64,000 nt of DNA. Origin: Mytilinidion resinicola (taxonomy: Eukaryota > Ascomycota > Dothideomycetes > Mytilinidiales > Mytilinidiaceae). The position numbers and the translations under genes are program-made. The notes under the pieces are model-generated. The model saw nothing but the letters and a program-made list of their open reading frames with translations. It did no database searches and had not been told where the DNA came from. Shown in pieces: positions 1 to 64,000 of the stretch; position 1 is the stretch's first letter; the number at the start of each line of letters is the position of its first letter. The stretch spans positions 880,718 through 944,717 of the forward strand of contig NW_022985439.1 in assembly GCF_010093595.1 (NCBI RefSeq), in the 5' to 3' direction.

Positions 1-418
1 CTAGCTCTACACCTGCATCCTGTAAAAGCACTCAGCCTTGGAGACCTCAAAAATCGTCTTCTCTTAATAGACCAGCATGTGCCACCATGGTCTTGGGCTT
101 ATGTTTCTGTGTCCACCGTGCTCAAGCCGAACAGGATGCGTAGAATAATACAAGCTTATCCTGTAACACTGTCGGCCCCAGGGATTCCGAAGCTCTTTAT
201 CCAGTGCTTGAAAAGCAGACCCCGCAACTGCCTTACCACGAGTCGGAGTAGCGGATCGACTAAGTAACATTGCAGATAAACATGAGGGACGGCAGCTGAA
301 GTTTCAACCTTCCTTGTGTGTTTCTTTGTTACCATTCACAGCTGGCCTGGTTCACGCCAACTCACTCTATCCAGTCGATGAAATCACCGCAAGCACCTGT
401 CTTAGCTACCCTTCGAAA
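1..418. other. no gene supported
   Basis: Short overlapping reading frames on both strands resemble no family I know. The frame used by the oxygenase gene that starts at 419 stays open back to about 314, but that stretch carries no recognisable oxygenase sequence, so I treat it as leader. Confidence 0.5.
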
Positions 419-1501
419 ATGACACCCTTTCCTTACGAAACATTCGTAAACACCTCCATACCGGTCACTAATTCACGAGGCCCTAGTTCCAGGTACGCCC
501 AACTCAGTGAAGCTGATGTAAATCACTTTCTCGCAAATGGGCTATATCAAGATCCCTAGCTGCTCCACACAAGAGCAGTCAGCCGGTTTTGCATCCAACA
601 TCTGGGCTCGCCTGAATATGGACCCAAAGGACCAATCTACCTGGACAAAGGAACGCATTCACATGCCAACGCACCAGTCAGTACTGGTAGCAGACTTCGC
701 GCCTAAAGCATGGAACGCAATGTACGTTGCTTTCTCCCGTTTTCGTCTTTACTATCGATTTGACCTTACTTAACGCCATAAAGATGTGATCTCCTCGGCG
801 GAACGTCGCGTATCAATACAGCCGCATCTTCGAACTGGCGCGACAGCTTCATTGTGAATCTCGGCACGCCCTCCACTCTGAACAAACCAGCCACCCCACG
901 CCAACTTTACGACTGGCACATCGATGGCGATTTCTTCATTCACTACCTTGACTCTCCCGAACAGGCTCTCCTCGTTATCCCGCTCTTCTCCGGCATCGCT
1001 CCCAACGGAGGTGGGACGTTCATCTGTCCTCCCGCCATTTCTACCGCTGCTCAACACCTATACGAAAACCCAGCTGGGGTAAGCCCACGGATGGTGCAGC
1101 GTCCAAAATCGCCAGCGGATGGAGATACGTGGATCTTCACGCTGAGTGATTGGTTCAATCCTGCGGTCCGGTCATTCCCACCCTCTGCGTTTGTGGAAGT
1201 CACTGGACAGATTGGGGACGTGTATCTCTTGCATCCGCTGATGCTGCATTCGGCGAGTAAGAATGCGACCAGGGTGCCGCGGATTATTACGAATCCGCCG
1301 GTGAGCTTGCGAGAGCCGTTTTGCTTTGATAGGAGGGAAGAGGATGAGTTTAGTCTTGTGGAGAGGAAGACGTTGAAGGCATTGGGGAGGGAGAGGTTGG
1401 AAGGATGGCAAATTCGGGGGAGTAGGGAACGAATTGTGCCAGAGAGGACGAATATATTGGAGAGGATGAGGAAGGAGGAGGCGGAGAGGTTGGGGAATTG
1501 A
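419..1501 (+). CDS. 2OG-Fe(II) phytanoyl-CoA-dioxygenase-like protein, apparent frameshift
   Basis: Probable iron- and 2-oxoglutarate-dependent oxygenase of a family common in filamentous fungi; the substrate is unknown. The ATG at 419 opens a frame reading YAQLSEADVNHFLANG. From about 538 the homology continues one base out of register as YIKIPSC and then KAWNA. An intron at 722-783 restores AICDLLGG, and exon 2 runs 784-1501. The metal site is visible as the H-x-D of DWHIDGDFF and the distal histidine of LLHPLMLHSASKN. The arginine of NATRVPRI is a candidate 2-oxoglutarate ligand. The break lies in AATGGGCTATATC, where one fewer G would give a continuous frame; no splice sites explain it. 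It is either a sequencing error or a young pseudogene. Family assignment is fairly sure and the N-terminus less so. Confidence 0.72.
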
Positions 1502-1853
1502 AGAGTTTGGGAGTATAACGAGTAATGATTGAATATAAGTGCTTTATGGGACTTGTTCGCTTTATTTATATTCTTCCACGGATATAGAAAACTTGACTAT
1601 GAACGTGAAGTTGGGAGACGGTTGTGAGCGTTACACTACAAAACAGATATCGGAACTTAAAAGATCTTCTCAGGGTGAACGAAGAGAAATAAGTACCTCT
1701 TAATCATATTGCAAACACAAATTCCACCACATCGTGCTTGCCAGTTTCAAAATCCGATGACGTCCCTCTCGCTTGAGTAATGCGGGGTCATCAGTAGAAA
1801 TTCTTGATGGACAGGCTCACCAGACCTATCAAAATCATCCACAAATTCCTACG
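1502..1853. other. intergenic, 3' end of oxygenase and THI20 promoter
   Basis: No reading frame of note. I looked for a TPP-riboswitch core (CUGAGA-type motif) because the next gene is thiamine-related and did not see one. Confidence 0.45.
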
Positions 1854-3986
1854 ATGGCGACCAGGCGAATTCTGGTGATCGCTGGTTCGGACAGCTCTGG
1901 TGGAGCGTACGCAGTCTCCCACCAACTTCCGTGACACTGATCTAATCGGCCATTCTAGAGGTCTGGAAGCAGACCAGAAGGTCATCGCCGCTCATGGATG
2001 CTATGCCATGACCTCTACGACCGCCCTGACGGCTCAGAATACTCAAGGGGTCCGTGGAATCCACGAAACGCCCTCCGAGTTTGTGAAGAAGCAGATTGAT
2101 GCGTGTATTGAGGATGTTGGCGTTGACGTTGTCAAAACCGGTACGAGTTTCGGTGTTATCGTCTTGAATTAGATTCTAATACTCAATAGGCATGCTTGCA
2201 TCTGCGGCTACGATTGAAGTGGTTGCAGATGCACTTAGCAGACATCACGTGGCCGTATCCGTAGTAGACCCAGTACTACCATCCTACATTACGCTTCATT
2301 TGCAATTCGACTAATTGAAAAGGTTATGGTCTCTACAAGCGGCGCTCAGTTACTCCCCGAAGCAGCAGTGAAAACCCTCTGCGGATCCTTGCTACCCTTG
2401 ACCACCATCCTCACGCCGAATCTCCCGGAAGCGAAACTCTTGCTGCGCACAGCTGGTGTCGCCTTCAAAGAGGAACCAGAGAATGTGCAAGACGTGATCG
2501 ACATCGCTAAAGCGATCCAGCAACTGGGCCCAACGTATGTGCTTTTGAAGGGCGGCCATCTGCCTTTGACAAAGGACAGGTTGACTTCAAAGAAGGAGGC
2601 AGACCGGGACATTGTTCTGAACGTACTGTGTGGCAACGGAAAGATCTTGCTTATGGAGTCGAAGTACATAGTGACGAAGAACACCCATGGTACAGGATGT
2701 TCATTAGCATGTGAGTGACTACCCTAACTCAAGACTAGTGTGAGAGACATAGGAAGCCATCTACTCAGGAATAACGAGATATGCTGACTGTTCTAGCTGC
2801 TATCGCTTGCAATCTAGCCTCTGGAATGGATATGGAGCAGGCTGTTAAGCTCGCCAACAGATATGTTGAGGCGGGGATCAAACTAAGCAAAGACATCGGG
2901 AAAGGAAGTGGTCCGATAAATCATTTCCATTCAACTTACAGTCTACCGTTTGCACCGTAAGTTACAGTTCTTAATCTAAGCATCCGACTGATGATCTTTT
3001 TAGTGGCGGCTTCATAGAGTATCTGCTCGAGCGAGATGACGTACGTGAGCCATGGAAAGAACACACCGAGCATGTGTTTGTGCAGCAGATGGCGCAAGGA
3101 ACCTTACCACTCGCGATCTTCAAGCACTATTTGATTCAAGACTACCTCTTTCTGGTGCGTCTGCGATCTTTGCCAATATTTGCAAGTCGCTAATCCACGA
3201 TAGATTCATTTCTCGAGAGCAAATGCCCTCGCGGCGTACAAAGCGAAGACTCTAGAGGACATCAGCAGAGTGAGGAGAGACTTCAATGGATCTGCATGCG
3301 GGCTTACAATTTCTAGTCTGCTAAAACTGTTATGCATATACAAGAGGAGCTGAAGCTTCACTTGGAGTACTGCAAGGAATTTGGCATCGACAAGGAGGAG
3401 GTAGAACGGAATGAAGAAAGCCAAGGTCCGCTCTTCTTCCTATCCAAAATGGCATTTGATCAAGGCTAATGGAGTGCAATATAGCATGCACAGCATACAC
3501 GAGGTACCCCCAAAGCTCGCTGCAAAGACCCGTCTTGAAGACACGTTTGACGTAGCGCATAGATATGTGCTTGACATCGGGCAGTCAGAAGATTGGCTTG
3601 CACTCCAAGTCGCTCTCTTGCCGTGTTTGATCGGTTACGGCATGATAGCAAAGCGACTATACAATGACCCCAATACGACCCGAGAAGGAAACATCTACTG
3701 GAAGTGGATCGAGACGTATGTCGCCGATGACTACACAGAGGCGACGGTGAACGGATCCGGTAAGAAGCCTGTAAACTCTACGAAAGACAAAAGCTGACAC
3801 TTTGTAGAACTTGTGGAGAAGCATGCGGTAAGACAGTCGGCGAGTCGCATCGACGAGCTGGCACAGATCTTCATTCATGCTACCAAAGTAGGCTCATTTT
3901 CCTAATTGGTGAAGTAGCCGTTTCATTGACTGAAAGATGCATAGATGGAAGCTGGCTTCTGGGACATGGGCGTGGCTGGTGCATGA
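1854..3986 (+). CDS. THI20: THI20-type HMP/HMP-P kinase fused to TenA-like thiaminase II domain
   Basis: Bifunctional thiamine-biosynthesis protein of about 509 residues. The N-terminal ThiD-like half phosphorylates hydroxymethylpyrimidine and its monophosphate. The C-terminal TenA-like half is a thiaminase II/pyrimidine-salvage domain. Twelve exons fit: 1854-1906, 1959-2140, 2190-2272, 2323-2710, 2797-2956, 3004-3154, 3204-3269, 3317-3425, 3485-3503, 3563-3759, 3808-3887 and 3945-3986. Kinase evidence is IAGSDSSGGAGLEADQ at the N-terminus, VVDPVMVSTSG, and the anion-hole motif GTGCSLASAIA. TenA evidence is ACTAYTRYVLDIGQSEDW and LLPCLIGYG, whose cysteine matches the TenA nucleophile position. 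The protein ends EAGFWDMGVAGA. Introns are 44-86 nt and exon 9 is only 19 nt, so automatic models may miss it. Cytosolic by family. Symbol by homology to yeast THI20/21. Confidence 0.9.
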
Positions 3987-4454
3987 TACTTGTGCCGGGA
4001 AGGTGAATGGGTGTTTGCAGGCGAGACAGGATCAGAACTAAAGTACCCTCAGCCGATGTCTGCCTATATGAATGCGTGGGGTTAGAGATATTCAGATTGA
4101 CAACATTCTTCTATTTGCCCGTTAAAGGTGAAGTTGTGAAGTTGAGGCATCGTCACAAAGGGTCTGCCTTGGCAAGCGTTGTCTCTCGGCAAGTTCCGCG
4201 TCGGAAGCGGCTAGTGGCTAGCGCAGGAAAAATATTTGGCGTTGCCTCCTTCGCCGCTTGCCTCACACGTCCTTCACTTCCCCATCACCTCTCTTCTCCA
4301 TCACAACACCCTCTTCTATTTCCTGTCTCACCGCGCTTGCACTCTGCGACGTTTGTCTTGCAGGTCTTTCGCTCTTGTCTCAGAAACAGACTCGCGCTCA
4401 TTTCGCCAAACTCCCGGGTCTTTCACACCGTCCCTACCGAACACTCCGACCATC
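3987..4454 (+). promoter_or_regulatory. DBP2 promoter and pyrimidine-rich leader
   Basis: From about 4240 to the helicase ATG at 4455 the + strand is rich in CT runs (for example CTCACACGTCCTTCACTTCC), typical of leaders of strongly expressed fungal genes. Frames that cross this stretch change composition at the ATG and are not credible proteins. Confidence 0.5.
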
Positions 4455-7026
<2,572 letters not shown>

Positions 7027-8280
7027 AGCGGACTTCATCTCCTAGCAAATCCCGCTACTTGGTTCTTGCAAGTGGGTCGTATGTGATCAGCAGCGAAAGC
7101 ACGTCTCCTTGCCTTGCGCCAGAGGCTCACTTCAATCGCTACAGCAAAGTCGGTGTTGGTGGTGCGGCGTCTTCATTAGAAGTTTCATACGGGGGCTTTC
7201 TTGCCCTCTCTCTTTCAGTCAATCTGTCTATCCCCCTTTCCTTTTTCCTTGATGTCGTGGTGGAATGGTGCTGCGACTTCTCAAGTGATAATGCACGGGG
7301 TGGACAGCATGTCACATTCAGCTCGGAGAGGTTATCCAGGATGAGGTTTTTCATTTTCTCAAATTAGAAATTAGCATGTCCTTAGCTTGGGCCTTTCTAC
7401 TTTCTGGTCTCGAGAGACCGGTAAGGCGGACAGCAAGGAGGCCCAGGATCTGCTTCTCTATCCAAGTGCTTAATGGCCTATAGGGTTGCTGCTTTCCATG
7501 GTATTGGCGTCTTTTACGGAAAAGCTTTCCTAGGTAGTGGCTAGATGAGATCAAATACGTTTTAAGTATTCATGTGCGTGTGCAAGAGGAGAGGTGGCTA
7601 GGTGATGAAGGATGGACGTGAGCCCTTTCGCCACGCGAATTTGGTTGGAGAGTAGTGTATTTCCAAAATCCTCTGGTCTCTAACCCGGTAAAAACCTGGC
7701 TGTAAAGTTGATTCTATACAATCTTTACCCGCGGTAAATAACATCCAAGCCTTGGATAACCAGTTTCAAGCTTTTTTGGCCCTGAATAAAAGACTACTGC
7801 GTATACTGTTCTTAATCGCTTTTATCCACGTTTCAAAGATTTCTAGTTAACCCCAGCTGAGCATTCACAGACAGGGGTTCAATCTGTACTTGCATTCCTA
7901 CAGGTGTAACGGTGCGTAGAAAGATGATAATTTGGGAGAATCGTGTCTGATGCATCACAGGTGCTCTGGAGGAACCCCAACCCCCCCTCCCAGTTTTTCT
8001 AATCTACTAGTAATTCCCCACCCGCTATTGTTCTCTTTTTTTTTTTCTGGCTTAAATTTCTAAGGGGTACTAATGTACTTGGTGGCTGACATCGACTCGG
8101 CGGCACAGTTTAGGGCACAAGTGATCTGACGGTACACGAGAGTATGAGGTTCAGGACTAGTGGCAGTAGTTATCGGAATGACGACTGTTGCGAGAAATGA
8201 CCTTCGGCCTTGAAATTTTGGCTTCTTCACTGCTTTGTAGGGGTTAGCCAATGAAGAAGATGCTGTTGGCGACCAAGCCT
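7027..8280. other. DBP2 3' region and intergenic DNA
   Basis: No coding signal. An AT-richer stretch at about 7640-8060 contains a T run near 8036-8046. The short frames on both strands show no family resemblance. Confidence 0.5.
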
Positions 8281-11070
8281 TCCAACGCAGAGGACATCAG
8301 GGTCTCTCCCTCTCTCTCCCTCTCTCTTCTCACGTAAAGGCAGAAACCGGGTCAAGGGGCACGGTCTCTATCGTTGAACATGGACATGGGAAGACGTCGT
8401 GGTGGGTGCTCCTCGGATGTTGACATCCTGGAATACCACCGCTTTCACCGCCGCGGTTCCAGCCCCACAGTCCAACCAAGGCCCCGGCGGCAACTGTGAG
8501 GAAAAGGTTGGTGCTAGGAAACGTGTCTTGGATGGAGTGGATTCGGAATCCCAAATGGAATTTGCAGCGGGCGGCTGTTGGCGGTGGGGCCTGCGGTGAT
8601 TTGTTTTGGGGGGGTTTTGGGGAAAAAAAGCCTTCGTTCCCTGGAGCATTTTCCCGGCTCCTGCAGTGGCCTTGAGGACGCAGCCACAAGAGGCAGGTTG
8701 CATGGCAGTGCGCTGCTCCTCTTCCTGCAGGCCGCGCCAAGGGCTGGCCGGGGATTGAGGTTCCCGCCGCGGTGTCTGGTCTGGAGAGGCCAGCCGGGCC
8801 CAGCGCCGGCACTGCCAAAGGCAGCATAAAGGCACGGGTAACGGGGCCCGGATTCCCGGAAAGGAACGAAGCTCAGATCGGCCCTAAGCCCCTGGCATGC
8901 CCACGCGAGGCTTGGGGCCAAGTCGGCACTATGGCGGCGAGAAAGACCGAATCCACGCGTGATCGGGGAGCGTGCATGGGGCTGGCCAATTGGAGGGGAG
9001 GAAGCCGGAAAGCCATGGCAGGGGGGGCCCCTTGCGCACAACACCCACACCGCGGGCGCCTGTTTTGGTGAGGGCCGTTGGTGAGCGCGCTGTCTTCGTG
9101 GTGGGCTGCCGCGAGCCTGGTGTGAGGGAGGGCGCTAGCAGTAGGTGTGGCTGGTGCCGATGGAGACATCAGATGTGGAGATGGCCATCGCAGCCAACCG
9201 CTGAATGGAGGGCTGGCGAGGACGACAGCACAGCAGCAAGCCGCGGAAACGGCGCGTCCACCGGGGGATTGTTCTTGGCTGCATCGCCATGCATGGAGCT
9301 TCACTCGCCGAATCACAGCCGCAGTCGCGTGTTCTTGCTGCTCCCAGCCTGCTGCTGCTGTGAGCAGAACGGAAGAAGATTCCGATCCTGAAGAGCCCTG
9401 TTCCGATACCGACGGCCAATTGTGGATGGGGTTCGGCGAGAGGACGGCCCTTTGAAAGTCAACCGCACCACACCACGAGCATCGCGAGGGTCCCAGCCGC
9501 AGGGCTGCGTCATCATGGGGTCCCAGATGGGAGGGCCAGGGATAGCAGCGTCCAATCGCACGCCGCGAAGGGACGGCCGCCCGCGACCAGTGGACGGTGG
9601 GGCATGACTTGCCAGAGACCAGGAAATGCTCCAGGGCTTGTGGGCGCTCTCGAAATGCCATCCTGTAGCAAGAGGTTAGCGGGGAATAGTACCCTTGGCG
9701 ACCAACACGTTGGCAGCAGCAAATACCGCGTATCGCCAACGCCACAGCCCGCTGCGATGCTCGAGATGCCTCTCTCGGCCGTCCTCCTGCCCCCATCTGT
9801 CCTCTTCTAGACAGCTGGCGTCTGGCTGCAGCCGTGGCGGCCAGCAGCGCGGATGGGCTGATCCGTACGGGCACGATTCAGGAGCGGCCGGCTTGCAGGC
9901 GTGCATTATTGATGTTTCGAGGCTCGTTTCGCCGTCCGCTGCGTATCGCCAAGGGTGCGCAACGACGCTGCAGAAACGGGGCTCGAGCGCGCGCAGGCCC
10001 GCTTCTGCTGCCTGTTTCTCTTGTCGCTCTACGCGCTCCAAATTCTTGGGCTGCCGTCGAAACAGAGGCCTGCGACACCGGCCGGCCGCCTGTCGCCTGT
10101 CGCCCATGCGCGTGCTGGGCAGCGGGATCGCATGGCAGCCGGCCCTGTGCCCCGAAGCAACGGCCTGCTGACGTGCGTCGTGTGCGTGTGCGCGCTGCAA
10201 CGGCGGCGAGAGGCCCACGGCGGAAACCCAGCGGCGGTACACGGCATGGCAGACAAAGACGAGACGGTGAGCAGGCGGTTGGGCGCCGTCGACACGAGAG
10301 GGAGCGTGGGATCGCGGCCAGGACCGGGGCGGCGGCCGGTTCTGCGGCCTCTGGTTTTGATATTGGCAGTTGGAAGAGGCAGGTGGGCGTGCAGCTGCAT
10401 TCTTCAGAGTGGGGAGGTTGCAGGTCCTGCCTGGCAGCGTCGCAGCGTGCCAGGCGTCGGCGAGCGTGTGGAGAGTCGGATGTGGGTTATTCTGGGAGGC
10501 CGGAGTGGAATCGATAAAGGAGCTCCACCACCGTCATCGCGGGCTGCATGAGGCAGCGAGGCCACGGCCCCGTGGCGAGTGAATCGTGCATCGTGGTGGC
10601 CAGCGCAAATTGGTCATGGCCAGGCGCTGGCCCCAATCGCAGGGCGCGGATGGGCTGGCTCCCGTGTCATCGCAACGGGGCTCTTCATCTGCAGCAATTC
10701 GCCAGGTCCGCGGACGCCTCTCCGACATGTCGCACTCGATCCCGTCCGCCGCCGAAGTCGTGGCGAGCCCGAGTCGCAGCGGACGGCTGAGGTGTGCGAG
10801 TGCTCTGCGGGCTTGGCACCGCGTGCCGTGCTGCGCGTGTTGTGGTGATGCCGCCCGCGAGCATTCCGTTGACGTTGGCGGCAGGGAGTTCTAGCGCGCC
10901 TTCAGCCTCACGGCGAGGGCCAGCCGCGGCAGGCAAAGCGGCCGCAAGACAAGCCTCCGCTAGTTTTAGTGCGCAGGCGGTGCCCTCGTCGCGAACGCCC
11001 AGCCGGCTGAGCGCGAGGCTGGCAGTGCCGGCCGCTGGAGGGACCCGTTCATTCACCGCGGGCGGGCGCG
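8281..11070. other. GC-rich intergenic DNA without supported gene
   Basis: A CT microsatellite near 8305-8332 (CTCTCCCTCTCTCTCCCTCTC) marks the boundary. GC then rises sharply and frames of 60-330 codons open on both strands at once, as expected when GC-rich DNA lacks TA-containing stops. Their translations are Arg/Ala/Pro/Gly-rich, have no domain I recognise, and overlap one another in several frames. I support no protein here; a non-coding transcript or a very long regulatory region is possible. Confidence 0.5.
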
Positions 11071-12651
11071 GTGCTTGATTCGACGACGGCGGACCAAGGG
11101 CCCACCGGCGCTTTCCAAGGCTCCCTCTTGCCACCTGAGGCCCAAGGCCGTCTGCGCACCTTCCCGTCTGCGTGCAAGACTCCTCGCTGTTCCCTCCAGC
11201 TAACCTTCTCCACGCATCACCACACCACCCACGCGCGCCCCAAGACTCCGCCCCGGCTGCCCTCACGCTTGCGAGCAAGGCCTTCCGCTCCGTCCTCCTC
11301 CACCGCTGCTAGACTCCCAGCTCCTCCGCGCCGTGCGACGGCACGTGCAACCCGCATTCCGCCGCCTCCTGCCACGGCTCGCCAGTGCTTAGTGCGCATC
11401 TGCAAAGCACCCTCGATCTCCACCGCCCGCCTCAACAGTCGCGCCCGCTCCAGAGCAATCCAGTACGCCGCTGCTGCTGTCATCGTCTCAGCGACCTGCG
11501 CCAGCCAGGCCTGCGTCGCGGTGGGTACCCCGGAAAGACGGCGACTTGGGCCAGCAGATCGCTTTCTCGGCGCTTCTCTCGCTCGGAGGCAAAATCGAAA
11601 TACCGTCCGCTGTGTGGCTGCCCGTGGAACCCCGCCTGAGCATCACCGCCCGACGACGGACCGACTGTCTTCCTTTTGGCCCCTTTGCACACGGCCAACG
11701 TCGTCGCAGTCGCACCTCCCACTCACCCAAGCTACGCTGCACCGGGCGCGCTGCAGGCTCGAGGCCCGAATCGAACTAGACCCCTCCCCGCACCTTTCCT
11801 CCCTCTACCACGCCATCCGCATCGACCGCGCCAGCGCCACGCATTCGCCCAGAGCGAGCCTTGCTCGAGAAGCAGCCCGCACGCTCACCACCCCCCAGCG
11901 CAGCACCGCCAGCATCCGCCTGCGCCAGCCCCCGCGCAGAGCTCCCGCTCACGTCGCGGCTCGGCGCAACCGATCTGGGGCGTCAGCAGCATTACTCCAT
12001 TGCGTGTGCTAACACTCGCGCCCACACGCCCGCCTCGATTGGTGCCACACAGCTGCGGCACACGCCACTCACCAGACTGCCACTGCGACGGCGCTGCCTG
12101 CCGCTAGCTGCTTCGCTCTAGGGCCTCTGCTAGCCCGTCCGCGCTGCCTCGCGCTGCTGGAGCGCTCGTCCTCCTTGGCCGCCCTCCCAGCACCCGTGCG
12201 ACTCGCCGTCACACCTGCGCCGGATTTCCGCGACTCGCACGGCTAGCTCGCGCTGTTCCCTCCAAGCGCGTTATCTGAGCGCACATCTGCCGGCCGCTGT
12301 CCCCTCTGTCTGGCACCGAGATTCCACACCGTCTGCAAATCATCCGCAGTTAAGGTAGACGCTATTGTCTCGATATTTGTGCAACCCTCGGTAGCCTGAC
12401 GCTACTGTTCGCCCTTCCTGCCCCAGCGCTATTCCCCCTCGGTTTAGATCGGCCATAGTTGAACTACGCGGCGGACCCAAGATCTTGTGCGCCAGACGGT
12501 TCAACGAACCACTGTCCCGCGGCCGGCCTGCTCAACCGACCATTGCCCTACCTGCACCGCCAGCCCATCCGTTCATCAACCACGCTGCCGCACGCCAGAT
12601 CCCCGCGGTGCAAACCACGCCTGGCCCCCTCGACGCTACCTTCGACAGTCT
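11071..12651 (+). promoter_or_regulatory. long C/CT-rich leader region upstream of con7-like gene
   Basis: Over about 1.5 kb the + strand is strongly C-rich and G-poor (for example CGCATCACCACACCACCCAC), right up to the ATG at 12652. Strand-asymmetric pyrimidine richness is typical of transcribed 5' untranslated regions of fungal developmental regulators. Several upstream ATGs are present. The 313-codon open frame at 11071-12012 is low in complexity and I do not accept it as a protein. Confidence 0.45.
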
Positions 12652-14284
12652 ATGGACGGCAGACAGACGGATTATCCGCAGTCAGGTTTGAGCGAACCCT
12701 ACCCGTCTTTCCCAGAACCTGCCTCTGAAGGTTCCTCTGCAGATCAAGCATCTGCTGCGCCATACCCCCCGGGCCAAGATCCACGCGCCGCCAACTTCTC
12801 CCCAGCGCAAACCCCAAGCTCCGAGTACGGCATCAATCCCTCGTCGGCGCGTTCAGGCTCCTTCCCAGAGTACATTCAGCGCTCGTATCAATCCAGCGCT
12901 CAAGGGGCACCCGCTGGAGGTATGGCGAATCCAACAAGTCCGTCTCTGCCTCTGTCAGATGGTCAAGCCAATGACAATCAACACAACAAGTCTGACTCCG
13001 ACGTACCTATAGATCCATCAATCGCCACAGGGGCGAGTCCCACGTATCCTCCGCACCAGCAGTACTCTCCGTACCCGCCGCAACACGAAATGCAGCATTA
13101 TCAGGGGCATCCGCAGACCCCAATGTACGGGGCGCGTCCAGAATGGGCGGGGCAATACCCTCCTCCTCACATGCAATACGGTCATCCGGCATCGTCTGGA
13201 CCGCCAGCACAGTCAATGGTTAGTCCGGTCCAGCGACCACCTGCGGTACGCCCTTTTTCACGTCAATTTCTCCCGTGACCACGTAGGGGGCGTACAAATT
13301 CTCCTTTGGACGCCCCGACTGTGGTTGGATCAGTCATCCAACCTTGGTCAACGTGCGCGCATGTCATCCTGAGGGTGAAATGTGAAGGCGACGACGTTCG
13401 TTGATACTATCCCCTTGTTTTCTCGCCGCGTTGTGGATTTAGTAGTTTAGAGCATTGTTGCTAACTTTGCATAGGGCGGGCATCCACTTTCGACCGTGTA
13501 CTCATTTGTTCCGATTCCAGGCGCGCAACAGCACAAGCGACCGCGACGAAGATACGAAGAAATAGAGCGAATGTACAAGTGTGGCTGGAACGGGTGCGAA
13601 AAAGCGTACGGAACCCTGAATCATTTGAACGCGCATGTTACGATGCAATCGCACGGGACAAAGCGAACTCCAGAAGGTATGTTGACGAACTCTCTACGCG
13701 CTTAAGCGACTGCGATAGCGCAGAATGCCCTGGCTAGTCAGCTAGGTTTGCCGTGGAGCTCGTGTTGGTGTTGCGACTATTTCGTTGGTGTTCCCGCTGG
13801 TTCGGATAGCCTCGAAACCCGCGGCAGCTAGCATCAAGCTACCCTGACCTTACTAGCTTGGCGCAACATTATCAGATTCTTAGTCAGTGCAGTTGCTGAC
13901 TTGTTTTTTCAGAGTTCAAAGAGATCCGCAAGGAGTGGAAGGCGAAGAAGAAGGAGGAAGAGGCTGCGCGCAAGGCTGATGAGGAGCGGCAACGTCAGGC
14001 TGAGGGTCGTCACGACAACGGTTCCGAGACTCCCGTCTATGGCCAGATGCGTGCCAACATTGGCCCACCACAGATGGGCGGCCCTCAATTGCCCCCGATC
14101 GGCTATCAAGCGGCAGCTCCGGGCCCGCAGGCGCCTCAGTACGGCACTCAAAGCCCAGGTCTCGACCAGGGAATGGCTCAGTAAGTTGCTTCGTCCGAGG
14201 TTTTGCGGTACTATCACTAACAGGACTAGCTATCCGCAATCACCGTACGGCCAGGCTCCTCAAATCTACCAGCAGGGTCACTAA
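12652..14284 (+). CDS. con7: Con7-type C2H2 zinc-finger transcription factor
   Basis: Predicted nuclear regulator of about 372 residues. Exons: 12652-13245, 13475-13676, 13913-14180, 14230-14284. Residues 1-198 are disordered, rich in Pro, Ser, Gln and Tyr. Exon 2 carries a basic stretch (HKRPRRRYEEIERMYKCGW) leading into a single finger, C-x4-C-x12-H-x5-H, followed by GTKRTPEEFKEIRKEWKAKK and a charged helix. That finger-plus-helix block is the signature I associate with Con7, which controls infection-related morphogenesis and cell-wall genes in Magnaporthe and Fusarium. The tail is Gln/Pro-rich and ends APQIYQQGH. Two introns are 229 and 236 nt, long for this window. The last acceptor is ambiguous (14223 or 14229) and changes two residues. 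Domain assignment is strong; the orthologue name is from memory. Confidence 0.82.
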
Positions 14285-16100
14285 TCCCAGATTGCCCGGT
14301 TACGATAGAAAAAGCTGACCGTTCAGCAGCGACGGACCCTAGCTCAAACACGTTCCAGCAGTAGGAACCGCACAAGCAAAGTCAAGAATGGACTTTTAAT
14401 GGGACTTCTCGCTTCTCACCACCGTCTTCACCATGTGACACCTCACAACATGGTCCACCCAACATGCAGCACGGCTCGGAGCTCCCGCGAACGGATCACA
14501 TTACTTCAACCACTTAGGGACACTGGGTCCATTTAGAGGAAACGTATACGGCGGCTTTTCGAGCGTGTGCCCAGGGCATTAGGGGGGGGGGGGGGTATAT
14601 TTCCTTTGTGCAAACGATTGTTTTTTGCGCCTGCTTCCGTATGTTTCGCTCCATGCTTGCATTAACAAACCGGGGAGGGTATCTGCTTTTGATCCACTTT
14701 TTTTCTTTGTGCGTTTTGTATTGTCGAGACTGGTGGATTCACCTCTCTCTTGATGGGTTACTGGTGGCTTGATGATACGGAAGCAGTTCTTTTTTTTCAC
14801 GCTCAAGGAGGCATGCTGTCTGGGTAAGAGTGGGTTGGCCCGTGTATGATGCATGTATGTCTGAGATGGGACAGAGCAGGTGCCTCATTTCAACGCAAAA
14901 CGGGGGGTGGAAGAGAGTCGTGGAAAGGTAGAAGGGCATGGGAGACCCGTCGACGAGCGAGCAGGAGGAAAGATGGAATCCAGCGGCAAAAACAAAAGCA
15001 GCATTCAAGAGTCAAGGAATACGACTACGTGAAACGGCTGTTGTGTATCTTTATGCTTCGATACCCTCGCGGTTCTTTCAGTTCTCACTGCTTGAACAAA
15101 GTCTTAAAGATTTATCCGTCGTGTCTGAGATGTGGTGGGGGAGGGCGTGTTGGGATTGAAGGAGTGCGCTTTCAGGCGGGTGTCACGAAACCTCAGTTTT
15201 CTCCCTCTTTCACACGCTCGTTTAGCAGAGATACCGACCACGATTTTATCGCGGTGGGGCTTTTTTTTTATTACTTCTACAAAGAGCCCCCCTCATAGAC
15301 CATGTGTGCATGCTAGAAAGAGAACAAAAAACGGCGCCAATGAAATAATTAATTGATGGTTTTTTTTCTCTCTTTCGCTACTTTTCTTTCCTTTGGATTG
15401 GGGGGCGGGCGGGCAGGCAGGCAGATTGTTCACCAACCCCCCCCCCCCCCCCCCGCGGCCCCTTTCTTGTACGACTAGAAACTAGTTTCCGCCGCTTAAC
15501 TTTGCGCGTTTCCCCATGACCAAATCTGAAAGCAAGTTCGGAGACAACTCCTAGAAAGCCACCCCCTTCCTCCCCCTTCCTCCCCCCCCTCCCCCCCTTA
15601 AAGTTCACAAAGTACAGGAATTTCCATGCGCGTGATGTCTAGAAGTTAGGGGACACAACGAGCGGTGGAGGTTTGTGAAAGGCCCGACTGGCCGACCTGC
15701 TGCTGACTGGTCACAAGAGATATATTGGCACCCACTCACACCCCACACCCTGCACGATGTCGAGGGTTGTTGGGTTTCACGAGACTGAGAAAGGGCGAAC
15801 CTGGTCGTCGGGTTGGGCTGCTGCTGTCGTGGGGCTTTGTTTTGTCGGCAGACGTGGACCGAACGGTTTGTGGGTTGGGGGGGGAGGGAGGGGGGCTGCG
15901 GTTACTTTGCGCGACTGTTTGTGCTTGCTGGTTTTTCGTTGCATGTAATTTAGTAAATTTCGCAAGTAGGCATGATAGGTGAATTGGTGTGGTTGAATGA
16001 GTTGTGGTGAGAGGGAAGGGGGAAGGGGGTGGTTGTGGGGGCCAATGAGGGACGTTCGTGACAGGGTTAATGTTTTGAGTTTGTTTGGATCCACGGTTCT
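14285..16100. other. intergenic DNA with poly-G, poly-C and G-quadruplex-like tracts
   Basis: Visible tracts are a run of 14 G at 14582-14595, 18 C at 15437-15454, C-rich blocks at about 15560-15600, and G-tracts at about 15400-15416, 15867-15890 and 16011-16042. Several contain four G-runs within 30 nt on one strand. No protein-coding signal is seen. Confidence 0.7.
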
Positions 16101-18880
16101 AGGGTTATGGGTTTCTTTGAGTTTTTTGGTGAGTATCCATGGTTTCCAACATATGCATAACTACGGTTTGAGATAAAGCTTCATGATGGTCAATTGGCTG
16201 AGCGGAACAAGAACGTCGTCGGCTTTGTTGAAAAGCGGAGACGGAGAAGGGATGAAGCAAAAAATTGTGAGATATCACATCTTTCCTGTTTGACGCTCGC
16301 TACGAATTCCTGCGTCGCGGGGATTGATACGTGGCCGGCGGTGTTCGTGTTTGACGCGCAGAGGCCCAGGTTTACCGAGCTGCTCACCCACCGGATTTAT
16401 CGATTTTATGTCCAAATTTGGGGGATTTGCGATGATACGGTACCGCGCGGATCCTGCGTCGTATTCGCCACGGAAGGGAAAGGGTGGAGGAGGGATCGGA
16501 TAGAGTTTTCGCCGTTTTACGGTTGACGACTCGAGTCGAGAGCCACATGACCGGAGAGGGGATCGGATGGCACCGCACATCATCCATGGGTCCGTCCGTG
16601 GGAGATCTCTGATTATTTTTTTGACCTCTCCGATACGCCTCCCGTGGTTACATCACGGGTACAATGTCGTGGTTACGGGGTTGCAAATGCTGCGGTCCAC
16701 GGGTCGCCTCTCTTCCCCCACAAATCGGAGCCTCGGTTGAGTGCGAGGGCGCCAAGGACAAGATCCACCACCAACCATGGACGCTGCCCAAGAGGAACGG
16801 AGGGGTGGGTGGAGGCTGCACCTGCAGGCAAAAGTGGGGACAATCAACTGTCATCGAGCACCTTGAAGTTGCGGCTGCCGCGTTTCCCCAACGACCCATG
16901 CTGCGAAGAGGAACCTGAACCCTTGGCCCTGCCGGCGCCTGGGATGCTGGACTGGGTCTGGGGTTGGGTGTTTTCTCTGCTCGGCTATCTGCTGGCTAAA
17001 GGTGCGTTTGCTTCGGGCTAAGCCGGGGTGCTGGTTCCCACGTTCGCGGCTTTTGCCCGTTTAAGGCTGTGGGAGAAGGTTTGCCGATGACGATTGTGAA
17101 TCACTCCGGACGGACGACGCGTATGTCCCGTGCATCTGTAAGGATCGTCCGTCTGTGGGCTGAGGTCTGATACGTCGAGATTAGAGTTGAATGTGCAAAC
17201 CGACCGGCAGGGAGGTGAGGAGAAGTGAGGACGTCAGATGCCAATGGCCTCCCTCCAAGTCTCTCTCATCAGACCACGGCGCATCAACTCCATCCCGCCC
17301 GTGCATACCCCAGAGCGCGAAATGCCGTCGTCAATATTGACCGGGATCCTCTTGCTTCATTTAGCGGCCTGCGGGAAATGTACCACACCGCCTTGTCCAG
17401 ACCAGCACGTCTGGAATAGGGGAGACCCAGAAGCCGCAGAGGAACGAAACTCTAAAACACCAATAGCGACTAATCATACGAACTGAGAATACGACCTTGC
17501 CCCGTTCCGATACCGCTGTCTTCCCCCTTCATCGTGCATCCTTTATTGCTTGGATCCTGGGCGTCCTTCTGCCCGCCCTCGTGCTGACAGGCTGTGGGCA
17601 AAGACACGCATTGCATTTACGGCATGGTGAATCAGTGCTGCGTCAGTAGCTGCCGGCATCACGCGCTGCATGGCCAATAGCCACCGTGCGTCCGACACTG
17701 CAGGAAGGCTTGCCGTGCTTGCAGTGCGGGCGCGTCTGGAGGCACCGCAGTTCGCCGACTGCGTGGCGTTGCTTTTCGCCGTGTGCATCACCGCTCTTTG
17801 GGCTCGGCCGGTGGGCCACGAGAAGGTGCAGCTGCGGGTGCGTGTCGCTGCAGGGAGGCGGAGGAGTGCCCGGCCTGGCTGTCACGCGACGTGCTGTCTT
17901 TTCGTGGGCACGGATGGTTTTGTCGTACCTGGCGCTGTCAATGTCCGCCAGATGCGACGGCGACGAGGGCGCGCATGCCCGCCCCCCTCTCCTCTCCGTC
18001 GGTGAGCGCAGGATGCCGCATGCAGCAGAAAGCCCTCAGGCCCGATGCCGGTCAGGTGTCCAGCAGCATCGGGCTGCCGGCCGACGTTGAGCTGGTGCTC
18101 GGCGGCGAAACGGCTCCCTCGCCAGCCTCGTGGTTGACAGGCCGGCCGATGGAACCGCGCCAGAACACACGCACCGGCCGCTAGCGATGCAAGCAAAACG
18201 GCAGCTAACGTGTGTGACTCGAGCCGGCGAGATGACGGGCGCGTTACACGGCAGCCGGTTTCCTGGGGATCGGGTCTGCTGCGAGATGGGCCTTGGCGTG
18301 AGATTGGCGCCTTCTCGGCAAGCCGAATCTACCAAGCCGGGCGGATCTTCAGCCCGGCTCCATCTCGCTCGCCGTGCCGTCGGGATTGCCTCCCGAAGCA
18401 GTAAGGAGGAAGTGCAGGATGCTGTCAAGCACACGACGTTGGACCTCGAAATGTGCGGCCGCGGTGCTCTCGCCGTGTATCCGACAACGGCTGCCTGCGA
18501 TTGGGACAGCACCCTTCGTGACGGCAGCACAGCGTCTACCATGATCGCCCACGCAAGTCATCAGCCACGTAACCGTAGCACTGCCAGCCATTTCGCCAGT
18601 AGTTACACCATTCGAGGAGTCGCCCCATCTCCGCATAAGCCTGATGCCTCGCCAAGGCGTACACGCTGCCCCTCAACACCAAAACATGCGATCCTATCGG
18701 GCTGAGATGTCGCCCCTTATGCTGTGGGCGTGGCAGTGGAACTTGCCAAAGACAAAGAGAATCAGGCCTTGAACTCAAGACCCGGAGGCCAGAGAAGGAG
18801 TACTCGTAACTCTTATCATCCTGGTTGCCATTTGATTTGATTTTCATCGAGGCGCGGCCCATTCGTCCTCAATCGTCGGC
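16101..18880. other. intergenic DNA, no gene supported
   Basis: The GC-rich part at 17540-18700 has overlapping frames on both strands, up to 191 codons at 18130-18705. None has a recognisable domain, plausible splice partners or a typical fungal amino-acid composition. Confidence 0.45.
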
Positions 18881-20438
18881 CTACTCTTCGATCCTCCCCG
18901 TTTGCCCCTATCTGTAGTCACGGGTTCGAAAGGTAACTCTTTCCATCGTCTTCATTTTCTATATGCCCACGGCTGCTTCTTTCCCGCGCTACTCCAGTAT
19001 CCATTTCAGGTTACTAGCATGTTCTATGCAAGCAACTTTGTCACACTCCATGCCCTCTGTCCCCAGTAAAAGTCCGCAATCTTGACTGCTGTTCCAAAAT
19101 TACAGGTTCTTCTCTTGCCACGAAAGCCTATCGTCATATCCTAGAGTTGAGTCCGTAACTTGGGTCATGTTCGAGTTCTCGCTATCCACGGACGACTTGA
19201 TTTTGTGAGAGAGCACAGAGCAATAATTGCTGCAATATCAGCACGACGTGCAGGTTGCATTGGCGGCAAGTAACGGATCTTTTCCCCGACCAGACATGTC
19301 AACATGCTGTCAATATGCAGAGTTACTTCGGTAACTGCATCTTAGCAAAATGCAAAGATAAGAGAAACCTCGAAGACTAAAAAAACTAGAACACGCGTTG
19401 TTCAATGCAAGACACAAAACAAGAAGACAGGTCAAAGCAACCTCTGCGATAAAAGTATCTGGGCATGCGAAGTGACTGAAAGGTTACCAGTGTTGGTATG
19501 ATGAGCATTAAGATATTCTAGGAAGGAGCCTGTTCGTTGACGTATTGATGCCCAATGGGACACTATGGGATGATCAATGGAACGAATTCAGCTAGGCCCA
19601 ACCTTGAGCCGCAACATCCAAGCGAGATATCACCTTCAGCCATGGATCTTGCGAATGTCGACAGTCCTTTCCTCAGAAACGACAAACTGCTGAAGATGCA
19701 ATTGAGTTGTTTTCTACTTTAGTAATCGCGATTCTTAAATCCTAGGGGATACAATTTATAGTATAGTTACCTAAACCCTAGTCCCCGTGGCGAACTGTAA
19801 CGCGATGTTCATGCATCCCATATTCACAACACGTGAAGTCGGGCTTGGCAAGCCAGAGGATGGCCGCGAACTCGGCCACCCGCCAGCCTCCAACGCCAGC
19901 CCGTTTGCATCTTCGGGTGCCATTTGATCGGTAAGGCACTTGCGCGACAAGCCCCGGGATCCGCTGCCGCACCGGCGTTGGGGGCAGATCTCGCTGGCGT
20001 TGCCGCTGCGGGAGCTGCGCCGGGCTTGTCACGCGGCTTCCACGATGCCTTGCCTTAGGCTTGCCGAAGGGAGTTGACCGGACCCTGAGGGCCTGGCGCC
20101 AGCATCCCGACAGACCGGGTTTGCTAAGGGACGGCATTGCTCTTAAGACGCCGGACGTGGTGAGGAGGGCGACCTAGGGGCTGCTGCCCGGCCCGGGCTA
20201 GTAGTCATCGGTGAGAGAAGTGTGGCGAAGCATGGTTCCTGGCAGGCGAAGGCGTGACACAGGCGGCGTGCTGTCGGTTTTCGCCCTGCTCTATAGCAGA
20301 TTCTAACTCATGTCGAGAGGTTGCGGTTGCTGAGGGCGGTCTGCATTCGCGGCGAAGATGTGTAAGGCCGGCCCGATCAACACATCACGTGACCGGGATC
20401 ACGGCTGAACCTCGACCTCAAAAAAGTTCGGCCGCCAC
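18881..20438. other. intergenic DNA upstream of PPR gene
   Basis: AT-richer DNA at 18900-19780 is followed by a GC-rich block at 19790-20240. A 119-codon minus-strand frame at 19778-20137 is Arg/Pro-rich and unconvincing. Confidence 0.45.
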
Positions 20439-22890
20439 ATGCCCGCATCTCTCGCGCCCCGACTCCCCTCCCCAGCCATCATTCCACTCATGCTGGCCTC
20501 CCGAGCTTGCCAATGGCGATCTCTACGAGCTCTTCAGCCCGATGTCTCGGCTGCTTATAACAGCACCTTGCGCCGCTCCGCCTACGTCCCCAATGTCTCC
20601 CGACTCCAGATAATCCCCCGCCGATTCGCCAGCTCAGGCCCCCACTGGGAACAAAAGATCGACTTGCACGCGAATCATGACGGAGAGGAGGGTCATTGGA
20701 GGAGTAGCCCGTGGAAGAGGTCGGAACAAGGAATCGCGCGAAATAAGAACATGATGTTAGCCCTGAAAAAGGAGACTTCAGTGAACAGGCGGGACATTGA
20801 GTCGTACAAAACAGGACCGCGCAATACCGAAAGCAAACTCGAACCGCGAGGATATCGAGTGAGCCGTGAGATGGAACTGAAATACGCAGAGGATCCTTTG
20901 GAGCTGGCGAAGTTTGTTTCGGATCGGTTGAGCAAGGGGCATGAGAAGGAAATGCTGGACTTGGTTAGGCTAGCCAGCAAGAAAGGCATAAGCTGTGTCG
21001 TGAGCTGGAATCACTTGATAAACCACGAGTTCCTCAAAGGTCGTCTAAACAATGCATACAAGATCTATAATGAAGTAGGATCCGCCTTAGACCCCCATCT
21101 TGCGGCTTCATGACTGATGAATCTTCTTTTAGATGAAGAAGCGCGGGCAATCTCCCGATGCTTTCACGTACACCATCCTCCTCCGCGGCTATGCAGAACA
21201 TGCCCATGTGCGCAACGTCCTAGGACAAGCATTGTCCATATACCACTCCATGTCAGCGCCCAATTCGAAGGTCCCTCCATCTGTCATACACACCAACGCA
21301 GCCCTCAAGGTCTGTGTCCGCGCGAACAATTCGGATGCTGTGTGGAGCATTGCAGCCAAAATCCCAGACGGAGGACCCAACGCCGCTAACGCTCTCACCT
21401 TTACCACGATCTTGAACTTCCTACGACAAAACGCCCTTATCAATGGTCCTGAAGGAGAGACTGAAGAACAAGCAACTCTTCGGCGTGAACGAGCAATAGT
21501 CGATGGTAGAAGGATATGGGTTGATGTGGCGGGAAAGTGGAGTGCTTCACAACTAAAAATCGACGAAGAGCTCGTCTGTGCAATGGGCCGCTTACTCCTC
21601 ATTGGATCCCGGCCACGAGACTGGGATGATGTGTTATCTCTTCTGGCACAGACTATGGATATCCCGCGACTTGTTCCCCGCCTTGGCACGCGGAATGCCG
21701 ACGGCGAGCTTGATAAGGCCACTAAACGACTTCTTGAGAGAGAGCCCGAAGCTCTCCGTGAAGTGGAGCTAGAGGCGTATGATCCTGAAACTGGGCCGTC
21801 CCGAGGAGCCGAATTTCTCCCCCTAAACCAGAAGACCGTGGGTGGTGGAAAAGCATGGCCTCTTCTCTATGTAACACCTGGCAACAATACCCTATCCGTC
21901 ATCCAAGAAGCGTGCTTAAAGATCATTGCCAACCAGGAATCAACAACTTACTGGAACCTCCTTACCGACAGCTATGGCATCAAGCCAGACCTGAATAACC
22001 TGAACATGCGCCTGCGCATCATTCGCCAAAACCGCGCCTCAAGGGAGGCCGTTGAGCTGATTGAGAATGATCTAGTGGGTTCTGACAAGAGGCCTACGCG
22101 CGGGACATTCCGGATTGCTATGAGCGTCTGCAAACGCGACAAGAACAATCCTAGTGTACTCGACCATGCGGGTCGAATTCTAGATGTCATGACATCTACA
22201 CTCGCCGATGCGGATGCTAAGACATCAAGCGCGTATGCAGATCTAGTCTTTCTTGTTGCGCCAAACAGTGAGGCCATTAAGATCGCGCTGCTCAAGCTAG
22301 AACCTGTCCTCGCAAGCATCAAGATTCAATTGGGCGTGGGGAAGGACTCTGGGGCAGAAATATCGCACTCCGGACCAATGCCACTCACGGCTGAAGAAAG
22401 GACGGATGCAATGGAGACTATAAGAAGTATCTATCGGCTTTACGAACGTATAGTACTCAGGGAGGAGATGGCGGATGATGAAAGGAGACCATACATAGAG
22501 GGGAGAAGTCGATTAAGTGCTTTGCTTAATCGACTTGACTATGTGCTTAGACGAAAGGCAGCGGCGCTGAGGGAGACCACACGCAACCAGAAACAAAATT
22601 ATGCGGAAATGCCGCCAGAAGAAGACGAGGATGATGAGGGCGGGATTCGACAGAGTCGGAAGAAAATCCGTGCAAGAGATCGCAAGGATGATGTGGAGGT
22701 ATTCGAAGCTTGGGAGGATCGCTACACGGAGATACGAGGCCGCGCAAGCAAACGGGCTACCGAGCCACAGAAAGAAGTCACAGAACGGAGGTCTCGACGG
22801 GATGGTGGTGATCAGTGGAATGGCTTTGATCATCGAGGTAAAGGCCGCGAGTATCGCGAAGGTGGAACCCATTTTGGAGTGGCACTGTAA
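20439..22890 (+). CDS. mitochondrial pentatricopeptide-repeat (PPR) protein
   Basis: Predicted organellar RNA-binding protein of about 797 residues. Exons: 20439-21074 and 21133-22890, phase-0 intron of 58 nt. The N-terminus is basic and hydroxylated without acids (MLASRACQWRSLRALQPD begins at the second in-frame ATG, 20490), as in a mitochondrial presequence; either ATG could be used. The phrase YNEMKKRGQSPDAFTYTILL across the splice is a clear PPR motif, preceded by the helical WNHLINHEFLKGRLNNAYK. The C-terminal third is charged, with acidic and RGR-type stretches. By family it would act in mitochondrial transcript processing, stability or translation. I cannot say which yeast factor it matches. 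Confidence 0.82.
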
Positions 22891-23351
22891 GTGAGTGAAC
22901 CATTAGGGCCGCATGACGCGGGTTCTGCGTTTGAATCTGGCTTTTATCTTTCTTTTGGTGCTACTGCCACCCTCCGTGACTAGGGGGTAATCTGTACAAA
23001 GATTATGGGATCTAGGGAGGAGTCTATCACGTGCAATGGGATTATCGGCATTTTCTGGGTGTTGGTGGTAGCTGCATTGCTGTGGGAATATCGCGTCGGA
23101 TCTGGGTCTGTCTTGTAAAACATGTACTTATAGAAAATCCCATGTACAGTCTGAAACGCGTTCTTGAAATGCCGTGAGTCACAGAAGACAGCCAGCTGTC
23201 GACGCGTCGTGTTAAAAGTAACTGGGGCTGGGCTGGTTGCCCGGCAACGCCTTGGCGCTTGTTGACCAACTTCAAGGTCAGCGCTTCAACACCGCCGACG
23301 TCTACCACAGCATAAAATTTCCCACCACGTTTATCACCAGCACAGATTAAC
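22891..23351. other. intergenic, PPR terminator and kinesin promoter
   Basis: No reading frame of note. Confidence 0.4.
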
Positions 23352-25678
23352 ATGGAGCCTCCTCCCAAGCCTTCGAATTCGCTGTTCGAAGTCTACCTGC
23401 GATTGCGCCCCTCTAATGTCGTCAGCGCGGAACGATTTCTCGACGTCCAGGACGACGGAACCCACATCACCATCAAGCCGCCTCCAACGGACCACCGCAA
23501 GCGCGCTATCGAAAAGTTTGCGTTTACTCAAGTGTTCGAGGAGAAGGCCAAACAGTTGGATATCTTCAAGGGTACTGGAGTGGTGCCCCTGATCGAGGGC
23601 GTGCTTGGTGCAGACGGCAGCCATGGACGTGATGGACTGCTTGCAACACTGGGGGTTACCGGCTCTGGAAAGGCATGACACCTGGAATAGAGAAAAAGGG
23701 GAGAAATGCTGACGCTTTCACTAGAGTCATACCATCTTGGGAACAAAATCACAACGCGGTCTTACTCAAATGGCGCTGGACGTACTCTTCCAAAGCACCG
23801 AATCGCAGATCGTCCAACCTACTTATGGCTCCAACGCCGTACCATCCCTTGCAGCTACAGATGCGTCTGAAGCCCAGCTATTTACCGCATCAGCCTTCTT
23901 AGACTCGCACTATGGCGATAATCAATCCGAGCGTGGCTTTAACTCCAGAGCACAAACGCCTATGCCTGTATGCCCCAATTCTCCTAAGAGAGACTATAAT
24001 ACCCCCCGCTCCTCTATAAATGCACCTCTCCAAACCCCTTCCCATCCCTCTTCTCGTAATCTCTATCCCTCTATACGTCACGATGCGTATGTCCGACCCA
24101 GCAATGGGCCTGCAACCCCAATTCCTATCAATCCTGCGCACGCAAGCATCCGGCCTGTGACAGGCGGATTCGCGAGCATAACTCGCAGCATATCAAGAGG
24201 CTCACATATCCCAAAGGAGTACAGCTCCTTCATAGGTCCAACCACGACCAGATCACGAAACATCCCCCGCCCCTCTGCACTACCACAGACGCCGAGCGTC
24301 CAGGAGGTTGAGGTGCCATCAGATCCGAATGCAGAGTATGCCATCGTAGTGTCTATGTATGAGGTTTACAACGACCGCATATTCGATCTCTTATCAGGAT
24401 CCGGCACGAGCAATAAGAATGGTCAACAGAAGCGGCGAGCGCTTTTGTTCAAGAGCACGGAGCAGAGTCCTGACAGGAAGGTTGTGGCTGGTCTGCGGAA
24501 AATTATCTGCGGTAGTCTGGAAGAAGCACTTATGGTGCTAGAGACTGGTCTACATGAGAGGAGAGTCGCGGGAACGGGTAGCAATGCCGTCAGCTCGCGG
24601 AGTCACGGCTTCTTCTGCGTTGAGGTCAAGAAGCGGGATCGATCAGGTCGTGGGCCTTGGAGAGGCAGCACACTCACTATTGTGGACCTCGCAGGTTCTG
24701 AGCGGGCGAGAAACGCAAAGACTGCGGGTGCTACGTTGGCAGAAGCTGGAAAGATCAATGAGAGTCTCATGTACCTAGGACAGTGCATGCAGATGCAGAA
24801 CGACAACCAAGAAGGGAATAAGGTAGGATTATCGGTTTCACGTATCATGATCATGAACTAATCTTGAACAGCAAAATATTGTCCCATTCCGGCAATGCAA
24901 ACTCACCGAACTACTCTTCTCCAACTCCTTCCCATCCGCCACAAGCCACCATAATCAACAGAACTCGTCACACCGCAATCCGCAGAAAGCAATCATGATT
25001 GTAACAGCAGATCCAGTGGGCGACTTCAATGCCACATCCCAAATCCTCCGCTACTCGGCCCTTGCGCGGGAAATCACGGTGCCACGCATTCCGTCCGTCA
25101 GCAGCACGATCCTGTCCGGAACAACCGTAGGCGGTAGCGCAGGCGGTAAATCGACACTCTCAAGTGGCCGCTCTTCACCCGCAGTCTCCTGGGAAGAGCT
25201 CGAACACGCGACACAGGAGGTTGCGCGACTAACTGAGGAAGCTGACATCCTGGCCATGCAACTCGATGACGAGAGGGAGAGGAGGCAACATGCTGAGGAC
25301 TGTTGGCGAGCAGCCGAAGAGCGCATGACAGCACTAGAGCAAGAAATTAGGGACGAATGCTTCGCCGAGATGGAAGAGCGTATGGATGCTGAGCGGCGGC
25401 GGTGGAAGGGTGCGTGGGATGAGGAGGCAGATCGAGCTGACGAGCACTTTGATCGCAAGATTGAGGTGTTAGTGAAAGGCATTGAGGTTCATGAAGACGA
25501 AGAGGGCGAGGCAGAGGGCGAAGTGAGGGTTGATGAGTTGGAGAGAGAGAATGAGGGGTTGAAGAGGAAGTTGGAGCTGTTGGAGAGAGAGGTTCAAGGA
25601 AGGAGTCCCACCAAGAAACAGCGGATCCTTGGGACGAAGAAGTGGAGTGTTCCAGACGAGAACTTGGATAGCGACTAA
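23352..25678 (+). CDS. kinesin motor protein, kinesin-6/MKLP-like
   Basis: Microtubule motor of about 741 residues with an N-terminal motor domain. Exons: 23352-23672, 23725-24822, 24872-25678. The start fits FEVYLRLRPSN, the first motor strand. The P-loop GVTGSGKSHTILG is assembled across intron 1, whose donor is GC rather than GT (AAG|GCATGA, branch CTGAC, acceptor CTAG). Switch I is SSRSHGFF and switch II is DLAGSERARNAK (about 428). A long insertion rich in Ser/Pro/Thr (about 135-300) separates the P-loop region from EYAIVVSMYEVYNDRIFDLL; such insertions suggest kinesin-6, the mitotic spindle-midzone class that includes fission-yeast Klp9. Residues about 560-690 form a charged coiled coil. 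The kinesin call is certain, the subfamily moderate. Confidence 0.88.
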
Positions 25679-26506
25679 GTGTTCCGGGGATAGTCTGCCG
25701 GTGTTCAGGGCGCTGCGGTTGTATATGATATTGGAAGCGTGGTGTTGTCCATACCCAGGCGGTCTTTGTACAGGGCGGTAATGCTGAAATGAATTGGTCT
25801 ACTCAACTGGCTGTTTGGGCCCTGAATTATCTATGAGTGTGCATGGGCTGTGGTCACGTGACTATTTGCTGACACAGACCCCGAAACATTTTGAACGTCC
25901 CTCATCCGTCCACCATAGGCCCCTGTATCACATCTTATTACCCACTAGAGAAGGCCATGCACCATTTTCATGTGGAGGGAATAGGCTTGAGAGCAAATTG
26001 TTTATGATGCAATCTCTGATGATTTGTGCACGGCAGGACGCCGATTGAGATCATGATCGAACCTGGGGCCCTTGCTGTATGGTAGCTATCATTACGCAAC
26101 TACAGGATCCCCAGCGCTGATCAGCCGCGAAGGCAATATTGATTTCTGGGGCTGGTAAGGACCTTCCCGGTTGCTCTGGGCATATAGGTCTGTCTCCATG
26201 GTAGTTGAAGTCCTTTACTCTTTCACTTCTCTTAGGACAATCTAATTCCATTCCGTGTATCATTATTAGGTCCTTTCAATAACTCTCATATAATGTTAAC
26301 TTCGAGCTCTCCCTGTCTGTTCCAAGGTTTTTCTCGGCTTAGCTTGGACGTCGCGTCCCAAAGCGGCTGACGTCATGGCCCCTCAGTGGCTGTTATTTGA
26401 CAGATGCACCACCGGTGATCTTTCATGATAAAGAAACACAAAAACAACATCCCTCCCATCCCTCCCAGTTTCCGCCCTCTGGACCTCACTATCAAACCAG
26501 TTCAAC
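25679..26506. other. intergenic DNA
   Basis: No gene is supported. A minus-strand tRNA-like fragment near 26050-26110 was examined and rejected because it lacks a full anticodon arm. Confidence 0.4.
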
Positions 26507-28805
26507 ATGTCGGGCGGCGTCGTATACAAGGACCTGCTTCCTCTCCCGAAGGAGACAGAGGTCGCCGAGACACCAGAAAATGAGGACCTTGCCCACACAA
26601 TACGAGACCAACCGACAGAAAGCCATGCTCTTGCCATGGCTGATCACGACGAGAAGGGTGCGGCCCAGGTAGAGCATGACGAGGAGGTTGCGAATTTAGG
26701 GTGGAATGAGCCGCAGCACGCTGTAGCCAATCCGCTTGTTGGAGGACTTTCGAATGACGAGCTGTGGGTGTTGATTCGAAGGTTCAACAAGGTAGGGAAA
26801 TAATCAAAGGAACATGAGCTGCTAGCTGACTTTGGTTGAAGCAAATGTACCATGTCAAAGAGTACCCATATGCCGTTCCAGGAGGTCTGGACCTCAATAT
26901 CGCAGATGAGGAAGAGTTCTCTCCAGACAAGTTGCGGAGCAATGTTGAGAGATTATACATGACTATCGTAGGTTATTCGAACACCTGCGATAGAGTTATC
27001 GCTTATAGACATAGATCATCGGCCTTATGGGCTTCGGCAAGCAAATCGTTCGACTTCGTTCATGGCGCGAGACGCGAAGAACAGCCTGGTTCTGCACAGT
27101 GAGCAACCATCATGTTTACAGAATCAACTAAGCCCTAACACTCTCAGGCCTACTTCGCTGCGTGGCTACTCGACTGTCTCGTACCGCTATTCTCCCTCAC
27201 CATAATCGCACTGATCGCATACCCACCCTGCCGCGCCATCCTCTTCCCACCAGCTCCCTTGGCTCTTGTAAGCAGCTCCGGTAGCGTACAAAAGCCTAAA
27301 GCCGGTGTTTTAGGAAGCCATGACAGTGCAACTGGAGCAGCTGAGAATCACAAAGGTGAAGCAGTTGAAGCTGAAGCGAGCAACTTCGTCAACGGCATTG
27401 CATCAGTGGCATTGAGCAGCGCCACGGGCAAACACCCTCAGGGCGAACCGCGGGGTGATGAGGATTCCCCCAGTAGTTCGATCCCTGACCCGACTGCCAT
27501 CGCTACTGGAGCAGCCAATGCCAAAGACAGAGCGGCCGGAGCCACTCCTACTGATACGCACGACAAGACCAAGGTTCCAATGGAAACAGCTATGTGGACG
27601 AAGATGAGACCCATTATGCATGGAATTGCAGATGTCACGGATACCTGGGAGCGTTTCGCCAAGTAAGTGCAATGGACTTTCGGTGACGATTTTGACGATT
27701 TTTGACTAATATCCATATAGCGCTCTCTCCCCTACACCGCCATTCCCTCGTGAAACAGCTAGACTTCGGCTGGCAGCCCTCGTTGTACCTGCGTTGCTTA
27801 TGTCGATCTTCGTGAGCTCTTATATGTTCATGAAAGGTGTTACTTTTGGTGCTGGTTTCGGATTCTTCGGTGACCCCATCATTTCTCGCGGCTTGGAGAT
27901 TCTCAACCGAAAGTCCCTAACTGGAAGAAACTGTTGGAGATCAGAAAGTAAGTTCCGACTACAGAATCGGCCCTCAAACTGCGATACTAATCATGATTAG
28001 CACAATCCTTAAGGGTGTTCCCACGAATGCTCAGTTAACCCTCACTCTTCTCCGCCTCGGCGAAGCGAACAAAGCTCCTCTTCCCCCACCACCTCAAACC
28101 GCTACTGCCCCTCCAGATCAGCCTGCCGATCTAAGCGATGAGCACCTTCGCGCCACCGGGGCCGATTGGCCTCTCAACGCAACTCAGGAAGAACTCGACG
28201 ACGCCATGTCTCACGACCCGACCACCGCACATGAGACCGGAGGCTCCGACATTGACGCCTCCAAAACCACCAAACACGGCAAGAAGGGCAGCCGTGTCCT
28301 CGGCTTCTTCAAGTCTACCGCCAAAGCCGCTGTCGAGACCAGTATCGGTGCAGACAGGCTCAAAGCCAAAGCGGGCTCTGGTCACGCAAAGAACCGCTTA
28401 GGAGTGATTCCAAAGCCGAACGAGCCGAAGATCTCTGGACCTGTTGACTTCAAATGCCGCTATAAGGGTAATAAGGGGCACACGTACATCAGCACCAAGG
28501 CCACAATCCCTTGCGTGGCGTTCTCGAGTGACTCAAGCATTGAGAAGATTGGTAGTGTGGATAGAGAGGACCTGCATGCCGTATGGAGCATCCCAGTGGG
28601 GGATATCAAGGAGCTCAAAAAGATTGGCGGGTTTGGGTGGAAGGCGAAGCTAGTGGTGGGTTGGGCGCTTGATAGCGAGGTTGCGGATGGATTGGAGATT
28701 GTGAATCGTAAGGGTGAGACGTGGAGGATTACTGCGTGTCCGTTGAGAGATGAGCTGTTTAATCGGCTCATAGCGCTTGGTGGGCAGAAATGGGAGAGTT
28801 GGTAA
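26507..28805 (+). CDS. DUF3292 membrane protein with apparent 1-nt frameshift
   Basis: Fungal protein of unknown function, about 680 residues. Exons: 26507-26791, 26842-26967, 27015-27098, 27148-27662, 27721-27947, 28001-28805. It starts MSGGVVYKDLLPLP. Conserved blocks include ANLGWNEP, PLVGGLSNDELWVLIRRFNK and GGLDLNIADEEEFSPDKLR. Hydrophobic segments follow at DCLVPLFSLTIIALIAYP and LVVPALLMSIFVSSYMFM. The C-terminal half has a disordered linker and a PH/GRAM-like end (GPVDFKCRYKGNKGHTYIS). In exon 5 the frame slips: LEILNRK should continue FPNWKKLLEIRN, but AAGTCCCTAAC lacks one base, so the direct frame reads KSLTGRNC and stops. The homology resumes out of frame and splices normally into exon 6. 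A base-call error or a recent lesion is possible. Confidence 0.82.
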
Positions 28806-29265
28806 GTATTTCGCGTTGGGACTCGCGCAGAGATGAGGTATCCAATCTCGGGTCACACGATTGGTCCTACATAATTTTTTCCTATCAATTTGACGCTTCA
28901 TGACTCGATGAGCACTGGCAGGCTTCCTTGAACTTAGAGTGGTAGTCTAGGAATACGTGGGGTTTGTACTTTTATCTCTCCTATTATTCTAATTACACAT
29001 TTTCACACTGGTTGTGCGTATACTTGTCTAGCGCTACTCGAGTTTCTATATTACATTACAAACTGTAAAAGAGACTTTTGGCAACCCTTATCCTAGGCGG
29101 TGCTGAACTGGGCTAGCAACGAAGCAAGTATGCCTCATTCCCTCCCACATTCCTGCGCCAGTAGCGCGTGTCAACAAACATATCTCCACCATCTCACTCC
29201 GCCACCCTTCATGGCCTCCTTCAGAAGACACTTACGTGTCTCCGCGAACTTTTTAGTCTCAAACC
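28806..29265. other. intergenic DNA
   Basis: AT-richer DNA with no coding signal. Confidence 0.4.
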
Positions 29266-30936
29266 ATGAAAACTTCATCGCTTTAGGTTCTTTTCTTACA
29301 TTATGGTTTCTCATTCGCCTACAAAGCCGTGGTTTACACCGGCCTCGCTGCCTACTGCGAGGATGGTTTAACAACGAACAGCTCATGCTGGGACGCCGCA
29401 GGCTGGCTTCTAGGGAACGCCTCCCTTGGGTTCAGCAGCACCCAATTCCTGAGCCACTCTCAGCTGCTTGCGGCCGATCTCAGCGGAGTTGATCTCTATC
29501 TGCAGCCCGGTGGAGGCGGTAAGTGCTACTCCGCGCTTCAACACCATCTTACTAAACATGTCAACAGACAACACAACTGACTACGCCGACGTCTAGGCCG
29601 ACATGCAATCCCTGAGCACCAAAATCAGCCCCTACGTCCGCGCCGGCGGCAGATATCTCGGCATCTGCCAGGGCGGCTACCTCGCGGGTAACTTCAGCGA
29701 CACCGCCGCAACCATGGGCTTCAACGTGTTTCCTAGCGGTATCTTAGTCGACGAGGAGTGGATCCAGAATGGGACGCAGCGGCCGACGGAGGCCGACACG
29801 ACTATCGAAATCGACTACACGCTGGCGAATGGCACGCTGCTGACTGGGCAGTGGCAGTTCTTCCAGGATGGGCTGACCTTGCTGGATAATTCGGCGAGTG
29901 GGTGTAGCAAGGACTTGCAGGTTGTCGGGCAGTATACGACGGACTAGAATATTGCGGTTGGGTTGATGGCTTTTGGGAGCGGAGTTTTGGGGTTAGCCGG
30001 GCCGCATATTGAGGCGGATGCTTCCTCTTGTGAGTTATTCCATTGATAAGATTGGAGTGTTCTACAGGCCGAGAGGTATATTGCTGACTTTGCGAAGAGA
30101 CGGAAGACTCTTTCCCCAATCCCAACAACCCTACCGATCCGACGGACGGCTACCTCATCGGGTTAGATTTCCTCAAGCAACTCATGACTGCCACTCCGAA
30201 CACGATCGCGCAGAACGCAGCCGCGGGATGCGAATCTGATGTCGGAGGAGTTGTCACTGGTGTCGCCGCTGGCGAAACACCTTCACAAACCCCTTCCTCG
30301 GCCCCTGGAAACACAGCCCACGAGGACGTGTTGAACATCAATGAAATCATCATTACGATCGATGATGATGAATACGATGGCGATTACGACTGCGAATATC
30401 AGAAGAAATACGGGCCCAAGCATTATCATTGGGATGACGACTCCGAGATGCCCATAGACAAAGGTATTTTTCCTCGTGGTAGAAGACTAGAGAAGCGTGA
30501 AGCGTGTGCCGAAGGAGGATGCGGCCACAAACACCACTCGAAATGGATCTGGCACCACAAGGCGACTTCGACATCAACTTCAACCACATCTTGGTCTTCA
30601 TCCTCATCTTCATCTTCATCTGCGCCCGTTGACTTTCCGCTCTATACTTGGAGCTTTCCCGGAAAACGAGCCATTGCAGTCGCTACGCCGGCTCCTAAAG
30701 TTGCTCGCGGCGAAGGATTCGAGGAACGCGAGCCATGCCCGAAGGATGGATGCGGGCATCAGCATCATTCGAAGTGGATTTGGCATCACAAGTCTTCTGT
30801 AACGACTTCGACGACCTCGCCCTCGAGCTCGTCTTCGTCTTCTTTTTCTTCGTCTTCGATTGACTTCCCGCCTTATACGTGGAGCTTTGCTGCGAGAGGA
30901 TCGGCTGCTACGCCAGCTCCTGGGATGATGTATTAG
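29266..30936 (+). pseudogene. secreted BPL_N/GATase1-like protein gene interrupted by in-frame TAG codons
   Basis: Resembles fungal secreted proteins with a biotin-protein-ligase N-terminal (BPL_N, glutamine-amidotransferase-like) domain. Proposed exons: 29266-29518, 29568-30029, 30098-30936, all in one continuous frame of about 517 codons. Domain evidence is AVVYTGLAAYCED, VDLYLQPGGG, AGGRYLGICQGGYLAG (cysteine of the nucleophile elbow), GQWQFFQDG, GSGVLGLAGPHIEADASS and DGYLIGLDFL. TAG occurs in frame at 29284-29286, 29594-29596 and 29945-29947, and across the second splice junction (T at 30029 plus AG at 30098). No TAA, TGA or frameshift interrupts the frame. The tail has two repeats (about 30494-30660 and 30724-30888) of GCGH-x-HHSKWIWHHK, a Ser-rich run, then DFP-x-YTWSF, with a Kex2-like EKR site ahead of the first. 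It is a pseudogene unless the stops are recoded, edited or missequenced. Confidence 0.6.
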
Positions 30937-31089
30937 TTGGAGGATGAGTTACGGCATCCGCAGTCTTTTGAGAATTTAGCACAGGAATAGAAATAGAAGT
31001 AGGAATTTGATCTGCTTGACTTCATTGCAGTCCGAAAAATGTTGAAGCGCTGTAGAGATGATGTCTATTGAGCATATCTAATCACTATG

Positions 31090-32487
31090 CTAGTCCAAGT
31101 CGCTTGAGATCTTCGGCAGTAAATCCTCAGTGAGCCGCCACAGAAGTGACGAGTCATACGCGTGGAACGCAGCTCCAGTGTAAAACGTCTGCTTCTGTCC
31201 TTGCAGCGCGTATAGCTTCGAGTAGAATCCAGACTTGATGGCGTCGGCGGGCACCGTAAGCTGGAATGGTGTGTGCGAGGTAAATGCTACGAACTGAGGT
31301 TCGTCCGCTTCCGTGACATTAGCGATGCCAGTGGTCTTTAATCGGCGTATAGACGCGAGGATGTCCGATTTGACAGCCTCGATTGGTTGAGGGGAGGCAC
31401 TGCCGTATTCCACCTGGTAGATCCCAGTACCTCCAGTAGGGACAATCTGGTAGACGGCCGGGAGGGTGGGCAGGTCGTAAGGATTATTGCTGTCTGTGTT
31501 TAGAACTGCTGTATCGGCTGGAAGCCCGGTATTCTGGACGAGAGATGTGTAATAGCCGACCGACCGGAACTGGCCAAAGAGGGCCTTCTCCGAAGAACCA
31601 AGATCGAATCCATCCAGGTTAGATAGTAGAGGTGGGATTGTCACGACTAGCTTCTTCGCTCGTATGACCTTCAGACCCTGTGGGGACTGAATCTTGATCT
31701 CGATTAAACCGTCAGCATCCGCAGTCCTGTTCGTCGAGACCACGTGACTCTGGAGCAAGACGTTCTGGCCTAGCACTCTGGCGGCCTTGTCGTAGATCTC
31801 GGAGTTATTCTGGCTCTTGGTGTCTATGAATCCGTTGAATAGGTTGTAGATGGCGTTGACTCCGAAGTATTTCATCACGTAAAGGGTCGGCTGATGCAGG
31901 ATATCCCCGTAGCTGCGATAGACCACGTGGATAACACCACTAACATTGTACTTCTCGATGAACTGACCAAATGACATCAGAAGGTCTTCCGGAACTGGTT
32001 CGGGAAGATAATAGCCATGTTCCAATTCCGGGTATTTGGCGGCCACTTTGCCATATCGCGTCAGCGCATCGAGAGCATTTGGAGATGTATAGTTCAGCAC
32101 TCTCTGGCCGGTCTCCAGGTTCGCCCGCACAGTAGTGCCTTCTGTAGATTCTAAAGGACCATACGCGACATCGAGGCGTTTGAAAAAACTCTCCACCACG
32201 GAGATGTTTGAACGGTAGTCTGCTACCCCGTAGTCGATTGGGATATCACCGTCCGGATCGGTGTATGTATTTACCATTCCTCCAAGTGAGTTGTCTCGCT
32301 CGACTACTATAACGTTATACCCCAGATCCTGCAATCGCACGGCTGCGTAGGTGCCTGAGGCACCACCTCCGATGATGCACACATCACGGGTTATTGCTTC
32401 ATGTCTGGATGATTGTGAACAAGTCGTGTCGATTGCGAAAAAGGTGGTTATGATGGCATAATATAGCCAGGATGTTGACCGACCCAT
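31090..32487 (-). CDS. secreted FAD-dependent oxidoreductase (beta-cyclopiazonate-dehydrogenase-like family)
   Basis: Single-exon flavoprotein of 465 residues. The frame is open from 32595, but the ATG at 32487 gives a proper signal peptide (MGRSTSWLYYAIITTFFAI), so I choose it. The dinucleotide-binding motif CIIGGGASGTYAAVRL begins near residue 37, followed by NVIVVERDNSLGGMVNTY, the FAD-ribose acidic residue and the amine-oxidase-like GG motif. The end, TFYTGAAFHAYDSSLLW, fits the C-terminal FAD-binding region of the NAD(P)-binding/amine-oxidoreductase fold. Several N-x-S/T sites agree with secretion. Homologues are often named beta-cyclopiazonate dehydrogenase, but no cyclopiazonate genes lie here. 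It is divergent from the UstYa gene with 645 bp between them, so shared control and a role as a peptide-tailoring oxidase are inferred. Confidence 0.8.
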   Translation of the reverse strand: MGRSTSWLYYAIITTFFAIDTTCSQSSRHEAITRDVCIIGGGASGTYAAVRLQDLGYNVIVVERDNSLGGMVNTYTDPDGDIPIDYGVADYRSNISVVESFFKRLDVAYGPLESTEGTTVRANLETGQRVLNYTSPNALDALTRYGKVAAKYPELEHGYYLPEPVPEDLLMSFGQFIEKYNVSGVIHVVYRSYGDILHQPTLYVMKYFGVNAIYNLFNGFIDTKSQNNSEIYDKAARVLGQNVLLQSHVVSTNRTADADGLIEIKIQSPQGLKVIRAKKLVVTIPPLLSNLDGFDLGSSEKALFGQFRSVGYYTSLVQNTGLPADTAVLNTDSNNPYDLPTLPAVYQIVPTGGTGIYQVEYGSASPQPIEAVKSDILASIRRLKTTGIANVTEADEPQFVAFTSHTPFQLTVPADAIKSGFYSKLYALQGQKQTFYTGAAFHAYDSSLLWRLTEDLLPKISSDLD

Positions 32488-33132
32488 GAGTGTGGGACCT
32501 GGCTGGCTTGAGAATCTTTGCGGTGTTTCGACGGGCCGGATTGTACTTGCGGTATTTTCGAAAGGGTGATGTCCGCTGCGAGGTAGAGAGAACAAAGAGA
32601 TGGGATACTATACAACCAATGCTCAGGTTTGTGTCCTTATATACTCAATTCCGATTGGTTACCCACAAGTAGATATAAGAATTTAGGGCTGACCGGAATT
32701 TGCCATTGTTGGGTACCCACCTTAAAGTACAGTTCCATGTCCATGTATACGTAGTACCCTCCTCTCATATTTACCAGGATACGGCTGGGTACCTTACGCG
32801 ATACCGACGACGTATCCCTTGTAGATGCAGAAGCAAAATCCTCCTGCGGACATCGTTTAACTTCCATGTTTGGAGGCGATCGTCGCCGGCTCCGCGGATC
32901 AAAGCAGATCCGAAGCCATTGCTCATATGAGGTTGCAGTTGGGTCCTATAATCTATTATTGCCTCAGACCGGGTTAGTCGTTGCAAGACTTGTGGAGACA
33001 TGAAATGCGCCTCGCCTGACTTGTTCCGACTTAGTCCAACCTCACCAAAAGTGACCCCTACAACATTGCCGTCGTTGTGTCCGTTGTGATACCTTTCCTT
33101 CATATCTCCAGAGATCTTTCGACGCTTGATGA
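32488..33132. promoter_or_regulatory. divergent promoter between FAD oxidoreductase and UstYa gene
   Basis: A 645-bp head-to-head intergenic region. No specific operator is identified; the arrangement itself suggests joint regulation. Confidence 0.45.
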
Positions 33133-34125
33133 ATGTCAAGGCACGCCATGTTTACTCAAGATCAGCGTCTATCCACTGATCTTTCTCTCCATGACAAGCA
33201 ACTAGAAAGTGAACCTTTCATCGGTCACAAGTCTACCGAAATCGAAGACGCGCAGTCACCAGCAACGTCCAAAAAACGACTATGGGTTAGTCTTATTATA
33301 GTCGTACAATGGATCATCCTTGGAGTCTCTTTCTTTTTCAATGCCGTCCTGTGGTTCGGTCCAATTGATCGAGCTTCTGTAGTGTATTGTAGGTGTCCGG
33401 CGGCCAGCGGAGTTTGGCCGTAATGCTGATACAAGACGTAGCACCTGTTCATGATGCGATTCGATTTCATGATGTCGTTTACGCATCTGGATTCCGCTCT
33501 CAAGTCACTAAGTTCCAAGGCCCACCTACTGTAGAGGTTGAACAAGCATGGGAAGAGCTGTATCCATGTATGTTACGGAGCAATGCTTGTGCGAGTCTAG
33601 AGAGCGCAGAATACTCACTACATGTAGCTACGATGACTCGAGTATCTGCAGCAGAAGCGGCAAAACTTGCAAATAAGACGGTTCGTATACCCGATGACCC
33701 GGAAAACTATCTGGTCTCAATAGACGTTTTCCATCAGATGCATTGTCTGGTATGTATTCACTTGATTACCTTGCCTTCGTTGATATATTGCATCCGGCTA
33801 ATTCGCTCTGAGCTAGAATATAATCCGCAAAAAGGTGTGGGGAGTTGTTCCTGACACATACGTGGAGGAGAAAATGCTAGAGCTCGAACATGTCGACCAT
33901 TGTGTGGACAGCATCCGGCAAAGCCTAATGTGTTCGGGAGATGTAACCCCCTTGCCATGGAAATGGGGAAAGAATGAGACTGATGGGACTGACCTGCTGC
34001 ATCCTGAGGCACACGTTGTCCATACCTGTCTCGACTGGAACTTGCTTATTCATTGGGCTGAGGACCGAAAGATCGTTAACTTGACGCGCGACAAGAAGCC
34101 GGTAGAAGAAGAATCAAAAAAATAA
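33133..34125 (+). CDS. UstYa-family (DUF3328) oxidase-like membrane protein
   Basis: About 292 residues in exons 33133-33388, 33436-33749 and 33817-34125. The intron donors are GTAGGT and GTATGT; both joins restore conserved sequence. A cytosolic N-terminus is followed by one membrane segment (WVSLIIVVQWIILGVSFFF, about residues 54-72) and then a lumenal domain. The two diagnostic H-x-x-H-C motifs are present: DVFHQMHCL and LEHVDHCVDSIRQ. Other family blocks are QGPPTVEVEQAWEELYP and HTCLDWNLLIHWAEDR. UstYa proteins catalyse oxidative cyclisation or hydroxylation in fungal ribosomal peptide pathways (ustiloxin, phomopsin, asperipin; cyclochlorotine for non-ribosomal peptides). The repeat-peptide gene 1.06 kb downstream on the same strand makes it the likely substrate; that link is inferred. 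Confidence 0.9.
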
Positions 34126-35188
34126 ATCTTTAAATAGTCAATACAGTGCCTTGCCATAGATATCCGTACACTTTCCTGTCACTTTCTGTGGGGCTTCAAC
34201 GCACTAATAGAAACTGGGGGCAGCAAATACACTTCCAATTTGTATACACCCTGTTGACACTGTCTGAGTTAGCCTCACAAGATTATTAGTTGTCCAAAAT
34301 ACCGAACCTCTCTCTCATTTAGAATGCTGAAAATACTATGAGGCTCTTCACGCAGCGGTAATCGGGTGTAGGGATTCCAATGATGAGGCATTGTACAACA
34401 TGAGAGCTGCACTCTCCAGGCCCCCGGCACGTGCTCCACAAGCTTTGTATAAGCAAAGCTTGGCTTACACCAGTAGGGACTGTGGAATCGGGGAATACAC
34501 GTTTCGGAAGTCGGTTCGTCCCGGCACCCGTGCATGAGAACAAAGCCCCCATTCAATACGAAGAACTATGATGCAATGGTCCCTATAGAATGTCAGCTCA
34601 ATCCGTTTTGTGGGGATTATTTCAGTCCGCAATATGTAATATGGATGGCGTCCTCCGAGCGATTCCGAAGTATTACGAGGGATCGACATGGATATTAATC
34701 AATTCGATTCCTAAACGAGCGTGAGTCTTCTAGCAAGGATCGGCAAGTTGCCGACATATCAACCCCCGAGCAGCGAGATGAAAATCTTTCCCCTTTAGCG
34801 TTGGTTCTGAGAAAGCTTGAGGATCGTAATGCTTGCTAAACATATCCTGAGTGAATTGTTGCTTCGCAAGTCTGTAAGACAACCGGGAAGCCTGAGCGGG
34901 TCCAAGTCGATGGATACGAAACGGTGTTGCCGGATGTACGATTTGGCCGACACCTACATAGTCTTGTCAGCACGTCAAGTGGGGCACGCATTGGGATACC
35001 ATTAACAGCTCTGTCTTCGTAAGTGTGATGTGACGCGCGGGGTATCTGTATCCAGATCCGGACCCTGCTCAGAGGCTGCCCATAGCTGTAGTGGTATAAA
35101 GACCTAAAGACCGACAGCACTGAAACTCCTGGTCATCATCGCAGACAGTCTTCCGAAGCTCTTCTCCTCCTCAAAGAATCTTGACAAA
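34126..35188. other. intergenic DNA with peptide-precursor promoter
   Basis: No other coding signal. The right end is the promoter of the repeat-peptide gene. Confidence 0.5.
35095..35100 (+). promoter_or_regulatory. TATA box of repeat-peptide gene
   Basis: TATAAA lies 88 nt upstream of the ATG at 35189, a normal spacing for a strongly regulated fungal gene. Confidence 0.5.
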
Positions 35189-35745
35189 ATGAGGTGCAGC
35201 ATACTCGCCATCTCGCTCCTGGTTGCCTCAGTCGTAGCTATTCCTCTACAGCTTAGTGAAAGGGTACGTGTTCCTCAGACAGTATCTATTAAACATCATG
35301 GGAAACTGAAATTATGCAGAATGCACTCTCAGAGCGTAGCCCCGAGGAGGCCTCCGAAGATCTTGCTTTCTGGCAGTCCGGCGATTGGAAACGCGAGGCC
35401 GACAAGAAGGCCAAACGAAACGCAGAAGAAGCTTCTGAAGACCTCGCGTTTTGGCAATCTGGAAGCTGGAAACGTGCCGCAGAAGAAAGCGCAAAACGAA
35501 ATGCGGAGGAGGCCTCCGAAGATCTGGCGTTCTGGCAATCCGGGGACTGGAAACGTGATGCGGATAAGAAGGTGAAGCGAAGCGCTGAAGAGGCCAAGGA
35601 GGATCTTTCTTTCTGGGCATCCGGGGATTGGAAGCGTGATGCTAAAGAGAAGGCAAAGCGGCATGCAAAGGAGGCTTCGGAAGATCTTGCTTTTTGGCAA
35701 TCCGGAGATTGGAAGAAGCGGAAAGAGATGAAGCAAGCAGTGTAG
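35189..35745 (+). CDS. candidate Kex2-processed RiPP precursor, five 27-residue repeats
   Basis: Secreted peptide precursor of 166 residues. Exons: 35189-35263 (signal peptide, MRCSILAISLLVASVVAIPL) and 35320-35745, with a 56-nt phase-0 intron. After NALSER come five tandem 27-residue units, each 81 nt: 35338-35418, 35419-35499, 35500-35580, 35581-35661, 35662-35742. Each unit is a 17-mer of type xAEEASEDLAFWQSGDW, then KR (KK in the last), a charged six-residue spacer such as EADKKA, and another KR. Unit 4 is the most divergent (LSFWASGDW), and unit 2 ends GSW. Kex2 cleavage after KR and basic trimming would release several near-identical peptides ending in Trp. This matches dikaritin and epichloecyclin precursors, and a UstYa gene lies beside it. 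I do not recognise the FWQSGDW core. Product and bioactivity are unknown. Confidence 0.85.
35338..35742 (+). repeat. five 81-bp coding tandem repeats of the peptide precursor
   Basis: In-frame 81-bp units encoding the Lys-Arg-bounded peptides. Copies 1, 2, 3 and 5 are closest; copy 4 has the most changes. The repetition also holds the antisense frames open, which are shadows. Confidence 0.95.
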
Positions 35746-36650
35746 ACAGCTGCTTAAGTGACACCCGACTGTCGCAAGGGAGGATCAAATTCAACATTTG
35801 ATCGCAAGTGGGATTGCTACAGCGGTGATGGTCGCACAGGCGTGGGAGGAAAAAAGCTGGCAGTAAAGTATGTCATCGTTGCAGCGGCTTTTAATGGGTG
35901 AACAGAGAATGTACGCTGAAGCCCAGTGATGTAACGCAATCAGTGAATAGGAGGATCAAATTACAATGCCAAGCTCGTCAGCCTGCAATTGCGAATCCAT
36001 GATTGAAGAAAAATAGCATATCACTGCAGAAGATGTGAAAAGTTCAACTTGTAAGACTATAGCCAAAGAAGTAAACCCACCTCCCATCTATGTAAGAGAA
36101 TGTGGACTTGTGTGTTGCTAGCAAAGGGAAGGCGTGAGTCATCTGCCATAGGAGTGTCTTGTTGGCGTTGAAAGTATTTCGATTATTGGAAAAACAGTCC
36201 TCTGAAGATGTGTCGACAAGGAGAAATGGAACCTGTATGGAACCAGGTGTAATAGTAGGAACGGTGACGGGGATGAGTTGTCTGGCGGGAAATCGAGAAG
36301 CCGAAACTAGTTCTAGAGAGGCTAGCCGCGAAATTGGTACTTCAGCTCGTCTTTCGAGGTCCTTCATTGCAATTATTTCCTTAAAATGCCATGTGAAGCT
36401 ATTCTCAACGTTTAGTACATCTAAGGCAGTGTGTTGCTACTCTTAGGCAGTCCGAATCCACGAGATATAGCACTCAGGACACCTAAGATAACGTCCTCGT
36501 GACTGTAAGAAGCTTCTCCCGGGTCCAAATTGCCGCCTTGAACAGCATCCTAACCTACAGCGAACTCTTTAGTATAGAAGATCTGTATCGTTGCATTTGT
36601 ACCTGTCATCTTCGGTTCGTAAAAGTCAGCATTGGGCCATCATAGTCTAG
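35746..36650. other. intergenic DNA
   Basis: No gene is supported. A short GATCAAATT motif occurs twice near 35783 and 35953. Confidence 0.4.
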
Positions 36651-37323
36651 ATGGAGCCTGCTCCCCCCCACGACGAGGGCAGTGCCCGGCCAGGACGGAC
36701 TTTATGTGATTACTGTCAAGGATTCGAGAAGCTCGTCCAGAAAGAGATATCTTCGACCGCGAAACCTAGAACATTCTACACATCCATGAACCACCAGCCA
36801 AGCCTATATGCTCTTCAAGCCTCCGCAGACGGTGGTTGCGACATGTGCAAATCCTTAAACACACAGATGTTAGCTGCAGCTGAACATAAAGAGCCAATGA
36901 AGCCATCTACATCGCCCATCTTTATGCGGATTTGGAATCAGGATATTTGGTGGGAAGGTGAAACCAGTCTTATCTCCATCTACGACAGAGAACACGGGAG
37001 TACAGTCAGTGTTACATTAGAACCGTTTTTTGACGTTTGCTCTGGGCACGGCGGTCGCGAGCCAGAACAGGTCAGCCAGTCGTCTGTAGCACAGTGCTTT
37101 GCAAAGAAGAACTTTCCAGGCCGTTCCGTAGACGCAAATCCTTCATCAACGCGAACGATCAGCTTCATCAAACGATGCCTATCAGAATGTCTTGAAAATC
37201 ACGATGCATGTCGATCTGCAATACAAGCGCAACTCCCACAACGTGTTATTGATGTCGGTAATCAGTCTGGTTCTTCTGGCATACGGCTACTGGTGGATGC
37301 GCAGGCCAAATCGGACTACCTAT
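36651..37323 (+). pseudogene. HET-domain protein, N-terminal fragment
   Basis: The frame from the ATG at 36651 gives 224 residues typical of the region ahead of a HET (heterokaryon-incompatibility) domain: a CDYCQGFEKL cysteine pair, CDMCKSLNTQ, a long variable section, then LPQRVIDVG and IRLLVDAQAKSDYL. In intact HET proteins that last phrase leads directly into the first HET motif (LSYCWG-like). Here a TAG follows at once and the downstream sequence is unrelated, so the whole HET core is missing. A HET C-terminal piece on the same strand begins about 8.8 kb downstream at 46.1 kb; the two may be halves of one gene. Alternatively this is an independent truncation. Confidence 0.7.
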
Positions 37324-37750
37324 AGGCCACATATCCTACAATACAATCCATAAGAGTTCTCCTCAATTCACTCCAAATTGCCAGCTGACATGTCTTGGAA
37401 CGGACTTGTCAGTGCGCTGCTATAGAAATCTCGCCACGCTGAAACATCAGCTGTAGAAGAGCACAACTGAAAGCTCAGCTTGATAGACACCAGCTGAAGT
37501 ACCCTGGCGGCTACTATAGGGATTATCCTGGCGGCCACCCAGGGGTGGCCCCCGTCCTTCTCCTGCTATATATACAGCTAGCTAGACACCCAAAAGAATC
37601 AGAGCCAATATACCTGACAGGACTGTTTATTTCTTGAAATGAAAACCTGGATGCTGCCTCTAAGACGACTCAATTACCGAAGATCGCAACGCCATATGCA
37701 ATGCTAGACCTCCTTGTCGCTTCATTCTTTCAAAAAACGAACGCCTCTCC
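37324..37750. other. intergenic DNA at the broken end of the HET fragment
   Basis: Contains a short internal repeat (CCTGGCGGCTAC and CCTGGCGGCCAC near 37502-37540) and TATATATA near 37566. No gene. Confidence 0.4.
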
Positions 37751-39399
37751 TCACTGTAAACCGCCCTGTGGAGGCGACCCATCCGTAGTATGATAAATCT
37801 GGACTTGCCCCGGGCAATTCGCCAACTTAATCGACGCGTGCCCGCCAACCACATTCTTGTCACCTTTCGCACATTTTTCCAAGATGGCTGTCGAGTAGTC
37901 GTTGACATCCTTCAACGACATTCCACAATCATCTCCCCAGTCTTCTGTGTAGAAGATTGCCAATGCACAAGACTGTACGTACTAAAGACATTTGTTAGAC
38001 TTCGCTAGGAGCTAGGATGATGTGACACTTACACCCGCCCACCAAGTCCCGTCTTTCTTCCCATGTAACACTCCCATACTCCCAGACATCTTCAACGTTC
38101 CGAATGCGTGATAGCAGTCAGTGATCTCTGGCGACCCATCTGACGTCTCGCACACAATATCATCGTTTGCCGGACCGTTGTAGGTTGGCGCACCGGTAGG
38201 CTCCGTAACATCTGGGACAGGGTCGCCCCGTGCAGCTTTGATTACGGGTTGATACCACTCCGGGTACGATTCCATGGGAATATAAACACCATTCTTCAAA
38301 TCGGCGGGTGGGCTCTTTTGGTCCACATTATAATCGAAGGCATCAGGGACAGCTGCGTTTTTGCGCTCTGGCGGGAACCCGGGCTCACTCTTTTGCGCCT
38401 CCCAGTTTTGCCCCAAGTCTTTGTTAGGATCCCACGCCGAGGGGTACTTTGGATACTGCTTCCAACGCTTTTGCATAAACTTTGACGCTGCGTAGAACGC
38501 GAAGTTGTCGCTGTTCGTGGCCGCGAGAAAATTCTTGTTCTTGTCAAATGGGACTTTGGCTAGCAGCTTTGCGAATCCGGGGCCATAGACTGTCTCTGGT
38601 TTATTTCCGAGGATATAAAAGTGATCATCGCAGCCCTTGGCATCCGTTACTCCACGACACACTTTTGCAGTGCCCCAACCGATATGAGTGAGCTCGTGCA
38701 TAAAGCATGTGGCCCGCGACTCCAGATTTAAGCAATTCTGTTGCAAATCCGCGTTGTTGTCGATCGTTTTGATAGCATCGTCCAGTGGCTTCAGTTCGTT
38801 GAAGAACTTGTCGCAGAAGACGAGCAAAGGATAACCGTATTTGTGGTCTGGGTCGTAATATGCATACACTCCCCCTCCCGCACATGGTTTATCTTTGTAT
38901 TCATCGAGACAGCTAACGAAAACACCGCGATTGTTCCACCAGTCGTCGAAACCCCAGCCTGGATAGGCTTGAGCGACATTGTACATGGTATCTAGAAGTA
39001 CGTTAGCTTGAACCGTAATAAGCTATCAAACGTACCAAATATTCTAGCCTGCTCAGGGGCATTTTCGCTCTCTGGACCAAAGAATTCTATGGCGGCTTGT
39101 TTCGAGAAGTCAACTTGCTGATTTTTACGTGACGGATACACATCCGGAGACAATTCGTCATGTATTGAGTCGAGGCCTGCGTCAGCCAGCCTGATAATGT
39201 CTTTCATAGTCTGCTTCAGAATCGACCCTTGATTGCTGTCGCAACCGGCATAGCCGACAAAGCTAGTCAAGACGTCAACCGGGTCATCTCGCCGATTGAA
39301 GACTGGGGCACCCCCTCCGGGGTAAGCCAACGCTGGAAGGATGAGAAGGAAAAGAGTGAGAATCATGATGGAAGATGGATGATGGATGAAGAACTGCAA
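37751..39399 (-). CDS. secreted zinc metalloprotease-like protein (HELTH motif)
   Basis: About 514 residues, or 503 if translation starts at the second ATG at 39366, which directly begins the signal peptide MILTLFLLILPALA. Exons in transcript order: 39399-39036, 38991-38033, 37972-37751; introns are 44 and 60 nt. The zinc-site helix reads CFMHELTHIGWGTAKVCRG, giving HExxH. Paired cysteines (FVSCLDEYKDKPC, CETSDGSPEITDC) suggest an extracellular disulphide-rich fold. The C-terminal part has AIFYTEDWGDDCG and a Gly/Pro-rich end. I do not see the third zinc ligand motif of a named family, so the peptidase family stays open. It neighbours the candidate peptide cluster, but a role in precursor processing is speculative. 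Confidence 0.78.
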
Positions 39400-40551
39400 A
39401 CACTGTAGGATGAGAAGATATCAACGAGCTACGTTGCTTTTATACACCGCTGTATGTACCTTATACGTGGCATTTACCTTGCGTAGCATTTACCTTATAC
39501 GTAGCATATACCATTACTTCCATGTAGCCACCAATGTATAAGCCCCCAGGATTCGATTGCGGCAGAGACAACTGGGGGTCGAAGGAGTCCAAGTGGAGTC
39601 GAACTATGGTGGCCAAAACTTCTTCGACAAGGAATCCCCGAGTTTGACTCTTTGAAAAGTCTGCGCCGTGATGCCAAGGTACTAAAGAAAGTGATAGACT
39701 GTGAATTTGGATACCATACTCATGATCAGAGACACCGGATGACCGTATAATAGCGTTTGCACCTGGCCCATGTCAGTTGGATAGCGCCAAGACCCCTGTG
39801 CCGCTCGACGCCTCTGTCACTGGAAGTGGCTGTGAAGGCTCGGTATAAGACTTTGTGTCTGAAATGGTGTCCATTGAAGGGTCATAGCCACTTCCTGTAC
39901 GACCCCGCAAGGCTTCTTTGCTCGCCGCACTACTCCCGCATACGTTGCTCGTACGTTCACGCTTCTTGGCATGCACTCCTCTTCACTCCTTCAACTGCGA
40001 CGGAACCAGATCTACTATTAATACAGCCACCAGCAGGGCGTTAGACTATGCATCTTAAGAGGTAGCTGGGCAGTGATGTGGGCTACCAGGCACAAATCCA
40101 CAGGACCAAGATTGAAACAGCCCGGGACCCCCAGAAGGATCGTGCTGGAAGGTTTCTGGGGTCTAAAGTATGTGCGAATTAGTACTGTACAGATATCCTG
40201 CCCTCATCTCTAAAAAAATGAGCACCTCACTAACAATGCCGATGCGCCTTTGGCATAGCCTAAAGATCACGTTAAGTGTAGGAGACTTCATTACACCATT
40301 GAAAGCCTGGATAGAACATCGATTTCTTAAACTGAAGGTATAGTCCTAGGCTGCCTGGACCTTTTCCAAAGCAAAGTCCTCCATTAAAAAGCAAGATCTG
40401 GAAAAGTGGATGTTTCTTCAAGTTACCATGAGTGAGAGTAAATACTGAGAGTTGAGAACTTGAGCCCCATATCTGCGTTCCCTTGCCGAGGAACATATTT
40501 TCGGTTCGCAGAAACTGAAGTGTGGACGTGATACATTCGTACAATCAGAAA
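39400..40551. other. intergenic DNA
   Basis: Holds the protease promoter with its short tandem repeat (39458-39509). No gene is supported in the rest. Confidence 0.45.
39458..39509. repeat. three tandem 16-18 bp units in protease promoter
   Basis: ACCTTATACGTGGCATTT, ACCTTGCGTAGCATTT and ACCTTATACGTAGCATAT lie head to tail 59-110 bp upstream of the protease ATG. They share ACCTT and a CGTRGCAT core and could be binding sites. Confidence 0.7.
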
Positions 40552-42144
40552 TCATAAATGACCTGCAAAGCCCATTGGGGGGCGAAGCTTCCGGTAGACC
40601 ATATGGGCAACTCGACGTCCCATTCGGCAACTCATTTCCATAGAACTCAGCAATTCATCTGATAATCCCGTATAGAATACGCCATTTGCGAGCTCGACGT
40701 TGTCCAGTTGAGGGCCCCTGGTATGCTTGGGAGAAGCTAGGGGCCAGACTTGACGATCAATCCATTTGACTCCTGATGATTGCAATGAGCTGTCCGGAGA
40801 GTTTCCGAGCATCTGCAAAATCATCGAGTCTGGAATAGGCCCTGATGATATGATTTTGTAGATATTTATCTGCTCTATCATGTCGCCGGAAAAACCATCG
40901 GAGGTGTCATAATGCTCTACTGTGAAAATGTCGGTTTCGTTGGAGATTCGTGACCCTGAGGTTGTGAAGATCAAGTCCGGTATCTCGTTTGCGATAGTGA
41001 GGTTGAAAAAGCTCGGTGCAAGCCGAATTTCCTGTCGAGTGCTGAAATGTGTGACATGTCTCTCAACGAAGTCGGGAAGAGATTTGGGTAGGAGTGGTGC
41101 CGGGAAATCAAATTCTATGCCGGCTCCTTGCAAGTGTGTTGCAATGACTACGGCGTCGTATTCATCGTTTTCTTTCGTCCCTAAGGTTGCAAGCGGATCG
41201 GTGACTGACACTACCATAGTATATTTTCCGTTGCTCGATCTGCTGATCATAGAGACATGCGTATTCAGCAGTGTTCGTGCTTCTGACAGCCGAATAAGTC
41301 GGGACACAAGCTCCAAGTTCCCTCTCGGCTCGCTTTCAAGTCGATACGTTGCTGTGGGATTCATTGCTATGAGAGCGGACACTGCATTGAGATCGCTCAG
41401 GTTGTGCGCAAATAAAGCTCGGACAGTAGGTTGAATTATGTTGTGTATGATCTCCGGCGGTATCCCGTTCCCCATCAAATATTCGTCGGCAGGTCGTCTG
41501 CTCTCTTCCTCCAGGCCAAGTCGCCGAATGGCATCGGGGAGATTTGGATTCGGATCTTGATTGTTGCTGTACAGACTGTGAAAGAGCGGAAGCTTGTCAC
41601 GAATGAACTTCTGTAGCTTCCGCGCTGAGAGTCCGTACTTAAGTATATCTCGAGCGTACTCTAACTGAGTCCGTGACTTGAGATCTCGATCTCGACGTAG
41701 GACGAAAGTTTGGCCATCCCAAACACCGGCTGTAGGCTGCTGATATGACGGCACTCCTTCGACGACTTCTCGTCGCATTCCTGCGTCATCGATCGCAGTC
41801 TGCAAGCACCAGTCGTCGGCGGAGAATGTGCTTGCACCAGTGTCGACAAAGCCCCCGTATGTGTAGGCTAGATTGTCGACGAGAGTCGAGTTTACGCGGC
41901 CGCCGACCCGAGCAGCTACCTCGTAGATGGTAAGGTCCATAGGTTGGAGGTAGCCATAATCGGCATACAGTGAGTAGGCCAACGACGCTGCAGCGATACC
42001 TCCCCCGACAATCGCTATTCTTTTGCGCCCGTCCTGCCGGGTTTGATCTTCGGTGCTGTGCAGGTCTATGGGACTCTGAGCCACGTCCCTGGCTATGACC
42101 GTCGCGGCGAAAAGACTGAAAGAAAATGCGAGAGGAAGTTTCAT
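40552..42144 (-). CDS. secreted prenylcysteine-oxidase-like flavoprotein (copy A)
   Basis: Intronless, about 530 residues. The ATG at 42144 begins a good signal peptide (MKLPLAFSFSLFAATVIA); an in-frame upstream ATG at 42222 would bury it. The FAD-binding motif is IAIVGGGIAAASLAYSL, followed by TIYEVAARVGGRVNST. The C-terminal half carries the prenylcysteine-oxidase-like VERHVTHFSTR and the end block VFYTGLSDELLSSMEMSCRMG. Family enzymes oxidise the thioether of farnesyl- or geranylgeranyl-cysteine, releasing cysteine and an aldehyde. Sequence is well diverged from copy B at 53.4-55.3 kb, which has introns, so this copy may have a specialised role, possibly in the neighbouring peptide cluster (speculation). 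Confidence 0.82.
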   Translation of the reverse strand: MKLPLAFSFSLFAATVIARDVAQSPIDLHSTEDQTRQDGRKRIAIVGGGIAAASLAYSLYADYGYLQPMDLTIYEVAARVGGRVNSTLVDNLAYTYGGFVDTGASTFSADDWCLQTAIDDAGMRREVVEGVPSYQQPTAGVWDGQTFVLRRDRDLKSRTQLEYARDILKYGLSARKLQKFIRDKLPLFHSLYSNNQDPNPNLPDAIRRLGLEEESRRPADEYLMGNGIPPEIIHNIIQPTVRALFAHNLSDLNAVSALIAMNPTATYRLESEPRGNLELVSRLIRLSEARTLLNTHVSMISRSSNGKYTMVVSVTDPLATLGTKENDEYDAVVIATHLQGAGIEFDFPAPLLPKSLPDFVERHVTHFSTRQEIRLAPSFFNLTIANEIPDLIFTTSGSRISNETDIFTVEHYDTSDGFSGDMIEQINIYKIISSGPIPDSMILQMLGNSPDSSLQSSGVKWIDRQVWPLASPKHTRGPQLDNVELANGVFYTGLSDELLSSMEMSCRMGRRVAHMVYRKLRPPMGFAGHL

Positions 42145-42575
42145 GATGACGGAGTAGAACAAAAGAGCTATAGAGCAATCTTGGTGGAGCTGAAGGGGTG
42201 AGTCTGTCCAAGTTCTGGACACCTACTGTGCCGCCTCTTGTCTGTGCCGCCTGCGCCTCCCGATTGTTCCACTAGAATATGAACCCAGCCCCGGTCTCAG
42301 ATCCATCAAGCCGGTTCAATTAAACTAGGTGGGGCTGGTTGGTAGTGAATGCTCAACTTGAAACGAGAAGGAAGGGGCACGAGGGCACGAAGGGATGGCC
42401 GGATAAGCGCCAAGACTGAAGCCTGTGAATTCTTTGCCCGACCCTCTGTGTTCACGTGACCCGGCGCCGCCGCTATGGCTGTGTCCCAACTCAGCTTCCC
42501 GAATTCACACATAAGATCTACTTTTATGTGCCCGTTAAATAAGGCTATTATAATATATAAACTTATAAGATAATT

Positions 42576-42600
42576 AACCTTCCTATAATAAGGGAAGGTT
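42576..42600. repeat. hairpin: inverted repeat AACCTTCC / GGAAGGTT
   Basis: Perfect 8-bp arms separated by 9 nt and flanked by TTAA on the left and TTATTAA on the right. TTAA is the piggyBac target site, so a transposon-end remnant is possible. Confidence 0.5.
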
Positions 42601-43084
42601 ATTATTAAGGTAGCTTTCTAGATCCTTTTTATCTTAATAAAGTCTCTTCTATTTCCTCACTCCTCACACCGAGTGCAATGCAGATGCAGTGTGTATGTGT
42701 GTATGCGTGTATTTGGCTGGCACGGCCGCCTGTATACGTAGGAGCCTCAGCCTCGCATCTAGCTAGCCAACGGCTAATAGCTAGAGCAGCTTGGGGGTCC
42801 TACTGCGTACGCAGAGCTGCCGCTGACGCTCTCCTAAGGAGGCAATCTAACTAAAAGAACAGGGGATGGCGGGTGGGTAAAACAAATCAACGCAGGCCTC
42901 CCTTGAGGGCTCGAAGAAGCGGACCGCCGTAGAAACGACGTAGGCCTCACAAAGGCCTAACCAGTGCGCAAAGCAAAGGTGTGGAGAGAGGAAGCAGGAG
43001 GGCCGTAGCGTGGAGTTTTATTGAAAACTCTACTAGCGGCCACGTGATGCGCTAGAAATAGACCTATCCAACTTGTCACGGGGT

Positions 43085-43100
43085 GAGGCTGCGCAGCCTC
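43085..43100. repeat. 16-bp perfect palindrome
   Basis: GAGGCTGCGCAGCCTC equals its own reverse complement. It is followed by GTGCAC and a second imperfect copy, GAGGCTGCACAGCTTC. Confidence 0.8.
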
Positions 43101-43371
43101 GTGCACGATGAGGCTGCACAGCTTCACGCCCATAATTCATACAAGCGAGCCTGGACCTCCAGACTCGCTATAGCCCGTACGAAAGGCGGCCCGTGAGCTG
43201 CCCCTGGAGCAGGAGTATCCCCTTTCCCGTTGACTATGGTCCTACGTTATCGATAAGGATCCAGCCAATAGGAAGCTCTCGTTTGACCTGATTCTTGGCA
43301 CCGTGATGGGAGCTGCACAGGACCTGAGGTTATTCAAATCCGTGATTTCTATGCATATATTGATATTGTAG

Positions 43372-45603
43372 CTAGTCCTTGGTGTTGAGCCTTGCCAGAT
43401 GTTCACCCCAACATGTTCCTCTCGTGCAGAACGGAATTCTACAGACTGTACAGCCCCACGAGGTTCGTGGAGGCCTTGTGCGACGCTTCCAGCCGTCGGA
43501 GTCCTCCCGTTTCTTCATTGTAGAGTTCGCAGATAGATTTGCTAGTGGCTTACGAGCTGCCCGGTGTGGTGTTGTAGTTGGGCGCTTGGCCTCTATGCAA
43601 GCGCTGCAGAAGACCTGTTTCCGCCACACACGCTTGTGCTGATGCTCCTCCACCGGCCTCCATACAATATCCTTTGTGCTCTTCCTCCTCTGTGTCTTAT
43701 TTGGCTCGCGAGGATGAACGGAGGACTCGAAGAGGGCATCTTGGAGGTCGCGACGGTACTGCTTATGGCTCTGCTCGCGCAAGCCTCTGTCGCCGGGCGG
43801 GGGCTTGTACGTAGAGAGGAGGAAGGTGTTGTTAACAGCTGTATCTAACAGGAAATAGAACAGTGGTTTCCAGGTCTTCCTATAGACTTAAATTATATTA
43901 TAATTACTGCGGTACTGGTCTACGTGGTTAACAGCGCTTATCCAGTGGTTATACTTATTAATTAGGTCGGGAATAGGCAGCTAAGCTCTAGGCCTGTCGC
44001 TAAATATCCTAATAGTTTATGTGTAGCCTGTAGTAGTTATAGCAGGTTGCTTATAGTGCTTCTTAACGCTGGATTAACCTAGCAATATATAATATTAGCG
44101 GCTCTGCAGTATAGTATTAAGGCTCTGCAACCTTAATTAAAGCCGCTATACTTACTATTATAAACTGTAAACATAAATAGAACTACTATAGCGTCTTTCT
44201 ATATAAACTGCATTACCTGGCAACTTTTAGAAAGGGCTCCGTAGAGCTTCCCCTATATAATCTGGCTAGAATAATTTAATTTAAGGTCTATTAGTAAGGA
44301 TGGAGGTGAAACAATGCATTAAACGAGGTAAGTAATATGTTGGATAAGCATCTATCTAGGCTACGTACGCCGTATATATACTCCTGTGTGTGGAGGCTTA
44401 CGTAGCCGTACCGTAGAACTGTAAGGGCTAAATATAGGAACCGTATTCTATATTAAGGTAGCCGACGCTAGCCGTACTATACTCCGTAGGCTAGCTGGCT
44501 CCGTTAATTAGTAATACTAAGAAGGGCTCTACAGGCACCTTCTTTTTGCGCGCTGTCCGTCCTTATATACAACCTTATATATTCTCCTTAACAGCCTCCT
44601 TAATATCTATAGCCTTATCGCCTAGCTTCTTACGCTGTATTTGTGTTATTCGCACAGTGCCAGCTACCCTAATTCCTAGGCCTTAGAGCCTCTTAAAGAG
44701 CTTCACCGAGCTAAAGAAATTATCCAGCTAAACCACGTGCTTGTAAGGGGGGTAGAGGACCTTATTAGTAACCGGATTGCGCTGTATAAGAAGGTTAAGT
44801 ACAACAGCTTAGGTCTTTATAAAGCCCTTATTAAGGAAGAACTTATCTAGGTCTACTAGGCCTTTTTTATTGCCCTTAGCATGCTATAGCCAATCTAGAA
44901 TATAGCTATAGTTAGCTAGAACCCAGATTTTAAAGCCCTTAGGCGTTAGCTTTAATAATATATTAATAATCTCGGGGGCCTTGCCTGTAAAGCGCTGAAT
45001 AGTCTTATTAACAGCTAGGTAAGGCCCGGGGTTCTAGTGCATGCGGCAGCGTACGCGTAGGTGCTCTAAGAGCTTATCTACGCGGTCGAATATTGTATAG
45101 AAGCTATTCTTAGGCATAGAGAAGCATTAAATATAGCGATCTAGCTGCTTAAAACGGTCCTTTAATATATAGTCCGATACCTTGTAATCTGCTCCACAGG
45201 CCCGGGGGCCCTAGTAGTCCTCTACTGCAGATTCCACCGTAATTCCCATGTGAATAACCACGCCAAAATATGCATACAGCTCCTCTCTGTATGTAGGCTG
45301 CCACTTCCTAGGCCTCCCCTTTGGCATACGCTCGTCCGGTGTCGGGTGAGCCTCTGTATGCTGGTTTGTCCACTCCACCATCTTATCAACCATTTTGTCG
45401 GTAAAGAATAGCCTGAAAAGGCGTAGGGGGCCGTGCCTGTCAAGACTGGGAGGCAGATAGGCTTCTCCGGGGTCCCAATAGTTGACTATTGGAAGGGGAG
45501 TGAACGTAGGTAAGGGCCATGGCTCTGGGGGTGGATTTTTCGAATTTTTGGTGCGTAGATCACTCTTCTTAACAAAGTCGATGTTGTTGGATATTCTGGG
45601 CAT
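43372..45603 (-). mobile_element. piggyBac-like transposase relic, decayed in the RIP manner
   Basis: The minus strand reads as a piggyBac-type (DDE_Tnp_1_7) transposase from an ATG at 45603: FRLFFTDKMVDKMVEWTNQH and RPRKWQPTYREELYAYFGVV are the typical N-terminal region, stopping at 45211. The middle, 43.85-45.2 kb, is AT-rich and full of TAA/TAG, yet still translates in pieces to transposase-like sequence, such as LDNFFSSVKLF and IRVAGTVRITQIQ. The C-terminal zinc-binding tail is intact at 43782-43372 (WGCTVCRIPFCTRGTCWGEH, ending LARLNTKD). The C-to-T type decay confined to the interior fits repeat-induced point mutation. Terminal repeats could not be defined. Confidence 0.8.
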
Positions 45604-46057
45604 TTTGTGGCATTGATTTGGTGCAAATAGCTAGCTAATTCGTTTGTTTACATGTTCTGTTGATGCCTCGCGAACATCTGGGCACGGTGTTGGTGCACGG
45701 TGCAGCTTGGCGTTGCACCCCAACGGTGTAAGGGATACATCCAGCCCTTCGTACGGAACCCCCCCTTCGCTTCTTAGCTTATTCTTCTTGTTCGGTAGCC
45801 ATAGGCCTCAGGCCGCATCAATTCAAGGCTTTACGTTACACCCCTTTCAAAATATCTAAGATTTTAAGGGGCCCTCTTTAGGCTCTACTACCTACCTCTA
45901 TAATAGTAGTATGACCATAGGCATCCCCACAACCCCCGCCCCCACAGCCTCAGCCAAACTAATGGGGAGCAGCGTAGAGGCACGCTAAAGCAATAGTAGT
46001 GCTATAGTACTTTATATATATGGATGCTGTAGGGAAAGAAGTTGCGAGTGGGTATGT
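45604..46057. other. right flank of the piggyBac relic
   Basis: Low-complexity and AT-rich (CTACCTACCTCTATAATAGTAG). No gene. The transition to normal composition is at about 46060. Confidence 0.4.
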
Positions 46058-47377
46058 TTGTCGCTAATGCGCTTAGTCATGATATCTATGGATAAAAGGG
46101 GACTAGCGGTAAAGTCTGCCATCAGGTCAGACTGGTGGCTCCAGTCGTGGAGCGATGCGCTTTGCATTGTTCAGAACGATATACAAGACTGGGCTGAGCA
46201 GTCTGCGGCAATGTCCACCATCTACAGCGGAGCGCTACTTTCAATCTCTGCGTGTTCTGCTATCTCCAATGAGTCTGGGTTCCTCCAGCTACGGGAGCAG
46301 CACTTAATTCTTGAGCTACAAGTTCCCTGTCCAGACCATGGCAAAGATTGCACACTTCAGTTTCGGAGACAGTCAAACGTGGACATAATTCAAAAACACG
46401 ACGGAAAAAAGTGGCCGCTGGACCGACGCGGCTGGACTTTGCAAGAAATGCTTCTTCCTCGCCGGCAGATTCGAATTGACGTAGAACAAATCACGTGGGT
46501 TTGTCGCTCTATTGTCTCTTTGGAAAGCTATGATCGCGAGGCGCCTTTCATTGGCGTCGCAAGAGGAGCAAACGATATTTTCAAGGCCCTTTCGTTTCAA
46601 AGTCGAGCGAACGGGACGACTACCCCTTCAAACCCGACTACAGAAGCAGGGGAGAGGGACCGTGCCCTTCGTCGTTGGGCCGTGATCGTAGCAGAGTTCT
46701 CAGGGCGAGATCTGACATATGCAGCAGATAAGCTACCAGCTCTATCTGGACTTGCTTCGTCTTTCAACAATATTCTTGGAGACCAGTATCTGGCCGGCCT
46801 ATGGCAGAGCGACCTTCACAGGTCATTGCTATGGTTCAGGGATACCTTTCATACAGGAAAGTTGAGTAGACCATCCGAATACCGAGCACCATCCTTCACC
46901 TGGGCTTCAGTTGATGGCTACACTACTCTACTATGGTCATCCGCCCAGGAAGACGTAGGATTCCCTCGGCGCCTAGTCATCGAAGCCGTGTCTACCCAAT
47001 TGAGCACAGCCGACCCTTACGGGAGAGTCAACGGCGGTGAGCTCAGAGTGAAAGGCTTCGCGAAACAGGTTCAACACAAGAAAATATTCATGAAGGAAAT
47101 CCCGATATTGAATTCTCACAGCCGGTCTTTTCATTGCAATCCAGACGTCTTCCTGGATTTCCCTGAGGAGGTAGTGGTCGGTGAAACCTATACCTTACTC
47201 CAAATCATGAGTCCAACAGGGGTACATACATCTCCCAAAAATACTCCATGGGTCTCAGGCATCATTCTCAAGCCTGTCACCGATGGAGCGACGTACCAGA
47301 GAATTGGAGTCTGGTGGCAGCCAGTATCAGAAACAAGTGGCTCGCAGTGGATCCTACAGGACATCACCATCGTCTGA
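46058..47377 (+). pseudogene. HET-domain protein, C-terminal fragment
   Basis: An open frame of 439 codons whose first 35 or so residues look non-homologous. HET similarity starts at SDALCIVQNDIQDWAEQSAA, the second conserved HET block, and continues MSTIYSGALLSISACSA and then PLDRRGWTLQEMLLPRR, the third HET motif. A typical HET C-terminus follows to VWWQPVSETSGSQWILQDI. The first HET motif and the N-terminal region are absent; upstream lies transposon-type DNA. The frame from 46058 begins with a non-ATG codon, so no proper start is seen. It may be the lost 3' part of the fragment at 36651-37323. HET proteins mediate non-self recognition in hyphal fusion; this copy is probably inactive. Confidence 0.7.
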
Positions 47378-48267
47378 TTTGATCCTGACATCTCATATTT
47401 CTGACCCACGCTTGTGATACAGGCGATAGTGTAGGCCAATATCCAACCCACCAAACTCCAACCTGGGAACATTCAACCAACCAGCATCCCCCCTCCAACC
47501 CCATTGTCATGTTATACACTGGCGATCTACAAAAGCTCTAGACCACCGCGACGCCGCCGACGACAATCATGCTTAAGGCCGCAATCTCGCTCGGGACTCC
47601 ACACTGGCCGCCGACCTCGTCGACGACTCCAGTAGCTACATCACCGTGATCGTCGACCATGTGTACCCAGGATGACTCCCCTTCTTACGCACGTGACCTG
47701 CTACCACTTCAAGAAACTCTTGGCAGCCGCGACAGGGCTGAGTATAGGAGGGAGCAAATGGCTTCGCGGTACCGAGACTTGAACCTGATTTATGTTGACT
47801 GACAAGAGCCGGGAACCACACTACTAGCGAGGGGATACCAAAAAGGCTGTCGAACGAGGGGCAAAATAGAACGTATTGGCTAGAGACTGTGAATCGGACC
47901 TGTTTCCTTGCGGTTTTGGAAGCTGGTGGTGATGCCTGAGGTGCTTCCGTTTCAAAGCGCTTGACGAAGAAAACAGTGTCGCGATGGCATTTAATTTGCA
48001 CTTCATGGAGGATTGGAAGGATGAATGGGAACTTAAAGACCTAAATGAGCTACGAAATACTTGCACAGATCCTTCAGCACACTTCCCCTGTCCTCTCTCA
48101 GTCTCCTAAAAAGCAGTCCCGAACCCCAACTAAACTCCGCGCTCATGAAGAAGGGTATCCCGCAAAACTCCAAACGCAACAAGGAAACGCAAAGATAACG
48201 AGCACAAATATCATAACCAAAATCGTGAACACGTAACCCATAAACTCGTAAATCGGATCAACTCAAA
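47378..48267. other. intergenic DNA
   Basis: No gene is supported; short frames only. Confidence 0.4.
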
Positions 48268-49698
48268 TCACTCCTCCCCACCCCCCCTCCTCAAAAACCC
48301 AAACAACCTCCGCCTTGGCCTCTCCCGCTCCTTCTCCTCCCGCGGCTCCACCGGCCACCCCCTCGCCAACGCCTCCTCATTCAGCCGCCCACTGACCTCG
48401 TAATCAAACGGCACCGTCCAGTTCCGCATCGGGATCTCGCCCAGCTTGGTGCTGTCAGACGCGAACGAGTACGCCGAGGGCGTTGCCTTATCCAGCCGGC
48501 GCGGGATCGCTAACAAGGGCTTGGCGGTGGTGTCTGGGGAGAGGTGTTTTGGTTTCGGTGGAGGGGTAGGAGCACTAACTGGGAAGGTGGTAGCTTTCAC
48601 TGGTTTCTCGGCGGGCGGCTGGGGCGTTTGAGCAGGCGCGTGAGGCCAGGTTTGAGGTCGTTCGGGGGCCGCAGAGGACATTTTGCGGCGGGAGTTTGCA
48701 GGCGGCTTGGCGGAGGGGTGGTCTCGAGGGCTTGGGGGCGCGGCGTACGCGAATGGATCGGCTTTTCTGTAGTCTGGCGATGCGAGGGGCGAGGTTAGGG
48801 GTGTGTTTACTGCTGTGGATGCAGTGGAAGGTGATTTTGTCGACGGGATTGCAGAGGATGTGCTTGATGTTGATCCCGTCCTCCGATTCCGCGGCCGTAC
48901 TATAGCGAGTTGAGTCTGTGAGGAGCTCTTGACCGGCACGCGCGTGATGGTGGGCGTGTTGGAGCGGGAGCGGCTTGTGGTCGTAGACCCAGATTTACCC
49001 CCGCCTTGTTTGTGGCCCTTCCTGCTCTTCTCGCTGCTACTCCTCGTAGCCACAGCACCGCAATTCGCGTGCTTCAAGCTCCCGCATCGCGGACAGCTTG
49101 GTTTCGGCTGATACAGCGCCACATTCGACTGCGACAGCCGCTGGTACAGCAAATTGAGCGTATCAATCGCCTCCGCCCTCGACGCATCCGACAAATTCGT
49201 CAGCGACTTATAGTCCAGATCCAGAGTCTCCTTGCGGTCATGATTCAGAAACGAGGCTATGATGCCCACGAGGCCGGTGTTGAGCTTGAGGAGGGTTTCG
49301 GCGAGGGAGGCGTGAGCAATTGCTATTCCAAACATCCACATTAGCTACCTTCCCGATTCCAATACTCTCATGACATTGCACACCGAGATCGAAATTGAGG
49401 TTGAGGTTATAGAGAAAAGCATCAACTAACCATCCCCCTTCGCAAACCTCTCCCCCACAACCCCATAATTCCGCTCATACTGCGTCTGAATATCCGCTGG
49501 CCCCTTCCTCAGCGAATTACTGAGCCGCAACTCCGCTCCCGCGCGCGCATCTGGCCGCACGCCCCCAGCACCAGCACCGGCTTTCCGACTCTTCTTCCTG
49601 CGCCGCTTCTCCCGCAGCCGGCGGAACACGGCAAACCCATCGGTAAACGCATGCACGATCGAGTTGACGCAGTTCGAGACGTCCTGGTGATGCGCCAT
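48268..49698 (-). CDS. conserved hypothetical protein, disordered Ser/Pro-rich
   Basis: About 440 residues, exons 49698-49431 and 49322-48268, intron 108 nt. The ATG at 49698 is preferred because the protein then begins MAHHQDVSNCVNSIVHAFTD, the start of a conserved helical domain that continues FAVFRRLREKRRRKK, then HASLAETLLKLNTGLVGIIA across the splice and AIDTLNLLYQRLSQ. A CPRCGSLKHANC pair of cysteine knuckles follows, then a long low-complexity Ser/Thr/Pro/Lys region, and a C-terminal WTVPFDYEVSGRLNEEALAR block with a basic end (RPRRRLFGFLRR). I know similar unnamed proteins in filamentous ascomycetes but no function. Confidence 0.75.
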
Positions 49699-50535
49699 CT
49701 TCAAAAGCCACAACGCAAGCAAAAAACAACGATATGACAATATTTACGAAGGAAGAGAGAGACAAAGCGAGAGAGATCTACACGTCCTCCAGCAGGCGGG
49801 CCCCGGCGGGCATACATAGCCCTCCAGCCTCGAAGCGGCCGCGGTGCCTGTCCTGCATTGCCCTCGTTGGAGTCACCCAGCGCGCCTGTAGCCGCCGCGG
49901 TTTTGGGCGGTCGTGGCCGCTGAGTGGCCGCCCGCGTCGCTGGGGATGGCGGGCCCGGCGCACCACTGGGACGCCAGGACACGCTAGAAACAGGGCCTGG
50001 GTGGCCCTGTTATGGGCCCGGCTGCAGCTCGGAGTCACGGGGATTTTTGTACGTGGACGTATCGGAGGCGCGACGGGTTTTCCTTATCGTGGGGTTGAGT
50101 GTGGGCAAGTGTGTTAGTGGTGAGAGCGTAGAAGGGCTCGTGCATTGCATTGCAGCTTGTTTCATCGCTGTAGGTGCTGAGGGTGAGGTTGTGGCCTCCT
50201 CGGGGGAGAGGAGCGCAGGAGGAGTGAAGCTTGCAGCTTCGACGATCTCTCAATGGCGCGAGAGGACTTCAAGACGCTAGATTTATTCCGGCTTGCTGGC
50301 TTCCTCGGATAGACGTCCTGGAGCTCCTCCCACGAGTCAAGTTGCTCGGTGACTCACGTTGTGTGAATCGTTGAAACGAGACGGTGAAGGAAAATAGACA
50401 CCGTGCGTGCGGTGTCCTAAAATTGCTATTCTACAGCCCTGAGGATCCTGAAAGAAACCACCTGCGGTAAACCCCAACGCCTCGCTATGCCAAAGTGCCC
50501 GAATACAAATAACCCAAATGAAACCCAATTCTTCA
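49699..50535. other. intergenic DNA
   Basis: GC-rich near 49800-50050 with frames on both strands, none credible. The right part is probably the HRD1 3' untranslated region. Confidence 0.4.
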
Positions 50536-52908
50536 TCAGTCATTTCGATCCTCCGAGTCCTCCACTGTAGCCTGACGAGGAGCAGTTTGAGCAGCGCTGC
50601 TCGACGAGCCCTCGGCTTGACCACTAGCAGCAGATGTATTGCCAAAGCTCCAACCCGACGGCACAAACCCGGAATGCGTGCCCTGAGCCGGCCCGTCCGC
50701 ATTAGCTGTAGTACTAGGAGACGTGTTCTGGGTTGTTCCAGTAACACCAGGACTAGTTGCCCGGGATCCCTGGTTATTTTGCTGACCGTTGTTCTGATGA
50801 GCTTCAGGATAAAGTGCACGTCGAATGTGGTCCGAGGGTGCCCTCTGCGGCGCCGGAGATGCCAGCGTGCTCGGTGCCTCAGTGGGAGTTGGCACCGGCA
50901 CCATCCGTCGCAAAGTATATCCTGGTGGAAGTGTGAGTCCTCCTGGGAGATCCGCATGACCGGGTCCCATTGCTGCTTGTCCTTCCACAGGGAGATACGC
51001 CCGTTGAGCTCCTGCTGGACCCCAATTTGCGTTCAAGGGCTGGACATTGGGGAGTTGGACGTTCGCCGGCCCACCAGTCGCCTGCTGAAGCGTGTGAAGC
51101 TGCGCGAGTAGGGCTTGCAATTGCTCAAGCTGGCCATGCTGGGCATGAAGCTGCCGAATAGAATTGATGATGTTCTCCTGGATACGCAGAATGTCTGTTT
51201 GAACGTCGCCGTTGTTTACACCAAGCATGCCATTTATCGGTTGGCCTTGGTGTACGAGGTTGTTCAACTGCGCGTTGTGTTGCTGTGTTGGCGCTCGGTT
51301 CTGAGCATTGTTGGCTGCTGCGGGAACAGCCATATTCCCAATCACTAATCTGAATGGCCCGAGATTCCATGTTCGCACATTGTTCGCTCGAATGACTTGT
51401 GCCCCTGGTTGTCCGTTCTGTCCGTTTTGCGGTTGGTTGGCCGGTCGGCCTCCTATCCTGTTGAAGAAATTTTGTAAGTCGTTCGGCGGATTCTGCTGCG
51501 CTTGGTTCCCTTGAGCTCCTGCATTACCTTGATTCGCTTGTGGAGCACGCGGCGTATTCGCTTCAGCAAGGACCGGCCGCCTACAAGTTGGACAAACTTG
51601 TTGTCTTTCGAGCCAACTGCGTAGGCAGCCGAAGTGGAGGATGTGCCCACAGGGTAACTTCTTAGGTCGCTGTCTTTCATCCATCCGTCGCCCTGGACGA
51701 GCTCCTTCTGCGCCAGGCTCAACCCATGGTCGCATCTCCTCACGGCAGACGATGCAAGTGTTCTCATTGGCAAGCTGCTCGACCGTCGCATCTGGATAAC
51801 GAGCGTTCATATCTTTTGTTGCGTTCCGGTATTGCATGAAGTCGTGGATCCTTTTGATGAATGATCGAATAGTGAAGAAGAGGTCGCGCATGATATGAAT
51901 GGGTATTCCGTGGAATGCTATGAGAATCGTAAAGAAGCCACAGTACACCACTGACTTGATGAAATCTGTTCAACCGTAAGCCACGTGCACCGGGTCGACA
52001 AGGCAGACCACACTCACCAGTAGTTAGATCAAGGTAGAAAACCCAACGACCCTTTTCTTCCCATCCAGGAACATCCTCGTCGTCATCGTCATCATCCTCT
52101 TCAACAACAGCCTGAACATTGGCGTCGGTGCCCGTTTGTCCATCTGCACCGGCTTGTACCTGTCGTTGCGCCTCTGCTGTCGCCAATCTCTGAGCCTCGT
52201 CCCTGGCCTTAGTCTGGCGGTGGATGACCAACATTTCGACGAGTGATAGGACATATCGGAGGAGTGTAGAGACCGAGACAATGGCGAGGAGCGCATATTC
52301 GAAAGCAAACATAACCATCATTCCGGGACGCGCTTCTCGCAGTATAGTATCAATGCAATACTGCATCATAAAGACGTCAAACACCACCGACAACAACAAG
52401 GACACTGAGAGCCGGGAGTGGAAGAGGCGGGGGTTAGCGGGCGGTTGTTGCTCCAAGAATTCCACGCGACCTTCCCCAATCCATTGCCAGACCTTGCCGC
52501 CGAGGAGGCATAGGAACATGACAAAGAATGAGAACCCTATATCATCTCGGAATATAGTCATTGCCAGCAGTGTCTCGCTAACTGCGAACCAGGCTTTGTC
52601 ATAGAGTTGTTCGGTTTCGATGGGGCGGAGAGGGCCATAGAGGAGCCTTTGGAGGCCATACCCAAAGCTGAGACAGCATATGAGGGCGAGATTGACCAGG
52701 AGCATGAGCGAGCCATTGCTTTGTGATATGTAGACGGCGGCGGAGTAGAAGTTGGGGCGCTCGTAGTACGCGCGGAAGAGGACAGCATTTGCTAGGAGTG
52801 TGGAGACCTAGATATTGATATTGTTAGCGTCAACTGAATGAGAGAGCTATTCAGCTATTGAGGGGAGCTGCCGCTTACTCCGACGTATATCGTGTATCGC
52901 GACATCAT
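50536..52908 (-). CDS. HRD1: ER-membrane E3 ubiquitin ligase HRD1 (synoviolin)
   Basis: RING-H2 ubiquitin ligase of ER-associated degradation, about 749 residues. Exons: 52908-52879 (ten codons, MMSRYTIYVG), 52807-52018, 51965-50536; introns 71 and 52 nt. Multiple membrane segments occupy the first 270 or so residues, for example LLVNLALICCLSFGYGLQRL and MMVMFAFEYALLAIVSVSTL, interrupted by a fungal acidic loop (EEDDDDDDEDVPGW). The RING begins NTCIVCREEMRPW and, after a 30-residue insertion, continues LPCGHILHFGCLRSWLERQQ and CPTCRRPV. The rest is Gln/Asn/Pro-rich cytosolic tail. By family it works with HRD3/SEL1 and Der1 to retrotranslocate misfolded ER proteins. The tiny first exon is easily missed. 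Confidence 0.93.
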
Positions 52909-53399
52909 GGTGCAGGCGGGAATTAGGACCGTCAAGCAAAAGAGAGGCAGATAAGCTCCATCAGAAAGCCAGGCACGGCCTCACTGCGCACAGAAGTGGT
53001 CGGATGATGGTGTTTGGTGAAGTGGCGTAGGCGGAGGTGTTGAAGCCACGACAGCTCTTCCAAGGTCGCGTCGGCTGTGCCCGGGGTGGGTTGTTTTACA
53101 TCACCACTAAGACGACACGTAACCAGTAAAGAATCGGCCAGAGTACTTCTAAATTAGGGAGAGGACCTTTAATACACCATGTTCACCCTCAGCAATTCTC
53201 TCTTAAACTATTTCACTTTCGCTAGCAGACAATAGCCGCCAGACGCTCTCACTGACGCACCCGCATGTGACAGTTTATGTGACGTTCAATCTTCATAACT
53301 CCGTGCTTTAATCATTAATGCTAAGAACACCCAAGTGTTAAGGAACTATGTACCGTGCCGCGAAAACCATCTGCATCCTGCCCGCAGGTGTAAACCAAT
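52909..53399. other. intergenic DNA
   Basis: HRD1 promoter and the 3' region of the next minus-strand gene; nothing else seen. Confidence 0.4.
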
Positions 53400-55258
53400 T
53401 CACAAGTCTTGCCCCTCCTCAACCGCCTTCTCCTTCTCCCTCTCCTTACTCGCCTCTAGAATAGCCTGAATCTTAGCCGGTCCGCCCTTGGGTTTCGGCA
53501 TTGGCTTTCCTTCTACTTTCTTCTCTCCATTGGCCTCGGCCTTCGCCCATGCATCCACAATCAGCCCAGCAACGTTCTTCCCCATCAGAGCACTCGTCTC
53601 CATCGTGCTGATGAATGACTCTATCCCACTCGTATACCACAGCCCCTCATCGAGCTTAATCTCCTCAAAAGTGACGCGCGGGTACTCATATGGATAGCTG
53701 TCCCACTCCTTTCTGTATATCCAGCTTACAAAGCCTTGGCCCAGCTCCTCGACTTCCTGGTCAGGTGGGGCAGTGCCGAGGATATGCGACAAAAAGGTTG
53801 AGTTGATGCGAGCGGGGCTGAAGATCTTGTAGATGTATTCTGGAGCACCGGTGGTGGGGTTCCAAGATTCGGCAACATTGCTGATGCTAAAGAAGCCGGG
53901 TTTGCCAACACCGTTGGGATCGGTGCCAACAGATTCGTCAGGTGGGAGAGTAGTGAGGATAAAAGTGGGAACAATGGCACTTGGTGCCAGGTTGAAGGCC
54001 TTAGGACTGAGGGTGAGTGGAGATGCGAAGAGGGTCACGTGGAGGCGAACATAAGGGATGGTGTCCGGAGTGTGTTCTGGCTCGGGAGAGAACTTGATGC
54101 TAGAGAATTGATAGGGGGTGGCGAGGACGATGTCGTCAAACGTTTCTCCGGCGTTTGAGGCTTCCTCATTTGAGACAGATGCGGACTTCAGGATGTAGGT
54201 GCCGTCGGCTTGCTTCGAGATGGTTTGGACGGTAGTGTTCAATCGTACGTCCGCTTTCGAGGCTTGGACCATGTTATCGAAGATCTGCCAGTTACCGCCC
54301 TCCACAGCCATAGCGCCATCGGTGGCCATACAGACCATGGTCTCCAAGCCGTGTATGAGAGGAAGGTTCTGAGCATAGTTGACTCGAGTGCTTTACGGTA
54401 TCAGCTATCAATCTGTCACACACATGACTTCCCGAGGCCCATACGCAGACATACCTTGCCTGAATAACCTCGTCCGCAAACTTCACCCCAATCCCATTCT
54501 CCTTCAGGTACTGTTCTCCCGTGCTAGCCGTGACAGGCGCCAACCCCACATCATACACCGCGTCCGTGAGCGACGCAAATGGGAACTGTGGTTCCTCGTA
54601 CAACTTCAAAAACTTCCCCACCGTCGACTTCATAAGCCTGTTCGTCTTGATAGGCGCTAGCCCGTACCGCCACAATAGCTTCGCGATGTCCCACCACCCA
54701 TTGTGCGCTGGTGTCTGCAACACAAATTCGTCTCCGTTCCAGATGCCCAACTCGGGGCTATCTGCTGTGCGCAACGAGTCCTTGTTATCGATGGACAGGT
54801 TGAAATTGTTGACAGCATCAACAAGAATGCTGTTCACAGATACGAATATAGAGGCGCCGAGCTCGATGGGGACGTTGGGGGCGTCCCAGGCGTAGACGGT
54901 GGTGGAACGGCCCCCCACATAGGGAGAGCGTTCGAAGACGGTGATGTCGACGTCGAGGTTGCGTTCGAGGGCGTTTTGTCGTAAATGGTATGCTGCAGAT
55001 GCTCCGCCAGCTCCGGCACCTGTCTTGGAGTCAATTCAGAGCTCGACGGGTGACGCGGGGGTCTCGGAGGTGCTATGAGGCTCCCGAGCTAACAGGCTGG
55101 GTCCAAGGAACAGAATGGAGCTTACCGATGACCGCTACCTTCTTTGAGCCTGTACGAAGGCCCTCGAGTTTCTGTGAGGCTCCATCGTGGTTGTGAAGAG
55201 CATTAGAGAATGAGAGCCCGCAAGCCAACGTCAGCAGAGTGGTTCGAAGCAACGACAT
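53400..55258 (-). CDS. secreted prenylcysteine oxidase/lyase (copy B)
   Basis: Flavoprotein of about 562 residues. Exons: 55258-55126, 55019-54455, 54390-53400; introns 106 and 64 nt. The signal peptide is MSLLRTTLLTLACGLSFSNA. The FAD motif is formed across intron 1 as VAVIGAGAGGASAAYHLRQ, followed by ITVFERSPYVGGRSTTVY and ELGASIFVSVN. The mid-region ENGIGVKFADEVIQASTRVN is split by intron 2, and LIHGLETMVCMA follows. The end block is GLWYTSGIESFISTMETSAL. These are the hallmarks of prenylcysteine lyase, which degrades prenylcysteines released by turnover of prenylated proteins. The C-terminal tail is charged (KEREKEKAVEEGQDL). This copy looks like the conserved housekeeping version, whereas copy A is intronless and diverged. 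Confidence 0.9.
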
Positions 55259-55679
55259 CTTCAATGACTTTGATAGATTGATATGTTTTAGGAGAGTATT
55301 AATAACTAGGTGAAGTCATTGCTCAACCTAAGGTGCAGTCTGCAGTATTGGACTATGGATTTTGCGCGATGAGGAAAGGCTGATTTGCGACTGCTGTTCA
55401 TGAAACGGCCCTGCAGGTCCATGGGCTGATGTCGTGATACTTCGGCAACGCGGTCGATCAATGGACGCGAATATCATTGAGAGCTTCACGCGTGCCACAG
55501 CTTAGTCAATGAACGGTTGCCACCCATCGAAGATCGCGAAGAGAGTGTAGCATTCCAGCTATCGATTTTCGGAATACTGTATTGTCGCCAAGACGCCAAT
55601 AGCCCGCTCAAATTCATACATATCATCGAAGCAATACACCAGAACCAAAAAGTAGTCTTTCCTCCTGTGTAAACAATGC
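55259..55679. other. intergenic DNA
   Basis: Upstream of prenylcysteine oxidase B and downstream of VPS4; no gene. Confidence 0.4.
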
Positions 55680-57272
55680 CTAAGCACCTTCGCTACCGAA
55701 CTCCTTAGTCCAGTCAGCATTCCTGTCTAGATCCTCCTTGCTCACAGTCGGCCTTGAAGCTTTGATAGCTTTGATGAAATCCTTCACTTTCAGCGCTGGC
55801 TCCAGTAATTCATCCGACTCTATCTCTGTCCAGGACTTCTCCACCGCTCCCCTGTCGCCTGGAGAACATGGCGTCCACTTTTCCACGCCTTCCACCGAGA
55901 CCTAAGTCGTATTGTTAGCTAGATGAATTGCTGAGGTATCAAGAGAGCGTGTTTACCTTCTTGTAGTGCGTCGCTGTCTGGATGAGACGGACGGGTTGCA
56001 TAAGCGCATCCTGAACTGCGATACTTATGTCGCTACCAGAGTATCCTTCGCTCAATTCGGCCAGCTTCGCGTAGTCGTGCTGAGCTAACTCGCAAGGGGT
56101 ATTGCCCACCGCAAGCTCGAACATCTTCCTCCGAGCTGGGGAGTCTGGGAGACTGATATGTACACGTCTCTGGAAACGACGACGGATAGCGGCGTCAAGT
56201 TGCCACGGGATGTTCGTTGCGCCAAGAATCAAGACACCTTTTGAGTCCTTGCCCACGCCGTCCATTTGAACTAGTAGTTCCGTCTTGATACGTCTCGACG
56301 CTTCCGACTCGCCTTCTCCTCGGGGTCCACACAGAGCGTCGATTTCGTCGATGAAGATGATGGAAGGCTTATTCTCTCGTGCCATACCAAACAGCTGTTT
56401 TACCAGCCTACAACATGTTCAGCGAAGTAATTCATAGGGTAGAATATAATGCTTACCGTTCACTCTCTCCCATCCACTTCGAGACCAGATCGGAACTGCT
56501 GACACTGAAAAACGTGCTGTTCGCCTCCGTTGCCACAGCTTTTGCCAGATAACTCTTACCCGTACCAGGTGGTCCGTAGAGCAGTATACCTTTCCATGGT
56601 TGACGCTTGCCGGTGAAAAGATGCGGAAACTTGATGGGTAATATGACAGCCTCCTTCAGTGCCTCCTTTGCTGCGTCTAGACCTGCGACATCTTCCCACT
56701 TGATGTTTGGCTTTTCTGAGAGGACAGCACCTTGAAGTGCATTTCTAAGCTTCTTGGATTCGGGATCCTGCTCTTCGTCTTCGTCATCGCCCCTAAGAGT
56801 AACATATCAGCACCCCCCCGAGGATATAGTAGCTCTAACGATCCCAGTTAGACTCACTTTCCCTTCCCACTTCCAGCGGAGACCTTCCCATTCACGCCCA
56901 CAGCACTCGGCTTCTTGCGATTCCCCTTGTCGTTGTCTTCTAGGTGTGTCTTCAACTTCTCTGCTCGTGCCATGTATTCGGCCACCTTCGCCCGTATCAT
57001 CTCCTTCGACTTGGCGTTCTTCTCCCCTACGATATGCGATTAGGATAGTGCTAGTATCGAAAGTGAGGGCCACTAACATTTTAAGGCGAGCATAAAGAGC
57101 TCCACTGTAGATAGTTAGTTCCAAACTATCGCATAATTCTTCGTAATGTCCATATTGACTCACAGGACGAGTAATACATCTGGTATGCCTTCTCGTACTC
57201 CCCAGCAGTATCCGTCTCGATCGCCTTCTTCACCGACTCTATCGCCCGCCCCAGGAAGTCTGTATTGCTCAT
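55680..57272 (-). CDS. VPS4: AAA-ATPase VPS4 of the ESCRT pathway
   Basis: Disassembles ESCRT-III on endosomes, about 437 residues, the usual VPS4 length. Exons: 57272-57164, 57105-57079 (27 nt), 57026-56858, 56792-56457, 56407-55957, 55901-55680. The N-terminal MIT domain starts [20 protein letters not shown] and, through the 27-nt exon, reads [19 protein letters not shown] charged linker leads to the AAA domain: [20 protein letters not shown], Walker A GPPGTGKS, Walker B IIFIDEID, then [20 protein letters not shown] with the arginine fingers. The C-terminal VPS4 helix ([17 protein letters not shown]) is intact. All splices keep frame. Divergent from prefoldin subunit 6 with 391 bp between. 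Confidence 0.95.
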
Positions 57273-57663
57273 GTTGACTGCAAAGGCCTCCCAAACAGGA
57301 GCAAGTGTATGTGTTTTGAAGAGAACTCTCGAATCGTAGGTGTAGGGAGTACGGTTGCGCGGAGGGTGGTGGCCTTGAAGCGGGACCACGCGCGGAGACG
57401 CTTTTGGCGGGGCAAAGCCTCAATCGAGGCGAATAAGAGGTAGGGTCCTGGGAGGTCTGCAGAAGTTATTCTAGATATAGCGTTGTCCTATGGCGCAAAT
57501 TGTGAATGTCGCTCGGGAAGAGAATGCGATTGTTGTTGATAGAGCTGGGATTGCCCTCCACCACCGACATCACAGCGATGTTCCACACCCCGCGCCAAGG
57601 CAAAGCAACGCGATTCATGGATCTCTGCCAGACGACCACTTTGTTTCAACATCCACTCTCAGC
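57273..57663. promoter_or_regulatory. bidirectional promoter VPS4 / prefoldin 6
   Basis: A 391-bp head-to-head spacer. An in-frame ATG at 57490 could extend prefoldin by 58 residues, but that extension is unlike the family. Confidence 0.5.
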
Positions 57664-58260
57664 ATGGGTGACACACAGAAGAAGCTGCAGGAGCTTTCCG
57701 ACGACTACCAGAAGATTCAGGGAGGTATGTCGAATCATGTCTGCATTACACAACGTTTGTCGGCGAGCTGATAATCGTGCAGAGCTTTCGTCCGCTATCG
57801 ATGCGCGCCAGAAGCTAGAATCGCAGCAGCAGGAGAACACGGGCGTCCAGAAGGTTAATCTCACATATCAGCGTTACAAGAGTCCGGGGGTCTCACAAAT
57901 GCTTGCAGGAGTTCGCCAAACTCGACGATGATGCAAACATATACAAGCAAATCGGCCCAGTACTCCTGAAACAAGACAAGACCGAAGCGGTGATGGCTGT
58001 GGATGGACGATTAGAGTTCATCGACAAGGAGATGTGAGTTTCTGCAGGATATGTCAATGCTGAGGTCATAGTTATTAATATTGGACGAAGCAAACGGTTC
58101 GAGAAGCAAATCGTAGACATTCAACAGCGAGCGGAGAAGCTGAAGGCGGAGGTACGCATAGACATCAGCGTGTTGAGGCAACCTAGCTAATTATCGAAAA
58201 CAGATAATTCATATCCAGTCTCAGGCTCAACAAGCACAACAAACTGCCGCAGCCACATGA
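57664..58260 (+). CDS. YKE2: prefoldin subunit 6 (beta-type, YKE2)
   Basis: Cochaperone subunit that delivers nascent actin and tubulin to the CCT chaperonin, 124 residues, normal for the family. Exons: 57664-57724, 57783-57853, 57909-58033, 58091-58151, 58204-58260; four introns of 52-58 nt. It begins MGDTQKKLQELSDDYQKIQG. After the first coiled coil (ARQKLESQQQENTGVQKEF) comes the beta-hairpin region DDANIYKQIGPVLLKQDKTE, and the second coil (FIDKEIKRFEKQIVDIQQ) ends QAQQAQQTAAAT. The ATG at 57664 is chosen because it matches the family start exactly. Confidence 0.93.
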
Positions 58261-58835
58261 TCGAAGGACATTCACGATTCTTGCCGTGACAGCAGCCGAT
58301 GGTATGGATTCAACCCTATATCAGCAAGCCTCCCAAGGTCTAAAACACACTCCACGCCTAAAATGCTTCCAGTCCCATTAGCATAAACAAAAGCTCAATT
58401 GGAGAACCTGCAAGAGACATAGTCATGATGTACAATGCCTCGTCATTGAAATCCGTACACTTGTTTACCGCTGTGCGAGGAGCTTCATAGTATTTCCAGC
58501 ATTCCGAATAAGGGAGGAATCTGGCATTTTAGGCGGCCACTAACCTTGTGAGGCTACCTCAGACAGTGCCAACAGGGTGTACACAGATTGGAAGTGTATC
58601 CGCTGCCCCCAATTTCTATTACTACGTTGGAGCCCCACAGACAGTGGCAGGAAAGTGTACGGATATCTATGGCAAGGCACTGTAGGACATGCCACTTTGC
58701 TACATGATGTCCATGAGGTTGGCCTTGTATGACCATCCCAGACTCACACCCAACCCTCTTCACACCCCGCCGAGGAGCTAGCCATCTATTGTGGTAGCTA
58801 TTGACCATTCTCTGGCAGATACCCGGGTCCTCGGA
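58261..58835. other. intergenic DNA
   Basis: No gene; separates prefoldin from the BTB pseudogene array, with both ending toward this region. Confidence 0.4.
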
Positions 58836-59658
58836 CTAAGAGTCGGCCTTAATCTCCTTCAAGTACTTCTCCAATGACTCTTCCCAAGGCTTTTTTCCCG
58901 CTGGTCTAGGTCTGTTCTTCGCAAAGGATATTGCCAAGTTAGTCAAGAACTCTGCTGGACAATTCCGCAAATGCCACTCCCAGCCCTCATAGGCGCACCA
59001 AGTGTAGAAGTCCACAAAAAGAAGTCGAGCCTGTGAGCGTTCCGGTGTACCTTCATACAGCGCATGGACCGTGTCAGAGCCTGGCATGTGATTGAACTTG
59101 ATGTTAGAAGCGACGATTTTAGATGTAGCAACCATTCCACGAAGAACCGCGTTCTTGAACGCGTCGTCCATCAGTTTTTTCCCCTGGGATGTATGCTTTT
59201 ACCAGCTTCATGTGCTCCAGTATGATGTCTTTGCAGGAAGGATTGTCGTTCCGGATGGGTATGGTTTCGCGGCACAACCATTGCGTGTAGCATCGGAAAG
59301 TGTTAGGGTCGTCTTCAAGCAGCTTGATCTTCTTTGGATCTTCTTATGTTCCAGCCCACTCCTTCTTCCGGGCGTTTCTGAAGAAATGAGAGCTCGCACA
59401 GATAAGATCTTCGTGGATGCTGAATTCCACCATTTCTCGCCACCGCCAACGACAACCGAAATTGTTTGGCCGCTTAGGCTGCGGCAATTAGTACATTTGC
59501 GAAACTTAATCAGCAACCAAAGGGAGAGACAGGAAAAAGCCAGGTAACTCCCCTCGCCACTATCTGATCTAAGGAACATATCAAATAGCTTCATCGACAG
59601 AGATGCAAGGATCGTCTTCAGTCGCTAGGCGTTTGCGTTTAGTACCTTTCGACACCAT
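58836..59658 (-). pseudogene. BTB/POZ-domain protein, broken copy 3 of a tandem array
   Basis: Starts MVSKGTKRKRLATEDD (59658) and ends with an intact 111-codon frame (MDDAFKNAVLRGMVATS to YLKEIKADS). In between, the BTB half is recognisable but broken. SGQTISVVVGGGEK shifts frame at the GAGAAATGG; the shifted frame then reads MVEFSIHEDLICASSHFFRN up to a TAA. CYTQWLCRETIPI follows, and the frame slips again at GGGGAAAAAA before LMDDAFKN. The segment matching intron 1 of copy 2 ends in CCGCAG but has lost a GT donor. BTB proteins of this type are numerous in filamentous fungi and of unknown role. Probably non-functional. Confidence 0.7.
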
Positions 59659-60454
59659 CCTGGCGATATCGTTGGCGGTGTGTTGTGGAGTCGCGGAAGT
59701 GAGGAGTCGACTTTTGAATCCACGAGGTCCGCGCCAAAACTTCACTTCACCAGCTGTAGGTGTGTTCCGCCTGGCGCGCATAGCTCTGCGGGATGACGCC
59801 GTCTGAGGCGGCCCCGCAAGTCTTTTACACTGTTCAAACCGTTTCGATCGAGCTTTTAGAAATAGGTTGGAGCACGTCAGACAGCGCCAAAACAGTCTAC
59901 CTAGGTAAGGTCAAATGGTGGATGTCATGAAGTAAGTTTCCAATATTAACAGGTCTCGGCATACGAAAATACACGCACAACTCTGCAGGATGGCGCTGTC
60001 TGAGGTGGCTCGCAAGACTTTCACACTGTTTAAACGGTCTCGTTGGAACTTTTGATAATGGGCTGAAGCAGGTCAGACAGTGCCAAAAGAGCCTACCTAT
60101 CTAGACACATATACAATAACTAACGCTCAAGGACTCATTATGCAGCGATTGCAGAGCACTGGAGTAATAAAGATGTGTGGACAGATTTTGAATAATATAT
60201 TGAAGCGCCCCAAGCAGCAGCAGGTAGTGTACAGCTTCGTAATCGTGCTACAACTTGGCCAGTCAACTCCGAAGATGCTATCTCGACGAGAAGGTGTGTC
60301 AGAGAAGTATGGACTGATTTTTCAGAATGTGCCGAGGCGCCTCAAGCAGTAGCAACTGTCTGTACAGCTACCACTCTAGTACTGTAAGTTCCCTAGTAAC
60401 CAGCAAAGGCGTCGTCATGCCTTCTCCGTGCCTCCCCACCCACCCCAATTTGCC
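59659..60454. other. spacer between BTB copies with degenerate direct repeats
   Basis: The segment at about 59778-59905 recurs at about 59970-60100 (shared GCTCTGCGGGATG-like start, TCTGAGG, CACTGTT-AAAC, GTCAGACAG-GCCAAAA-AG-CTACCTA). A second pair is at about 60173-60236 and 60307-60368 (GAAGCGCC-CAAGCAG). No coding function is apparent. Confidence 0.55.
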
Positions 60455-61169
60455 CTACTCTGTATCGTTAGCTTCCTCCTTAGCTCCGTCTTTGCCATAT
60501 GATTCAGGTGACTTGAGCCATGGTTTCTCACCCTGAGGGTGTTTACGCTTGATAGACAGCGATCTCATCACATCAAACAGGAATACAGCCGTATACATGT
60601 CGAAGGTAGCGTTTTTGGTCCAACTCTCCTGGGAAACCCATGTCCAGAAGTCCACAAGGAGACGCCTCGCAGGTGATCCCTCAAGCGTACCGTTGTAGAT
60701 GATGTTGACAGCTGCTTTGGTAGGGTACTGTCTGTGCTTGTCTTCTCCGATCTTGGTGTCTGATCTCGCAATAATAGCTTTCAAGACAGCTATTTTGAAC
60801 CCATCGTCCGCCAATCTTTCTCCTAGAACGTACGCTTTCGAGCTGAACGTATCCTTCTGCATGCCCTTCATCATTGCCAACAGGCAGATGCTTGAAGTAG
60901 AGCCACTGCATATAAGTCCGAAAAGTGTCCGCGTCGTCCTCCGGCATGTCAACTGAACGAGGGTCGTCTCGCATCTCGGCCCGTTCTGGCTTCATTGCGT
61001 TTCTTAAGGACAGTGAACTGGCGCAGATGAGCCCCTCGTGAGCATGGAAAGTTGTTGTGTCATCGCTGCTGATGATAAGGGCGATTGTCGGTCCGTTGAT
61101 GCTGCTGATAGCCTTGTCACAAGGGACACGAGAACTGGGGGGAGTCGTTTTGGGCGCGCTTTCCGCCAT
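60455..61169 (-). pseudogene. BTB/POZ-domain protein, copy 1, frameshifted
   Basis: The BTB half begins MAESAPKTTPPSSRVP (61169) and runs KAISSINGPTIALIIS, HAHEGLICASSLSLRNAMKP and TFRTYMQWLYFKHLPV, with no intron. Near 60835-60845 the frame slips inside CAGCTCGAAAGCGTACG. Continuing in the other frame gives KAYVLGERLADDGFKIAVLK, then PARRLLVDFWTWVSQESW and GEKPWLKSPESYGKDG to the stop at 60455. Both halves are otherwise clean and aligned with copy 2, so the lesion is a single small indel, either real or a sequencing error. This is the best-preserved member of the array. Confidence 0.75.
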
Positions 61170-61537
61170 TATGCCTTGGTGGTGCCTGTGGAAACGGAGT
61201 TGTGTTGTAGTGTGGTTGTGGGATGAGGTATTCAAAGGTCAGCAACTTCATATTGTTATATATTCCCGCTCAGAGCTCTCAATTCACCATGAGGTAGACA
61301 CTCATGCTCAATTCACCAGGAGGTAGACACTCATGGTCTTCGGACAGCTTCACGACACCGTCAAGGCTGCTTCGACCCACTTCCAGCACTTGGACGTGAT
61401 TGATTTAGCACCAGGTCGCACGGATCTATCTACCCGCTCAGAGAGTCGCTGAGTATCTCATGCCACCTCTAAACCTCACCCCGTCGACAAAAACCAGTCA
61501 GCAATGCATCCGCTTCCTCCTGCTAGACGTCGGTGAA
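61170..61537. other. spacer with 26-bp direct repeat
   Basis: AATTCACC-T/G-GAGGTAGACAC followed by TCATG occurs at 61281-61306 and again at 61310-61335, differing at one base, period 29. No gene. Confidence 0.6.
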
Positions 61538-62397
61538 CTATGCATTGGTGTTCTTTTCCACGCCATTTTTGCTGTCACAGGTCTTCGCCTCGCTATCCTC
61601 GCCGCTATCCCTCTTCTCGCCGCCTTTGCGATACTTCTCAGGCGACTTAACCTATGGTTTATCCGTAGCTAGCTTCTCTCGGACGGATGCCAGGCGTATC
61701 ATTGCGTCGAATAAGAAATCCGCCGGATATGGATTGACGGTGAGGTTTTCGAACCAGCTTTCAGAGGCTTCCCATGAATAGAAGTCCACAACAAGGCGTC
61801 TGGCAGGAAAGCCTTCGGGCGTGCCCTCATAGATAATCTGAATTGCCTTAAAGTCAGGCATATATCGAGTCCGACCCTCCCCAACCTGCACAAGCACTGC
61901 CGACTTCGCAATTATGGCATCAAATATACCTTGTTGGAACCCATCGTCCATAATCTTCTCGCCTAAAACATATGCCTTCGCGAGCTGGTCATATTCCTCG
62001 CTGCTTTTCTCATCGACTCTAACGGGTAGGTGCTTGACATAGAGTCATTGCATGTAGATTCGGAATACCTCGGCGTCGTCGTCGGTTAAGTGAACAGAAC
62101 GTGGATCGCTTCGCATCTCAGCCCACTCCGGCTTCATAGCATTCTTGAAGAAATTAGAATGGGTGCAAATCAGCTCTTCGTGGATGTAGAATGTAGTCTT
62201 TTCGTCCCCGTCGCCGACGATTACTGCGATCATAGGGCCGTTGACGCTGCTACTAGTGAGTAACGCCCTCCAACATTTTGCGTGGAGCTCTGAAGTTCTG
62301 TTGACGGACCTCAAGCAGCTGCAAATGGATTTGAATTGACTCACCTGATAGCTCTGTCGGGAGGAACACGAGGATCTGGTGGGCTCTGCGCCGCCAT
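61538..62397 (-). pseudogene. BTB/POZ-domain protein, copy 2, two stops at tryptophan positions
   Basis: Exon 1, 62397-62345, begins MAAQSPPDPRVPPDRAI. A 91-nt intron (62344-62254, GTGAGT donor, CTAG acceptor) joins exon 2 at SSVNGPMIAVIVGDGDEKTT. The frame is continuous to 61538 except for TGA at 62045-62047 and TAG at 61652-61654. Against copy 1, TGA replaces the Trp of TYMQWLY (here IYMQ-stop-LY) and TAG replaces the Trp of KPWLKSPE (here KP-stop-VKSPE). The flanking nucleotides are nearly identical, so these are single G-to-A changes of TGG. The rest of the protein, including KAYVLGEKIMDDGFQQGIF and PARRLVVDFYSWEASESW, is intact. Nonfunctional unless the stops are edited or misread. Confidence 0.75.
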
Positions 62398-63026
62398 CGT
62401 GCCTCTGACGGATATTAGCGTGTGTAACAAAAAGACCCGGTGGTGGAACGTACGGGAATTCCTGGACCGGGCACTCGGTTTTTCGAGTGATAGTTGTGTG
62501 GTGGGTGGAGCTGTGTTTGCAAGCTGAAGAGGTCCAAGGTATACTCAAGGCATTCCAAAGCTGTCACGTCCCCTCCATAGAAAGGGCCGCGATAGATCTC
62601 TCGTCCCAACTCGAACGCATGTAAGGCCAATTGAAACCTTCTGGTGATTCATCTGCAATGACTGTTTCCAGTGGCATGACGACTGACTGCATGACTCATC
62701 CAACTTGAGCTTACCTAGGCATTCTCACAGTCACATTCCAAATTTATATAGTCATGCCTCTAACACCTTGAGTTTGAAGGCATAATGCAAAGCCCATCCC
62801 GTTCCAACGTACTTCAGACTTGACCGCACTTTCCAAAATGCTCTGACCAGATTCCTGCCATACCTGAAAGGACAATTCGATCCCTTCGACACTACCAAGG
62901 CTATGTGAAGAAGCACCAGGATCTGACACTTCTCTCTTCGCTTTCTCACCTCTGATCGGACGTTCGAAGGGGCTCTGTTGTGATCTACTACAAACCTTTC
63001 CGTACCACAAATACACCTTCCACACC
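62398..63026. other. intergenic DNA
   Basis: BTB copy 2 promoter and promoter of the next gene; no additional gene. Confidence 0.4.
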
Positions 63027-63578
63027 ATGTCAGACTTCGATCTCGACCCCCTCGCAGAATTGAACCGTCTCGCCGACGCTGCCTTGTCCACAGACGCTCA
63101 AGCAGCCTCCACATACCCATCTCCCGACACTATCGCCCGCTGGCAACGTCTTTTCCACTACGACCGTAAGCAAGCACTCCAGCTCATCACCGCCCAACGC
63201 CTCGACCTATCCCGCACCCGCATCTCCGACACTCACTGGGAGCTCGTACGCCCCTCCCGCGAAGCAGCTGGTCATGATCGCGAGAGCTACGAGCATGCGC
63301 TGGGCCTTGGGAAGGTGTTGAAGGAGCAGTCGGCGACCATCACGATTACTACTGCGGACGGGAGGCAGGAGCAGGCGTTCGTATTTCGATTGGGGGGATT
63401 GCTGGAGAACGCGGAGAAGGTTAGGGAGGTGGCGGGGCTAGAAAAGCTCCCGAAGGTTGTCAATGGGCAAGGGGAGATGGGACCGGCGCAGTTTTGTGTG
63501 GTGGACTTAAAGGCAAAGGGAAAGGTTGAGGATTGGTTGGCCATGTCCCAGGTGGCGCAGTCCGAAAAGGGTTCTTGA
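63027..63578 (+). CDS. hypothetical protein, 183 residues
   Basis: Intronless frame from ATG 63027 (MSDFDLDPLAELNRLADAAL). It is acidic and helical at the N-terminus, with TIARWQRLFHYDRKQALQLI and ARQ-type helices, then a beta-rich middle (ATITITTADGRQEQAFVFRL) and a conserved-looking end (AQFCVVDLKAKGKVEDWLAM). Codon use and good ATG context support a real gene. I do not recognise a domain. No signal peptide or membrane segment is seen, so a cytosolic or nuclear location is likely. Confidence 0.7.
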   Translation: MSDFDLDPLAELNRLADAALSTDAQAASTYPSPDTIARWQRLFHYDRKQALQLITAQRLDLSRTRISDTHWELVRPSREAAGHDRESYEHALGLGKVLKEQSATITITTADGRQEQAFVFRLGGLLENAEKVREVAGLEKLPKVVNGQGEMGPAQFCVVDLKAKGKVEDWLAMSQVAQSEKGS

Positions 63579-64000
63579 AGGGTGGCATGATTCTAGTGCC
63601 GATTATTGTGGAGTTTGGTCATGAATGAGAATTAGTTCTTCTTGATGAATAAGGGATGTGGATGGTGAAGGAAATCGGATCACTGCAAGAATAATGCAGC
63701 ATCCTACTCTTCCAGGTTAGAGTACTACTGGAGATATTGACCCAATAATAACCAACAATCCCTTACCCAGGCACGTGGGGTATGGAAATGGTGGCACAAT
63801 AATTCTAGAACAAGCTGTCTCGTGTGTACACCTGTCTACCACTGCTTGGGTTGCTTTAATATGTTTTCAGGATTGTAAAGAAGATAGAAGCTCTTCACCT
63901 TGGGCTAGAAGTGGCGACCGGCTCGTGCACGCTACCACCTCGTGCACGGTTTCTTAAAAACCCCAACAACATTGCTAAATTGTAACGCTCTAATAGAATT
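63579..64000. other. intergenic DNA to the window edge
   Basis: No gene is supported. The word CTCGTGCAC occurs twice (63922-63930 and 63939-63947) and also follows the palindrome at 43.1 kb. Confidence 0.4.

Follow-up and report, generated by a model that had tools for sequence, protein, structure and literature searches.

A probable small fungal RiPP cluster in Mytilinidion resinicola, with a tyrosine-free Kex2-repeat precursor, a UstYa oxidase and a CpaO-type flavoprotein

The window, a stretch of 64,000 nucleotides from Mytilinidion resinicola (contig NW_022985439.1, positions 880,718 to 944,717), harbours a Tyr-free Kex2-repeat protein beside a UstYa/DUF3328 oxidase and a flavoprotein, and raises the question of whether these genes together make a modified peptide, and by which chemistry. 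As described in our sources, DUF3328 cyclisations go through Tyr, which is the cyclised or linked residue in ustiloxin, phomopsin, asperipin and epichloecyclin. We consider it probable that the locus is a small fungal RiPP cluster with the layout of the ustiloxin and asperipin clusters, making a UstYa-modified peptide; this is proposed at the cluster level, with modification and co-expression predicted from the DNA. The features concerned are as follows, numbered within the window.

31090..32487, minus strand: FAD oxidoreductase, CpaO type, secreted-looking, 465 residues, single exon (Pfam, PDB, orthologues)
32488..33132, no strand: divergent intergenic region between flavoprotein and UstYa, 645 bp, with TATATA and CCAAT boxes (gene coordinates, word scan)
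33133..34125, plus strand: UstYa/DUF3328 oxidase, 270 residues, exons 33133-33388, 33442-33567, 33628-33749 and 33817-34125
34126..35188, no strand: stretch ahead of the precursor gene, with a TATAAA box at 35095 (promoter word scan)
35189..35263, plus strand: precursor exon 1, signal peptide, start MRCSILAISLLVASVVAIPL signal-peptide-like by eye
35264..35319, plus strand: precursor intron, 56 bp, GT-AG, GTACGT...TGCAG (frame and GT-AG rule)
35320..35745, plus strand: precursor exon 2, five repeats, stop 35743-35745 (sequence reading, tandem repeat analysis)
35338..35388, plus strand: 17-mer 1, SPEEASEDLAFWQSGDW, from residue 32, SER before and KR after
35419..35469, plus strand: 17-mer 2, NAEEASEDLAFWQSGSW, from residue 59, flanked by KR sites
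35500..35550, plus strand: 17-mer 3, NAEEASEDLAFWQSGDW, from residue 86, flanked by KR sites
35581..35631, plus strand: 17-mer 4, SAEEAKEDLSFWASGDW, from residue 113, flanked by KR sites
35662..35712, plus strand: 17-mer 5, HAKEASEDLAFWQSGDW, from residue 140, KR before and KKR after

The precursor gene (exons 35189-35263 and 35320-35745, plus strand; ATG at 35189, stop at 35745) codes for a secreted-looking protein of 166 residues; its splice sites, like those of UstYa, were deduced from frame, the GT-AG rule and family alignment. This model bears out the initial annotation in placing a signal peptide (by eye) ahead of repeat units, and the 143-residue ORF at 35314 of the program-made list lacks the signal-peptide exon. 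Five 27-residue units, with 17-mers bounded by Lys-Arg, had also been described: four are full 27-mers, whereas unit 5 keeps its 17-mer and terminates in KKRKEMKQAV, and the boundaries are mostly Lys-Arg, but SER stands before 17-mer 1. Having a signal peptide (by eye) and at least three similar repeats split by KR, RR or KK, the protein ranks as a KEP.

The 17-mer type is xAEEASEDLAFWQSGDW, in five near-identical copies per precursor, with E4, A5, E7, D8, L9, F11, W12, S14, G15 and W17 invariant in 5/5 and positions 1-3, 6, 10, 13 and 16 variable; the 166 residues include 10 Trp, 5 Phe and no Tyr. Synonymous sites mostly differ between the five units (uncorrected pS 0.89, Nei-Gojobori), while pN/pS is 0.13 for the 17-mer and 0.09 for EDLAFWQSGDW (0.13 and 0.10 in units 1-4 alone); the spacer gives 0.35 in units 1-4, and 0.56 once unit 5, with its dissimilar tail, is included. 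Since the tandem repeat score is 402 and the 17-mer is kept while synonymous sites differ, the repeats are not a product of chance. The computed [M+H]+ values are 1953.814, 1954.809, 1926.814, 1927.834 and 1976.877 for the 17-mers, 1769.729 for EEASEDLAFWQSGDW and 925.384 for FWQSGDW. In other respects, the peptide is followed in the precursor by KR-[EDA]A, as in alpha-pheromone precursors.

With regard to the oxidase, the initial annotation had placed a DUF3328 protein carrying the two HxxHC motifs about 1.06 kb upstream on the same strand, and the gene model confirms it: the protein matches PF11807 over profile positions 3-220 of 220 (E 1.1e-44) and carries HQMHC at 163-167 and HVDHC at 193-197, His and Cys being invariant across 6 sequences. 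The precursor gene lies downstream in tandem, at a distance of 1064 (1063 bases between), so that a KEP gene adjoins a DUF3328 gene as in the dikaritin layout. One hydrophobic helix near residues 50-75 (by eye) fits an N-terminal transmembrane segment. DUF3328 proteins are described as dicopper- and O2-dependent (PMC12435403). Relatives occur in Lophium (92% identity over 67%) and Claussenomyces (M1818_001751, 62% over 96%); a profile search of the PDB gave no match at E<=0.1, NCBIfam gave none, and AlphaFold2, run on the Claussenomyces relative with 6 sequences only, gave a poor model (mean pLDDT 51, pTM 0.28).

The divergent secreted FAD oxidoreductase of the initial annotation also held up, with a signal-peptide-like N-terminus, MGRSTSWLYYAIITTFFAIDTTCS (by eye), Pfam matches to FAD families (PF13450, E 7.7e-12; PF01593, E 2.9e-7) and the FAD-binding motif GGGASGTYAA; among 25 shown of 65 NCBIfam matches, all are below cutoff. 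Its ATG was set at 32487, giving 465 residues, the length of the Lophium orthologue, and a TTG start at 32595 was dropped in favour of it. Beta-cyclopiazonate dehydrogenase CpaO (PDB 9kp8/9vex) matches residues 69-502 of the 505-residue frame (E 2.5e-78, 266.9 bits), a full-length homology, and CpaO is reported to cyclise a Trp-derived compound (PMC10890092). The new point is that, judged by this homology, the flavoprotein is a relative of CpaO, an enzyme that oxidises a Trp-derived substrate. The family has a wide membership: of 7999 proteins scored, 702 reach E<=0.001, and bacteria are among the 120 matches listed. Its orthologues are found in Lophium (87%) and Claussenomyces (M1818_001750, 72%), and the three form a clade (98/89 support) in a tree built from the window protein and 61 hand-picked from the 120 listed matches, P0009, a fragment of the window's flavoprotein, being omitted. 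Two further homologues lie in the genome on contigs C14 and C6, both without a UstYa match.

The consecutive tags M1818_001751/001750 of the Claussenomyces orthologues support the view that the flavoprotein belongs with UstYa, and both Lophium orthologues are listed on one contig of 2,850,822 bases. The precursor was placed in context by grouping the 32 UstYa matches of the genome by eye into 20 loci and examining the 19 besides the window. A Kex2-repeat ORF stands at 4/19 of these (5/20 counting the window), as against 0/95 shuffled loci and 0/9 real stretches away from UstYa, the latter totalling 61.6 kb and not being random regions of the genome. Dropped from this count were locus L011, which has two short Arg-rich pieces, and two shadow ORFs in the wrong frame (L013, 6586-7158; window, 35108-35572); L012 and L016 passed a looser two-copy criterion only, and their frames, when read, show 5 and 3 copies. 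All four other Kex2-repeat ORFs contain Tyr, whereas the window precursor has none, and those four pairs are divergent, whereas the window pair is tandem.

In the best-surviving alternative, the peptides released from the precursor stay linear and unmodified and are secreted as signal or effector, and UstYa and the flavoprotein are a module of their own with another substrate. We regard it as unlikely. It draws on the tandem layout and on the report that 6120 of 7878 KEPs lack a DUF3328 gene within 15 genes (PMC7329392); furthermore, no precursor relative was detected although Claussenomyces and Lophium carry orthologues of both UstYa and the flavoprotein, so that these two may serve another substrate. 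The homologue search found nothing at E<=0.01 among 3648 word-sharing candidates of 0.55-1.75 times 166 residues, but this negative is weak because it missed the window's own precursor, though the flavoprotein fragment P0009 was listed, and it would probably miss true relatives too. Within the genome, no second precursor copy appears at E<=1, the two matches being the precursor's own exons. Against linear peptides stand the repeat ORFs at other UstYa loci and the report that DUF3328 genes peak at the position adjoining KEP genes and are absent near nearly all pheromone genes (PMC7329392).

For the UstYa-modified peptide that we favour, the precursor would enter the secretory pathway, where UstYa, at its lumenal two-copper site, would oxidise the conserved F-W-x-S-G-x-W terminus; as Tyr is lacking, a bond between Phe C-beta and a Trp indole is the likeliest outcome. 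The flavoprotein may oxidise the Trp/aromatic region a second time; Kex2 would cut after Lys-Arg, a carboxypeptidase would then remove KR, and trimming of the acidic xAEEASEDLA part would leave a modified peptide ending in Trp. A Trp cross-link as such is a tentative and rather doubtful part of this scheme. Somewhat more doubtful again is the full version. In it the RiPP is Tyr-free, its Phe-to-Trp or Trp-to-Trp side-chain cross-link would be the work of the dicopper DUF3328 protein, and a CpaO-family flavoprotein dedicated to the pathway would either oxidise that indole region or pass electrons on to the copper site; the two oxidases would then be a module shared by Dothideomycetes and Leotiomycetes. 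The earlier RiPP-cluster reading stands in its layout, as in ustiloxin, asperipin and phomopsin, and in the flavoprotein accompanying UstYa, while the product, FWQSGDW as the exact core and a Trp/Phe link are predictions. UstYa might instead modify the peptide by C-H hydroxylation, halogenation or desaturation, without a cross-link; this sub-case of the cluster-level claim, whose odds overlap with it, also seems improbable. It would suit a precursor without Tyr for the known ether link, the implication of DUF3328 proteins in hydroxylation, halogenation, isomerisation and cyclisation (PMC12435403), and phomopsin dehydroamino acids made by UstYa proteins, according to a cited title; the two Trp and one Phe invariant in 5/5 copies, in a short Gly-containing end like the cross-linked FYYTGY (by eye), argue against it.

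Plant BURP cyclases link Trp. Dikaritins are recognised in part by a core Tyr that forms the cross-link, and the precursor has 0 Tyr. The victorin core, carried by a Kex2-type repeat precursor, is presumably Tyr-free too, so that requiring Tyr may be too strict and a Tyr-free member would not be unique. Victorin has been classed as a dikaritin (PMC9632046). Trp in place of Tyr has already been met in gene mining, and is not enriched near DUF3328: Umemura 2020 (PMC7329392) gives Trp rates of 20.5% in KEPs with DUF3328 nearby and 24.5% in those without, against Tyr rates of 65.6% and 38.2%, and names a Trp type, P-3 ('W accompanied by P'), with 4/7 members near DUF3328. Kex2-repeat/DUF3328 clusters being known, and Trp ones surveyed without enrichment, the window cluster is at most a variant within known clusters. 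Its description as undescribed stands in part: the literal text FWQSG is absent from the open-licence literature (CC0, CC BY, CC BY-SA; 0 papers) and no precursor relative was found, but the homologue search missed the precursor itself and the Trp type is already in surveys.

That precursor, UstYa and flavoprotein are unrelated neighbours by chance is very improbable. The tandem layout would allow it, and the two intergenic regions share no promoter words beyond expectation (16, 4, 1 and 0 8-, 9-, 10- and 11-mers, against means of 21.0, 5.5, 1.2 and 0.3 in 100 Markov shuffles); the consecutive tags in a second fungus and the empty control stretches count against it. Identity as a sexual alpha-pheromone precursor, suggested by the Kex2 repeats and pheromone-like KR-[EDA]A sites, was rejected on sequence grounds as scarcely credible, because a separate pheromone gene (C9:1360651-1361780; 13/24 pattern matches, CHLPGQSC type, KR-EAEP-like spacers) stands on a contig with none of the UstYa matches listed for the genome, and the core CxxPGQxC is absent from the window precursor.

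A Tyr-free precursor with invariant Trp and Phe, alongside four Tyr-type pairs in one genome, offers a clean test of whether DUF3328 also links Trp. The CctR paper hypothesises an accessory protein supplying electrons or Cu(I) (PMC12435403), and the UstYa and CpaO-type pair names a candidate accessory oxidase. Were only linear peptides made, the precursor would be one more secreted KEP.

Compared with known systems, alpha-pheromone precursors share the signal peptide, Kex2 sites and KR-[EDA]A after the peptide, with an unrelated core. The victorin core is likewise not known to be related. Umemura type P-3 has Trp-containing repeats as in the window, whose core lacks Pro, and the XSDW motif of Basidiomycota (Le Marquer 2019, PMC6339444) is faintly like SGDW. 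CpaO is homologous to the flavoprotein over about 430 residues (E 2.5e-78); its substrate is a small prenylated tetramic acid, whereas none is assigned to the flavoprotein. The ustiloxin and phomopsin systems (dikaritins) share the signal peptide, KR-split repeats and an adjacent DUF3328 gene, but the window has no Tyr, one DUF3328 gene rather than two to five, and no tyrosinase, methyltransferase or S41 peptidase among 17 neighbouring ORFs scanned with Pfam, a scan that could miss multi-exon genes. The window cluster resembles the asperipin-2a cluster of Aspergillus flavus (aprA, aprY, aprR, aprT), for which a single DUF3328 gene and the core FYYTGY are reported (PMC6514808); the link in its product runs from Tyr-O to Phe-C-beta (PMC12186524). 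That cluster has an isoflavone-reductase-like AprR where the window has a CpaO-type flavoprotein and no transporter among the same 17 ORFs, and the window core has Trp for Tyr and is one residue longer; both systems combine a Kex2-repeat precursor, a single DUF3328 gene and few tailoring genes, and both cores, FYYTGY and the predicted FWQSGDW, are short, aromatic and Thr/Ser-Gly-containing, a likeness judged by eye.

In the window, a five-repeat Kex2-type precursor gene lies in tandem with a UstYa (DUF3328/PF11807) gene, 1.06 kb away on the same strand, and a divergent FAD-type gene, hereafter the flavoprotein, is found on the other side of UstYa, an arrangement already proposed in the initial annotation. 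These genes and neighbouring features are as follows.

About 29330-30936, plus strand: gene with a BPL_N (biotin-protein-ligase N-terminal) match
31090-32487, minus strand: flavoprotein gene, PF13450 and PF01593
33133-34125, plus strand: UstYa gene, four exons, 270 aa, PF11807 E 1.1e-44
35189 (ATG) to 35745, plus strand: precursor gene, two exons, 166 residues
35264-35319, plus strand: precursor intron, 56 bp, GT-AG
38012 to about 39366, minus strand: secreted-looking protein with an HELTH motif, 2.3 kb downstream of the precursor
40552-42222, minus strand: prenylcysteine-lyase-type flavoprotein ORF, PF07156 E 7.8e-37
53400-54392, minus strand: a second such ORF, about 11 kb from the first, PF07156 E 2.5e-66

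The precursor protein, whose N-terminus resembles a signal peptide when judged by eye, carries a 17-residue peptide (17-mer) five times, in an array detected as a strong tandem repeat (score 402). Five 27-residue units bounded by Lys-Arg had been described; the five 17-mers are indeed present, but only four units run to the full 27 residues, unit 5 having no spacer, and ahead of the first 17-mer stands SER instead of Lys-Arg. F11, W12, S14, G15 and W17 are identical in all five copies, with one change each at A10, Q13 and D16. Most synonymous sites have changed between the repeats (uncorrected pS 0.89), but pN/pS is only 0.13 for the 17-mer and 0.09 for its EDLAFWQSGDW part, the spacer being less constrained (0.35, units 1-4). 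Since the 17-mer is held despite this synonymous divergence, the peptide itself is apparently under selection.

Both HxxHC motifs attributed to the DUF3328 protein were recovered, and they are invariant among six family members. The best solved relatives of the flavoprotein are two entries for beta-cyclopiazonate dehydrogenase (CpaO; E 2.5e-78), described as a FAD-dependent monoamine oxidase taking part in ring closure on Trp-derived beta-CPA (PMC10890092). A Pfam scan, which could miss genes with many introns, covered 20 sequences, namely these three genes and a further 17 of 92 ORFs, located from 21.1 to 54.4 kb; no match to a tyrosinase, methyltransferase, P450, S41 peptidase or transporter was obtained among the 17. 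The main ORF of the HELTH protein, a possible processing protease, has a sub-threshold M35 zincin match (PF14521, E 0.0074). The BPL_N gene, ending about 150 bp from the flavoprotein gene end, apparently finishes in a Ser-rich tail with two copies of a unit of about 70 residues, R-E[AP]C..GCGH[KQ]HHSKWIWHHK ... DFP.YTWSF, with KR/ER ahead (exon joins provisional); di-His repeat types adjoining DUF3328 genes are mentioned by Umemura 2020 (PMC7329392).

At least 32 PF11807 matches, grouped by eye into 20 loci, are present in this genome. The 19 UstYa loci outside the window (9.9 kb long, except for one of 8.5 kb) were searched for Kex2-type repeat ORFs, and four harbour one.

L012: repeat type NFEADAMLAVARxxESSYA, five copies on reading frames, looser finder only
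L013: repeat EDALEFAGAQYSHLY, passes the strict finder (three copies)
L015: repeat TFGYYGSYRPYASYGSY, passes the strict finder (three copies)
L016: repeat TAYKALAENPTQVASDDEVNLLAARIGY, three copies on reading frames, looser finder only

None was found in 95 shuffled loci or in nine stretches of real sequence, totalling 61.6 kb, that lie apart from the window's UstYa; the looser finder does give false matches, such as the spurious Arg-rich row L011. All four ORFs are divergent from UstYa at 1.0-2.0 kb, whereas the window pair is tandem, and all four contain Tyr, which the window precursor lacks. The L015 repeats are very rich in Tyr (GYYGSYRPYASYGSYR). The finder also picks up an alpha-pheromone gene (L034), which accounts for 13 of 24 pattern matches (L034-L041, CHLPGQSC type; G000 C9:1360651-1361780) and has two spacer styles, KTWGCHLPGQSC and DPYCHLPGQSC. 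Its contig is without a UstYa match among the PF11807 matches, whose counts are lower bounds.

With regard to other fungi, UstYa (six matches) is closest to a Lophium mytilinum protein (92% over 67%), and M1818_001751 of Claussenomyces sp. TS43310 shares 62% over 96%. Among the best 120 of 702 flavoprotein relatives, the best named ones come from the same fungi (Lophium 87%, Claussenomyces M1818_001750 72%). Because the relatives share contigs (929,239 bases in Claussenomyces, with consecutive tags; 2,850,822 bases in Lophium, taken as one contig from equal lengths) and the three flavoproteins form one clade (98/89; tree of the window and 61 of the 120), UstYa and the flavoprotein are, on sequence evidence, kept together in Dothideomycetes (Lophium) and Leotiomycetes (Claussenomyces, a record labelled MAG in which contig mixing is possible). 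Aspergillus wentii MW887_000848 is the next-closest flavoprotein (61% over 87%), within the same supported clade. The fungus that carries the window is itself probably related to Lophium. The homology search returned no precursor relative and missed the window's own precursor, yet a fragment of the window's flavoprotein (P0009) is listed; Kex2-processed repeat protein (KEP) genes are thus evidently poorly represented among the searched proteins. That UstYa and the flavoprotein form a module independent of the precursor would gain if Lophium and Claussenomyces proved to be without one.

DUF3328 enzymes are described as dicopper, O2-dependent, lumenal and dimeric (PMC12435403), and asperipin-2a has the core FYYTGY and one such enzyme (PMC6514808) and carries a Tyr-O to Phe-C-beta ether (PMC12186524). 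What the sequence shows is the gene anatomy; by analogy, the likely course, each chemical step being inferred, would begin with secretion of the precursor and oxidation of FWxSGxW by UstYa. The flavoprotein would then oxidise the peptide a second time, Kex2 would cut at KR, and KR and the acidic N-terminal part would be trimmed. Any aromatic link must use Phe and Trp, because the precursor has no Tyr; alternatively, UstYa may hydroxylate, halogenate or desaturate the peptide.

The victorin core is not known to contain Tyr. Victorin is classed as a dikaritin, and nine dikaritin clusters of Venturia inaequalis were named by the criterion also applied here (PMC9632046). In the open-licence literature, where most subscription papers are missing, we found neither a Trp-linked DUF3328 product nor a CpaO-type partner kept with UstYa. 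According to Umemura 2020 (PMC7329392), 1758 of 7878 KEPs (22%) have a DUF3328 gene within 15 genes, most commonly next to the KEP, 2560 KEPs are stand-alone, and the Tyr rate is 65.6% for KEPs with DUF3328 versus 38.2% without, compared with 20.5% versus 24.5% for Trp. On these survey figures, a stand-alone Trp-type KEP/DUF3328 pair is therefore an already surveyed kind, and they give no support for Trp as a preferred DUF3328 target. Compared with KEP/DUF3328 clusters in general, the window cluster departs in the Tyr feature, absent from its precursor, but shares their layout.
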